This document shows, one piece after another, positions 1-64,000 of a stretch of 64,000 nucleotides of DNA. Position 1 is the first letter of the stretch. Each line of letters opens with the position of its first letter. The stretch covers positions 2,108,001-2,172,000 of the forward strand of contig CM065881.1 of the NCBI GenBank assembly GCA_033439255.1, in the 5' to 3' direction. The DNA comes from Hericium rajendrae. Lineage: Eukaryota > Basidiomycota > Agaricomycetes > Russulales > Hericiaceae. Position numbers and translations under genes: made by a program. The notes under the pieces are model-generated. The model made no database searches. It was not told the origin of the DNA and worked only from the letters and a program-made list of their open reading frames with translations.

Positions 1-63
1 CTTGACATCTTCTCACCGCGCCCGATCCGGACTGTCTGCTGACTGGCACACCCCTGCATGCAG

Positions 64-1207
64 ACACCACGCGCGCAACGCACGTCAACCGACGCTCAGA
101 CCTGGGAGTTCTCACACCACAAGTTCCTGCGCGGGCGCCCAGATCTGCTCGAGGAGATCAAGCGGAAGGCACTCGAGCCCGATCCGTCCGTGAAGCACCG
201 CGTCGAGCTACCGGGCGAGGTCGCCGCGCAGCTTTCGCAGATGCGCGAGGAGAACCGCCGGGTGAGCGGCGCGCTCAGCGCGGAGAAGGCCAAGGTCGAG
301 CGACTCGCGCTCGTGACCAAGTCGCTGTACGACGTCGTGGAGAAGAACTTCCCTGGCTGGCGTAAGTGGTATATTTTGCGCGCGGTGGACGACTGGATGC
401 TCATTTTCTGATTTAATTCTGTCTGACCACGCGCGCCTCGACAACTGTCTCCGCTGTCTTCGCTTCTCTGACGTAATGCGAATGTCTAAATTGGCTTCTC
501 CGTTGCCCATTCTCGACGTCTCCGCCCCTTCTCCTCGGCCCTGAACACCCGGTTCGCGCCCGGACCGATCTGCAGTCCCGACGCCGTTCCCCACCGACAT
601 CCTCGAACCGAGCGACAACCCGAACATCTACGTGACCTCCCCCACCATGATCGTCCCTTCGCAGGGCCACCAGCAGCATGGGCTCCCCATGTCTGGCCTC
701 TCGAGCGCCAGCGCGTCGCTGCACTCGCTCAGCCCCGGCTCGAGCCCTACGACAGGCGACTTCCCTGCACACGTCCACGCGCACCACCACGCGCACGCGC
801 CGCACACGCTTTCACGCCAGCAGTCCTTCCAGCACGGCTACGAGCACCTCGGCCCGCCTCACAGCCGCTTCGATACCCCGCTCTCGACGCCGCTCCCGCC
901 ATCGCCCGGACCCGGCCCCGGCGCGCCCATGGACTTCGGCGACGAGCAGGGCCGCAAGCGTCAGCGCACAGGCGCGGGCCAGGGCGAGGCGAAGCGCCTC
1001 TCGCGCGCACGCAGCGACAGCGCGCCGCTTGGGTACGGCGGGATGAGCGTTGGCATGGGAGGCAGCTGGGCCGCGACGCGCCCGCGGAGCGGCAGCGGGC
1101 TCGTCGTGCGCCCGCCGCGCAACGACGTCAACATGGGCCCGATGGCGATCCCGAACATCGGGCGCGCTGTCAACCAGAACCTCACGAAGCAGTCGCCGGG
1201 GCCGTGA
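64..1207 (+). CDS. Heat-shock-factor-type transcription factor, 3' part
   Basis: The first complete exon (64-361) encodes the end of an HSF-type DNA-binding domain: the stretch TWEFSHHKFLRGRPDLLEEI is the conserved wing and last helix, preceded by TPRAQRTSTDAQ, which normally follows a VNK motif in the exon outside the window. A heptad-like segment follows (residues such as LPGEVAAQLSQMREENRRV), probably the oligomerisation coiled coil. The intron at 362-575 (GT to CTGCAG) joins phase 1 and continues into a low-complexity tail rich in Ser, His, Pro and Gly with a basic patch (GRKRQRTG, possibly nuclear localising), ending at TGA 1205-1207. Known role of the family: trimeric nuclear activators binding nGAAn repeats in stress genes. 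Only the C-terminal part is in the window, so I cannot tell Hsf1 from Sfl1- or Skn7-type relatives. At 214 bp the intron is long for this window. Confidence 0.85.
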
Positions 1208-3418
1208 GGCTGCCAGTCAAAAGTGATGTCTTTTGGGAGGATGGAAGGGTGGCCTGTGCTGGCCTGTTACTCCATCGCGTCTGTCGCGCTTTCTTGTCTT
1301 CGTTTCCGGTCTCTCGCAATGTCTCGCAAAAGCATGCATGGCGCGCGCGCCGTGCATCCGTCTCCAACTGCCGTCTTTCCTTGTACACCCGCCCGTGCTT
1401 GAACCGCACAAAGCAGCTTTCATCCTTGCTTATACCATCGGGTTTATAAATACCGCCCACTCCTCATCCACGTCTCCTGTGTATTCTGTTTTCGGCGCCA
1501 TGCCCGTGTTCCATCGTCTCACAGCATCATCGGACATCCGCGTACACCGCTCGCTGTACACCACCCTCTTTCGTTCGTTCGCGTTTTGCTGTTGTCGTGC
1601 TTCATCTTCCGCTTCTTTGTCTATTTTTCGCCGTGCCGCCTGTGCTCATATCCCGCTTTCACGCAATGTGCGTCTATACCGCGCCGCCACATAACCCATA
1701 GATTTGTATGATCACCCCCACCCCCGCTACAGACAGAAAACCCGCCGTGCATCGTGTTGCCACATGTATAGAAGCCGTCTCTTTGTTCTTGAATGCAGTT
1801 TGCATTAGCATACCCCCATCCCTTCCGCGTCGCTGCTGTGTGGTCGAGGCGATGGACCGCCGACTGATTGATTGATTGACAGGTGGGGAGCTCTTGTCGT
1901 CCTGCGGACAGACGGAGATCGGAGCGCTTGATGGGCAGGCTGGCAGGCAGGCTGCCCGGTGTCCTAACAATCAACGTTCGCACCCCATCTTCCGAGTTGG
2001 CGATGGAATGCTTGATGGTCAGACTGTCAACAGAGCCTTACGGCACACACTGCAGTTACATTAAAGCATCTTGCGCCTCGGGAACTGTACCACAGAAAAA
2101 CGTCCCAGATTCGTCGCTACACACCCGCGGCGCATCTGCATTGCCATCTGTCGCGCACGGCAGACGCCCCAGGGCAATTCGGACGACGGCGATCGTGCTC
2201 TCCTGCGGCATGCTGCTGCGCGGATCTGCCGTAAGTGTCCAGCGCGCGCCTCCGTCGCTGACCCGTGCTGAGTGTCAGCGCCAAGTCGCCGCTGTCAGAT
2301 GTTAATAGGTGCCCGCGATGGTTGTGCACGTATCGGACGTATCAGCGATATCAATCCGTCTGTGTGGGATGAACGTGATGAACGTCATCGTGGCCCACAT
2401 CGGGCGTGCGGTACGTGTTTGTGCAAGCTTATAGATTTACGATAGGTTGAATGGCGTCGAAGGACATGGGGGTCTGGTATCCCATGGTGCGAAATTCCGT
2501 CTCGTCGGCCAGTATAAGTCTCCAAGGCATGGAGAAATTGTCGTGAAGTAACGATATAACAGGCATTGATTGTTCGATTGCAGAACGCGATGAATCAGGC
2601 CGCGTCGCAGAACCGGACATCGGCGCGATGGAGAAACGGTCGGGGGAGATGTGGATTTGACTGTGGCACCAACGAGCGCTGTGGAACGCGAAGTCCGTGC
2701 TCACCTGCAATCGTGAGTGGCGGCCATCGGGACATGAGAAAATGAAGCAGGCTTTGGTCGGCGCCGTGGGACTAAGGGCATTTCGTCCGAGCCCCCGAGT
2801 GAGGAGAGGTTGGAGCTTGTGTGACGTAGGCCAGAGCCAGTCTAGAGATTTTTCTCCCGTCAGACCCGCGATCACCAGCCGAGTTAAGGAAACACGTACA
2901 GCGGCTGGGACCGTCACCGGAAATGAACCAGAAAAACGGAATGGATCGGGGCGGCCTGCGACCGCATGGATCTTCCCCGATCAGTCGGGGTAAATCATAA
3001 GACGGAGGAGAGGGATGGCAAAGGGGAACGCCACTTCGGAGACACAAGACATGCAGTCTCGTGCACGTATTAACCAAAGGTCGGCTCGGATCCCAATGCG
3101 AGCGACCGTTGCAGTTCTGACAGGCAGTTGAGGTACGTCAGGTCTCCTGCGACTAAGACGAGATCCTCGCCCGCACCATGCCATCATATCTCGGGAGGCT
3201 TCCTGGGGACATGAATTTCTGTCATTCATGAAAGGCATCAGAAGGAATGGAAAGAAAATGCCATAGTGCACCGTATTTTACAGACAGCGACAAGAAAGAG
3301 ATACGGTATGCAGGACGTAAGCAACGTCCGTCTAGCGGACCAAGCAAAGGTCTCGAGACCGACGGAGAACAAACGGGTAAACGTACTGCGGCTGCGATCA
3401 AAATGGTCGAAATCGCAA
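1208..3418. other. Intergenic stretch with no gene recognised
   Basis: It holds the HSF gene's 3' flank. A TATAAATA motif at 1445-1452 lies about 50 bp before ATG 1500, which opens a 64-codon frame without recognisable features. On the minus strand, open stretches at about 2430-2900 and 3060-3180 have protein-like composition (the second reads LVLVAGDLTYLNCLSELQRS before a stop), but I found no splice chain or homology joining them. They could be exons of an unrecognised minus-strand gene or chance. Confidence 0.3.
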
Positions 3419-4389
3419 TCAAGGCGCGCGACCGTTGGTTTCGGCCTGGGCGTACTCGAGTCCGGGTCCATGGGCATGCTATCATGGGCCGATCGCCGCA
3501 CGCGATATATGTAGAAAAGGTAACAGATGATGACAATCAGTAATGCGTTTTTACAATGGCCTTTCGCGGGCATGCCTCAAAAGCGGAAGAGCAAGCGCAA
3601 AGGGACAATAGAATTGAGAAACTCACCTCTACGGCGTGTGCATCCCTCCATGCGCGCTCTCCATTGGTAATTCCATTGCCGTTCCCGTTTCCGTTCATGT
3701 ACGGAGACGGCCGTGAGCGCGAACGCGAGTAATGAGCCTCGTGCTCGACGGCATTTGGGTAGAAAGCGCTGGGGTCGTAAGGATGTGGATTCTGGTTGGC
3801 ATGAGGATGGACAGCGGGTTCGGCCATGTAGGGAAGTAAATCCGGGGTCAAATTACTTGTGAGAACGGCATCGAGGAGCATACTAGTGTAGTACGGCAAG
3901 TATATCAGCCTGGAAAATAGACAGGCACATGAGAGTGGCATGCATACTCAAGCTCAGCCTGCATTTTTCGCTCTTTGTCTGCTGCTATGAGAAGAGCGCG
4001 TTCATGGTCCTCATGGATCTGCAACATCACATAGGCACGTAGTGATAAGCGTACTGGGACGCGTCGAAGATGTCGGGCACGTACGGCATTAATTTGCTCA
4101 TAGCGCTCTCGTAGAGCTTGGAATCTGATGTGTATCGTTAAGATTTTTCAGTCCTAGAATGTGGAAAGCGTTATGAACGGACTTGTCTTTATACCTGACC
4201 TGCCGCTGAGGCTGGAACTGTTGACTCAAGTTGGGCTGCTGAACCAAGTCAGTAATGGTCTTCGCAAACAGAGCATTAAATAGACACGAGTGGCCCTTAT
4301 CTTACCCTTGCCCGTTCTTCAGATTTGACTACGACATTTGTATGCGCAGGAATGAAGGAAGAGATGGTGGTGGAGGCAGAATGGTCCAT
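3419..4389 (-). CDS. Small orphan protein, Asn/His/Pro-rich with a helical N-terminal half
   Basis: Not a family I recognise. The start MDHSASTTISSF is followed by introns with good borders and matching phase: about 4310-4250 (GTAAGA to TTCAG), about 4196-4130 (GTATAA to CATCAG) and about 3935-3905 (GTATGC to TTCCAG). A 42-base segment ending in TTGCAG (about 4060-4020) could be spliced or read through, since both keep frame. The exons read FQALRERYEQINAVRARHLR and HEDHERALLIAADKERKM, probably a helix or coiled coil. Next come MLLDAVLTSNLTPDLLPYM and a His/Asn/Pro-rich tail with an Arg-Ser run (HYSRSRSRPS) and a GNGNGNG tract. A last intron (GTGAGT to GATAG) leads to HAHGPGLEYAQAETNGRAP and TGA at 3419-3421. 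The consistent phases support a real gene of roughly 210-225 residues. The charged, disordered tail suggests a nuclear or RNA-linked protein, which is inference only. Confidence 0.6.
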
Positions 4390-4425
4390 GGGTAAACAGA
4401 TACAAAGCAACGCGAGGCTGCACTG

Positions 4426-5880
4426 ATGCCATCTTGTCGTGTTCTTTGTTTGCCGTCATCAACGCTTCAACAACAGGCCTCTAAAGGTCTCTACTTAGGT
4501 GCAACCAACCCGGCAGGTGAAGCTATCCACCATCGGCATTATGAAACTGTTCTCCGAACCAGGTTGGTGTACACTCAGTGTCCTTTTTCTATGCATTTCA
4601 CAGCGCTTTTCGTATCTTTCAGCGTGCTTTAGTCCTTCCGTCCGGAGGGATATTCTACGCACATGGGGTGAACCTTTTCGATCTTTCATGTTGCTGCTCA
4701 GCTTCTCACACACTTACAGTCAACTATGGTGGTGCCATCGCGAGATCGAAGGAGGAAGCGAGACATGCAGTCTTTTACTTCTGCAATGGCCTGAAGGATC
4801 CGTGGGTTCAGCCGTATGATTCCTTACCTCCGAGAATACTCTTGTTCGTTAATTGACGCATATTCGTAGATTGTCTGCGAGAGCCGTCGTCGTTGGTGCC
4901 TTGTATTTCTCTGAGTGCTTGGTGACTCTAATGCGTCTCCTCCAAGGCTTTCGACGCCAGCTGGATCGAAGATTCGATTGAAGGGCGATTCCGTTTGCCT
5001 GTTGGGAAATACGTGCTTGACGGTAGGTCACCATTGAGTCGTGCCATTCATGTTGCACTGAAAAGTATACGGTTCAGAGTATTTCGTTGGATCTGTTTCT
5101 GTCCCTCGACATGACATCTCAACTAGCAAGGTCATCCTTAAGCCTGATCCTCGATCGAAGAAACGTGCCCTCAGGGATTCGTCCTCTCCACAGTCTGGTT
5201 TGCGTCCCATCAAAAGACAGCGCATACATGAACGTTCTACTTCACCTTCGAAACTAGATAAGAAGTCTGCCAACGATAGCGATGCGACCGTAACGACGGA
5301 CCTTGGCGATGTGCTTCCTGAAAAAGACGTCGCCGGTGAAATTCACCTCCCCAAGAAGTCGAAAATATCTGGATCCACTATCAGACACCTTGATCTTGCT
5401 GTTGAACGCGCTCGTTTCCGGCAGTCTGCCCAGGCTCTTCCTCGTACCCGTAGCCTTCGTTTTTCTTCTATGCCGTCGAGACTGGATTCTGGCTCTGGGA
5501 ATACTTTCTCTCGATCAGAGCCTACAGACGAAGACAAGAAGGAAGAGGAGGCCGTCATTCATTGTCTCACTTCGTCGGCCAAGCCACCTCCAGTCACGGA
5601 GAGAATCACTGCATCTTCCAATCTGACTCGACAGAACTCTGCTCAGCCTTCATCTCTCCGTCCGCGGATGTCCAGCGCTAGTCACATCGGCTTTCTGGAA
5701 CGCATATACGACAGTTCGAGCGCCCCTTCTACGTCGCTTTCGGGCTCTCGAGAGCCTCGCCGCTTCTCAGCTGCCTCGGTACTCAGCGCCTTGCGATGTA
5801 TCCCGACCCACCATGCTTGTGTCTTTGAACCTGGGAAGAAGCACTTCGGGCAAGTTTTTACCGTGCTAGCGATCGACTAG
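4426..5880 (+). CDS. BRCT-domain protein, orphan architecture
   Basis: Exon 1 (4426-4562) joins at phase 2 through a 41-bp intron (4563-4603) to an exon reading ALVLPSGGIFYAHGVNLFDL and NYGGAIARSKEEARHAVF. Two further introns, the second at 5023-5077, bring in VVVGFDASWIEDSIEGRFRL and PVGKYVLD. These are the marks of a BRCT repeat: the YGG turn, the W-I-x-D-S-I helix, and the closing LP..Y. The long last exon is Ser/Arg/Lys-rich and probably disordered, with basic patches (PRSKKR, RPIKRQR) fitting nuclear import. It ends at TAG 5878-5880. BRCT domains bind phosphopeptides or partner BRCTs in DNA-damage and telomere proteins. A single N-terminal BRCT is also found in Rap1, but I see no Myb domain. 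Alternatively the frame leaves at a GC donor (GCAAGT near 5850) into exons of the next stretch. Its ATG is only 36 bp from the divergent neighbour's ATG, so the true start may differ. Confidence 0.7.
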
Positions 5881-7347
5881 CCCGATGGCACACTCAGCAG
5901 ATGCATTGACACTACACCTCAAAGTCTGGGGAAACTTCGAGACCGGATTGCCCATAGCAGGGTGATGGGTGGAACACATCGGGTGCTTAATGGCCGTCGG
6001 ATTAAATGTATTGGCAGGTTGAGAAGAGAAGGCACCTGGGATGATGTACTAAGCTTCTTTAGGCGTCTTTCGAATCCAAGTAAAAGCGCTCGAGCATTCA
6101 TATGTTGGCCCAACGTTCTTCTCCTATTCCATTCCTCATCTCCGCACTCCTCTCAGAAGAAATGAGCGAAGCAGGCGGTAACCCTTCTTTCCTTCAGAAA
6201 CCCATTTCGACTGGTTATGGTCTGTCAGTGTTTCACATGAATAGTCAAGTAGCTTTGCTCGGGGAAAATGCTACAGGTCGGACACAATGACTGGGACAGG
6301 TAGGCTCTGTCCGTATACACATTTACATGATCAAAGTCAAACAACAGTATTAACTGCTTTTTTTAGCAACAAATTAACTCCGGCGCCGCTGGAAAATCTT
6401 CGAAGGATATCAGGACTGGGGTACGCGCGACTGTGATCTTTAATAGTCATGTTGCTCATCCTCGCTTTCATCACATCAAAGAGGGACCAGCGTTGCATGT
6501 ATAGTCTTCCTAGCACATCCCTGACCCAGCTGAGGGTCCTGCAAGCTGCCAAAAGGTTCCAAACGCTGAAGATATAGCTGCTGATATTTACCCGACCTCC
6601 TCTCCGTAGGCCTAGCTTTTTTTCGTATAACTTATCATTCTCATGCTGTCGTCGCCTTCGGATTCCTCATGAACACATTCTGATCACTCGTTTCGCCGAT
6701 CTGCTCGCTCTCGGAGGCTGGCTGCTCATAGAAGGCGTAGTCGTGTCAAGTTTTCGCAAGTTCACGGTGATGTTCCCGCTCTGAAGCAATGCATGGAGGC
6801 CCTTCACAGTTATATACAAACTGATAATCCAATGAGCGCATGGGCACACTCCTTGAGAAGGAATTGCACGAAGCCGGTAAATTTAGCGAAGGACATGTAC
6901 AGAAGAGCGATTTGTCTATCAATCAGGTGAATCGCATGCTATAGATGTACATATTGAATCGGAAAGCTGACCGCTATTTTTTTAGACACAATGGAAACGG
7001 GATGGTTTAGGCCTACCTTAAACCGGTTGCTCCCGGGCTACATGCTTGTGATCTGACCGAGGATGTACAACATAAGCTTTTGAAGAAGGTCGAAACAGTG
7101 TCCTGGAGGGTGAACGTCGATTTTTACTTCACATGGTCTCGCAAGGTGTAGTGCCTCGTGCCAATCTCGACCAACTCAAATACATCGTCTTTTCTTCAAG
7201 CCTCCTGCCAACAAGAATGAGTCGATTCGCACGTCGCTTCGAGTCCTCGGTATCTCCGAACCGAAGATAAACTACAAGTACAGTACAGTTGAGGTGTTCG
7301 ATATACGACTAGGTATGTATATCACTGCCCTCTTCTCGTTTTCAGCC
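5881..7347 (+). other. Unresolved stretch with coding-like segments
   Basis: Several plus-strand segments look translated but I could not chain them. Position 6839 opens with ATG: MGTLLEKELHEAGKFSEGHV, then a GTGAAT donor near 6926 and an acceptor after a T run near 6990. An acceptor-like AACATAAG near 7076 precedes AFEEGRNSVLEGERRFLLHM and GVVPRANLDQLKYIVF, which closes near 7272. Either these are 3' exons of the BRCT gene or they belong to a separate small gene. No domain was recognised. Confidence 0.3.
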
Positions 7348-9126
7348 TTATGCTCTCGGATCCCACCTAATCTGCGGCACCAGCTCCAGTAAGCGTTTGA
7401 CGAACCATTGTTCTTGAATAGCCGGCCTTTTTTTAATACAAATTGTCCGAATGGGCCTGGCCTTCTGGCGCGCTTCCATCTGCTTCATGAAGGCATGCGC
7501 AATCTCTGAACCTTGCCCCCCGGCCGCTGGACCAAGTCTGACAAACGAGGCCCCAGGCCCATCCAAAATGAGACAGTGCAGGTTCTCAAGGAACAGCACG
7601 TCCTGTTCGCGGTCAATGTGCGTAGCAAGCGCCGTGCAGAAGTTCAGAACTAGTGGACGGTCGGCATTGAATCGGACTTTCTTGACCGCTCTGCACCACC
7701 CCAGGACGTCGATCCACTCCTGCATTGACCAATCTGGTCCAGTGTATTGAACGCTTGTCACGATTTCGAGATGCCGGATGCTCTCTGTCGGGAGTCTGCG
7801 ACAGAGAGTAGTTATGAAAATCCATAATGATTCGCTCGGATCCTCTGTGCAGGGAAGTTGGAGAGTATAAGAAAGTTGAGTCTTTATATCATTCTCTTCC
7901 ATCCGTGAGGTACGAAACAAGGCTCGTAAGTCGTAGGCTTCTAAGGCCACCGATTGCAGAGCAGATATGCGGGCCTCTCTATCCACGTGGCCATGGAAAA
8001 AGGAGACGACTTCGGTGACATATCGTCTCTCCCCGGCTCCAGTGCATATCAGAGAAAGATTACAGGAAGAGGGGATCCTGAGGTATTCGGTCAGATAGGA
8101 GCAACGACTTATTTCGTCATCTAGCGTTAAAGACTTGAGACAAGGTAAATCCACAATGTTGTCGCCGAGAGAGGGCCTCGGTCGGGAAGGCAAACAACCA
8201 ACGAGGCTCAACGTCTCGAGGCTGGACATCGTACGAAGCGCGCTCAGCAGCTGGTGGAATGATGCTGTGGTAGAGCCATTATCGTTCCCAAGTAGTGGAT
8301 ACGACGGTCCATCGAGCCCGTCTTGGAGCTCGACCTTGAGATGCGTAAGGTTGCAGAGGATCGGAGCGGACCAAGGCATATAGACACTGTTCAGCTCAAC
8401 GATGCGAAGCCCAGGTGCGTGAGATTGGAATGTGTGTTCAGGTAGGCAGATATACGTGCGGCTTTGATAGCATAAACGAAGGCACTGTAGGGTGCTGGCC
8501 GGAGATGTGAGCATAGGCACCCAGATGGCTCGGGTGGGTACGGTAATGCAGATGTCACGAACATGGGACATGTGCTTGGAGACCTCTCCGGCGTAAGTGG
8601 CTGGCATGCCAGCTAGAGCATGGAAGCTGTCGAACTTGAGAGAGATAGGAGCCGATTTTGCGCGCGTAAGCATTATCTTCAACCAACGTGCATTTAGGCC
8701 GTCGTGGATATTTGTCCACAGATGAGGATAGTGCAGGACTGTTTCTCGCCAGTATTTGCATACATGAGTTACTTGTATCCAGCCAAGCTCGGTATGTTCC
8801 TCATTCATCCATGGGAGGGCGTCGGTGCAAAATAGAAAAACACGGGCAAGAACCTCGGAGGGAAGGCAGCAGACCGGAGTGACGGCATTACGTTTGGTGC
8901 GCAATGCACACATTGCTAGATGCATAGCCGCTAATTCATCGTCTAACCGACGAGCCCATGCGGAACCGTCAGGGTTGTCGAGAGAACGTAGATCTTGGAT
9001 ATCAGCAACCCTCTGCCGAAGACAATGTGACCAAAACTCCATTGGGCTGTGCCTAGATAGGTCAGAGCGAACGCGTGGTAGCAATGCAATGGCAAACACA
9101 AACCTCGATATCGAATCGCTTTGCAT
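7348..9126 (-). CDS. F-box protein of the mushroom-expanded family
   Basis: Single-exon gene of about 592 codons. I chose the ATG at 9126 (MQSDSISRF) because the paralogs at 54341 and 62878 start with the same M-Q-x-x-S pattern; upstream in-frame codons are not ATG. A helical prelude (DDELAAMHLAMCALRTKRNA) leads to an F-box-like domain at about residues 80-140: LPSEVLARVFLFCTDALPW, then WIQVTHVCKYWRETVLHYPH and LWTNI. The rest is a Leu-rich repeat-like region (LRIVELNSVYMPWSAPIL, LETLSLVGCLPS), as in substrate-binding halves of SCF adaptors. F-box proteins bind Skp1 and recruit targets for ubiquitination. The substrate is unknown, and such families are large and variable in Agaricomycetes. 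The reading frame looks intact. A 5' leader exon may exist, since the codons just before the ATG (LRGSTSR) resemble those before the paralogs (LRRSS). Confidence 0.85.
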   Translation of the reverse strand: MQSDSISRFVFAIALLPRVRSDLSRHSPMEFWSHCLRQRVADIQDLRSLDNPDGSAWARRLDDELAAMHLAMCALRTKRNAVTPVCCLPSEVLARVFLFCTDALPWMNEEHTELGWIQVTHVCKYWRETVLHYPHLWTNIHDGLNARWLKIMLTRAKSAPISLKFDSFHALAGMPATYAGEVSKHMSHVRDICITVPTRAIWVPMLTSPASTLQCLRLCYQSRTYICLPEHTFQSHAPGLRIVELNSVYMPWSAPILCNLTHLKVELQDGLDGPSYPLLGNDNGSTTASFHQLLSALRTMSSLETLSLVGCLPSRPRPSLGDNIVDLPCLKSLTLDDEISRCSYLTEYLRIPSSCNLSLICTGAGERRYVTEVVSFFHGHVDREARISALQSVALEAYDLRALFRTSRMEENDIKTQLSYTLQLPCTEDPSESLWIFITTLCRRLPTESIRHLEIVTSVQYTGPDWSMQEWIDVLGWCRAVKKVRFNADRPLVLNFCTALATHIDREQDVLFLENLHCLILDGPGASFVRLGPAAGGQGSEIAHAFMKQMEARQKARPIRTICIKKRPAIQEQWFVKRLLELVPQIRWDPRA

Positions 9127-9803
9127 CCTGGAGGTCGATCCTCTGAGATCAAGAGCCTGGGGCACTTCAGACAACCACCAGCACGAGAGCAGTGGACCTT
9201 TTGGGTAGTCGATGGGAGGATCCTAGAAGATCGATGTGTTGAGGAACATCAGATGGAGTATTGTCAACATAAACCTCACCTTCCTCGAAGATGACTTCCT
9301 TTAGAGATAATGCTGCTCGCCGATCGTGGGGATCAGAGGACGAGGACGAGCTATTCGCGACAGTCGAAGAATTACAAGAAGTGGATTGGCCCACTGGTGA
9401 CGGTTCTCGGACACAATGACGGATGAGTCGAGTATTGTGTAGAGAAGAGCGGATGTCGAATTATAATTGTCGTTCCCCGTATGCCGTATGCAAGTGCAAA
9501 ACACGAATTGAACACGCCTCGGAGGTCTGCTCAGCCGTGAACAGGTTCAGAACTTGTAAATTTCGGACTTCCTAAATGACGCGCGCCTATCATACACGTG
9601 TAGGTGAACATCTGCCAGTGCAGTCCCTGCAACTTTTGTGAGTTATACTTTCAAGGAGCCGGAAATGCAAGCGAGCTACATCGCCAACCTGCAGAAACAA
9701 CAAACACAAAGCTCGCATCCAAGCAAACATGTAAAATTGAGACATGCAGCGGTATCATGCATAAGAAAATAGATCTAACCCAACCATACTAACGCACGCA
9801 CAC
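9127..9803. other. Intergenic, upstream of the F-box gene and downstream of YTP1
   Basis: A minus-strand open frame at 9167-9394 with a Ser run might be a 5' leader exon of the F-box gene, since a Ser-rich frame directly precedes its ATG. Nothing else recognisable is seen. Confidence 0.25.
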
Positions 9804-11805
9804 TCAATCCTCCTCGTCCTCCTCGCCAATTACATGCGGCACGCTCATCAGCGGGTGCGCAGGCTCTCCGACGCCACGCGCGTGCCCCGTCAGCCCCGTC
9901 GGCAGCCGCGAATACCACCCCCCAGTCGCGGCCGTTGGCGTCGTGAGCTCGATGCCGCCCTCTTCCTTTGCAGCGGAGGCGACATCAGGGCCGTTGCGCC
10001 CGCTGGTCGCGTAGAGCTGGATGAGGAAGAGGATGTGCGTATAGAACAGGAAGGCGATGCTATTGGATGGTTGGCATGGGAGATCTGGCAATGGAGCCGG
10101 AGTGGTTACCTGAACATTATGAGAATGTACGTGACGTGGTCCATTCCGTTGTCGTGCACGAAGCGCAATTCTTCGTCCGTGGCGGACATGAAGAGGAGCC
10201 TGAAAAGCAGATTAATACACAATCGACTTCCTCCTCTCAGAAAACGTACCCAGAGCAAACCAGCAGCTGAAAGAATAAACTCAGCATGGGTCACACCATC
10301 AGTGAAGATAAAACGTACGAAAGGTGGCAGATGTCTAAACGCCCTCCCTTTTGACGGCACCTCCTCTCTCCCGTTGCCATCTGCCAGCGTGTGCTCGCTC
10401 TGATTATCGTCGCCGCTCTCGATGGTGCCAGGCGGGGCGAACTTGGGCATGACGAAGCACACTTCGATGATACGGGTCACACCTGCGAGCATGAGGGTGT
10501 AACCGAACAGGCTGTGGACCTTCGTTGATATCATGAGTGCTTGCGAATGGTTAGACATCGCATATCCGGTGAGGATGATACTATGAGGAGGTAAGTATTT
10601 TAATTGAATGACGCGAGAGCAGCCTTACATTATGGCAGGAACAACGGTTCGCTGTAGAAGAACGTTAACAAATCGCGTGCATTAGGAAGGGCATTGTCCG
10701 TTACCTGATTATTGCGAGCTAAGAAAACGCCGAGAGAACCACCGCACCACCCTGCGAAGCGCACAATCAGACAAGCCCGCTATGAAAATTTCATGCACAT
10801 AGCCACGCACAAAGAACCCCAAGAATCCTGATAAAGACATGTAAGAAAGTATGAATGCAGGAAGACCGAATATGATACTCACGTATGCTGCATGTCTTTC
10901 ACAGACCATGACGAGCCGCGATGCTCAGTAAATGTGTTGACTACAAGGAAGACATAAGATATGATAATTTGTCGTCTGCGGTAGACTTACCGATGCCCTA
11001 GGACACGTTAAAGTAAATCATCATGGACAAACATATAATGCAACTCGGCCGCTTACCCAAAGAAGAATAACCCACGAATCCCACCACTCAGGACTACGAC
11101 CGCTTCGCCTGACCCACATCTCTCCGACAAGCAATAGGATGGCCATGATGATTCCATACGCAATGAATCCACTCCCCTGCAAGTGAGGTTTGAAAATCGT
11201 ACTTGTGTCGTGTCTCACAAGAACGCACCATAATGTAATGTGCGAGACATTGCCCCAAGTTATCGCCGCGGCAGTACCCTCTGAACGCGATTGCGCCAAA
11301 GAGCATCTGCACCCACCCAATAACCGGATATGCCTTTCCAACAATCCCATGGGCTTTCACGGCGTATGGGCGTAACGTCCGCTCGTGGAGGTGCAACTTC
11401 AGGTAGACCCCGAGCGCGAGCTGGAGGAAGATTGGGAGGAACATGATGTTCGCGAACTTGCCATGAGCCGAAGCTAAAAATTGGCGGCCTTTATGTGCGT
11501 GGCCCAGGATGTATCCGCCGATAGTCAATACAAATCCTGCACTCTGAATAGACAGGATAAGTGCCAAGAGGGGGTACAGAGATCGGAATTCGCACCTGCA
11601 GGGGTACATGCCAACGACTCCGCGATAGACCGAGAACCATGCCTATTGGGAACAGCACGCCCCAGATCGCCGCTTGGAGGAACATGTGGATCCATAGTAC
11701 GGCGTCGACGGGGGCGTTGCGAGCCTCCTCTGAGAGTTGTTCATGGTGGGAATGGGCGGACACGGCGAGCGCAAGGCTCAGTACAACAGCTGGTGCAAAC
11801 AACAT
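9804..11805 (-). CDS. YTP1: Ytp1-like multi-pass membrane protein
   Basis: The start [20 protein letters not shown] is a signal peptide followed by a His-rich segment. Next comes the Ytp1 N-terminal domain (DUF2427): [20 protein letters not shown], then [15 protein letters not shown]. Later exons carry [37 protein letters not shown] and [16 protein letters not shown], then the Ytp1 C-terminal domain with helices such as [19 protein letters not shown]. The gene ends in an acidic tail (VIGEEDEED) and TGA 9804-9806. Around eight short introns interrupt the reading frame; I did not fix every border. The His-containing paired helices resemble cytochrome b561-type membrane proteins. The family's biochemical role is not established, so I propose none. 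The ORF codons upstream of 11805 begin with GTG, hence the ATG at 11805 is preferred. Confidence 0.8.
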
Positions 11806-12039
11806 AGGCCTCAGCTGGTGCGCCTTCACCGCCCACGGTGACGTTTGTTACAAGGTGAAGGGGTCGAAAATACAGAAAGGGAGGGAGGAGGGAGAGAGTT
11901 ACCGCGTTGCGATCCGACTCGCGCGGCGGGACATCCACGGGCCGTGTGAACCAGCTTACTCAACACCGGTGTGTCATCGTATCGACCGTCAATGTCCTGC
12001 TAGGTGCTCGTTCTGTGCCTCTGTCAGATGTCCAAGATA
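11806..12039. other. Upstream region of YTP1
   Basis: Ordinary GC-rich intergenic DNA between the YTP1 start and the repeat island. No clear TATA element is seen. Confidence 0.3.
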
Positions 12040-12737
12040 AAACAAGGCCATTAGGTGAGTACATACTCTGTACCATAAAAATTAATGATAATGGCCAGCC
12101 TCAAATGCTGGCCTAATGCTCCCTGTCTAATGTATATGTTCTTCTTGCTCATAAGTGCACATTAAATAGTCAAAATATTTGTACATACTTATTAACATCC
12201 ATTTGAGCTGGGACTGTGACAGATTTCACACAAATTCACTGCTCTTTCATTTATTGATAATAATGTCTCTATGTAGCCCTCAGCTAGGATCTCACAAGAA
12301 AGGCCTAAGAGATAACTTCTGTGCATTCAAGTTCTTAAAAATGTTAAAAGATTTCTGAGATACTCTATTGTAAATTTGTTTGATAGATTTTGTTGACCAT
12401 ACACAGTCCAGTGTAGCATAAATGGATTTGATGAGACTGGAGATATCTTTACTATCATTTGATCTAGCTTTTATGCATTTCACATATGAGAGATTATATC
12501 CAAGTGATAGTGCTAAACTCATTCTATAATGGCATCTGCAATACTGTCAAGACTGGGTTCAGGGGAACAGTGAAGCCATCCAAGTCACCCCAAGGGATCA
12601 AGGATCAAAGAGCAGAGGATGTCATAAAGAGTAGAGACAGGCTGAGAATGTCTAGGGTACAATGGGACTGGAGAGTCAAGTGGACAAACTGAGGAAGCCA
12701 GTCAGAAAGGTAGCCCTATATATACTGGAAGGATAGC

Positions 12738-12898
12738 CCAAAGGGGAACAAGAGATATCCTGAAAGGGGAACAAGGGGAAGGGGAACAAGAGATGTCCCA
12801 AAGGGGAACAAGGGATATCCTAAAGGAGAACAAGGGATATCCTAACAGGGAACAAGGGGACATAACAAGGGAGTGTCCATATAGGGAACAAAGGGAAT
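12738..12898. repeat. Minisatellite, about 20-25 bp unit
   Basis: Successive degenerate copies of AAAGGGGAACAAGGGATATC (variants with AGAGATGTCC or a shortened AACAAGGGGA) run head to tail, about seven copies. Confidence 0.8.
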
Positions 12899-13500
12899 GA
12901 AGAAGACCAATGGGTGATTCATGACAAATACTTGATAGTATATAAATTCATGTAAGTATTATATCATGTAATATATATCAGACAGAGAGTATCGGGCCAG
13001 AACCCTAGACTGGCCATTATCATTATTTACTTTTGGTGGCCACAAGTGGATGACTTTCTGCAGCCTTATTCTTATTCTATGTTATATTTTGAAGCTCATT
13101 GGGTGACTTTCTGTGGGCTTTTATTCACTGCATAGAATAGAATAAGTAAGATCACTGAGATGCCAACTCTATGTGAGATGAGGAACAGGCAGATCAGGTC
13201 TTGACCTCCTCGAATAAACCTTAAATAAACAAAAGTCTGTAAAGGGGGTCCAGCCCCTCCCCTTCCCCTTTGAACAGATTTGACAGACCAGAATAAACTG
13301 CATATGGGAAGGTTTGTTGATACATGAAGGTACATGAGCTCATGTTGTCCTTATATGGCATTCTCTCATCACAATTTGTCCTCTCATTAAAGGTTTTGTG
13401 GTCTATTTCTTCATCTGAAAAATCCCAAATTTATATAGCTACCAGTCACAATTATCTAAGCTATATACATAACTTATACAGATATATAGATCTATAGCAG

Positions 13501-13590
13501 CTATATAGGCTACATAGCCCTATATGTCATCTATGTAGGCCTATATAGGCTACATAGCCCTATATGCCATCTATGTAGGCCTATATAGAT
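13501..13590. repeat. 40-bp tandem duplication with internal palindromes
   Basis: CTATATAGGCTACATAGCCC starts at 13501 and again at 13541; the two 40-bp units differ at one visible base. Each contains CTACATAG and its reverse complement CTATGTAG, so each can fold into a hairpin. Similar AGCTATA-rich sequence surrounds it (13435-13700). Confidence 0.75.
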
Positions 13591-13899
13591 AGCAAGCACA
13601 GCTATGGAGGCTATAGACATGTCTCTACTTGCTATAGAGCCTATGTAGTCTATGTTCAGTATATCACCCTATAAGTGCATGCTATATGCTATGACATCTG
13701 TGAGATATACAGCAACTATAAACATGATATAAGTCACACCAAAGATACAGTAAGTCAAATCAGTTTATATTATTTCAGTCATAAGCAAGTACAAAGGTTT
13801 AGAGAAATCTAAGTATAAGTAACTATGTCGAACATCGGGGCCTAGTTCAGCACGGAGGTGGCATGCAATGGCCGTGCATGGATGCAAACGCGGCACGCA

Positions 13900-14485
13900 T
13901 GCGGAGCGGGAGAGGGACGAGCGAGGACGGGGATACTGCGCATGGGTGAGATGGAGTGCACGCGAGGGAGAGACGTGGCACGTGCTAGGCGTTGTGCGCG
14001 TACGCGCGCGGCGTTCTGCAGGCGTGCGGAGTGTTGAGCGGGCGGGGCGCATGCTGGGCGGGGTGTTGCGCGTGAACGCGGGATGTCGCGCGTGTGTCCA
14101 GATGCGGGGCCTGCTTCTGGAGCATTGCACGCGTTGTCCGAGAGATGGGGCACGCGGGCGTGGTATTGCGTACACACACTGGCTGTGCTGCATGCGGGCA
14201 CGACATGGTGCACGTGCGGGGTGTTTTGTATGCGTGCGGGGTCGTGCGGGCATCCGGGCGCCGGGCGTTGATGCGTGCGCCAGGCGTTGATGCGTGCGCA
14301 GGGCACTGAGCGAGCATGCGGGGCGTTGGCGCGTGCACGGGGCATTGCGCAGGCGGGCGGGGTGTTGAACGTGTATGGAGGGGGCGTGGGACGTCAGCGC
14401 AGGACGTTGCGTGGGCGGCTGGAGCGTTGCACGCGTGTCCGGAGTGTTGCTTGCATGTCCAAGGCGTGGCCCGCGCAGACTAGTC
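13900..14485. repeat. GC-rich degenerate minisatellite, about 20-bp unit
   Basis: Units resembling GGCGTTGATGCGTGCGC recur every 19-22 bases (clearest at 14250-14480: GGCGTTGATGCGTGCGCCA, GGCGTTGGCGCGTGCACGG, AGCGTTGCACGCGTGTCCGG). Spacing drifts, so no single frame is preserved, which argues against a repeat protein despite long overlapping frames on both strands. Confidence 0.7.
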
Positions 14486-14661
14486 ATGGCGCACGAGCGC
14501 GGGGCAGTTCACGTGCGCGTGGGACTTGGGGCATGCATGCGAGGCCATGCGGCATGCGTGCTGCTTGTTGGGTGTGAGCGTGAGGCTTTGTGCTCGTAGG
14601 CGGGGCACTGCGGTATTGGGCGAGCGGCGGGGCCGTAGGCAATGGATACGGACGACGTTTA

Positions 14662-14687
14662 AGTCCCGTTGCTAGGGCAACGGGACT
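14662..14687. repeat. Perfect hairpin, 11-bp stem
   Basis: AGTCCCGTTGC and its exact reverse complement GCAACGGGACT are separated by TAGG, within GC-rich DNA of the repeat island. Confidence 0.8.
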
Positions 14688-15002
14688 CGACGGCGCGCAC
14701 TTGCGGGGACGTGGAGGGCACTGGCGACGATGTGGCCGGTGCGACACGTCGTTGACAATGCGCAGATGGCGTGCAACAGCGCGCGCATGGCCCGTACCCG
14801 TGCACGCGAAAGGCGGAGCCAGGGCTTTGTGCATCGTTGAGGTCACGCACGAGGGTCGCGAGATGTTGGGAGCTGCGCGCCGGCAGCCAGAGACGTTTGT
14901 GACGTGTTGAGAAGGCGGATAGGCAAGAGAGAGGGCGGAGAGGGTGGCGAGGGCAGTGAGGATAGGTGACGGGAGACCGGGGGTGTGGAGATTCGAAAGA
15001 AC

Positions 15003-15034
15003 GAGAGTGTCGCTCAAAAATGAGCGACACTCTC
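15003..15034. repeat. Perfect hairpin, 14-bp stem
   Basis: GAGAGTGTCGCTCA and its exact reverse complement flank an AAAA loop. It marks the end of the GC-rich part of the island. Neither side of it resembles a gene terminator context. Confidence 0.8.
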
Positions 15035-15439
15035 TAGATTAGTACGAAAAAGTAGTCAGAGGGCTTAGTTTTACTCACCTGAAGCCCTGTCTATCCGCTG
15101 CAATCCCACCTAGGCCGTGTTGGTAGTCGATAAAGAACGAAAGGGAGGAAGGAAGGGAGGAAGCAGAGGGGAGTGGAAGGGATAGTGAGGGAAACTAGGT
15201 GAGAAGGACGAAGTCTCGACACGTCAACTCGGTGCTTCAGCCACCGAATGCGTGAAGAGATACAACAAATCAAATAAAACAGCCATAAATACGAAAAAAA
15301 GAGACAAACTATATATCGTGCATCTAAGTACAATGCATGAGCTACACTTGTACCAAGCGTACAGTATACTACTGGACGGCAGGGTCAAGGCAATGAAATC
15401 TGATACTTAGCCTCTAACGCGGGGCTCGGCAGCGCCCGG

Positions 15440-15720
15440 CAGCCATGATTCTCGGCTTTGCCTGAGATTCGTATATAAGGCTCGCGCGACACGCCTTGCC
15501 TCTTGCTCTTTATCCCCACCATGTCCTGCCACGTCGATGCTTCGTCGTCGTCGCTTGTTTGCTCGTTGTCGTTGCTCGCTTGCTCATCATCATTGCTTGC
15601 TCGCTCGTCGCTGTTTGCTGCTCGTTGTTGCTATCTTTATCAAGGTAAGCATTCATTCTTAGTCTCATGTCTTGTGCTAATGTCTTCATATGTGTTACAG
15701 TACCTTTGTATGCTTACTAG
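15440..15720 (+). promoter_or_regulatory. Candidate core promoter and first intron of a short transcript
   Basis: GTATATAAGG at about 15472 lies about 48 bp before ATG 15520. The frame that follows is a low-complexity Ser/Leu/Cys run made from TCG/CTT/TGC-type triplets. It meets a good donor (GTAAGC, about 15651), a branch-like GCTAAT and an acceptor TTACAG near 15700. Beyond lies AT-rich DNA with further decayed intron-like signals. It could be a small gene, a non-coding transcript, or the promoter of a lost repeat element. Confidence 0.35.
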
Positions 15721-16345
15721 GTAAGCTTTATTTTGTCTTATACTAATGTCTTTAAATTGTCTTGTAAGTTTTCGCTTTTTTGTTAGTTTAATAAGCTTTT
15801 ATATATTATCTTTGTTATCTTCAAATATTAATATCTTCTTTTTCTTTGTAGTATTGGCAAGTCTTATAGTGTTTTATATTAATATTATCTATGAGTTTTC
15901 TTAATATTTATTGTCTTGGCTTGTGTAATATAATGTTGTAGTTAGTCAATAAAATGTTTTACTATTCTTTATCTTTTGTGTGGTCTTTGTGAATTGTTCA
16001 CTTCATCAATATGTAAATATGTGTAGAATTTTATTAAGTCTAGTATGACTATAAATTTATATCATAATATTGTAATCTATTATGAATATGTCGAGTACAG
16101 AGCTAATTGTAACCACCAAAGCACTTATGGCATCTGTAGTAAATATAATCTATATAGCTACCCTCATAGCTCTATAGCTATGATAGCTATCTCTTATAGC
16201 TTTATAGCTATCATAGCACTCTATAGCTATCCTAAGTAGCTCTATAGCACTCTATAGATGACCCCCTTCTATGGCCATCTATAGAATAGGTGGCATAGCT
16301 ATGGCCCTATGACATTTATATAATCTATATAGAGCTCTATAACCA
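15721..16345. repeat. AT-rich CpG-poor block with AGCTATAG-type simple repeats
   Basis: Dense TATAGCTAT and CTCTATAGC motifs at 16139-16345 repeat the theme seen at 13435-13700, on the other side of the GC-rich minisatellite. No gene is visible. Confidence 0.6.
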
Positions 16346-16427
16346 TGTGGATTTTCTCAGATGTTCGACATGACAGAAGAGAGCAATCTGAAATAGGATG
16401 GAGTTCAGAACAATTTAACCTCCATTC

Positions 16428-16923
16428 TACTGTACCATTTCGACCATTTCTCGCTGAGGACGGGGCCCTGTGACCTGTGACCACTTCGCGCTTTCGCGCA
16501 AGGGCCCTGTGATGGTGACATTGATATGAATTTCGCGCTGGCATGTTCGCTGAGCCATCCTGGTGAGGATAATCCACCCTCGAGGGTAACTGTATCTGTC
16601 CCGAGTTGCAGCTGGTGGGTAGGATCTACCTCAATATGTTCAAATTTGACATCAAATGTGGTCAGAATGGACGAATGTGGGCTTCCTCAGGCCAAAATCA
16701 TGGTGGGGTCACTCCCGGAGCCCGGCGGAGGCCTTGGTGCTGCGTGGGGGGGCAAACGGCCGTCAATGATGCCATTTTAGGCAGTTTTCGGGGTTTTCGG
16801 GCCATTTTGAACTTGTTAAAAAATTTCGCGCAACCCATTTGTGACCTGTGACAGACCTACGAATTTCGCGCTGGCCAGAGGGCCGTGACATGTGACGCGA
16901 GAAATGGTTGAAATGGTACAGTA
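16428..16923. mobile_element. MITE-like DNA element with 27-bp terminal inverted repeats
   Basis: The first 27 bases (16428-16454, beginning TACTGTACCATTTC) match the reverse complement of the last 27 (16897-16923) at 26 positions. If the leading TA is a target duplication, the repeats begin CTGTACC, fitting TA-targeting Tc1/mariner-like or related families. Inside are further CCTGTGACCTGTGAC and TTTCGCGC repeats in both orientations. There is no transposase frame, so it would be non-autonomous. Its GC content is normal, unlike its AT-rich left flank, suggesting a later arrival. Confidence 0.65.
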
Positions 16924-17124
16924 TTGACAATGAATAACATTTCACCCATGAAAAGTCACCCATTTAGATTTGAAGACTGAAGTCTGCTGATTTGCATAGT
17001 CTGATTGAATGATGAGATTATTTTGGACATTAGCAAGGCATTTGGATCGGCCTCCGAAATATCATCCTGTAGATCTTATGCCATGAAAAGTCATCCAGCA
17101 TATTCATCGTAAACAAGAGTTTTC

Positions 17125-17125
<1 letters not shown>

Positions 17126-17163
<38 letters not shown>
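17126..17163 (+). repeat. Homopolymer of 38 A
   Basis: An uninterrupted A run ends two bases before the tRNA-His 3' end. Read on the tRNA strand it is a T run and would act as a very long RNA polymerase III terminator. Confidence 0.9.
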
Positions 17164-17164
<1 letters not shown>

Positions 17165-17166
<2 letters not shown>

Positions 17167-17262
17167 TCCGTGCCAGGATTCGAGCCTGGGTTACCACGGT
17201 TACGTAAGCCACATTACGTAGGCAGCCACAACGTGGTGATCTAACCACTAATCTACACGGAC
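17165..17262 (-). tRNA. tRNA-His (GTG) with a 26-nt intron
   Basis: On the minus strand GTCCGTG pairs with CACGGAC to form the acceptor stem, followed by discriminator A. The D stem GATT/GATC, the anticodon stem CCACG/CGTGG with loop TTGTGGC (anticodon GTG), and the T stem CCAGG/CCTGG are all complete. The intron (17200-17225) follows position 37, where nuclear tRNA introns sit, and carries self-complementary TACGTAA and TTACGTA. The T loop begins C rather than the usual T (B box GGCTCGAATCC). All stems pair, so it looks functional. Confidence 0.93.
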
Positions 17263-17425
17263 TTGATGTGTATCCCAAGCAAAATTTCATATCACCAAGA
17301 AGATGCGGACTTTCGTGAGGAACCGGAGCGCGCGTGGCGGGTGTTTGTGCGCGCCAAATCAAACGACCAGTTTCTGTATCCCCGTCACCAGCAGGCCTGC
17401 TCGATTTCTTCTCCTCCTACTTCCC

Positions 17426-18449
17426 ATGGCCTCCAGAGTCGCTGTCAGCTCGCTTAGGGCATCTGGTGCGTTCTTGTCTCGCGTGTCTGCGCTCGAGAGT
17501 GCAAGAAATACTCATGATGTTTTTGCGGTAGCCTCACGCGTCCGCCCTCACGCGGTCGGCGCTCTGCCCCAGCTCATGCAGGCGTATGTTCATCTACCGA
17601 ATTGTATTTATCTCGACAATCCCTAATGAGTCACCATGTCATAGTCGCGCCATGTCCAGCTCGAACCAGAAGCCCCCCGCCGAGCGCGCCTCGGAGATCG
17701 TTGAGAAGCTCCCGTCTTCCCCGAACCTCATCACGAAAACCGGCGCTGCGATCCTCGGCAGTGGTCTCATCGCCACCGCCATCTCGAACGAGCTCTACGT
17801 CTTCAACGAGGAGACCGTCATCGCCGTCGGCTACTTCATCCTCTTCGGCTACATCGCCAAGGTGCGTGTCTCCGCATGCTTCTGTGGCAGGTATACTGAT
17901 GGTGTGCTGCATGCAGATCATCCGTACTCCTTACAAGGACTGGGCGGAAGGCCATATCAACCGCATCAAGGGTGTCCTCGACAAGTCCCGTGCCGAGCAC
18001 ACCCAGGCTGTTAAGGACAGGATCGACTCTGTCCACCAGATGAGGGACGTCGTCTCCCTGACTGAGGGCCTCTTCTCTGTCTCCAAGGTGTGTTTCGATA
18101 AGCTCATTATATTGGATTGTGCTGATGTTTTTGCATGACGCAGGAGACTGCCAAGCTCGAGTCCGAGGCGTTTGTCCAGCGCCAGCGCGTCCTGCTCGCG
18201 TCGGAGGTCAAGTCCGTCCTCGACAGCTGGGTCCGCTACGAGCAGCAGGAGAAGGAGAACGAGCAGGCGCAACTCGTCAAGACTGTCGTCGAGAACGTAC
18301 TCAAGAACCTCCACGACGAGAAGACGCAGAAGGAAGTCCTCACTTGGGCCGTGTCTGAGGTTGAACGTGAGTGCTTTTTGCGCGCTTCAATAAGTATCGT
18401 AACTGAAGAGCGATCTTCGACAGAATTGGTCAAGGCTAAGGCCATCTAA
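17426..18449 (+). CDS. ATP4: Mitochondrial ATP synthase subunit b (F0 stalk)
   Basis: Six exons with consistent phases: 17426-17465, 17532-17583, 17645-17861, 17917-18087, 18144-18366 and 18424-18449. The product starts MASRVAVSSLRAS, an Arg/Ser-rich mitochondrial presequence. The mature part follows: LPSSPNLITKTGAAILGSGL, two membrane-spanning helices (AAILGSGLIATAISNELYVF and VIAVGYFILFGYIAK), then the long charged stator helix (DWAEGHINRIKGVLDKSRAE, ESEAFVQRQRVLLASEVKSV). This is the Atp4 pattern and the length, about 240 residues, fits. The subunit links the F1 head to the membrane sector in the inner membrane and is essential for oxidative phosphorylation. The tRNA-His lies 163 bp upstream on the opposite strand. 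The last exon encodes only the closing LVKAKAI. Confidence 0.95.
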
Positions 18450-18925
18450 AGTCGCGGACGCAGCTATAGGATTGACTTAAAACGAAGACACTGGACTGAG
18501 TTTAATAGACTTCTGTTCTCCCGCTTGCGTGGGTTTGTGTATCGTGTGTGCGTGTGCAAGGGGTCTCGGAAGTCCGATTGCATCCGAACTGTCCCGAAAT
18601 TACAGTCACTCCGACGCGTAATACCATGTTAGTAGCATCGTGTGCACATTGTGAGATTGGACGTGTGCTGCCATTTGCGAGAAACATTGGAAGTAAATTA
18701 TCTAAGTAAATGGACCTACAAGAGTCCTTGGAATATTGAGGATGCAAATTGCCGAGCCGCGTCGCGGCGTCATCGTCTTGTCTGCCACCGGCTACAGCCC
18801 CATACGCGCCGCGTCCATATTCTTCGCCGCTCCGTCCTCTTCCCTCCCGACGCCTCCCTCACGACCCCCACGACATTGAAAACCACCCCTTTGCATACGA
18901 CTCGGAAACGCGAAGATAAACCAGC
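18450..18925. other. Intergenic between ATP4 and DNM1
   Basis: 476 bp with ATP4 3' flank and DNM1 promoter. No TATA box, repeat or small gene was recognised. Confidence 0.4.
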
Positions 18926-21900
18926 ATGGACAGCGATCTTATCAAGCTGGTGAACAGGTTGCAAGACACCTTCAGCAATCTCGGTGAGTTGCCATGGCTT
19001 CAAACTTCGCGCGCTGCGAACTGATTTTACGCGAAAGGCGGCGAGCTGGACATGCCGCAGCTGGCCGTGGTACGTGTGTTTTCCTTCGCAAGACGGTACG
19101 TGCTCTAACAGTTGCGTCTCAGGTCGGGAGCCAGTCTGCAGGCAAATCCAGCGTCCTCGAAAAGTACGCGCCTCCTCTGTCATCCCTTTGTCAAGCACTG
19201 ACCTCTGTGCGCCATCTCTTTTCAGCATAGTGGGCCGCGACTTCCTCCCCAGAGGCCAGGGCATCGTCACCCGCCGCCCACTCGTCCTCCAACTCATCCA
19301 CACACCCGTTCCCGAGACCGCGCCGGGTGGCGCAGACCCGACCTACACCGAATGGGGCCAGTTCCTGCACCTCGATAAACGCTTCACAGACTTCCATGAG
19401 ATCCGGCGAGAGATTGAGCAGGAGACGTTCCGCGTCGCAGGGCAGAACAAGGGCATCAGCAAGCTGCCAATCCACCTGCGGATTTACAGCCCCAACGTGC
19501 TGGACTTGACGCTGGTGGACCTGCCGGGGCTCACGAAGGTACGTGGTCTGCCATAATGTTTGCGGGTCTTTGTCGATGGCCCAACGCGTCGCGGTAGATT
19601 CCAGTGGGAGACCAGCCCAGTGACATCGAACAGCAAATTCGCAGACTTATCGTGGAATACGTCTCGAAGCCGAATTGGTGCGTCTCTTCATATTCATATA
19701 CTTTTGGAGCATCATTGCGTCGCATTCTGACATTTATGGTTCTTCCATCAGCGTGATTCTCGCCGTCTCCGCCGCGAACGTCGACCTCGCAAACTCTGAG
19801 TCGCTGAAGCTCGCGCGCACCGTGGATCCGCAGGGCCGGCGCACCATCGGCATCCTCACCAAGCTCGACCTTATGGACGCGGGCACGAACGCGCTCGACA
19901 TCCTGACGGGCCGCGTCTATCCGCTCAAGCTCGGCTTCATCGGCGTCGTGAACCGGAGCCAGCAGGACATCAACGTCGAGAAGAGCATGCGCGACGCGCT
20001 CGAGCACGAGACGCAGTTTTTCCGCGAGCATCCTGCGTATAGGAATATCGGGCATAAGAACGGAACCAAGTATCTCGCCAAGACGCTCAACCAGGTAAGG
20101 CGCGAAGTCGCTGGCGTACTTCCATGTCGCTGATCACGTCTATCATCGTGTGCCCGCAGGTCCTCATGAACCACATACGGGACAAGCTGCCTGATATGAA
20201 GGCACGTTTGAACACTCTGATGGGTCAGGCGCAGCAGGAGCTAAATTCGTACGGAGACGCTGCCATCTATGGCGACGCGAACCAGGTTCGTCTTTCCGCT
20301 CTGACGTCGCATCCAATCCCGTCTATCCCAATACGACCGCGGCTGACGTCGCACGCGCATGCAGCAAGGAGCCCTCATTCTCCGCCTAATGACGCAGTTC
20401 GCCCGGGACTTCGTCTCCTCGATCGAGGGCACGAACCTCGACATCTCGACGAAGGAGCTCTCGGGCGGCGCGCGGATATACTACATCTTCAACGACGTGT
20501 TCGGCTACGCGCTCGCGTCCATCGATTCCACGCAGAACCTCGACAACCAGGATATCCGCACCGCCATCCGCAACTCGACTGGCCCGCGGCCGAGCCTGTT
20601 CGTGCCTGAGGTCGCATTCGATTTGCTAGTAAAACCCCAGATTAAGCTCCTCGAGGCGCCGAGCCAGCGGTGTGTGGAACTGGTGTACGAAGAGCTTGTC
20701 AAAATTTGCCATAACTGCACGAGCACAGTGAGTGCGCCGTCTCCGTGCCTATCAGAAATTTTGTGATAGGTGTCTGGGAATTGATGGCTTAATTCTTCTC
20801 GCGGACTTGTCAGGAATTGGAACGATTCCCTCGTCTGCACGCGCAACTGATTGAAGTCGTGTCCGAGCTTCTGCGCGAACGCCTCGGACCGACTTCGGAA
20901 TACGCACAGAGCTTGATTGAGATCCAAGCCGCATACATCAATACCAACCACCCTGCATTTATCTCGGGAACGACAGTCGCCCAGTCGGTGGCGCCGCCTG
21001 CTCCAAGACACACAATCCCCCCAAGGGTAAGTTTCATTCTTAGCAGTTTCGGAAAGACCTTACTCACGTTCTGGCCGTCGTGTCTCCCATCTGACAGCCT
21101 CAATCAACGGAGCCTTTGACCGCCACCGTCAATGGCACCGGGGCATCGCCAGAAGACGACGATGGAGACTCGACGGAAGACGGCTCCGTCGCCAACGGCA
21201 TCACCCCACGCGATGGCCGATCCGTCTCCTCGACGCTCCCCGACCGGCCACGCGGCCCCGCCTCCTCAAGCGGCACCGCCAGCAAAACCGGCACGAAAGC
21301 CCAGCTTCACGCTCGCGCACACCGGCACTCGTCGGGACACACGGCGCGCATGCAGCCCGACTCGACGCCGGGGACCGCCCGGGAGACCTTCCTAAACTAC
21401 TTCTTCGGGCAGAATGGGCCGGGCCCCATCGCGGGCGCAAGCCTCGACCGGCTGCCTACGGGGCAGATGGCCCCGTCGGGGCGGGATATCTCAGGCTCGG
21501 ACGCGATGCTGCAGCAGGGCCTGCTCGCGGGGAAGCGCGACGGGAACAGCGCGGCCTTCGACATGAAGAGCCTGGGGAAACACATCGAGGCGGTGCGTGC
21601 TTCTTCGCGCGCCGCGCACAGCGTGACTGACGTTAGGCAGCCGCAGACGTCGTCGGAGGGCGGGCACATGACGATGCGGGAGGAGATGGAGACGAACCTG
21701 ATCCGCTCGCTCATCGCGTCGTATTTCTCGATCGTGCGGCAGAGCATCCAGGACCTCGTCCCGAAGGCGATCATGCACTTCCTCGTGAACTACACGTCGC
21801 AGCACGTGCAGAACCGGCTCGTGGCGTCGCTGTACAAGCCGGAGCTGTTCCAGAACATGCTGAACGAGGACGAGACGCTGGTCGCCGAGCGCACGCGCGT

Positions 21901-21970
21901 AAAGGCGCTCCTGGACGCGTACAAGGAGGCGTTCAAGACGCTGTCGGAGGTCACGCTCAGGTCCACGTAG
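18926..21970 (+). CDS. DNM1: Dynamin-related GTPase of mitochondrial and peroxisomal fission
   Basis: The start [20 protein letters not shown] leads directly into the GTPase domain: G1 GSQSAGKSS at about residues 32-40, [18 protein letters not shown]3 DLPGLTK, G4 TKLD and VNRSQQD. The stalk follows ([40 protein letters not shown]). A variable insert then contains [10 protein letters not shown], a motif shared with yeast Dnm1 (FLNYFFGKD). The GTPase effector domain closes the protein ([38 protein letters not shown]). The FLNYFFG insert and [10 protein letters not shown] favour Dnm1 over Vps1. Introns are short; exon 1 is 18926-18983. Dnm1 assembles into rings on the outer mitochondrial membrane and on peroxisomes to drive division, recruited through Fis1 and Mdv1-type adaptors in fungi. 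Nothing appears broken. The insert is unusually Pro/Ser/Gly-rich and long. Confidence 0.93.
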
Positions 21971-22398
21971 AATATACTACGGGGCATTGGCGTGTGCATT
22001 TGGAGCTCTCTATTGCGTACTTCTGGATGTGGCTACATACTTCTTGCAGATAATCACCACTTCCGCTTCTATGCAGCCATTCGCACCCTGTCATCCGGAG
22101 CTTTTGTCGGGGCGTGCGTGTGTCCATTTGTGTTGTTCGTTTCATTTCAGGCTGCATTCGCGGGTTCGAAACTGGGATCAGGTAAATATGGTTTAAAACA
22201 TTCAACCACGACACAGGACGTCCGGTGCATCTAGCAAATATCGTATGTCGTATTATTCAGCGCAATACATCACTCTATACTCCCAACAATTCGTCAAGAC
22301 CAAGGGGCGGAAGGCCGTCCGAGAGATACTATAACTCGTAAAGTGTTCGGCGCGTTACCATTCGTGAACTTCGTGTGCTCGTGAGCGACAAGCTGGCA
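21971..22398. other. Convergent intergenic between DNM1 and the AAA ATPase
   Basis: 428 bp of shared 3' flank; no gene or repeat seen. Confidence 0.4.
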
Positions 22399-25300
22399 TC
22401 AGTGCTCCGGTACGGGCGGCATGCACGCGATGGGCTCGGGCGACTGGCCCTTGACGCCAACGGCCACCCACTTCTCGGCAGGGACGCCCGCGGGCGCAGC
22501 CTGGCGGTCGGACTCGCCCTCGGACGTGGCGCTCTCCTCGGCGTCTGCCTCGTTTGCGGTGCACTCAAACTGCTCCGAGTCTTCCTCCGACGTGACGCTA
22601 TCTCCGTCTCCGTCGGGAATGCCCACCTGCATGCCGAACGTGGGCATCGGCCCCGGCGACATCGCGCTGGGCGGCGGCGTGGGCTGCGCGAGCGCCGTCG
22701 TGTTCACGGCGGGCGCTTCCGGCCGCGACGCGCTCTTCTTGCCCCTGCGCTTCTTGGCCTCTTTGCTCTCGAGCTGTTGGAGATTGTGTGTCAGGCGGGG
22801 CGCATGCGCGCATGGGGCCGCGTACCTCTTTCGCTTCCTTTTCGGCCTTCTATGGGGTGCAAGCGCGTCAGCGGCGTGGCAAAATGAAAGGATGACGAGG
22901 ACGTACTTCTTTCGCTTCGCGCTCTTCTTTCTGTGACGCAGGTACAGACATCAGATAAGGAAACAGGCAACGAAGACGAGAAGCGCACCTCCTTACGTGC
23001 CGCCTCTTCTGCCTTCATTATGCATAATGGATCAGCAGCGCGAAGACAAGTGATGCGGTGCGCTGTCATACCTCTTTCTTCTCTTTGGCCTCGCGCTTCA
23101 TTTCGCGTCAGCTTCAGCTGGGGTGGACGGCGGCAATGCTGCTCACCTCTTCCTTCTCGCGTTTCAGCCGGGCCCGCGTCTCGCGCTCTTGCTGTATCCT
23201 AAAGGCAGGTCAGCCCGCGCACACATGCGCGCTATGACGGCAGGCCTACCAATCGCCGACTTCGTCCACGCACTCGCGCGGGCGCGTCTTGTTCTTGAGC
23301 AGGTAGCCCTGCAGGCCGGCGACCTGTGACGCGGGCTATGAGCATCTGGGCTGACACGCATCGCAGGCATACGCACGCTCATTTCGTCCTCCGGAATAGC
23401 GTCCGCGAACTTCTTCGCGAGGACGGCGAGCTCCGCCTCGTCGAGCAGCGGCACGGCCGAGGCGCCCGCCTTCTTGGGGATGGGAAGGTTCGTCTGCGAG
23501 GCATCGCGCGAGCCAGATGCGGACGCAGTCGCGGAGGCAGACGGCTTGGAGGGGAAGAAGCACTTGAAGATGCCCTCTGCCTGCCACTTAGTCGCATTCG
23601 TGAAGTTGACCCAGACGTCCATGCGTCCGGGCCGGCTGAGCGCAGGGTCGAGGCGCTCGATATGGTTCGTCGTCGCGAACAGAAGGCTGCGGCCACAAGA
23701 CAGATCACAGTCAGATGATGATCGCGGAGAGTGTAAAAGCGCGACTGACCGGCCTTCTGCGGCGGCAACACCATCGAGGCTGTTCAGCAGCCCGCTAAGA
23801 CTGAGCGTGGATCCGTCGTTCACGACTTCACTCGATGTCTTTGCGCCTGCGGTAGTCGGGATGCCTGTACTGGTGGAGTCGCGGCTGACAGATCGAGTGA
23901 AGGCGGCGTCCAGATCTTCCAGAAGGAGTATGCATCTGTCCAAGTAGGCTCAAACGTTGGCCCGCGCCTCTAAAAGATTGCGCACACACCTTGAGGGGAC
24001 ATTGCCCATCAGCGTGGTCAGGGTGTTGTCGCTCATTCTATTACGCGTTCAATTAAGCCACGCGGAGCGGAAGCGAAGGTGGATACAGACCCTTTCGACG
24101 ACAAGCTCACGACATAGATGTCGAGGCCCAACTCACCGGCCAGTGAGTGAATGAGCGAAGTCTTCCCGCTTATAGAACATGACGTCAACGCATATTTCGG
24201 CTAGCGAACAACGCGGAATATGTACCTGCCCGGAACGCCATGCAAGAGGTAACCGCGGCGGAAAGGGATGCCTGAACATACCCAATGCGTTAGTTTGGGA
24301 GTTTAGGCGACGTTAGTGGCAGGCCTCGCTGACCTCTCTCAGCATACCTGCAGACCGGAGGTGAGGCGCATTACATCGTGTGACAGGGAGAGATGGGCAT
24401 ACCAGTCCTCGGAGCGAAGAAAGTCCTTGCAGTCGGCGAGGAGCATCTCCTTTACGGAGGGTTCCAGAACGATGGAACTCATGGGACGTTTCTGGCGGGC
24501 GCCATTCCATCGCCAGCAGCCGAACGAGCTGGCGAACTCAATCAGAATTTTGAAGGCTGCGAACAGCGTCCGCGCTTACGTGTCTGCCATGAAGATATGC
24601 ACGCGGTGTTCTGCATCCTTCTCGTACTCACGCTTTGCCTCGAGTACGAGTTTCTTGAGGATGTCATTATTGCGTGCGACGACGCTGGGAAGGCATGAGA
24701 AGGTAATAAAGGGATACGTAAAGCCGAACGACGACCGACCTTATTTTGAGTGCGGAGTAGTGGCCGTAGTCCTGGAACCGCTTTGTCCGGGTTATCTGGA
24801 GCGGAGGAGTTAAGCGACACGCCCAGAAAGGCAGGAGCCGTGGCGTCATGCGCTCACCCTTAGCCAGTGCCCTCGGTAATAAATCGTGTGTGTCGTGTCT
24901 GTGAAACACCAGCAGTCTCTCAGCATCACCGCGATCGACCCGGAGTCTGTGCCCGCTCACCCAGACTCGGCATGAACGCCACCTTGCGCTTCCGCCGGCC
25001 GTGCATCAGGTCCTCGTCCGTCTCGTCCTCCACCTCCTCCTCCTCCAGATCCCCCGTCGTCGTCTGCGTCAGCCCGTTCCGGCCCACCGACCGCGTCGTG
25101 ATCTCAAATTCCCGGCTGCGTCCCCACGCGGGTTGCTGATGGCGGCGTTCAGGTCCTTACCTCCGACGTTTTGATTCAGCGCAATATCACGTACCTTCGA
25201 CAGCCAGTGCATCAGCCTGTGGGAGTGCCGCGCGTCAGTCACGTTCGATATCTCCGAGGATGCATCAATGTATTACCAGTCATATGGGTAGTCCTCCTGG

Positions 25301-25581
25301 CTAAAGTGCGCGGTCAGGAAGAATGCTGGAGAAACGTATCAGCACCCGAATAGACACGCAGCATAGGCGGGGAAGGCGGACAGTCGATGAAGCCATTCCA
25401 TGCCGAGACCGATGCACGTCGTGCGGTTTCCACGGTGCCTCCGATGACAACCAATTTCTGCCCGACGCCGCCTGTAAGCACCCAGCCATGCAGCAGCGGA
25501 AGGGCTCGTGCGCACCAGGGTATCTTGCAGGGAATTGGCATTGACGCCGAACGGCGAGAGTAAGCTCTTAACAGTGTCCAT
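22399..25581 (-). CDS. Bcs1-type AAA ATPase with a long charged C-terminal tail
   Basis: The start [19 protein letters not shown] is followed, exon by exon, by [35 protein letters not shown] and a linker with [14 protein letters not shown] Bcs1-type segment reads [19 protein letters not shown] and DWYAHL. The AAA module follows: [15 protein letters not shown] joined by an intron to [20 protein letters not shown] (Walker A GVPGSGKTS), then [11 protein letters not shown] (Walker B), [20 protein letters not shown] and RMDVWVNF. After the AAA domain come [20 protein letters not shown], small exons rich in Lys and Glu, and an acidic Ser/Glu tail ending VPEH. Bcs1 itself places the Rieske protein into complex III on the mitochondrial inner membrane. 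Mushrooms carry many Bcs1-like paralogs, and the poor N-terminal presequence and extra tail suggest this is one of them rather than the true Bcs1. About ten introns. Confidence 0.85.
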
Positions 25582-25656
25582 GGGGACAGATAGAGCGCGG
25601 TCCGTGGAGAGAAAGGCAGGGGGAGAAGGGGCGCGGGTCGGACGTCGGACATCTGG

Positions 25657-25674
25657 AATTTATATATCCATTGG
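25657..25674 (-). promoter_or_regulatory. TATA and CCAAT elements of the AAA ATPase gene
   Basis: On the minus strand a CCAAT (within CCAATGG, 25668-25674) is followed by TATATAAA (25659-25666), about 78 bp upstream of the ATG at 25581. Confidence 0.6.
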
Positions 25675-25681
25675 CGGCGCC

Positions 25682-28380
25682 TCGTGTGATACAACGATTT
25701 GGCGGCACAGGCAGAGTCAAGATCTGGCGATGCCTGGAAGAAGGATGCCCTAAGCGGAAGATCGTCCTTTACTCAACAGCACCATGCCACTGTGATAAGA
25801 CAGACAGGTGGTTGCGACGTGCCTCTGACGCCTCTCGCTATGGTCATTCATGTATGTGGACTGCTATCTGATGGTCGATTACCGAGGCTGTTCAACTGGG
25901 GCGCTGTAACAATAATAGAGGAAACCAGGAGATTCATTGACGAGTGAAGACAAAGGTCGGGGTTAGTTTGCGAACGCGTGTGTAGATCGGTTATGTCGTT
26001 CGCCTATCGTTTTTGGAAACCCCTTCGGACCAGTCGGAGCACGAAATCATATACGGCATGCCGGAGCCCACCCTCCGACAACGCTCTGACAGGCCTCTGA
26101 CCGGCTGGCCAGTAGGGAGCGAATGCAGCTCATGCGATGACGACACGCGATGCAGCCAACTGGCATGGCTTCGACACGACAATGAGAGCCTGGGCCATGT
26201 TTTACATTCAAAGGCGAAGCAGGTCGGCACAAAGCGAGCGGCGCCGAGAAGGGACACGTTTCCCCAGGGCACGTGTGAAGACTAGCTTGCAGGGTAAAAT
26301 CAGAGCCGCAACTCCTCTGCAACCGCATTCGAAACTGCCAAAGCATGCCCGCGATGTTCGCTCCAGGTCCATAATGGACGTCGTACCGAGTCCGGGATCC
26401 CGGTAATTGTCTTCCCCGGGCGGCGGCTCGATACGATCGGACAAGATCTCGCAAGAAGGACCCGGTGAGAAGGCCGGGTCGAGACCCGACCGTCACCTGC
26501 AACGGACCCTGTTCCCCTCGCCCAGACGATGCCTGCGCCTCTCGCGCACAATCCGCGCAGCGTCTGCACGCTCTCTGCTCTCGGATGCCCAGTCGCTGCA
26601 ACAAACCTTGACAGACGGGATTCACCCACATCACACGTAAGAAAGTTTCACGCCGCAGGATCAGGCGAGCGACTGCACTAATGCACAATCAATTCCCCAG
26701 CTCGGTCCGCCCTGCCGCGCACGCAGGCTGATTCCTGCGTCAACGCGCGTAAGGACGCGCGCGACGGCCGCAGCGCGTGCGAGCATATAGAAAGTCCGAT
26801 TCCGACATTACTGACACCTGCGACACGGCTGATCACGTTTACATGACAGCACCGCCAGCAGCGATGCGCACAGGGACGCCGCAGTTCATGCGGCGAAGCC
26901 CTGCGTGCATTAAGCGCGATTCATGCCAGGTGGCGCACTCGAAGATCGGCCACGACTGCTCTGTGCCCGGCCAATAGCGCCCAAGGACAACAATCAGAGT
27001 CAAATGGCTTATAATTCAGATAAAGAGAGGCACGCACCGGAATGGAACCCGATGCAGTTCCGCGAGCTAAAGACCCTAATATTTTGCGCCTTTTCGAGCA
27101 CATAGCGCGTCTGCTTGCTGCAAATCCGGGCGATTATCGCCATTGCTCCCGCACCACGCAGACGATCGTCCATCGCGCACAATGCAGCCCGTTGTCATCT
27201 CCTAGGAATGCACAGCCGATCGATGGCGCGCGCACGAAGGAGCACGTATGCCTCAAAATAATACCATATGGGTGTTCGTTGTCGGAGCTCGACCATGATT
27301 GCAGTTGCATGATACGCCTCTAAAGACTGCGGTGGCGCTTGGCGCACAGAGCTCATGGCTGATACCGGGGATAGGTCACAAACGAGAAAGAGGCCTGCGT
27401 ACAACCAGCCTGAAACAATGAACGCCACCCACATCTGATTGCGGTCGCCGGGCTACACAAAGGAATCAATAGGTGGTCGGCCGCCAAGGATGGCCAGGTC
27501 GCGCTGTCACGACCTGAGGCCAGAATGCTAATACGAGTCTAATCCAATACATACCTCTGCCACGAAGATAACAAGCACGCACCTTCTCGAAGCCACGGCA
27601 CAGAATGACGCCCGTAATTGGACAAGCAGTCGCAAGAAGCAACGCACTCACGTTGGCTTGTTCAAGGCGTTCCCATGTCACCAGCTTATTCATCGTCTTC
27701 CGGCGGCCCTTAAGGCAGATGACGGCAGACCACCCCGTGGCGCTCGAGAATGAGTGGGCAACGGGATGGAACGGGAGTTCGGGCCTCGCCGTGTAGGCCG
27801 ATATGGGCTTCATATTCATGGGCCTTTGATGAAGATGGCCCTGTTAGCTGCAGTAAAACACCGTGGAGATTACATGGACCTACCCGAGCGCTGGGAGGAT
27901 CAATCGATTCATCTTCATCTTGGACATCACGAGTGCTGTAGTCGGTGCCGACCGGGCTTTATCCAATGTCCATCTCCATCGTAGATTCAAGTGTAACGCG
28001 GTAGCAATTACGTGCCAAATGAGCTGCGAGATTAGATGAACGAAGTTGCGCGAAGACTGATATGCACTGCTGCCAGCGCATGCGGGAAGAACGCCGGCGA
28101 GATGAATTAAGGACCTGCATGGGCGTCTCAGGACCCCATGGATCGCAACGTCACCACGAACAGTATGTGTGAAGCGCTCACAGACTGTGATGGATGGAGA
28201 CAGGGAGAAACCGATGGAATCGGCAGGGCACACTATGAGTATCATGGCCCCGCAGAATGGCCAGCAAGTTGGCTGATAGCTATGCTACAAAACGTTCCGA
28301 AAACTGTAATAAAGTATTAGACAGCATTCGATGCGTCGGGACGCGAAACGACCCTTGCCTGGAAAGATCCACAACTGCGT
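25682..28380. other. Long intergenic stretch, nothing recognised
   Basis: About 2.7 kb of mixed composition with normal CpG. The longest frame (213 codons, minus strand 26047-26688) is rich in Cys, Arg and Ser without domain or splice support. No tRNA B box, tandem repeat or inverted terminal repeat was noticed. It may hold a non-coding transcript or decayed gene that I cannot identify. Confidence 0.3.
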
Positions 28381-29191
28381 TTAGTCGCGCCGCAAGCCTC
28401 CCATCTCCATCTCTTCCTCCTCAATGTTCGCCGTCGCGACCACGAGGCCCTCGGACATCTCCCGCTTCATGCAGAGCTGCTCCGTAACGATGATCGTGAG
28501 TGCTGCGCCGCACAGCATGACCGCCCAGAAGAACAGCGACGTCGGCAGCTCCGCCGAATAGTACGTCGTGAGCACAAGGTGGTTGAATAGCAACGTGAGC
28601 GCGAAATCCAGTATGAGACGCGGTCTGCGGATCAGAGCATACAAGTAATAGATGCTATGTGCAACAGCGGTCAGCGGCGCGCTAGGTCGCAAAACACGGT
28701 CGGCGTACTCGGCGGTGGACGCGAGCATCCAGCAGACGGCGAGGACCCAGCCGCGCCGCGGGTCGGCGCGACTGACCCAGTCCATATCCCAGGCGGCCTC
28801 CGCGACCTTCTTGCCCCCGATCCAGGAGCCCGTGAAGGAGTGCCAGCGTTCCTCGCCATGCAGTCTCCGGAATGTGGGCCGGCCCGCCATCTCGCGCCAG
28901 TCCATGAGCATGCCTGCAGATACCATTAATACGAGATAGACCTTCATCCGCTGCGGCGCCCACATACCGACATTCGCGGCCCCACCCTCGTATTCTAAGG
29001 ATGCCGGCTCAGCGATTAGGGATAAGAGTGGCGTAACTAATGTCGCCAGTGTGAGATAGTGTAGACATTGCATGACTACGATCTAGAGTTGACGTCAGTA
29101 TCAGCTTGCGGCAAGACTGAGATCGGAAACCACATTCTTGGGAGATCAGGAGGACGGGATCCCAGCTAGATGAAGCCCGTGACGGCGCCAT
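28381..29191 (-). CDS. SYS1: Sys1-type trans-Golgi membrane protein
   Basis: The start MAPSRASSSWDPVLLISQ matches the Sys1 N-terminus (human: WDPLLILSQIVLMQT). The next exon reads IVVMQCLHYLTLATLVTPLL. Then come an intron restoring VGMLMDWREMAGRPTF, a fungal insertion (residues around WHSFTGSWIGGKKVAEAAWD) and an intron restoring DIYYLYALIRRPRLILDF. The last membrane helices are ALTLLFNHLVLTTYYSAELP and SLFFWAVMLCGAALTIIVTE, closing with EQLCMKREM, the family's QxCM.RE signature. Four membrane segments are visible. Sys1 recruits the Arl3/ARFRP1 GTPase to the trans-Golgi network and so acts in vesicle tethering. The splice site after ISQ is odd: the base pair after the family-matching join is GA, not GT (see findings). 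It shares a 261-bp divergent promoter region with the dipeptidyl aminopeptidase gene, another late-secretory protein. Confidence 0.88.
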
Positions 29192-29452
29192 AGCGCTATA
29201 TGTCTAATAGATATTGCGAAATGGTGAAAGCGGCGCAGTATGAAGCAGGGACATGAAGGACGAGATCAAGGCGGTCGACGCCGCCGCGCCCTGTTCGCGT
29301 TGGCCAGTCACAGAGCGTCACGATCGCGTCACGCGACGGACGCGTCTGCTGCGGGGCACTGCATTCAGCGGACCCAAATCACAGTTTCATGCGACCAAGT
29401 TGAAACAGCTGAGGCTCTCCATTCTAACTGCTCTTTCGCGAAGGTCATTTCT

Positions 29453-32400
29453 ATGCCGCCCGTGTCCTATGACCCGCTATCGCAAGATGAAGAGCGGGGG
29501 CAGAGCGACGATAGGCCGATAGCTGACGATGCTAGGGAACACGGTCATAATACAGGGATCCTGCCCCGGCCGGCGGTCTACTACGAAGATGGGCCGTTCG
29601 ACCCACCCAGCTCTGACGACGAGTCTGAGGAACTCCTAGAGAAGCCTGAGCCCCGGTCGCCCGGCGACGCGGAGCAAGGGCGGACAGTCGAGGAGGAGGT
29701 CGCAGCGGCAGGACTATTCCTGGGCAAGCGGCAGGTGCGTCGGTGCATCTGTTTCATGCGTTTTGACGGCGCATTGAGGAATTCACGCGTAGACATGGTG
29801 GTCAGTGCGATGGCTCGTCACCGCGCTCGTAGTGCTAGTCGCGTTCTCGACCGTCGTGGGGCTGTTCGCCGGGATGTCCTACCGGAAGACGAAGCACAAG
29901 GTGCGGGGAAACGAACAAATCACCATGGATCACATCTTCAACGGCACATTTCATGTCGAGAGGCAGGGCGTGAATTGGGTTCCGGAAGGTCGGTCATTTT
30001 TTCGGTCATGGTGGGTGTGGGACATATTGTAATCGGTATCCATACCCAGCTGGTGACGGGGTCTTCTCCGTCATGCAGGACGGCTACATCACATTGGTGG
30101 ATCTCAAGAAGAACGAGACCTCGCGACTCGTCGAGCTGCGCCAGCTGCAAGACGTACGTCCCCTTCCCTTCACTGACCTGCAATGTGACGAAGGCAACAT
30201 CCATTCGTATGATAGGAACGCGGAACTAGCCTGACTTTCTCGACGTGGAAGCTTTCGCCTGATATGAAATACATGCTCGTCAAGGCCGACCCCCTCAAGG
30301 TCAGCTGCATACCACACTCCGTATATTACGTCTTGCCGCATCTGACAGCGTACCCACCAGCAATGGCGATGGTCCAGTTTCGGTAACTACTATGTCCACG
30401 ACTTCGAGGCGAACAGTACGTATCCATTAACGGTGCCGTCCCATCCGCCGGTTACGGCCTATGCGACATGGTCGCCTACCGGCGAGAGCATCGCTTACGT
30501 CGCGAACAACGATCTCTACGTCCTGCCCTCCCCAGCGTGCGTGCACCCATGACCCTCCATCCCCTTGCTGGCTGACTCTCGATCGCCGCGTCCAGACCCT
30601 CGACCTCAGCCATCCGTGTCACCTCCACAGGCAATGCGTCCCTCTTCCATGGCGTGCCGGACTGGGTGTATGAGGAGGAGGTCTTCTCCGCAGACTACGC
30701 CCTGTGGTGGGCGCCCGACTCCACGAAGCTCGCGTTCCTCTCTTTCGATGAAACGCTAGTCGATGAATTCATATTCCCGATCTACAACCCCACGGACGAC
30801 GCCGATGCCGTCGTCCCGTACACCGAGCAGGTGACCATGAAGTACCCGAAGCCGGGGTATAACAACCCGCTCGTTTCCGTGCGGGTCTTCGACGTGGAGC
30901 AGCACCTTGCCGCTGGCGAGGCGCGCCCGGCGGACGCGCTCACGCTCGAGCTCGACTGGCCCGGGCGGCAGGCGAGCAACGACAGCATCATCACCGAGAT
31001 CGCATGGGTGGGCAACGACAGCCTCCTTGTGAAGGAGAGCAACCGCAACGCGAATGCGGGCAGCATCGTGTATTTCCACCTCGATGACACGCAGGCGCTG
31101 GGCAAATCGACCGGCGCCGTCGTGCGCAGGCTCGGTGCACGTGGTGAAGAGGGCGACGACGGGTGGATCGAGGTCGGGCAGACGGTCCACGCACTACCGG
31201 CTGGGTATTCGGGGTACCTCGATATCGTGTCAACGAAAGAGGGCTTCAATCACATCGCGCTATTCAGTCCGGCAAATGCGAGCACGCCCGTTTTCATCAC
31301 GTCTGGCAAATGGGAGGTAACGGGCGGAGTTGGAGCAGTCGATGCCGAACGCGGGCTCGTGTATGTATTCTCTGAGCCTCGTCATCATTAGTTTCTGACT
31401 AGAAGGCACCGATATGCAGTTACTTCCAGGCTGCAAACCCCTCATCTATCGAGAGGCATATCTACTCTATTAGCTTACCTACTGATATCAGCACGAAAAA
31501 GGTAGATGCACCGAAGGCCCTGACCGACACGTCGACCAAGAGTTGGTACTCTGCCAGCTTCTCGCCACAGGGCGGATATTATTTGCTGAATTATGAGGGC
31601 CCGCACGTACCGTGGCAGCGGGTCATTCAAGCACATGGAGGAGGTCAGTCTCTCATTCGCATGTCACTGAGGGTGTGCAGTCATTCAAGGTTCTTTCGTA
31701 ATTTAGACTTGAACTATGTCCTGACGGATAACGCTCAACTCAACGAGACTTGGAGCCGGTTCGAGGCGCCGATCATCAAACATTCGACTATCTCGAACGA
31801 CGGTTACGGTACGGGGACATTTTTACCCACTGTTTCTCTCCGCTAACGTTCCTTAGAGTTCAATGCCGTTGAGATTCGCCCGCCGAATATGGACGACTCC
31901 GGACGCACGAAATACCCCGTGCTATTCCGCGTGTGAGCATTCCCAAGCCCGCCGCTTTGGCACGCCCACTGACAATGACATCTCCGCGCAGATACGGCGG
32001 CCCTGGCTCACAGCTGGTCGACACGCGCTTCAACCGCGACTGGCACCACTACGTCGCGTGCGCGCTTCACTACGTAGTCGTGGTCGTCGACGGCCGGGGC
32101 ACCGGCTTCAAGGGCCGCGCGCTGCGCAACCCCGTGAAGAGCAACCTAGGGTGGTGGGAAACGCGCGACCAGATCGCCGCCGCACGGTGCGTTGGCCCTG
32201 CGCCCATTTAGCATCTCCAGGCTCTGCGTTTCTGATCCGAGGCGTTCCCGCAGGATCTGGGCAGCGAAGGAGTACGTCGACGGCACGCGGATCGGCATAT
32301 GGGGATGGGTGCGTCTTCTTTGTCGCGCTGATTGTGCAGCGCGGTTCTGATGGTGGCGTCGGCGGCTCTGTGCATCAGTCGTACGGTGGGTTTATGAGTG

Positions 32401-32989
32401 CAAAAGTGGTCGAAGCGGATGCGGGCGTGCACTCACTGGCAATGTCCGTGGCGGTAAGCGACCGCGCCTGTCCGTCGAAGCACGCATACTGACAGCCTCC
32501 GCCCGGGGACGCATTTGCGCTTTTCTGCAGCCTGTGACGAGCTGGCGCCTCTATGGTACGTCTTCACTCTCCCTGCCGCGCCGTTTCAGCCGCTGATCTT
32601 CGTGCACGCCGCAGACTCGATCTACACGGAGCGTTACATGAACGTGCCCGCGCTGAACCCGGGCGGGTACGTGAACGCGTCGGTGACGAACGCGACCGCA
32701 TTCGACAGGACGGACTATCTGCTCGCGCACGGCAGCGGCGACGACAATGTGCACTACGCGAATTCGGCGCACCTGCTGGACATGTTTACCGCGGCAGGGA
32801 TCAGGAACTTCCGCTTCCGGATGTTTACGGACAGGTGCGTGTGTGTATGGCGCGATGGGTGGCTGCGGCTGACTTTGGTGCAGCGATCATAGCATCAACA
32901 GGCGCGGGGCGTATCGCGAGCTGTTTGAATTTTTGACGGCGTTTTTGGTGGAGAAGTGGGGCATGGGCGGGAAGCGGAGGGGCTGGTAA
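29453..32989 (+). CDS. Dipeptidyl aminopeptidase, type II membrane serine protease (Ste13/Dap2 type)
   Basis: The start [20 protein letters not shown] is an acidic cytosolic tail, followed by one signal-anchor helix ([20 protein letters not shown]). The lumenal part has the beta-propeller of family S9[78 protein letters not shown] (the conserved Glu pair region) and [16 protein letters not shown]. The catalytic domain has [31 protein letters not shown] and nucleophile Ser in [11 protein letters not shown], whose codons are split by an intron. Asp is in [12 protein letters not shown] and His in [13 protein letters not shown]. All three catalytic residues are present, so it looks active. Stop TAA is at 32987-32989. 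Such enzymes remove X-Pro or X-Ala dipeptides from secreted precursors in the late Golgi (Ste13) or vacuole (Dap2). Which of the two this is cannot be settled here. Many short introns. Confidence 0.93.
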
Positions 32990-34612
32990 CGGCATAGAGA
33001 TGAAGATGAGACTATTATCGCATACAACTTGGCTCACTAATCTATAGAATGCGGTTTATATCATGGTCGATCTTTCTTGCTCGCAAGCGCTCTGGCGTAC
33101 TTGAAACCGAGATTGCCCCATCAATTCGGCATACAGCATCAGTCGAAGTCTACAGGCTGATCTGTAACACAGACTACTGCAGGGCTGCGAGTGCAGCTTC
33201 AAACAGGAACATGCGACTGCCCGACGTTTTCAGGTCCCAGACTGTTGCGAGGGAACAACTCGAGGTACGTGTTTGAACTGCGTTCTACCTTTTTCCGTCA
33301 CAGATTGTCCCCTTATGGCACAAGACTGGACATCTAGCGACGTTGCGAGGCACGTGCGACTCGGACTGCTTTTATTTAAAGGATGTGGACTCACGAAGGC
33401 CCTGCATCCTTAAATTCATAACCAAAGACCTTCACATGCTCCACCCGCATAACGCACGCGCACGCAGCCGACCTGCTATATGCACATTGCGCTGAAAGTA
33501 GCCGTAAGTCGTGTCTCATACGGTCTCGCTCCCTGATTTCTATAGCAGGCTGTTGCAAGACTGTCAACAACATTTGGAGACATGTCTATAGATAACGTAC
33601 TCGGCTTTCGGGACACAGACTGTCACGGGGAATGAATACAGAATATGCAACCCTGCCGTTTCGGGGGGCCAAGGTCTTAATATCCGTTTTCGAAGAGTTG
33701 AAAGCGATGGCTGCACGTGTCGCTCCTCACCCTGCTCTTCCGTCTCCTTGAGAATGCCATTCTCGTCACTAACACTCAGCATTACAGTAATTCTAACGGT
33801 TCCGCCCATCCGTGCGTTCGTCTCAGCACTGGAGGGCTTGCATCCTGCTCGAATGCAAATGACGAGCGTTCATCTGAATTCCCTGGAGAAAATATGATAC
33901 GGCAGGTGGCCTGCGTATATGCGATCTTTCGATGCCGATAGATACTTTGCTGACATATAGACAACTCGTGGTAAGTTACAAGATGTTGAAGGACGACTGT
34001 CTACAGCAATTGCGGCGTTTGCGCAAGATCACGATGAGCCTGCCTCACGTGTGGGGTCTTGGTATGAGACTACAGTAGATGAGCCCGTACGCAAGCAGGA
34101 CCGGGTAAGCATGATGTTAGATTTATCACACTACTCCAAGCTGGCTTCCTCATCCGCTTGGCGCACCCTGGGCCTAGGTCTCCCAGAGGCAGAGTAAACA
34201 GGACTCAACATTTCGTACCTCAGGATCACCTTACATGCATGGGCCTGCCTGGGCTGCAAGGCCTTGGAATTGAAGCCGATGTCCATTGACGCGCATCATT
34301 CACATTTAGCTAAGGAGTTGAAGACTACGACGGGTCGCAGGTGTTGTTTTGCAACGTTTGGATATTCACGATTTTTTTGGGCCGCAGATCGTTTCTTGGC
34401 ACTGGCTATCCGACACTTGCCCCGAGGCTCTAAGCAAGCCACGGTCATGTCGGCGACGGTAGTGGTTTTACGTTACCAGGTCGCGGCGGGGCTCCACTGT
34501 GACGACATGAGGACTCATGAGGGACGCACGTTAAACGTCAAATTAGGACCAGCCGAGCCGCGTCTCACAACTTGTCTAGTTCCTTCTTGTCCTTGTCGTC
34601 GTTGTTCACGCG
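32990..34612. other. Intergenic stretch, nothing recognised
   Basis: About 1.6 kb of ordinary composition; only short frames are present. No repeat structure was noticed. Confidence 0.35.
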
Positions 34613-34811
34613 ATGCCCGAATCATCCCACGATACACGTCGGGCACGGCTTTACACTGACCACGACACAGTCCAGAAGGTGCGTTCTACAAATTGACCAC
34701 CAAGACGCCCGAAACTGTGACGCTCAGTTTTCATGGAGAAAGGACAGTCCAGACAACGAGGAGCCAATGGGAGATACTGAGGCGGGACGGTCGAGGCGCA
34801 GAACTGGATAG
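34613..34811 (+). CDS. Possible 49-residue spliced small protein
   Basis: ATG 34613 opens MPESSHDTRRARLYTDHDTV, interrupted after QK by GTGCGT. A 49-bp candidate intron (34679-34727, GTGCGT to GCTCAG, with a CTGTGAC branch-like site) joins phase 0 to FSWRKDSPDNEEPMGDTEAG and RSRRRTG, stop TAG 34809-34811. Exon 1 is exactly 22 codons and exon 2 exactly 27 codons plus stop. The charged, Pro-containing product has no membrane helix and no family I recognise. It could instead be a leader transcript of the gene starting at 34902. The intron quality is the main argument. Confidence 0.4.
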
Positions 34812-34901
34812 GTCGCCGACAGGTCTGGCCGGTCCTGGGCCTAGTGCCCAGCAGGCCCATACATATACTCCCGCGCTCTTCCTTGCATTCATTCTGCACC
34901 G

Positions 34902-37032
34902 ATGTCTACACCTCACTCAACGATCCCCACGATGCTGACCGTGCCATACGCCTTTACTGCATTACGCGCAAGTATGGCACCGTCACCGACACCGCCAGCG
35001 ACGACGCGAGCGAATGCACCGCGAGGGCGCAAACGGCCGCGGGGTCTGTGGAGGGCCCGGAACCCAGAAGTTGCTTACGTGTACAGTGCTACGGCGCGCT
35101 TCGGCACCGGCCACCACCAGAATCCCCGCGACGACGACGACGGCGACAGCGACCTCGCGTACGACGACGACGACCTCGACGACTGTCGCAGCAGTGCCTC
35201 CGGCAGCTCCAAGCGTCAGCGCCGTGCCTTCGTCGACGACGATATTCGTTTCCTCGACGCCCCACTTCCCTCGCCCGTGTTCTTTGCACCTTCACTACCG
35301 CTCATGAACGATGCTGCGACCGACGCATCCTTCTTCCAAGGTGCAAAACTTCACAAAACAACCTGCGACTATGGCGACTGGGAAGATCTTAAGAAACTTT
35401 TCGCCAGGGCCGCTGGGCAGTATGAACGTGCGCATCTTGCTCGTCGTTTTCAATCCTATTCCGACGCCATAACTTTTCATCGTATCATCCAGGCGACGAC
35501 GCCCCAGGCGCGACCTCCCTCCTCCGCGCGGTCATTGATGAATCTGCCCGATTTCTGAAGTTCTATCACGACCCCTCCGTACTTTTCGCTGCACCACCGA
35601 CAGCCTCGCGGTCAGGCAGTTCTCCTGAGTCGTTAACCCCTCCAGAAGAGCGGCTGAACCGCGACTGGGGTTCAAATAAGCGCCGCAAGTCCGATAGCCC
35701 CTCTTCGCCCACCAATGCGAGGAGCGAGCAGACCAGGTGCGTACGATGAGTGCCCTGGCTTTTCACAATTCCAACTCGTCTGCAATGTGCACAGTGCCAT
35801 CGAACTTCCTACCGCCTTCCACGCCATTCTAGGCATCACTCTCTTCCTCTACGGTAACCTCATCGCGCAGGACTCTACGCTTGCCTTCCAAGGCGAGCCA
35901 GACACTCCAACCGCCTACTGGCTCTGCGCGCTCGACGTGTTCGAGACCGCCGAGAACCTGCCTAGCCGCACGAGCGGCAGCACCGGCGACGCCGAGGACT
36001 GGCGCATGGCGATCGTCTGGGGGCGCACGCTCGTGTGCCTCGCAGACGAGAAACTGAACCTCGCCGCGCGAGGCGAGACCGCGCCGGGGCACTCGTTGCC
36101 GCTCTCGCCCTTCGCCGCGCGCCTCCCGACGGAAGAGCCAAACTGGCCCGCGGCGTCGCCGTTCCGCACGATCGCCGCGCGGCGCGCCCCCGTGACGCGC
36201 CGCATCACGCTCGCGGGCGCGACGGCGCACGACATCATGGTGCAGGCGATGGACCAGTTCTCGCGCGGGATTTTCCACATGCCGCATCCGCAGCCTTTGC
36301 CGCATGCGCACGCGCACGCGCAGAGCCCAGGCCCTGCGGTCGTGCTGCCCGACGCGCTGGGGTTCAGCCGCCCGAAGGAGCTGTTCACGATCGCGACGGA
36401 GGTGCTCGGCGTCGCGGAGCGCCTGGAGCAGCCTGACGAGCGGCGCTACTGGGCGTCGTGGGCGGACTCGGTGTTCAACCAGATGAAGATGGAGGCGGAC
36501 ATGGACGAGTGGCGCGCGCGCGTGACGACCGCACGGGGGCGGTGTTGGCTGATTGCGGGGAGTGCGCGGGTGGACGAGCTCGAGGAGGCGCTGGAGTCGG
36601 GCCGAAGCGACGTGCTGCAGTCTGCGGAGGCGGAGGAGGCGCGGGAGGGGCTCCGGATGGGTATGTCGCGTGCCCTGTGCCGCTGTGCTTCTCGCTCACT
36701 GTGTTTGCAGCCATCACGTTCTTCGACCGTGCCAAAGGCTCTGCTTCGACAGAAGAGCGCGATCTTCAGGATCTCCAGCTGCTGGTGCGTGAGACTCTGT
36801 TTGCGTGCTATCGCGTTTCTGACCGCAGATACCCCGCTAGCTGGCCGAAGCGCTCTTATCACTCGCGAATCTGACCGTGGACGAGAACACACGAGAAGAG
36901 CTCTATAGCCGCGCACAGGCCGAGGGCGGCGAATCTGTCGTCGCTGCCCTCAGTGGGGACGGCGGCAGCAACAGCGACCTGCCCATGCGCGCGGTCGCCC
37001 CCGATGACGACGTGGGTATGGACACAAGCTAG
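34902..37032 (+). CDS. Ett1-like nuclear protein (tentative)
   Basis: Possible starts are ATG 34902 or the in-frame ATG near 34974 (MAPSPTPPATTRA). The N-terminal part is basic then acidic (RGRKRPRG, DDDDGDSDLAYDDDDLDD) with KRQRR, probably disordered and nuclear. An intron near 35428-35490 (GTGCGC to ATCCAG, phase 1) joins YER to DDAPGATSLLRAVIDESARF. A second low-complexity stretch and intron lead to the folded core: LPTAFHAILGITLFLYGNLI, TAYWLCALDVFETAENL, DWRMAIVWGRTLVCLADEKL and FTIATEVLGVAERLEQPDER. The C-terminus is helical (LAEALLSLANLTVDENTREE) and ends at TAG 37030-37032. The order, a request-type N-terminus then TPR-like helices, resembles fungal Ett1 (enhancer of translation termination), but I hold this at moderate certainty. 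It may be another TPR-like orphan. A His/Ala run (PHAHAHAQSPGP) interrupts the core. Confidence 0.6.
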
Positions 37033-37629
37033 ACCCGCGCCGTCAAGCATATAGAATTAAGGAAGTCGGTACATACCATTTTTACCCACGCATCCGCTCT
37101 GCCCGCGCTCTCATGCACGCAAGGCATTTTGCCATCGAGCGCTCTACAGGCACGCGGCCCCTTCTGGGCTTCTGGTTAGTTGTCAGTCGGGCATACTCCA
37201 TTTCGTTCCTTTTATCTGGGTTTTACGGCGCGATTATACACACGGATGTACGAGTACTGGATCAGCCCTGCATCACCGCTATTACACCTATCTATTTCTT
37301 TGATCTCCACGCATAATATCAGCGAATCATGCATCCACCGCTCCTATTCACTGTATCGATAGCCCCTACATATGCCCACGTCCCGCATCAACGCGAATTT
37401 GTATTAGTTGTTTGTACGGGTATACACACAGCATCAATAAAATCCCATACGCAGCCTGCACACGAAGCGCAGAAGGCAAAGCCGAGGCCGGCCTGGAGGT
37501 GCCTCGCCCCGCCAGATTGCCTGATAGCCCGTGCAGGCGTCCGAATAGCTGCTGCTCGAACTCCCTGCTCCCATCTCACACGCGCGAGCGCGAGCGCAAG
37601 GCGGCCCTGCCATTATCCCATACCGCGCG
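37033..37629. other. Convergent intergenic
   Basis: About 600 bp of 3' flanks with several AATAAA-like sequences (for example AATAAAAT near 37436); no gene seen. Confidence 0.4.
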
Positions 37630-38948
37630 CTACGACAACGCGTGCACGACGCCCTCGAACGCCGCGAACGTGACCATGTTCACCGGGATTGCGCGCAGCA
37701 GCGTCGGCGCGAGCCCGCGCACGAACACGCGCGCGCCCTCCGCGCGGTACGAGTGCACCGCCGTGCTCCACGTATTGCGGTACGGGTTATCAGGCGTACG
37801 CGGCGTGCTCTGTATGCGCGTTTTGATGACGTCGAACGGGAACGTGAACACCCAGCCTGCGATGCCCGCGACGCCGCCCGCGAGCAGCAGGCGCGGGTAG
37901 GAGAGCTGCAGCGAGGTGGAGAGATCGTCGACGAGCGGGTCGGCGGAGGGTTCTGCGGGCGCGGGCGCGAGCACACGCAGGGCGGCTTCGTACTAAGGTG
38001 CGTGGGGTTAGTGATGTGTGGGCGGGGAAGCGGGGAGAGGAGGGACGCACGCCCGCGAAGTAGGCGCCGAAGCCGATGTCGCGCAGGCCGGTCGCAGTGA
38101 TACCGCGGTAGAGGCCTGCGAGGCCGTTCTGTCTGTAGATGGACGCGGCGAGGGAGAGCGCGGAGGGCATGCGCGGGGCCATGGCTGAGGCGGTGCGGCC
38201 GGGGACGGGGACGAGCGACTGCTGCTGGCGGATCTTGATGAGCTCGATGGGCGTGGTAATGATTCTGTATCAACATGAAAGGTGAGTGCAGACTCCGAAT
38301 TGGGCCGCATATACGGACGCACGAGGATAAGAGGCCGCAGCCGGCGCCGGCCAGGTTGATCTGCATGAGAGTGGGGACCTGCCCTTCGTGTTGTATTTGC
38401 AGCTTCATGAGCGTGCGGTATGTCGCGAAAACAAGGCCATTCAGGAGCGCACAGGATGCCTGTGGTAGAGATGCAATGCGAAGGTCATCCGTCCGCTTTC
38501 TTGTTACTTGCGATGCTAGATGCGGAATGGACGTACGAGAGGCGATGTGATGCCCTTGTAGAGACCAAAAAAGCGCTCTTCGCGCACGATTGTTGTGAAT
38601 GCATGAAATACAGAGCGGTACTTAGTGGCGGTCGAAGGGTCCTGAAGGCGGACTTTGACTGGACAGAGCTTTCATTAATAAAGTAGGTCCGCAAACATCC
38701 GACCTCTCTCACCTGTGTCGAATGGATGGCCGACAGTGAGTGCCGCCATTCCTGCCGATGCACGCCTTCAGTATTGAAGGTTGCTTAGGTATTGTTCCTT
38801 TCATACATACCTGCTACCGAGCCCGCGAAGAAGTCGAGCATCGGATCAATAGCAACTGCTCCGTTCATAGGTGGATTGTGAGATTAAACCCGCTCGGTAC
38901 CAAAAAAAACTCACCCTTTCCCTTTCCCTTGCCATCTCCCTCTGCCAT
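37630..38948 (-). CDS. Mitochondrial carrier family (SLC25) transporter
   Basis: The start MAEGDGKGKGKG is joined by an intron (GTGAGT to GAGCAG) to VAIDPMLDFFAGSVAG. Small exons then carry MAALTVGHPFDT and VKVRLQ, the first PxD/ExxK/RxR carrier signature. The second repeat shows LAGAGCGLLSSIITTPIELI then KIRQQQS, with GLYRGITATGLRDIGFGAYF. The third repeat reads RLLLAGGVAGIAGWVFTFPF, then DVIKTRIQSTPRTPDNPYRN and FVRGLAPTLLRAIPVNMVTF. Three carrier repeats with six helices give the standard length of about 300 residues. These proteins move metabolites across the mitochondrial inner membrane. The contact residues resemble the carnitine/ornithine branch (GLYKGI, LRDIGFGAYF), but the substrate cannot be read reliably from sequence. 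The intron count (about six) and phases look intact. Confidence 0.88.
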
Positions 38949-40618
38949 GATAGCTCTAAGGTATCCAGAAGAATGAAATAGACCACTTGCTCTATGGTTG
39001 CTGATGGACTTGCATACAACATGCAGGTGGGCTGCAACTTGCTGCCAGAGCATCCCAAACGCGTCTGCCCGAAATTATCTCCGTGTCCTATCACGTGCGC
39101 ACAAACCCTGACCCTAGTAGTAGGTTACTCAAGGACACATTCAAATATGGAAGGTGGTATGTAATATATTCGTGGGAATATGTCGGCGCCTGTAGGCCTC
39201 GTCGCTGGCGTCTGTGTCGACCGACAGTGACGATGACGGCGACCTCTTTCCCCTGTGTGCTGCATCCTCACTAGCCTCACTTATAGAACTACCCCATAAG
39301 TCATTCCCGTTCTCAACCCGGCTCGTAGCTTTTGATAAGACCAGGTCTTCGCCGTCGGAGAAGTCCTGGCGTCTGTACCTCGTTGGACTGCCTCAAGGCC
39401 TCCTCGCCGTCAGGGTTTCTCCACGTTTGTGTTGTCTCGTTGTGCCTCGACCCAGTGGCGCTGGTCATCCGGTACCGACACTCCCATCATTCTCGAACAC
39501 ATTCAATGTTGTACGCGGTCTTGATGTGCCGAATGGCGTCTGCATATTCTTAGATCGCAGCACGCCATCCGATATCCTCGCAGCGCGCAAAGCCATGCTC
39601 CGTTTGCTTCTGGCACAAAGGTCCAGCGTTCAATTGCGGGCCAAATGCGGCCGTGCGCGATGGTTCAGCCCTGTTCAGCCAGTGCGATTGCTTCGATGGG
39701 CTTGATAGACGCAGCGTCTATAAACGTGTTCTCTGCTTTTATGAATCATGATCAGCTTCTATCTCGCTGATGCACAGGTTCTTCCTAATTGAAGATTTAG
39801 GTTCAGGCATGTTTCCATCATGTCCGCATGTCCGTGCGCGGATGATTCGGAGGATATTGACCAGCTAAGACCAAGGCGAGGCGCCGGACCGCATCGCGTG
39901 CGCTTCTCATCAGTTTCTCATCTTGCGCTGCCAATTCCAACATGATTTTCCTCGCCGACGCCCCTCCGTTGAACCCGTAGAATTGGCGGTGGTTGAGGTC
40001 ACCGCTTCATACCCCAACGGCTGGGCGATCACCAGTGTGTTAGGGGTGGTCAGCCGGCAACTTGGGTCCGCCACTGACTGTCGCCGCTTACGGGGAGTAT
40101 TGCCCGGCCAGAGAATCTAAGATCAAAAGATCGCCCAGACGCGCGGCCGGAAGGATAGGTGAATATGACGACAGGATGAAGGTCCGAGAATACGCGGCCC
40201 AAACTGACCTTCCGCAGCGTGCAGGCGCTACAAGGCACGTATCTCTTACTCGCTTTTCGGTCGCCCCATTTCTGAGGCCATCGTACAGCCTGAGGTTCTG
40301 AACGTCGACACTGGAAGAGAGGATACACACCGATATATTGCCGGGAGGGGCATGCAGATTGAAGGGCACCCGGCACGGAAATCGAAAATTGAACAGAGTC
40401 CTCGGCCGGAATCAATTCGATCTAGATCGAGGCAGGCCAAGCGCGGCAGACCACTGCCCTCCAGGGCAACAGGAACCCAGCGTGCGAGCGAACCCGTAGC
40501 GTTTTGCAGGACAAAGGCCCGTGGTACAAATAGGAGCATGCCGTTGTTTTTCTCTCCTTTATCCCTCAACGATTCCTCCACTTGCCACCCGTCGACGATA
40601 CCGCATCCCTGAGCGACC
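38949..40618. other. Intergenic stretch with one weak coding candidate
   Basis: An open plus-strand frame at about 39214-39705 reads SDDDGDLFPLCAASSLASLI and RLYLVGLPQGLLAVRVSPRL. It has no ATG near its start and no resolved upstream exon, so it may be a decayed gene or chance. The rest (39720-40618) shows nothing recognisable. Confidence 0.3.
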
Positions 40619-41678
40619 ATGCACAAATTCTTCGTCGCTCTCTGCATTGCGTTCCTCGCCTGCCTGGCCACCATCGTCCCCGCACGCGGCGCAGTCGCCC
40701 GCCTCACCAATGCAGAGCGGCTTCGTCGTAATCTGCCCCCTCTGCCTCCCGTGAGGCGCGGGTCCCCGGTTGTCGCGAGGTGGGGTAGCTCATGTACGTC
40801 GCGAGTGCCGCTATCCTCACATGCTGCGCACTAACGCTACGATATCCGCAGCAAAACACCCCCCGAAGCCCTCGGCGGTGCCCCATGCGACGTAAGCCGC
40901 CCCTGTTCCTCCTGCTCCACATTGGTATCTGATAATCCCGCAGCGTCACTGGGCGCATCCAGGTCCGCGCGACGAACGGCAGCACGATCGGATTTGTCGC
41001 GAGCTCTACCGGCGGAAAGTAAGCGCTCTTTCCTTCTCAGCCGGATAAGGGAATCGCTAATCCTGTCCAAGCTTCGGTGTCAAGTCTGCCGCTGCAGATG
41101 CTTCGTCCGAGGCTTCGGTCACCTTCTCAGGGAGCACCGTCAGCCTTACGGTACGTCTGTTTTTAGACGCGGGTCAAGGCGGAGGCTAATGTGGGCGACA
41201 GTCTGGGTCCTTCCTTGGTGCCAATGACACGAGTGCTACGTGAGTTGCTGAGGATAGATGTTCTGGCCGTTCGATGTATTTTTGACTTTCTGTGGCTTTG
41301 ACAGCGTCGCCGCTCTGATCGCTGTTCCCTCGGGATGTGAGTACACTTGGACCATCTATTGTTTCTCATTCTGACGCACAATCTTCTCACAGCGGCTGCG
41401 TCGATATGGTCTCTCGACACGAGCACTGGCAACCTGACCGGTTCGTATCCAGCCATTGCACCACTTTCGCGAACCTAGCATACTGAAGCTCCTTCGGATG
41501 ACAGCGTCCTTGCCCACCACGCCGACGACGTTCATCGCGCTTGACTCGAGCGCGAACTCGCTCCTCTTGAGCGGCGACGTCGCCGATCCGCTCACCTCAG
41601 TCGTACGTGGTCCACCACCCCACTCTTCCCGTACCACACTAACTCCCGTCCCTGCAGTGGTTCTTTATTGTCCCCTGA
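40619..41678 (+). CDS. Small secreted orphan protein
   Basis: The start MHKFFVALCIAFLACLATIV is a clear signal peptide with cleavage near VPARG. The mature N-terminus has LTNAERLRRNLPPLPPVRRG, a motif I recall from secreted proteins of unknown function in mushroom-forming fungi. Seven short introns with matching phase give TVTGRIQVRATNGSTIGFVA, then NFGVKSAADASSEASVTFSG, SGSFLGANDTSATVAALIAV, SIWSLDTSTGNLTASLPTTP and SANSLLLSGDVADPLTSW, closing FFIVP and TGA 41676-41678. The product of about 190 residues is probably beta-rich and contains NxT/S sites. It is likely extracellular; function unknown. The last exon has only seven codons. The choice of first donor (GTAGCT near 40788) is the one that keeps frame with the later exons. 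Confidence 0.75.
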
Positions 41679-42694
41679 ACGCCTCAACCACGCCCATATA
41701 TGCCATTGTATCGCTATTGATTGTAATCACGCCGTTCAACGGCACGGACACTTTCCTCTCACGCTCGCGATGCTCAGCTACGCTTTCTTTCACGTTTCCT
41801 TCCTGCTGGACCTCTTTGCTCGGCGGCGCGCCGGCTCACTCGTGGCCGGGCGCGCATGGACTAATCGAGTGCCTTCTGCTTTCTCATAACTAGACTTCTA
41901 CATACGCCGTACGCCCAGACGATGCGGTACTTACGCCTGCGGCTCGGGGCTGGTGTGTACCTACTCGGTTCCTTAGGTAGCCATGTATTACGCCTATCTT
42001 GCTTGCTGCCGAGAATGTAGTACTACACTACATCCTACTCGGCTTTCGAGGCAATCAGAGCCCTATTGCGCTGCTATCAAGCTGGGTATAAGCCATCTGG
42101 TGCGTGCTACGTCGTGCTTTGCTAGGCGTGTTCGCGCCCGCTGCGCGCGCGGGAATTGCAAGCGATTGTGGGGCATGGAGTGGGAGCAATGGTGGGCCGT
42201 GTGCTGCGGCCGTCTGGCTGCGGCCAAGGATGCACGACGTCACGTTGAGACTACCCCGCGCGAGTCCAGTCTGGGTCCGTGTGCTGGGTCCTCGTCTACG
42301 GAAGCAAACATGAATGCGACCCGTCGTTTGGCGTGTCGATCGGAGATGTCGTTGACGATGTGGCACTCTGAGAATGACAAGTATTGAGTCCGATTATTTA
42401 TGACTTCTCAAGGGTATCATGGCATCCATCAAGCAGATTTCTTCTATGCCTTAAGGAAGCAAAACTCCAGGGCCACAGGGGATTGGGTGCAAACAATGGC
42501 TTTATGTATCAATAGGTGTTCATAAAAACTGACTCATAGAGTTACATGAGTCCTTAATATCTTATACATTTTTGCTAGGCTGTATATCCATTTTGACTTG
42601 GATTCACAATGAATAATACTTCATTGATCTCATATTATCATCTAAAATCTCTAAACTTATCTTGTTCTACTACATATGAATCATATCTTATTTA
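41679..42694. other. Intergenic; transition from GC-rich to AT-rich CpG-poor DNA
   Basis: From about 42380 the sequence becomes AT-rich and loses CpG. A nested inverted repeat at 42008-42043 (GCCGAG with CTCGGC outside, ATGTAGT with ACTACAT inside) could fold. No gene was recognised. Confidence 0.4.
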
Positions 42695-45600
42695 CTAATG
42701 AGCTATGCTAGTCCACAACTCTCCATGTACAAATCGATCCAAATCTAATATCACTGAGGGAGATCCAATTACCTTTTTATGATGTGATTCTAAGTGTACA
42801 TGGTTGAGAAAATGGGTTGGAATCCAAAAAAGATATGTTGAGTCTGGACCAAAAAGCCATCTTCCTCCTCCAAACTCTGGAGCTAATAATTTCTTCTCAA
42901 GTATGGCCTTCCACAAAATGTTTCTTATCTGATATGTCAATCTTCATAATTGAACATTGTATATTGAATAACTATAGCACTTACCATTGCTAGTAGAGAC
43001 AATATGCTGAACACAAATTGTAGCATCATCACTACCAGACACAATGCACTGACTATCTGGTGACCATGTTATTGAAGTTATCCAGCTTCTATGACCTTCA
43101 ATGATCTTCACTAGTGTCCATTCAAGTAGATCATTTACTTTCCACAGATTAATTTGTACAGCTATGGAGCCAGATGCAATGTACTGACCATCTGGAGAAA
43201 ATGCAATGGTAGTAACACAGCTATTATGCTGCATTGGTTCTCCTACAGGTCTACCTGAGCCATTTGCTTTCCATAGTCTAATTGTCATGTCCATTGACCC
43301 AGAAGCAACATACTGGCTATCTTTTGAGAATGCTACAGAAGTTACACAACCATAATGTTGCATTGGTTGTCCAATAGCTGCATTTGAGCCATCTGCTTTC
43401 CATAATCTAATTGTACAGTCATAAGAGCCAGAAGCAATGCATCTGCCATCTGGTGAAAATATAACTGAAGTTACATTATCATCATGTTGCATGGGATTGC
43501 CTACAGCTTGGCCTGTTCCATCTGCTTTTCATAGTCTAACAGTATTGTCAGCAGAACCAGATACTATATATTGACTATTGGGTGAAATTGCCACTGATAT
43601 TACTGCATCTTTGTGCTCTGTGATGATACTTCCTACAGAGTCTACTGAGCTGTTTGCTCTCCAAAGCCTGACTGTCTTGTCTTGAGAGCCAGATACAATA
43701 TATTGATTATCTGATGAAAATGCTACTGAATAAATCAATGTATTGTGCTCTTTAGTAGATCTTCCTACAAGTTCACCTGTATCAGATCTCCATATTCTGA
43801 TAAGTCTTGTAGCAGAACCAAAAACAATAAACTGTCCATTTGGTGAAAATATAACTGATTCTATACTATCAGCATTATTTAAATCAGATCTGATATCATA
43901 GTTCACTGAGAGAAGACCAGAAAATCTGTCTCTCCAAATTTTAAGACTTTCAAACTCTGCAGCACCTAGTGCTAAAGCTGAGATGTATAAATGTGGTATG
44001 CTTTGTCATATAGAAAGTTGATATATCTGCAATACTGTTAACATCTTATTTAAAAAGATATGAAGATCCAATGGAACATTAAACTAGTAATATGCTTAGA
44101 AATGTGTTTGTCTTATATCAAAATAAGAACTCACCTCTTTACACAGTATACAGGTCTGTTCTAACATTTCAATTCCAATATTTATCATTTTGATCATACT
44201 CATCACCTCAATCCAATACCAAACACTATTATCTAACCAATTTCTCATATATTCAATCAGATTATCCTTGATTGAAGACCTCTTAAGATGCTCAAACCAG
44301 TATTTGCATGTATATATAATGGCTTCAGATGGTTTTATCAATTTTTGTTTATGATTTAGTAAGTATGATGTTTGACATTCACATATATTGAATCTAAGAT
44401 TCTTATTCATAATCACAAAACATCTTGAGGTCATATAATTATGAGCATCAATCATATTAATATACCATTTATATGTATGATTTAAAGCATAATTGCTAAT
44501 ATAATCAGCCAAAGATGCATGAAAGATTGAGATTTTTTCTTCAGTGTTAGAGGGGATATCAAGCAATGAGTAGAATCCACTGAGTACAGCACTCATCAAA
44601 GCTAGATCAATATCTAAAAGAGCACTCATAGTTGTGATTGACATCCTTGTAGCCTGAGACAACATACAACATAGAAAATGTTGAATATTTTCAATTTCAT
44701 TTTGAGGCAGCTCGTTATTGAAAATCTCATCAAACACAAATTTGTATAGCAAATTAAGTTGCTGAAATGCAGAAGTGATTGATGTATGATCACTAATATT
44801 GGTTAATATCTGCAAATGATTTGCTGGATCTCCTTTACTTTGTTTGATATAATGTAGAGCTATAGATGCATAAACAAACAATCTATCAGCTTGAATAACT
44901 AGATGATTTATCTGTGCTATAGAAAGTTCTTTGAAGATAAAGCCTGAGTTTGAGTAATGTTTCTGAAAGATTTCAGCAAGACTTTTCATTATATACAATG
45001 AGACATCTGCCTTGGCAAGGCTCTTCTCTATTTTGTGTAAGTACAAGATTTGACTAGAATGCAACAGCTCAAATTCCTCTTTGATCTCTTTTTCGGAACG
45101 ACTTGTTATAAAGATCTTAAATATAAGAGCCTCAGCATGTTTCAACAAATATTGCAAGAGAGTTACAACTCTATCCATGTCTTCACACTCATCCAAAGCA
45201 TCAATAACTAGAACAAAGTTTTCTGGAAAATGTCCTTTTATCATATTACAAGGTTTCAAGATCAATGCCTGAAATTGGACATCAAGAGACAACTTAGCAG
45301 CATCAGGAACTTCAGTAAGACTTTTGAGCAAGGCAGCAGCAAATACAGAATTGGCTCTAGCCATCATTCGAGCAAGAGTTGGCAAAATGCAGTGGATATT
45401 CTTTCGACCTATTGATCCCTGCCGTGAACAGAAAAAGCTAGCTCCCAGACAGCCATTATCATCTAATACTCTGCAAAAAGTATAGGCAATGGCAGATTTT
45501 CCAGTTCCAGCAAGACCAGTGAGCCAGTATAATCTGAACTGAGGATCAAGTGCCCAAGTTTTTAATTTTTCAAGAACATCAATTCGAGTGCCTTTCATGC

Positions 45601-47012
45601 ATCCTTTGCCAAGAGAGTGATAGCCATTGAAAGCAGCTTCAGCAATATGATCCAATCTCTCAAGCTTTGCTGTAAAGAACACCTTAGTAAACATCATTGT
45701 GACAAAAAATGTCTTACCATCCTGTTTGAGAAGTTGTGAATATCACTGAAAGGAGCAGAAGCGACTATACACATACATTTTGCATCGTGAGAACATTCAC
45801 CTCTATATCTAGGATACTGACAATCTAGAGAAGAAGATGAGCGCAGAGTCGAAGAGATACTAGGTGCCACATACGATGAATTGATCTGCCAGATCTCCCA
45901 ATGCTTGAACGTGGCACATTATCTCTGTTTTGTCGTCTGAAACCGTGATGAAGCGTCTAATCTTGCCACGTTCAATTTTCATTTTGATTGCAGACTCCTG
46001 CTCTTGCAGCTGCCTTTCATTCAATCATGAGCTGAGATCATAAAGCTCTCAAGAATGAGATGTACTTCGCAAACTCCTCGAAGCGATCACGGACGCCGTC
46101 CGCCCCAAGATCAGCCCACTTGGTACGATAGTGCTGGAGCAGCCGCGCGAAGACATTGATGCGGGATATCACGTTCTCGAGTTCTTTTTGTACGCCGTTG
46201 ACATCCTGCAGGGCGTGAGAGGGGCGGTGACGAGGCTAAATACCGCACTTACATCAATATAGTTGAGGACGGCTACCAAACCACCTGTTGCTGCCTTGAG
46301 CGGAGGAAAAAAATCCGAGGCTTCTTTAACGATCTTCAAACCCTCTTTGAAAGTTGTCCACGCAGAAGTCGCAGCCGTGCCGGGACTCCCCCATTGAGAC
46401 GGGATATCGGTAGTAGAGTTAGAACCCTGCGATATGCTGTCGATCGCTAGAAGAGAGATTTGGAAGTCAGCTCCGAGTACCAGCCATCCGAGACCAATAA
46501 ACCTTACAAATATGGTCTGGCACACCAGACAAGTTAGTCTGAATGACAGAGGCGATAGGTGCATCCATCGGGACGGCATTGGCAGGTGTGGCGAGTGTAA
46601 TTCTCGGATTTGCATTGAGCGCACCAGACGAGCCGGCGACCGCACTGTTGCTCTGATCCGCACTGTCGCTCTGATCCGCACTATCAGAGGCTCGAACAAG
46701 ACCAGATATCGATGCCGTCCCTGGCACGACAGGCACTTCAACAGGCGCACCAGCGATAGTACCATCAGCAAGCCCGTCGTCGCGAGAAGTCAGCCCTTCT
46801 AGAAGAACGTCGGAACCTGCAGCATTGCTCTGGTTTCTTGACGGTGTGGTTGGAACATGAGCTATGGGGTTACGAGCAAGAGATGGCGGCGCAGAGGCCG
46901 ATCTGGCGATATGCGGGGGCGAACTGCTGTCATGGCCGTGGCGACACAAGAAGACGTCGCCAACAAGCTGCCATATGCGACGAGGTCGTCTGCCACGGGT
47001 TTCGCTAGACAT
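42695..47012 (-). pseudogene. NACHT-WD40 STAND (NLR-like) gene, probably inactive
   Basis: The N-terminal exon starts MSSETRGRRPRRIWQLVGDV and is Ser/Ala-rich. The next exons give TSAWTTFKEGLKIVKEASDF, FPPLKAATGGLVAVLNYID, NGVQKELENVISRINVFARL and RDRFEEFAKYISFLR, the N-terminal helical region usual before fungal NACHT domains. Then come the NACHT exon (45697-44096) with CMKGTRIDVLEKLKTWAL, Walker A GLAGTGKSAIA and Walker B FVLVIDALDECED, and at least six WD40 repeats (VTSVIFSPDGRCIASGSYDC, VTSVAFSKDSQYVASGSMDM). The tail FWIPTHFLNHVHL and RFVHGELWTS is usual for this family. Known relatives are signalling STAND ATPases in heterokaryon incompatibility or defence. Signs of decay: an in-frame TGA replaces the expected Trp of an IRLWKADG repeat near 43527. 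Between ISFLRA and LNERQLQEQES the frame shifts and another TGA lies where Trp would fit (about 46027-46046). The exons from 42.7 to 45.7 kb are CpG-poor; the N-terminal exons are not. Confidence 0.8.
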
Positions 47013-47360
47013 CAGTATCCAATATCAATACTCAGTTCCGATGACAGGATATTGAGCAAGATCAGAGTTTCGAACGAGGTCGTAGAGCTGAGAGTTTCGA
47101 AGATTTTCCACGAGATTTGAGAGCCAAATAGGCTTGTCACGGGGATAAGCACAAAGCAGAATTGCAGCCAAAGCGAGAGCTAGCTGCATCAGAGATACCT
47201 AGGGACAAGTACTGTCGAGGGAGAGTACTGAGAGCAACTTGAACTTGCGATCACTTATCGATCGACGCGCGGCGGCCCTCCCGGCCCGGACCTGTTCGGA
47301 CGACTGACGACGACAAGACACCATCCGCCATCCCCGACCACCTTTTTGAACTGCTTCAAA

Positions 47361-48480
47361 ATGCTTCGCCGTCCCACCATCCCGCGCCCACGTCCGCGCC
47401 TCACCGCCCGCACCCGCCCCACACGCACCCTCACCACCGCCGCCCACCCTATTGCGGGCGCCTCGCCACAATCGACCGTCAACGCCGCCGAAATCGCGCA
47501 CTTCTCGCGCCTCGCGTCGCTCTGGTGGGACGAGCGCGGCGAGTTCGCACTCCTGCACCGTATGAATCCCGCGCGCGTGCAGTTCGTGCGCGAGAAGCTG
47601 CTCGAGGTCGCGCGTGAGGAAGAAGGTGAGGGCGCCGATGACGTCGCGGTGCTCCGCGGGAAGGACGTGCTCGACGTCGGCTGCGGCGGCGGGATTCTGT
47701 CCGAGGTGCATTTTCCCTGCTCTCCTCCTTTCATACTAAAGCTAATATTTGGTGGTGATATGGCAGAGTCTAGCACGACTGGGCGGGCGCACGCTCGGCG
47801 TCGACGCGTCGGACGCGAATATCGGCATCGCGTCGCTGCACGCGTCCGCGGACCCACATCTTTCCACGCACACCCCGAGCGGCGGCACGCTCGCCTACCG
47901 GCACGCGTCCGCGGAGGCGCTCGTGCAGGAGCAGAAGCGCTTCGATGTCGTGTGCTCGATGGAGGTCGTCGAGCACGTCGATAACCCCGCCGCGTTCCTC
48001 GCGTCCTGCGCCGAGCTCGTCAAGGTGCGCCGTCCACCACCCACTGCGTCCTTTGTTAGGTGCTGATGCATGTGTGGTGTGCAGCCCGGCGGACACCTCT
48101 TCCTCTCGACCGTCGCGCGCACGCCGCTCGCCTACCTTCTTACCATCCTCGCAGCGGAGCACGTCCTGCGCCTCGTCGCGCCCGGCACACACACCTACTC
48201 CAAATTCATCAACCCGTCCGAGCTCGTCGACTTCTTCGCCAAGTACCCCCCATCCTCGCCCTCTTCATCCCCGTCCTCCTCCGCCCAGCCGGTCACGCGG
48301 CCGTGGATCTCGCGGACGTATGCACACGGGCTGCCCGCGCGCACAGAGGCGGAGGTCCGCGGGCTGATGTACGTCCCGCTTGGCGGGCGCTGGGCCCTGA
48401 TGCCGCGCGCGGCGACACCGTGGGCCGCGGAATGCAACTACCTGTTCTGGGTGCGCAAGCCCCGCGCGGGCGCATCGTAG
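47361..48480 (+). CDS. COQ3: Ubiquinone biosynthesis O-methyltransferase, mitochondrial
   Basis: Three exons: 47361-47705, 47767-48024 and 48085-48480, all in frame. The start MLRRPTIPRPRPRLTARTRP is an Arg-rich mitochondrial presequence. Then NAAEIAHFSRLASLWWDERG and FALLHRMNPARVQFVREKL precede the SAM-binding motif I LDVGCGGGILSE. LGGRTLGVDASDANIGIA follows, then FDVVCSMEVVEHVDNPAAFL and PGGHLFLSTVARTPLAYLLT, with AAEHVLRLVAPGTHTYSKFI near the C-terminus. These match Coq3, which performs both O-methylations of coenzyme Q synthesis on the matrix face of the inner membrane. A Ser-rich insertion (SSPSSSPSSSAQ) lies in the C-terminal third. The length of about 330 residues fits. It is transcribed away from the STAND gene; the two start codons are 348 bp apart. 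Confidence 0.95.
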
Positions 48481-49182
48481 GCAGTATCATGACATGTATG
48501 CCTTGCGGGGAGGCGGTCGGCCCTTCCGCCGCCGGGATGGATGAGAAGTTGTTTCAGGCTGTCTTCTTGATATCTGTGGTCGTGATCTGGAATCCATCCA
48601 GGTGCGTCGACAGGAATGGACAGGCGCTGTCTGTTTTTGGTGAAGGATAGTAAGTCTGGAATACTCGGAGATTGCGTCGCTGCGTTAGGCATACTTGCCA
48701 CACTTCTAAGTTATCTCAAGCTCAATCTTCAAAGTTCGGTACGTACACAAAACGACTCTTCTATATCAAGTCGAAAACCGAGGTCGGAGGCTGCACTCAA
48801 TCAGCGCCAATCCCGGTTGTCTGACGTATCCATCATCGGGATACGTACGTGAGCATGGCCTTCAAGAGAACGCATGTAACACGTGTGGATCCTCGGGGAG
48901 CGGCCATAACGTGGATCTCCTCACGAAGACGTCACGTCCAAACGGACACACCGGTGTTAGCTACGGTCACGTATGACCATCCTGACATTGCGATGCATGC
49001 ACGGCATGTAACTAAGCGTACACTATCCTACAAGTTCTGTGAGTGTCAACTAACCGGCCAAGTCTATGCGCTATATTGCAAAGGGCAACGGGGCAAATAA
49101 AGTATGCAGCATCCGTGCGAGATTCAGAGAAGTCGAAGGCGAAAGCGAAGGAAACGGCGGAAACGTGTGGCCGGACGTCCTG
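48481..49182. other. Convergent intergenic
   Basis: About 700 bp with COQ3 3' flank; no gene, repeat or RNA noticed. Confidence 0.4.
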
Positions 49183-50046
49183 TTAGGACATGAGACGCTC
49201 TCCCCAGACGAGGCGCTGCCGGTGCGCACGGTACGCGCCGAGGAGCATGATCCACGTAACCCACGCCGCGAGCGCGAAGCACACAAAGAAGAGAGCGCGC
49301 ATCGCCGCCTTCCACCGCAGCGACACCGGTGCATCCGCGGTGAAGATAATCGTGCGCCACCGCTCGTAGAAGTCCGTATTCAGCCACTCGAGGTCCGCGA
49401 CGAGCTCCTTCGCCTGCGCGCGGTGAGCGGGTACGGGAGGGAAGAGGGGAGGGGAGAACGTACTTTTGTGCGGCCGGAGTCGTAGACGGCGTGGATGTGC
49501 GCGGCTTTGCATTGAATATGGGGCAGCGTGCGCTCGAGGCGCGAGAGCATCTGCATCGACTCGTCGAGCTCCGCGGCGACGTGCGGGACGTACCCGCGCA
49601 GCGCGTCTTTGTCCGCGCGGCGGTGGTTGCGCTGCACACAGTAGAACGAGGACATGAGCATGAGCGCGCAAGGAATGAGAGGGAAGGGCGACGCACCTTG
49701 AGGCCATTATAGGCATCGCGCAGGAGGCCCTCGATCGCGCGGCAGTTACTCAGATCCTCGGAGAGCTTGTCCTGCGCACCGCATTGCGCAATGCCAAGTC
49801 GCGTGAGCCCCAGAAAGAATCACATGCAGACTAGCTCAGCTATGCGCACCTCAAGCTCTTTGATCTGCTGCTCGTACAGCTGTGCGCGGCGGAGCACCGC
49901 GTCGAACTCCATGCTGCTGCAACGCAGGTCAGTCGCGCGGCCGTCTGGCATAAGAGGAATACGCACACAAGGGCGGTGTCGGAGTGTACCGAGGCGCTTT
50001 CGGGCTTGGGCGAGCTGTGGATGGCGATGAAGCTCTGTGTGGACAT
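49183..50046 (-). CDS. Coiled-coil protein with a C-terminal membrane anchor, orphan
   Basis: The start MSTQSFIAIHSSPKPESASV is followed by exons reading MEFDAVLRRAQLYEQQIKEL, KLSEDLSNCRAIEGLLRDAY, GYVPHVAAELDESMQMLSRL and CKAAHIHAVYDSGRTK. Next come KELVADLEWLNTDFYERWRT, a hydrophobic helix MRALFFVCFALAAWVTWIML, and a short basic tail ending ERLMS with TAA 49183-49185. The heptad-rich middle and single C-terminal helix suggest a tail-anchored or single-pass protein of about 205 residues with a coiled-coil cytosolic part. I do not recognise the family. Introns of about 50-75 bp separate five or six exons. A TATA element lies 58 bp upstream of the ATG. Confidence 0.7.
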
Positions 50047-50103
50047 GGTTTGCGGATGGCGATAGTGGTGGTGGAAGCGAGCGGCGTGTGTGCACGGACC
50101 GTG

Positions 50104-50111
50104 TATATATA
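50104..50111 (-). promoter_or_regulatory. TATA box of the coiled-coil membrane protein gene
   Basis: TATATATA reads the same on both strands, 58 bp upstream of the minus-strand ATG at 50046. Confidence 0.55.
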
Positions 50112-50699
50112 GTCGCAGACTTAGGCGAGGCAAGCGAGCGTGAAGGGGGGAAGAAAGCAGAGACGGGAGAAAGGAGAAGGAGAGAAGAAGAAGTGGTCAG
50201 GAGAAGCCAAAGGCCATTATGTATCCCTTGCAGCCGAATCCGTTAAAGCTGAAAGTCCCTTCCCCTTTACGTCAGTCGCTGTAGGCAAAAGAGTCGATCC
50301 GAGGTATTTCCGAGGTCCACGGTTCCGTCTCCGGTACCGCCTCGAGCAGTCCCGGCCCACTCACCGCATGTCCGAACGACTACACGAACGCTGAAGTGCT
50401 TCGATACTTACCAACGAGCATGCAAAACGCAAACTGAAAATCTCTATAATGACGATGAATGTAAGATACAATTGCATGCAACTGAAATTCCAGATTTCCA
50501 TTCCTTCGAATCAAAGGACAAAGGCACAGAAAATCAAATCCACGAGTTGATATAAGTTGAAATTTCTATCTCCTGATCACCGCCTCGTGCCCGGCCGAGG
50601 CAGTAAACCGAAAGCCATTCCATACATATGCAGAAGGAACGCGTGCGGCACCCCGCCTCGCGGTGCATCAGAAGACGACGCGTGCCCCAGGGCGCGCTA
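50112..50699. other. Intergenic
   Basis: Promoter-proximal purine-rich DNA (50140-50200, GGAGAAGGAG-type) and the 3' flank of the O-methyltransferase gene. No gene seen. Confidence 0.4.
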
Positions 50700-52606
50700 T
50701 CAGATGGGCACGGCGATGAGATGCGGGTGCACAACTCCCAGCGGGTCCGTGCGCTTCATCTCCTGCAGCGCCCACCCGCACCCGCGCAACAGCCGCGCAA
50801 AGTGCGGCACCGTACGCTCCTGCCCGTTCTGCAGACTCAGCATCTGCAACCACACCACATCAGCTCTCTCACATCTGGATCGATAGGCAAGCGGCAGACG
50901 CACCAGCACGTCAAGCGAGTACGACAGCGTGGCCGCGCCACCCATGTTCGCGAGCAGCGGCGCGGGCACCGCGGGCATCTCGGAGCCGGGGACGACGTCC
51001 TTCGCGTCGTTCGGGCACGCGTACGAGAGCGCGTGGTCGACGACGAGCAGCCGCGTCTGCGGGCCGGCGGCGGCGCGCAGGTGCGAGAGCACGCGCGCGG
51101 CGTACAGGTCGGACCAGTCGTGCAGGATCTGGCGTAGGATGAACACGTCCGGCTGCTGCGCGGGCGCAGGCTGCGGCATGAACATGTCGTGCGCTGTTGG
51201 AGCGCAACTACATGAGCTTTGAGATGGCAAGGGATGAGGGCAGCGTACCGAGAAGCTGCACACGTCCCGATTCGAGCGCGGCGGGGAGCTTGGCTTTCCA
51301 GAACTGTAAGTCACGTCAGCGGGGTTTCGTGCGGTCGATAGGGGCGCATGCACCTTCTCGCCCTCGGCGACCGTGTTCGCGCGATCCTCGACAACGATGC
51401 GCATCTTCGGGAACGCAGTCGCGAGCACCATCGACACGGACCCGACGCCGCCCGCAACGTCCACGACGAGCGCATCCTCCTTGAGCGCCGCAAAGTCGAA
51501 CCCTTTCACACATACACACGTATCAGCCCGACGTCCACAACAGCCTGCGAGCCCACGCACCTTGCAGCATCGACCCCGGCGGCTGGTACTGGCTCGAGCC
51601 GTACATCGCCGCGCCGAGGCGCCGGAGGCGCGCTGCGTTCTGCGGGAGCTCCGCAAACGCGAAGGCGGAGAGATCCGTGTCGAAGGCGAGGTTGAGCGCG
51701 CACTCGTTCGGCTCCTGTGAGTGCCCGAATTTGGCGTCGCGCAGCGTCTCGGAGAGGAGCGACTCGCATTTGAAGGATTCGTCGGTGCTGTGCGGGGGTC
51801 GGTGGGTGAGGGGGGGTGTAAAGGGTGGGAGACGTACATGTGGCCGATGAGGGCGGAGAAGCCATGCGTGTTGTCGTGTTTTGCTGCTGGACTGAAGGCA
51901 GGTCAGTCGAGGTGCATATAGGAAGAGTAAATTGGATACGTACTCCTTGAGGATCTCCTCAACAGACTTGCCGGTATCGAGGAGGGAGGAAAGCAAGTTG
52001 TTCGCAAAGACGTCAGGTGCGACTTCCTTGAAGATGTGGTTTGTAGCCAGCAGGCGCAGGACGCGAGCTAGAAGTTTCACGTCAGTAAGCACCTGAGCTG
52101 AGGATAAGTATATGAGATCTACATACCCATTCTATCGGCATCAAGACCATTCCGCTTGACAATCTCGTCGACATGGGCACCCTGTCACCGAGTCAGCGGT
52201 CACATTAAACAGGCATCGAACAATGGACACCAACCTGCGGCCCCGACTCGCGCAAAATCTCCGCAACATGCGTATCATTCCCCGTCCCAAGACACGCCGT
52301 AACCGTGCACTACACACCCAACCATAAGCCTCAACACCGCCCACGCAACAAAACCAAGCGCACCTGCAGCGCCATCGTCATGAGGTTCGTCTGCGGCGCG
52401 CGCGCCGTCGCGACGAGCTGCGTCGCTGCGGCGACAAGCACGCCCACGGCCTCGAGCACGGGCAACTGATTGCGCGCCTGCTCCGCATGCGGGTCGAACG
52501 GCGCGTCGAGCGGTGGGAACGGCGTGCCCTTTGCATCGCAGAGCGCGTCGATGCAGTCGACGGCGCCGGCGATGAGGTCTGAGAGCTGCTTGAGCGTGGA
52601 GGGCAT
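50700..52606 (-). CDS. SAM-dependent O-methyltransferase (COMT-like, class II)
   Basis: The start is MPSTLKQLSDLIAGAVDCID. The N-terminal helical domain includes NQLPVLEAVGVLVAAATQLV, GAHVDEIVKRNGLDADRMAR and VLRLLATNHIFKEVAPDVFA, the winged-helix dimerisation part. The catalytic half carries ALVVDVAGGVGSVSMVLATA (SAM motif I), FPKMRIVVEDR, DVFILRQILHDWSDLYAARV with the HDW catalytic His region, LLVVDHAL and RLLRGCGWALQEMKRTDPLG. It ends at TGA 50700-50702. About eight introns. Such enzymes methylate hydroxyl groups of phenolics or polyketides in secondary metabolism. No synthase neighbours are present, so it is not evidently part of a cluster. The motif-I sequence DVAGGVGS is the common fungal form, so it should be active. 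Length about 450 residues. Confidence 0.88.
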
Positions 52607-52676
52607 GGCTGGGTGGTGAGGGTGGCGGAAGGAAGGAACGGGGGAATCCTGGGTTGGTTGGGGTTGCAGGATGCGG

Positions 52677-52683
52677 CTTTATA
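52677..52683 (-). promoter_or_regulatory. TATA box of the O-methyltransferase gene
   Basis: TATAAAG on the minus strand, 71 bp upstream of the ATG at 52606. Confidence 0.6.
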
Positions 52684-53224
52684 CTTTGACTCTAGAGGGT
52701 GGGAGGAATGGACGGTATACGGCGGGTGTCGCGGGGAAGCGAGCATGCTTGGGTCCGAGGAAGAGAGCGAGAATGGACTGCGACAGTCCGGGCAGTCTCG
52801 CTTGTACGGCTTCCCTGAGGATGCTGCTGGCAAGACTCTGCGATCGCGACGGGGCGACATGCGCGGCCTCGAATGACGAGTGGTGAATTGAGTCGCGCAC
52901 TTACCAAAGAAGAGCTGTCGGTCTTCAGCCGAAGAATGGTGAGCTGTAGGGTGGTGGTGAGAACCTGTGGCCGGCTCGGACGACGCTGCTTGAAACGTTA
53001 GCATTCAATTCCATGGTCTCCTTGCCGGGGCAGATTGCATGCATGGGAGATTCCCAGACACGTCAGTCATCCTGCCGGCAAAATAATGGTGAGCGGGAAT
53101 GACAATGCTAAGGCCGTGGTCAAAGAGATATCATGATGTATTGAAGCAATAGGCTCGGATCCACAGATTGGTACAAACGACATTTTGCGGAGGAGGAAGA
53201 TGAAGTTCAAGTTAGCGTTTCTTT
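52684..53224. other. Intergenic
   Basis: Upstream region of the O-methyltransferase gene up to the inverted repeat; nothing else recognised. Confidence 0.4.
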
Positions 53225-53697
53225 ATTGCGAGCGAAGCGAGCATATCTCGCCTAAGGACTGAAGCTCCCAAACAAACAAGGCCAAATTCTGCGCTGCAGT
53301 GGCGCTGGGCAAAATTGAGCTCAAGTCGTGTTCGTCGCGCTAAATGCACGTCAATTTCAGCAGATCTCAGCATGAAACTTCGCAAAGATGAAGCCGTATA
53401 TCCTCGGATCTACTGGTTCAAATTTCGGGTAGGGTTTATTACGAGAAGTGCAAGATTTGATGCAGGTAAACTCAAATTCTCCCCCTTGCGCGCGTATGCC
53501 ACCGCCTGTCACGAGGCCGCCACAAGCTATTGTTATTCAAGTTGTCAATGTCTTTGTCAAACCGCATCGCTGCATGCAATCCATTTGCTTACTGCACATC
53601 TTGGTGTCTCGCACTCTCATGTAGACAAAATTTCCAGACCTGTGGATACTGGCTCGACGTGCGTAGCGAGCATCCATCGCGACTGCGAATCCATATT
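53225..53697 (+). repeat. Left copy of a 473-bp inverted repeat
   Basis: Reads ATTGCGAGCGAAGCGAGCAT at its left end and GCGACTGCGAATCCATATT at its right end. By eye it matches the reverse complement of 55928-56400 base for base. The frame running through it on this strand is the same as the minus-strand frame of the other copy, so it is not evidence of a gene. Confidence 0.9.
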
Positions 53698-54340
53698 TTA
53701 AGCGCCCGTAATCGGTCACCATATTGAGATCGACCGCGCGTGTCGTCTGGTCAGCGTCTGGTCTCTCGAGTCTCTCGAACTGAAGGTCTTCTTGAAGACT
53801 CTCGTTCAATTTGTGCGCTAACAAATTTTCTTGAGCTGGGAACCGGTCTATCTGCGCGCAGGAGACTGTCACCTCTGCAGACATATGCGCCCATTTTACG
53901 ATGTGTATGGGCCGTCCATGCATTGTGGATATCACTCGCTATCCAGGGTGCTGCTGAAATAGGAGACTAACTCTCATGTCTGTAGTATTAGACGCCGTAT
54001 GGAAGACGTCGTGGCAAACATGATGGGCTGGTACCTTCAACTGCACCATACCAGGTCCTTGGTTGTCTGCCTCTTCCGCGACTAGTCCTTGTCGTCCACA
54101 ACCCACAAGTTCCGAGTCTTGTTTCTTTACAGCTGTGCACCACTCAGTAGCGCAACCGTTCTTGCGATCAAACGAAGGTGCGTCTTTCGTAATAACAACC
54201 AAACGACATGTCCTGACGGTTTTGCCCCATAGATCGCCCGATCATCCGGGATCCTGCCATCGTCTCTCAAAAGTGTGCGCTGCACTGCGTGCTAAGGTAC
54301 ATCTGCATTGTCCCGAACGTTCGATTTGAGAAGATCAAGC
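53698..54340. other. Intergenic between the repeat copy and the F-box gene
   Basis: 643 bp of F-box gene upstream DNA; no gene recognised. The codons before ATG 54341 (LRRSS) resemble those before the other F-box starts and may be leader-exon sequence. Confidence 0.4.
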
Positions 54341-56008
54341 ATGCAGAGTCATTCGACCCCGAGGTTTGTGCCTCTGCTCATCGCTGCTACGTATAGTCTT
54401 GACGTCTCTACGTACAGCCCACAGGAGTTTTGGTTAGGATGTATGCAGCCTAGAATCACCCGCATTCAGAATATGCGCTCCCTCGACAAATCCGGTGGTG
54501 TCGCGCGCGCTCATCGAATGATAGACGACGAATTCGCGGCCGTCCATGTGGCCATGCGCGCACTGCACACCGAACGCAATGCTTTGACCCCAGTCTGTCG
54601 CCTGCCCTCCGAAACCCTTGCCCGCATTTTCCTGTCTTGTGCCCAGATGTATGACTGGCAGCCGGAAATGGACCCTGACAATTGGCATTATCCGTCGCTC
54701 GGTTGGCTAAAGGTGACTCATGTATGCAAATATTGGCGCGAAACAGCCCTGCACTATCCTCAGCTGTGGACAGACATCCAGGGAAGCATCAGTACACGTT
54801 GGTTGGAGGTGATGCTTGCACGAGGGAAATCGGCCCCCCTCTCAATCGTTGCATACGAGGCTTCAGCCATGGCCGCCCTCCGCGATCAACATACCATCTC
54901 CCGCCTCCGCGACGTTCATATCCATACAAACGATCGTACCAGCTTAATGCCTACCTTGAAGTCAATGACGGCATCTCCTGCCAATATCCTGCAATCTCTT
55001 CATCTGACTCTAGACGACCATGACGGCTGCGATATCCGGTTTTCTGAACGCATATTCCGGGGCCACGCACCTATGCTTTGCTCCCTCGAATTGCGCAATA
55101 TATATATTCCCTGGTCGGCTCCGATTTTCTGCAAGTTAAAACATCTCAGCGCCACCGTCACATATGTTGCTGTATCTGTTGCAGTTGACCCGAGCAATAG
55201 TGAATCTTCTATGTCGTACGACTGCTTGCTGGATGCACTACGTGGAATGCCTGCCCTTGAGACATTATACCTCGTTAATCGTCTACCTTCCAAAGGCGGC
55301 GATGGCATTGTGGAATTACCACATCTGAAATCCTTATACTTGAAGGACAGAACAAACCGATGCTCCTACGTGGTCAAACACCTCGTAATTCCTTCCTCCT
55401 GCGAGTTAACCCTGTTTTGCACGGAAGATATTGAGGCGCAGTTCATCACCGAGGTCGCCTCTTTTTTCCATGCACATGTGAACAGAGAGCAGACCCCCCT
55501 GCAAGTGCTGGGGCTGAGCGTCAATGACGACCACTCGTGGTTCCGGTTCGCTTATACCACAAGCACTGACGTGGGAGACCAGTATACCCTTGTCCTCCCT
55601 CATCTGGACTGGGACGGAAACACATCAAGACCATGGGATACCATGGCCACCCTCTGTTACAGATTCCCTATGGGGAATATCCGCCATCTCAATATTATGA
55701 TGTCAACGGGATATGCATTTGATCAGGCAGAAAGTCTTGCTATGCAGTCACACGATGAGTTGCTGGGGATGCTTCGTAGAATGCCTGCCCTCGAGAGGCT
55801 AGAGATCATGGACTCAGCCTGTTGTCCGCCTTACAGACCCAGAAACTCCGTTGACAAGAGCATCGTAGATTTACCACGTCTCAAGTTTTTACTCGTAAAG
55901 GCCACGACAACCCGATGCCTCAATCTTAATATGGATTCGCAGTCGCGATGGATGCTCGCTACGCACGTCGAGCCAGTATCCACAGGTCTGGAAATTTTGT
56001 CTACATGA
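54341..56008 (+). CDS. Chimeric F-box protein gene
   Basis: The start MQSHSTPRFVPLLIAATYSL parallels the other two F-box genes. The F-box-like domain reads LPSETLARIFLSCAQMYDW and then WLKVTHVCKYWRETALHYPQ. The Leu-rich region includes MPALETLYLVNRLPS, RCSYVVKHLVIPSSCELTLF and FFHAHVNREQTPLQVLGLSV. Near 55740 the order breaks: after GNIRHLNIMMSTGYAF the protein jumps back to middle-region sequence (ELLGMLRRMPALERLEIMDS, SIVDLPRLKFLLVKATTTRC), duplicating the part already present upstream. This is what an unequal crossover between tandem paralogs would leave. At 55928 the frame enters the right copy of the 473-bp repeat and ends at TGA 56006-56008. If translated the product has about 555 residues with an intact F-box, but its C-terminal third is replaced. 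Function as an SCF adaptor is possible but uncertain. Confidence 0.75.
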   Translation: MQSHSTPRFVPLLIAATYSLDVSTYSPQEFWLGCMQPRITRIQNMRSLDKSGGVARAHRMIDDEFAAVHVAMRALHTERNALTPVCRLPSETLARIFLSCAQMYDWQPEMDPDNWHYPSLGWLKVTHVCKYWRETALHYPQLWTDIQGSISTRWLEVMLARGKSAPLSIVAYEASAMAALRDQHTISRLRDVHIHTNDRTSLMPTLKSMTASPANILQSLHLTLDDHDGCDIRFSERIFRGHAPMLCSLELRNIYIPWSAPIFCKLKHLSATVTYVAVSVAVDPSNSESSMSYDCLLDALRGMPALETLYLVNRLPSKGGDGIVELPHLKSLYLKDRTNRCSYVVKHLVIPSSCELTLFCTEDIEAQFITEVASFFHAHVNREQTPLQVLGLSVNDDHSWFRFAYTTSTDVGDQYTLVLPHLDWDGNTSRPWDTMATLCYRFPMGNIRHLNIMMSTGYAFDQAESLAMQSHDELLGMLRRMPALERLEIMDSACCPPYRPRNSVDKSIVDLPRLKFLLVKATTTRCLNLNMDSQSRWMLATHVEPVSTGLEILST

Positions 56009-56400
56009 GAGTGCGAGACACCAAGATGTGCAGTAAGCAAATGGATTGCATGCAGCGATGCGGTTTGACAAAGACATTGACAACTTGAATAACAATAGCT
56101 TGTGGCGGCCTCGTGACAGGCGGTGGCATACGCGCGCAAGGGGGAGAATTTGAGTTTACCTGCATCAAATCTTGCACTTCTCGTAATAAACCCTACCCGA
56201 AATTTGAACCAGTAGATCCGAGGATATACGGCTTCATCTTTGCGAAGTTTCATGCTGAGATCTGCTGAAATTGACGTGCATTTAGCGCGACGAACACGAC
56301 TTGAGCTCAATTTTGCCCAGCGCCACTGCAGCGCAGAATTTGGCCTTGTTTGTTTGGGAGCTTCAGTCCTTAGGCGAGATATGCTCGCTTCGCTCGCAAT
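55928..56400 (-). mobile_element. Right copy of the 473-bp repeat, inserted in an F-box gene
   Basis: Inverted relative to 53225-53697. It splits F-box coding sequence exactly between codons for RCLNL and IKCLRIPSSS, as alignment to paralogs (RCSYVVKHLVIPSS) shows with no lost residue. Flanks are CTT before and ATCAAG after. No clear target duplication or terminal inverted repeat is visible, so the class is unknown. Confidence 0.75.
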
Positions 56401-57175
56401 CAAGTGCCTCAGAATCCCTTCCTCCAGTGATATAAAATTACTTTGCTCCGAAGACGCAGAAGCACAGTCTAAGATCCCCGAAGTCATGTTCCTATTCCAC
56501 GCGCATGTGAATAGAGAGTGGCAGGCTCCCCTGAAATCACTGGTGCTGACAGTCGACCATTCAGACCTTGGCATACGCACTTGGCGAACAAGAGATGACG
56601 GCGAGACTAGAATTTTGTACCATCTTCAGCTTCCTCAAATAGAGACGGATCGGACCAGTACTACGCCCGATCTTCAAGTCCACCGGTTCAAGTATCCACA
56701 GCCATCACGAGACAATGTTGCCGCATTATGTCATGGGCTGCCGTTGGACGGGATACGCAATCTCAAACTCAAACTGTTCAATTTTGATCTCAGAAACTGG
56801 ACACCACAAGAATGGCTCGGTATCCTGGGACGGTACGGGGCAGTTGAGGACGTTCAGTTTGACGGGGACCTGTTAGTGGCACCAATATTCTGTAGGGCAT
56901 TAGCCATGCACATCGATAAGGAGGGCAACCTGTTTCTTCAGAACCTATGCCATCTCACCCTGAACCTCGATATCAACAGAGGAGACCCTGGTCAATCTTA
57001 TCAGGCAATCGTGAACCGGCTGGATGCACGCCAGAAGATAAAGAGGATTCAGACAATCAGCATCGTTGACAATTCAAACTTTCCGGAAAGGTTTATTACA
57101 GACTTAAAAGAAATTGGGCCAGAGGTTCAAGAGGTTGGGTGGCAGGACTGGCACCCGGAGTCGGAGTCGGACTAA
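56401..57175 (+). pseudogene. C-terminal remnant of an F-box gene
   Basis: It continues the F-box gene after the inserted repeat: CLRIPSSSDIKLLCSEDAEA, MFLFHAHVNREWQAPLKSLV, WTPQEWLGILGRYGAVEDVQ, LAMHIDKEGNLFLQNLCHLT and a natural end EVQEVGWQDWHPESESD with TAA 57173-57175. The reading frame is open into the repeat, starting near 56240, but no F-box lies in it. The codons are undamaged, so the break is recent or the part is still used. A GT-AG intron inside the repeat (for example GTATCC near 55975 to GCCCAG near 56314) would join both sides in frame, which is speculative. Confidence 0.75.
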
Positions 57176-57637
57176 TGGTGCAAGCCAGGCGAGGCGTGGC
57201 CAACGGTTCCCACATTCCCGCGACAACGAGGGGCATCGAAGCGGTTGAAGGGGTGAGATCAGGTGGAATAGGTTGAACAGACTGAAGAATTGAGGGATCT
57301 GAGCGGGTGAGAGCGACTGCAAGCTAGACATTCGTCCGACCGGAACCAGATCCAGCTACAGCCTCCATACCTCAGGGAGGTATGATGTCCAGGACGCTGA
57401 AATGACGGATCAATAAACTGTAATACTATGCCCCGTCTCCCATAGCTGAGAGCAAATTCTGAAATTGCGGTATCATACCAATAATTAATTTCTGTTTCAG
57501 TGAGTTATGGAACTAAGCAATACGACGACAACGACAACCAAGTATGCATGCGATCTAAACACCTCTTACATACACATATCACCAGGCCCAGCCTCCGATC
57601 CCACCATCGACATGCCCGAGTTCCCGCCGGACCCAGC
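57176..57637. other. Intergenic, convergent 3' flanks
   Basis: 462 bp; a short palindrome CCTCAGGGAGG near 57370 is the only feature. No gene seen. Confidence 0.4.
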
Positions 57638-60274
57638 TCAGAACGAGCTCCCGCCAGGATTCAGCCCCGCCGGCGCGCGCAACAAAAACTCGCTGTTCGG
57701 GAACGAGCCGGCGTTGCCGAGATCCTCGCGCGAGCCGCCCGCGCGGTACGACGGCGCGCGCCTCAGCGAGCTCGCGCCGTCGCTGAAGAGCCCGCTCTGG
57801 CTCTGGCCGGACGGGTGCGCGGGCATGCCCTTCGGGAGCAGCACGGGCTGGATCGGCATCGTGTACTTGATGTCGAGCTCCTCGAGCACCGTCTTGAGGT
57901 GCCGCATGAACGCCGTGCGGCGCATCCAGCGGCCGCCCCAGTCCTGCCAGTTCGGGCGGTCTGCGCGGCGTCAGCGGGGAGAAGATAGGGAGGGAAAGGT
58001 GGACGCACGCTCGACGGCGACGATGATGTCGATTGAATTCTGGAAGTCCATTTTGTCGATGTTGACGCCGAGCCCGGACCATTCCCGGCTGTTCTGCGCG
58101 ACGTACGCATTCAGCCGGATCTTGAGCTGCTCCATGACCTCCAGTGGCGTGGTGTACGAGACCGTGAGCGTCGTGCTTTCCCACCTGTTATGTGCGTCAG
58201 AAGCAATCAGACGGGAGAAGAAAAGGCGCACATGGAGCTGCTGCGACGCATGTTGTGCACGAGCTTGCTGCCCGAGAGCAGCGCATTGGGCGCGATGATC
58301 TCTTGACCGTCCACACGGCGGAACGTCGTCGAGAATAGGCCGAACTCTTTTACGAACAGCGGCTGTGTGAGGGCCACATCAGCAACAAAATCTTATGGGT
58401 ATCCTGCGAGAAAAGTTACCTGATCATCAATCATCACCAAGTCGCCGACGTCGAAGACATGGGTAGCAAAGATGAAAATGAGCTGCGGCGGCCGCATCAC
58501 GTCGCACGTCAGATGGGGTGCAGACATATGCCGCTGGAACGCACCGATTCGAAGAGCGTTTGTGCAGAATGTCCGAAGATGAACGAGAAGCCGAGAATAA
58601 TTGTGGCAAGCGGGACTAGCGAGGCGAGGGTGTTGGTGCGGTTGAAGATGAGCAGGCACACGAAGACGATCACGACGAGCGCGGCGCAGAGAAGGACGGC
58701 ATCGAGTTTCGCCACGACAGAGCTGACATCCTGAGGCGCGGGACCGTAAGTAGACGAAACGGAATGTACGCGGGCAGAACGGCACCTTCAGACTGGAGAT
58801 AAGGGCCTTGCGCTCCCTGTATATCCGCTGGACCGCTTCACGCATTTCTTTTTTGCTGATGTCGCCATTGCCGTCCTTGTCGAAGAGAGCAAAGGCTGCA
58901 TGCTGTCGCAAGATTTAAGCGGACACCTTGCAAAATAAAATGTTGCAAACACATACTGCCTCGGCAGTTGACTTGAAGTACGGGTAGAAATCTGAAAAAG
59001 CAAAGGTTCGGCGCATGCCCGACAAGCGCAATAAAGCAGCGCACCTTCGACGATCAAATGAGACCTCGGGGGATACACGTCGCTCAGCGCACTGAACAGC
59101 TTCCTGGCCAGCCTCCGCGCGGACTGCAGATCGCCCAGACCCTGCTCGCGATTGAACTTCGAATTCTTCAACGCGACCTGGCCAATCGCGCCGCCAAGCT
59201 GATCGACAATGACCGCGGCCATCGCCTTCTTCCGCCTGCGCTTCCGCTCCGTATGCCCGACCTTGTACCCCGCCTCATCCTTCTCCTTCTCATGCTCGCG
59301 GTCCTTCTCGTGTATCGGCGACGAGCTGCTCGATGCCGCGTTCGCCATGCTCTCATCCTGCTGCTTGTTATCGCGGATGCCGAAGAAGTCGATGGAGGTG
59401 CCGAAGCCACCACTGCGATGGCCCTTCTTCGTGTGGCCATACGGCGACTTTTTCGGCTGTGGGTGCGCGTTGGAGAGGCGGTCGAGGGCTTTGAGGCCGA
59501 GACGGTTTTCTGCGAGGCGGTCGGCGAGGGCTTTCTGGTGAAAGTTGATGGCGACGAGGTGGAGGAAGGTCTTTTCGACAAGGATGATGAGACCGGCGGA
59601 GAAGAGGGACTGCATGACGCGGTTGACGATGACCCAGTAGGTCCCCGGCGGATTGTAAGCAGCGCGGATGATGGAGAGGGCGATCCATGCCCACGAGATG
59701 TCGAGGGCGACTTTGAGCCAGCCGGAGATGGCGAAGATGAGCTAGACGGGCGCGTAATCAGTGCAATTCGGAACGCAGAGTAAATCATGCTCACCTCTAT
59801 CTGGATCTTGATCCGCTCGACGCGATAGCCGAAAAGCACCATGATGCCGATGAAGATGCGGGGGACGAGGTCCACTACGAGATACGTGACGCAGGATGCA
59901 GCCCAGACCACAGCGAGCCATAGCGACCACGCGTAGGCATGAGGGCGCGCAGGGTTGTCCTTGAAGCGAAACTGGAAGATGAGGAGCGGGGTAATGAAGA
60001 TGCCCGCACCCAGGATGGCGACAATGAGCGTCCGGACGGGGCGGGCGAGCTTCATGAACGCATTCCAGATAAAGCGGCCGCGCTTAGCCTTTTCCCCCTT
60101 TGCGCGCTCATTCACGCTAACGAAGTCCTCGTCGGCCTCCCAGTCGAACTCGTCCTCCGAGTTGGTGGATGTGGTGTCGGTTGCGGAGGAGTCGTCATGG
60201 GCATCTTCGACGTTAGCCTTGTCCTTCTGGGATAGCTCAGGAAGGGCTATCTCCTCTGAGTCGCGACGCGGCAT
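57638..60274 (-). CDS. Mechanosensitive ion channel of the MscS family with EF-hand
   Basis: The start MPRRDSEEIALPELSQKDKA opens an acidic cytosolic N-terminus. Membrane helices follow: LIVAILGAGIFITPLLIFQF, AWSLWLAVVWAASCVTYLVV, IFIGIMVLFGYRV, WAWIALSIIRAAY and SLFSAGLIILVEKTFLHLVA. A long cytosolic linker contains a Glu/Lys run and ends before the EF-hand FDKDGNGDISKKEMREAV, whose Ca-binding residues D, D, N, D and E are all present. The MscS core has LLCAALVVIVFVCLLIFNRT, LATIILGFSFIFGHSAQTLF (the pore helix), FIFATHVFDVGDLVMIDDQ, then VKEFGLFSTTFRRVDGQEII and PNALLSGSKLVHNMRRSS. The C-terminus (VLEELDIKYTMPIQPVLLP) ends at TGA 57638-57640. This is the plan of fission yeast Msy1/Msy2, ER channels that limit Ca rise in hypo-osmotic shock. 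About nine introns. It looks complete at about 750 residues. Confidence 0.92.
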
Positions 60275-61157
60275 GGCGTCGAGGTCGTCGTGGCCGTCGT
60301 GGAGAAGGAGGAGTCGGATGAGGTAGATAGCAGCAAGAGCATAAACGTAGCTTTATTATGTCGCACGGACTCGAGGCCAAGCTTGGCCGGCGCAGTTGGC
60401 AATGGCAACGCCGGACGTTCCTTGGTCTAGATTTCACATCACTGCCGTTATCAAATCACTCGCTCGGTCTGCTCATCAACGTTTCGACGTTTTCAACCTC
60501 CATGTCCTCCATGTCGATTCATCTTTCTGAAGTTAAGACAGAACACAAGCTGACCGCAGGCCACTGCGCAGACAGAACATAAAAACCCAAATCATTCCAA
60601 TGGGTAGACTGCCTCAAGTTCCCACGGGCGGCGACTTGAGGCAACTTGGTACCCTCAACCGATGACCGTGCTCCATGGACATTTTAGCAACGCTCCAACT
60701 TCCAAAGCCCCCACTTTGACAGGTAAATAAAGCACTCACGGCGTTCACTGATAGGAAAGCGTGTTAGACACCTGCATTCATGTGATCCATGTCGACTATT
60801 GGGACCCGATCGCTGCGTTGATATCGTCCTTGGGTCAAGCGGAAGGTACGCTTCAGAACATTTTTCATTCACTATCCGGGTGGGCATAAGTTGCCGCTGC
60901 GGAGCAATGCATGCGTATGTTTTCGATTCTCGCTTTGTATCTCAGGCAAATGCCACGTCTTCAAAGCCTTAGTTTCGACGAGCTTGCTAGATGTACGAGA
61001 CGTTCAGGTTTCAAGCCGTCGGGGGCCAGAGGAACGTCTGGCATCTCAATTTGATCTCAATCATTCGTGTCCTTTCCAATTACTCCTTCTCAGCATTTCC
61101 GAGGTCCTCCCGCTCCATCCGTTCCGGTTCACTGTCCAGTCCATCTACGCGTCTCCC
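60275..61157. other. Intergenic with a hairpin
   Basis: Promoter of the channel gene and 3' flank of the F-box gene. TGCCTCAAGT (60610-60619) and its exact reverse complement (60634-60643) enclose a 14-base loop. No gene recognised. Confidence 0.45.
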
Positions 61158-62878
61158 TCATCCGCGCTTTTTATCCCACTCAACTTCCGGCACAATTTTT
61201 TCTAGTGCTGCGATGAAATGCCTTTTGGCCTCCCACTTGATGCGGACAGTCTGAATGGCCTTGACCTTCTGGCGTGCCATCAGCTGCTTCACGACGGCTT
61301 CGTAAAACGGAGTTTTTTGATTTAGACACCCTATCGTGAAGTTGACACCCTCCAGGGTGAGGCGGCCCAAATTGTGGAAGAACAGCTCCTCAGCTTCGTT
61401 GATGCTTGTGGCCAGTGCCGTGCACAATGTCAATATTGCACCGTGATAACTGAAAAAGCGAACATCCTCGACTGCCCTGCACCTTCCAAGGACATCGAGC
61501 CACTGTTGCGATGTCCAGTCGAGCTCCCATGCCTTGAGTAACACGAACTCGAGACAGCATATGCTCTCTATAGGCAGCCCATGACACAAGGCGATTATGG
61601 TATCTCGCGACATCTGGGGCGTATTGGGCCGAGGCAGTTGAAGGCGATACGAGATTCTAGTGTCCCCACAGCCTGCCGTCCGCGAAGTACGCACATGAAA
61701 GTCTGCTTCGAGGGCTCTCAGCACTAGCGATTGCAGGGGAGCCCGTTCCCTATTCACATGTGCATGGAAAATGGAGATGATCTCAGTATTGGGAACTGGC
61801 TGTGCCTTTACCTCTTTGTGGCAAATCAAGTGTAGGCTACAGGAGGAAGGGATTGTGAACGATTTGATAAAATGGAGACATCGGCTTGTTCTGGCCTCCA
61901 GCTTTAACGTTTTGAGGCAAGGCAAATCTGCGATGCTGGTATCGTAAGTGGATTCTTGGGATCTGGGAGGCAGGCAACGCGTGAGATCCAATGTCTCGAT
62001 GGCATGCATTCTACGCAGCGCAGCTAGCAACTGGTCAGGTGATGACATGTCTGCAGTCTTCCTGAGAGAGACCTTGAGATGCGTCAAGTTGCGGAGAATG
62101 GGAGCAGACCAAGGAATATGAACACGCGATAAATCAAGGGAGCGAAGCAGAGGTGCGTGGTCCTGAAATATGTGTTCGGGTAAACAGAGACTTGCATGAC
62201 CAGAGTGACTTAAACGCAGGCTTTGCAGGACATCAGCAGGAGATGTCAGCACCGACTGGAGGGTGCGCGTCAAGATATCTGCATCATCTGCAGAAAGGGA
62301 GATGTCGCGGATGTGGGAGAAGTATTCGCGGACGATCTCTTCCGCGTGGGTGGCTGTCGCGACGCTTCCAAATGAGATCGAGATCGGAACCGACTTTGCT
62401 CGTGCAAGCATCGCCTTCAGCCAAGGTGTACTGATCCCATCCCAGATGTTTGTCCAGAGGCGAGGGTGGTGCAAGGCCGTTTCGCGCCAATATCTGCATA
62501 CGTGAGTTACCTGTAGCCAACCAAGGTGCCGTTTGTCAGGCTCACTAGAATGCATCGAAGGTGGGAACGTGCCGGAACAGAACAAGAAAACACGGGAAAG
62601 GATCTCTGAGGGAATTCGCGAAACTGGAATCAGGACATTGCGCTGCATGCGTAATGCACACATGGCCAAATGCATGGCCGCCAATTCATCGTCTATCATT
62701 TGACGAGCCTGGGCGATGGTGTCGAGATTATGGAGGGAAGGGGTGTTTTGGAAGCGTGCAATCCTGGCTGAATGTATGCCGACCAAAACTCCTGTGGGCT
62801 ATCCGCAGAAATATCAGAGTGATCGCGTCGAAACGAAGTGACGGGGGTTGCGATCTTCGAGGTCGAATGATGCTGCAT
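61158..62878 (-). pseudogene. F-box protein gene with a one-base frameshift
   Basis: The natural start MQHHSTSKIATPVTSFRRDH (ATG at 62878) runs to SPQEFWSAYIQP, matching SPQEFWLGCMQP of the gene at 54341. About position 62770 the paralog-matching frame (RIARFQNTPSLHNLDT) continues one base out of step: CAGCCAGGATTG lacks one base against the other genes. The second frame then stays open for some 530 codons: IPSEILSRVFLFCSGTF, WLQVTHVCRYWRETALHHPR, LWTNI, MHAIETLDLTRCLPPRS, RCLHFIKSFTIPSSCSLHLI and a natural end EVEWDKKRG with TGA 61158-61160. The long undamaged frame says the shift is young or a sequencing error. There is no nearby ATG in the second frame before the helical prelude (first M in ARQMIDDELAAM), so a shortened but F-box-containing product could still start there. 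Confidence 0.8.
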
Positions 62879-63743
62879 GTTGAAAACCCTAGAATTAACT
62901 GAAGATCTCAGATGGAATGAGGGATATAGAGATTGAGGAAACTTCTCAACACATGCCGACAGATATGTACCTGGAAGACAGTGTGAGACGCAGCGTACAG
63001 ATGCTGTGATGAAACCCCACCTTTGCTCGAAGACCCCACTGGCGAACTGTAAGTAGATGTTTACGATCTGCGGGAACAAGAGATACTATAAGAGAAAAGG
63101 ACTGAAAGAAGCTGAAAGGTCTAAGGGGCAGAGGAGATTGAACGACGAAGTTGAACAGGTTCAACGTTCAACGCCCATGCTGGAGACGCGTCTGTGGCTG
63201 ATCCACATGACTCTGAACCATAGTCAGGTGATCGTGAGGTCGCGTTTCTGTCGGTATCCGTCGTCGTTCGATTTCTTTTGTATCGCGGTGTAATTTGCCC
63301 CTCATCAAGTCACACAGATCCCAGATTCTGTATCCTCCATCTCTAGAGAACCTGCCTCTTACCTGCGCTGTCTCTGGCTGTCTGGAACCTAGACATCACA
63401 GACCGTACATCGATTGCGGTGATCAATATGTGATGCATGCAAATGAGTCGCTCCCAACGAAAACGTTCCTCGATGCGAGACAGGCCTCTCATGTGATATG
63501 GTACTTAATGATATATTGGTGTGTCTTATTTCAGTCCGAGCCACGGCGCGACCGCAACCGGTCACATTGCAGTCTTCTGTTCTCTTCGGATTCCGATGAA
63601 CCTTTCCTGGAGGCCGACCCTTCTTCCCGCCGCGTGGTCACGACGAACGTTCAATCTTAAGCCTTGACTCCTCCTACTTACAGGCTGACAGGTTCAAAGG
63701 ACGCCTTCTTCCCGACTCTCAAGTTCTCACAGCTGCAGTCGAA
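62879..63743. other. Intergenic between divergently placed genes
   Basis: 865 bp with the promoters of the F-box gene (minus) and the secreted protein gene (plus). A 122-codon plus frame at 63295-63660 lacks domain or splice support. No repeats noticed. Confidence 0.4.
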
Positions 63744-64000
63744 ATGCATCCTAGCTTTCTACGCCTGATCTCTGCTGGGTTACTAGTATTAATCTCAGCG
63801 CGATCCAATGTCGCTCAGACTCAATGCTCGGCGACGCTCAGTGTCGCTACTGTAGATTATCCTTCTTACTTGCTCTTCTTTCCTGTGTCAGCTCATGCGC
63901 TTTGCTTTCACTTTCAGGACGTCGCAAATGAATTGCAATCCAAGTATTACGACCCGTCTTCCGGCCTTTACAATGGCGGATCGACTTGGACAGACGCGGT
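63744..64000 (+). CDS. Secreted protein, start only; GH76-like
   Basis: ATG 63744 opens MHPSFLRLISAGLLVLISAR and SNVAQ, a signal peptide. A likely intron (GTGTCG near 63841 to ACTTTCAG near 63928) precedes DVANELQSKYYDPSSGLYNG and STWTDA. The pattern LQ..YY.PSSGLYNG...W.DA is how fungal GH76-type alpha-1,6-mannanase-like enzymes begin. The gene runs out of the window, so the family call rests on about 30 residues. An unspliced reading is also open. Confidence 0.55.
   Translation, partial: MHPSFLRLISAGLLVLISARSNVAQTQCSATLSVATVDYPSYLLFFPVSAHALCFHFQDVANELQSKYYDPSSGLYNGGSTWTDA

Follow-up and report, generated by a model that had tools for sequence, protein, structure and literature searches.

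A putative short non-autonomous DNA transposon in an F-box gene of Hericium rajendrae, perhaps a passenger of Helitron-like proteins

Why does a stretch of 473 bp occur twice, in opposite orientations and 2.2 kb apart, within a few kilobases of the Hericium rajendrae genome, with one of the two copies lying inside an F-box gene? The preliminary description of the 64,000-nt window examined here (C4:2108001-2172000) had suggested a new kind of short mobile or gene-conversion unit, or a silencing trigger. An inverted-repeat comparison within the window bears out its starting point: 53225-53697 and 55928-56400 are reverse-complementary at 473 of 473 bases, which places their divergence below about 0.6% (rule of three). 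The inverted arms as detected span 53221-53697 and 55928-56404 with a spacing of 2230 nt, and their outer four bases (CTTT vs CTTG) contain one mismatch, so that the identity ends where the unit ends.

A DNA search of the whole 46.8-Mb genome (19 contigs) with the unit gave eight matches, corresponding to six full-length copies, one of them in two pieces, and one relic. The full-length copies are spread over contigs C4, C6, C10 and C13, and a duplication confined to a single locus, which had been a concern at the outset, is ruled out by this dispersal. The left copy in the window, c1 (53227-53697, plus strand, 471 bp, TGCGAGCGAAGC...CCATATT), lies 0.78 kb upstream of the F-box ATG, and the right copy, c2 (55928-56398, minus strand), is identical to c1 and lies within the F-box coding sequence. 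The others were located at C4:205693 (c3), C13:700726 (c4), C6:676687 (c5) and C10:350853-351781 (c6, the copy in two pieces), and the relic, which is 68% alike over part of the right half, at C1:1703742. In c6, the two pieces are separated by a nested element of 435 bp, whose terminal 15 bp form perfect inverted repeats (AGGACCCATGAATAT) and which is flanked by a duplicated target of 8 bp (AGTGGCGC); we take this insert to be hAT-like. The copies c3 and c5, on two contigs, are identical at 99.6% of 479 positions apart from a 5-nt indel, and the remaining pairs (neither c1/c2 nor c3/c5) show 89.0-92.6% identity over the unit. The 1.5-kb flanks of different copies have nothing in common (blastn, E<=1e-3) except for the stretch between c1 and c2, which belongs to the flanks of both loci by position. 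Six copies that share both ends amid unrelated flanks point to a mobile element of about 471 bp, in keeping with the mobile unit first proposed. It carries no gene, as had also been noted, judging from the stops in the frames of the insert. A known structured RNA is ruled out by Rfam, which gave no match at E<=1 in 53100-56600. On its sequence, the unit is a short (about 471-bp), gene-less DNA transposon of the non-autonomous type, of which the window holds two copies and the rest of the genome four more at full length. The family has moved at several times, latest for the pairs c1/c2 and c3/c5; since this second pair is 99.6% identical on two contigs, movement is likely to be recent. The inverted pair would then be a by-product of one or two insertions, and the copies seem to represent a small, new family within a type of element that is broadly known, not a genetic unit of a new kind.

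The F-box gene defines how the element was inserted. The F-box/LRR gene extends over 54473-57175 on the plus strand from a putative start codon, which corresponds by arithmetic to about 743 codons when the 471-bp insert is subtracted. The reading frame is open on both sides of c2, and it is the same frame. The part upstream of c2 matches PF12937 (F-box-like; E 7.9e-5, 22.8 bits, slightly below the cut-off of 24.3), and the part downstream has no match in Pfam. In the F-box frame, codon 27 of the insert is a stop, and c2 has broken the gene. At the junction, RCLNL|IKCLRIPSS retains eight residues between RC and IPSS only with a net gain of 471 bp, and this RC-x8-IPSS spacing is present in the first repeat unit of the gene itself and in two paralogs in the window. 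The frame and these three comparators set the net gain at 471 bp and leave room for no more than 1 bp of duplication; interruption without loss of codons, as previously described, thus holds for 471 bp and not for 473 bp. The gene also contains an internal repeat (55213-55262 and 55747-55796, 534 bp apart, 72% over 50 nt). Since the F-box frame is otherwise undamaged, the insertion of c2 is probably young.

The letters left for the target are AT (Ile, where the comparators have V, I and T) or, less likely, AA. Two boundaries fit an AT target, namely TNAT^A (element TGCGAG...CCATATT) and A^T (element TTGCGAG...CCATAT); the two bases before c1 (AT) were assigned to the target from the F-box frame and from the variable first base in c6. 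Among the six sites, T at -4, A at -2 and A after the 3' end each occur in five, and each of these biases has a P of about 0.003 from the window composition. TNAT is present at four of the six sites and TNAT^A at three, a motif that was not chosen blind, A^T having been tried first and TNAT^A adopted from PMC5148889. A is found on the 5' side in five sites and T on the 3' side in all six, and the two boundaries fit the same letters, the T adjoining the element being indistinguishable from the element's own letter. Words of 2-5 nt are shared around the six sites at differing offsets, which argues against a consistent target duplication; with the A^T boundary, c1 is the only copy flanked on both sides by TTTA. 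The similar flanks (CTTA before, AAG after) in the preliminary description are found at the two window sites and missing at the other four, and hence are not a feature of the family.

The ends of the element are far more constant than its body. The 5' end is at 53227-53252 (plus strand) in c1 and at 56373-56398 in c2, where the element is on the minus strand; the 3' end is at 53661-53697 (plus strand, GCGTAGCGAGCATCCATCGCGACTGCGAATCCATATT) in c1 and at 55928-55964 (minus strand) in c2. The 26-nt 5' end of c1, which holds GCGAAGCGAGCAT, is the same in the other copies, c5 alone having five extra nucleotides after the first 17. An 18-nt 5' end is exact in all six copies, and the 34-nt 3' end is free of mismatches in five, with a single one in the sixth, so that (A/T)TTGCGAG...CCATATT is common to all. 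The motif GCGTAGCGAGCAT starts 37 nt before the 3' end, and the first 13 nt of this 3' region repeat the 5' motif directly at 12 of 13 positions. In the two copies tested, this direct repeat is matched by 0 of 400 (c1) and 3 of 400 (c4) shuffles. On the other hand, the best inverted 13-nt match, 8 of 13, is equalled by 392 of 400 and 391 of 400 shuffles, respectively, and is thus at the level of chance. The relic retains GTGCGTAGCGAGCATCAATCG while its aligned part is just 65-68% alike, which suggests that the end motif matters. Hairpins can be drawn at the 5' end (GCGAG-CATAT-CTCGC) and at the 3' end (TCGC-GACT-GCGA), which are no more stable than shuffles (z-scores of -0.93 to 0.41 in four folded strands). 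Neither terminal inverted repeats between the element ends nor a poly-A, A-rich or repeat tail was found, so the comparison of ends and sites supports what had been noted from the window, namely the absence of both and of a consistent target duplication. The literature searched contained no mention of the 15-mer GCGAGCGAAGCGAGC, a result that concerns that literature and not print as a whole.

Several classes of element are incompatible with these properties. A MITE or other DDE transposon is rejected for lack of both terminal inverted repeats and a consistent target duplication. A SINE is rejected in view of the missing tail, the missing duplication and a copy set in which six members are full-length, next to a single partial relic and a lone 5' end. 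A solo LTR is rejected by ends other than TG...CA and, again, by the missing duplication. The absence of target duplication is evidence against DDE transposons, LTR elements and SINEs in general, and therefore rolling-circle elements or site-specific recombinases remain. The rolling-circle reading is favoured by the frame evidence (a gain of 471, not 470 bp) together with the target motif.

The element may accordingly be a passenger moved in trans by a Helitron-like rolling-circle protein, a reading to which we give a probability of roughly one half. One of the genome's many Helitrons would provide, in trans, a Helitron-type Rep/helicase that recognises both end motifs of the element; one strand would be copied by rolling circle and integrated, with no duplication of the target, at a site centred on AT (TNAT^A, or A^T). 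One such event would have placed a copy in the F-box gene and broken it, the source of c2 probably being one arm that gave rise to a copy at a site 2.2 kb off in the opposite orientation. Candidate sources of the protein are abundant in the genome, where 67 match pieces of Helitron_like_N were found, 66 of them above the cut-off; open frames about 1,000-2,300 aa long contain many of these. The 20 Rep loci that were read show two types of HUH motif: four have RGLPHxH and 16 have RG(T/M/S)LHxH, with T in 14, M in one and S in one. RGLPHxH is the Helitron form and S a mark of Helentrons in the available part of PMC4067079; with S in only one of the 16, they give no indication of a Helentron as the partner. 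The odd inverted pair thus has a simple account, and it shows how a short element of recent activity, in a genome rich in Helitrons, breaks a gene without target duplication.

The traits of the element fit known elements that insert without duplication, Helitron-like ones best, and so do not call for the new kind initially proposed. One close likeness is to FoHeli1 and FoHeli2 of Fusarium oxysporum, which are of the Helitron2 type and whose site is TNAT^A in the text of PMC5148889, its Fig. 2 legend placing it between TNAT and T. As far as the available part of that source goes, they share with the element this site, a 3' end rich in A and T (ATATTTT in FoHeli1/2, CCATATT here), a 5'-terminal motif that includes the triplet GAA, a repetition of that motif before the 3' end (at 38-51 bp in FoHeli1/2, starting at 37 nt here) and the occurrence of identical copies (PMC5148889). 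However, the repeat of FoHeli1/2 is inverted and lies in a hairpin, whereas that of the element is direct and its hairpin is not above chance; FoHeli1/2 end in ...TTTT unlike the element (PMC5148889), for which no Rep partner was found. HINE/DINE-1 elements, which are moved by Helentrons, are likewise short and gene-less with defined ends, leave the target unchanged, have repeats close to the 5' end and again a few tens of bp before the 3' end, and insert at T-rich or AT-rich sites, in some cases with microsatellites; in contrast to the element, they have inverted subterminal repeats and known partners (available part of PMC4067079). HELPO1/2 of Pleurotus ostreatus are canonical Helitrons that resemble the element in having neither terminal inverted repeats nor a target duplication, and their A^T insertion would be possible for the element as well. 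Their T(C/G) start and CTRR or CTTG end are missing from the element, in which no above-chance hairpin is found (PMC4289320, in the part available). The TC...CTRR ends of canonical Helitrons are absent in either orientation from all six copies. The asymmetric subterminal inverted repeats of Helitron2 and HINE were not found in c1 and c4, although insertion without target duplication, another trait of these groups, agrees with the F-box frame and the three comparators, which allow at most 1 bp. The element is not assigned to Helitron, Helitron2 or HINE, since the end letters or inverted repeats that mark them were looked for and are not there.

An autonomous element that encodes a Rep and has the ends of this element was searched for and not found in this assembly. 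The end patterns were 27, 34 and 21 nt long with up to three mismatches, and 18 nt long with up to two. Beyond the copies, they gave one exact 18-nt hit (C4:3349053), three hits with two mismatches, from a search whose reversed-pattern control gave eight, and one 21-nt hit with three mismatches. Judged by coordinates, these hits and all copies are more than 80 kb away from each of the 67 Rep match pieces, which holds for ends of this similarity, as more diverged ends would escape. At C4:3349051 (L039, 1496-1516) there is an isolated exact 21-nt 5' end with a TGAT flank and a different sequence behind it, and the 3' end was not found beside it; the 5' end of the element may thus exist on another element. 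Further on there is a putative thiolase fragment, which recurs in L081. A loose end pattern gave 33 hits (13 in the reversed-pattern control), of which 11 are copy ends and one is the relic; those in L042-L044 and in L032, L045 and L048 belong to other repeated sequences. At C5:2608808 there is an exact match to 15 nt of the 3' end, which may be due to chance. The exact end patterns had no hit in viral contigs, nor the exact 5' end pattern in prokaryote genomes. Around the Rep matches, ten downstream stretches (placed by guess, some of them past the element), three upstream and two more downstream were read, and none of these resembles the ends of the element. In L076 (position 978, reversed strand) there is a canonical-looking Helitron 3' end, a hairpin followed by CTAGT, and L078 and L079 are a near-identical pair ending in a long inverted repeat. 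A Rep pair on C10 and C9 has an upstream block in common, CCTGTACCCGT.AGGG..ACAGG, with similarity lost at the frame end. Hairpins with a GAA loop number zero in 30 Helitron loci, against a shuffle mean of 3.35. A partner, once found, would add a new type of rolling-circle end or indicate another recombinase.

The lack of a partner is also what would be seen if the element were a non-autonomous DNA element of an undescribed class, or one derived from a known class whose diagnostic ends it has lost, an explanation that we consider possible but doubtful. Decay of a known class is argued against by near-invariant ends in copies that differ by 8-11% overall. As for a new class, insertion without target duplication does not demand one, since Cryptons also insert in this way. 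The same is already known for Helitrons (available part of PMC4289320), although the ends of the element do match none of the types described in the available parts of that source, PMC5148889 and PMC4067079.

The element could instead be a non-autonomous Crypton-like one, which a tyrosine recombinase would cut out as a circle and integrate at a short shared core, either ATT or TT. Like Cryptons, it has no terminal inverted repeats and no long target duplication; ATT is at both ends in five of six copies, the subterminal repeats are direct, and recombinase-type domains exist in the genome, where NDC10_II, which we take as a mark of Crypton-type recombinases, has 14 match pieces, 10 of them above the cut-off. 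On the other hand, the shared core of at least 2 bp conflicts with the F-box frame: a core of ATT or TT needs a gain of 470 bp, which would leave the gene out of frame, while both sides are otherwise open and three comparators hold the spacing. Copy c6, moreover, has TTT and not ATT on the 5' side. This explanation is therefore unlikely.

The copies are often found near F-box genes. Five of the seven copies (four of the six loci) are within, or at most about 1 kb from, F-box/LRR genes: c2 is inside and c1 upstream of one and the same gene, and tblastn and open frames place F-box-like proteins about 0.4, 0.5 and 0.8 kb from c4, c6 and the relic, respectively. No F-box-like match (E<=0.01) was found within 1.5 kb of c3 or c5. 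Candidate F-box-like matches number 441 in the genome (150 of them scored), and even 441 genes with 5 kb around each would cover only about 5% of the genome, so that an excess by chance is unlikely, the association having been noticed afterwards. It may reflect only relaxed selection in such clusters. The nearness offers a testable link between small transposons and the turnover of an expanded gene family. The family might even be an undescribed kind of eukaryotic mobile element, small and recently active, with neither inverted ends nor target duplication, with paired direct end motifs (GCGWAGCGAGCAT) and with a preference for sites within or next to F-box genes. Such an element, which we regard as quite improbable, would help to inactivate and diversify the expanded F-box family.

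The identity of the arms might have arisen otherwise, through gene conversion between older insertions or through an assembly duplication, and complete identity at such a short distance is what either would give. Both are very improbable: the identity does not reach beyond the element, an assembly fault would hardly coincide with boundaries common to four other copies, the undamaged F-box frame speaks for a young c2, and a near-identical pair on different contigs (c3/c5) makes the gene-conversion unit of the preliminary description unnecessary. That the pair serves as a silencing locus, giving double-stranded RNA against the F-box gene whose upstream region and first part the arms flank, is hardly credible, because the four other full-length copies have no second copy nearby in the genome search, pairing thus being no habit of the family, and because 2.2 kb separates the arms and the left one would be missing from a transcript that began downstream of it and before the F-box ATG.

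One further observation concerns the Helitron matches themselves. Two copies of an end motif, GGGCCGATGCTNTGCATGGCAA, in opposite orientations (C4:1806940, plus strand; C4:1821600, minus strand) flank a Rep match at C4:1811953, and a Helitron-like protein within a large element with terminal inverted repeats, as the region C4:1806890-1821621 together with L078 and L079 might be read, would be odd. The motif occurs 289 times with up to three mismatches (once in the control) and is clustered on several contigs, where the clusters perhaps correspond to centromere regions.
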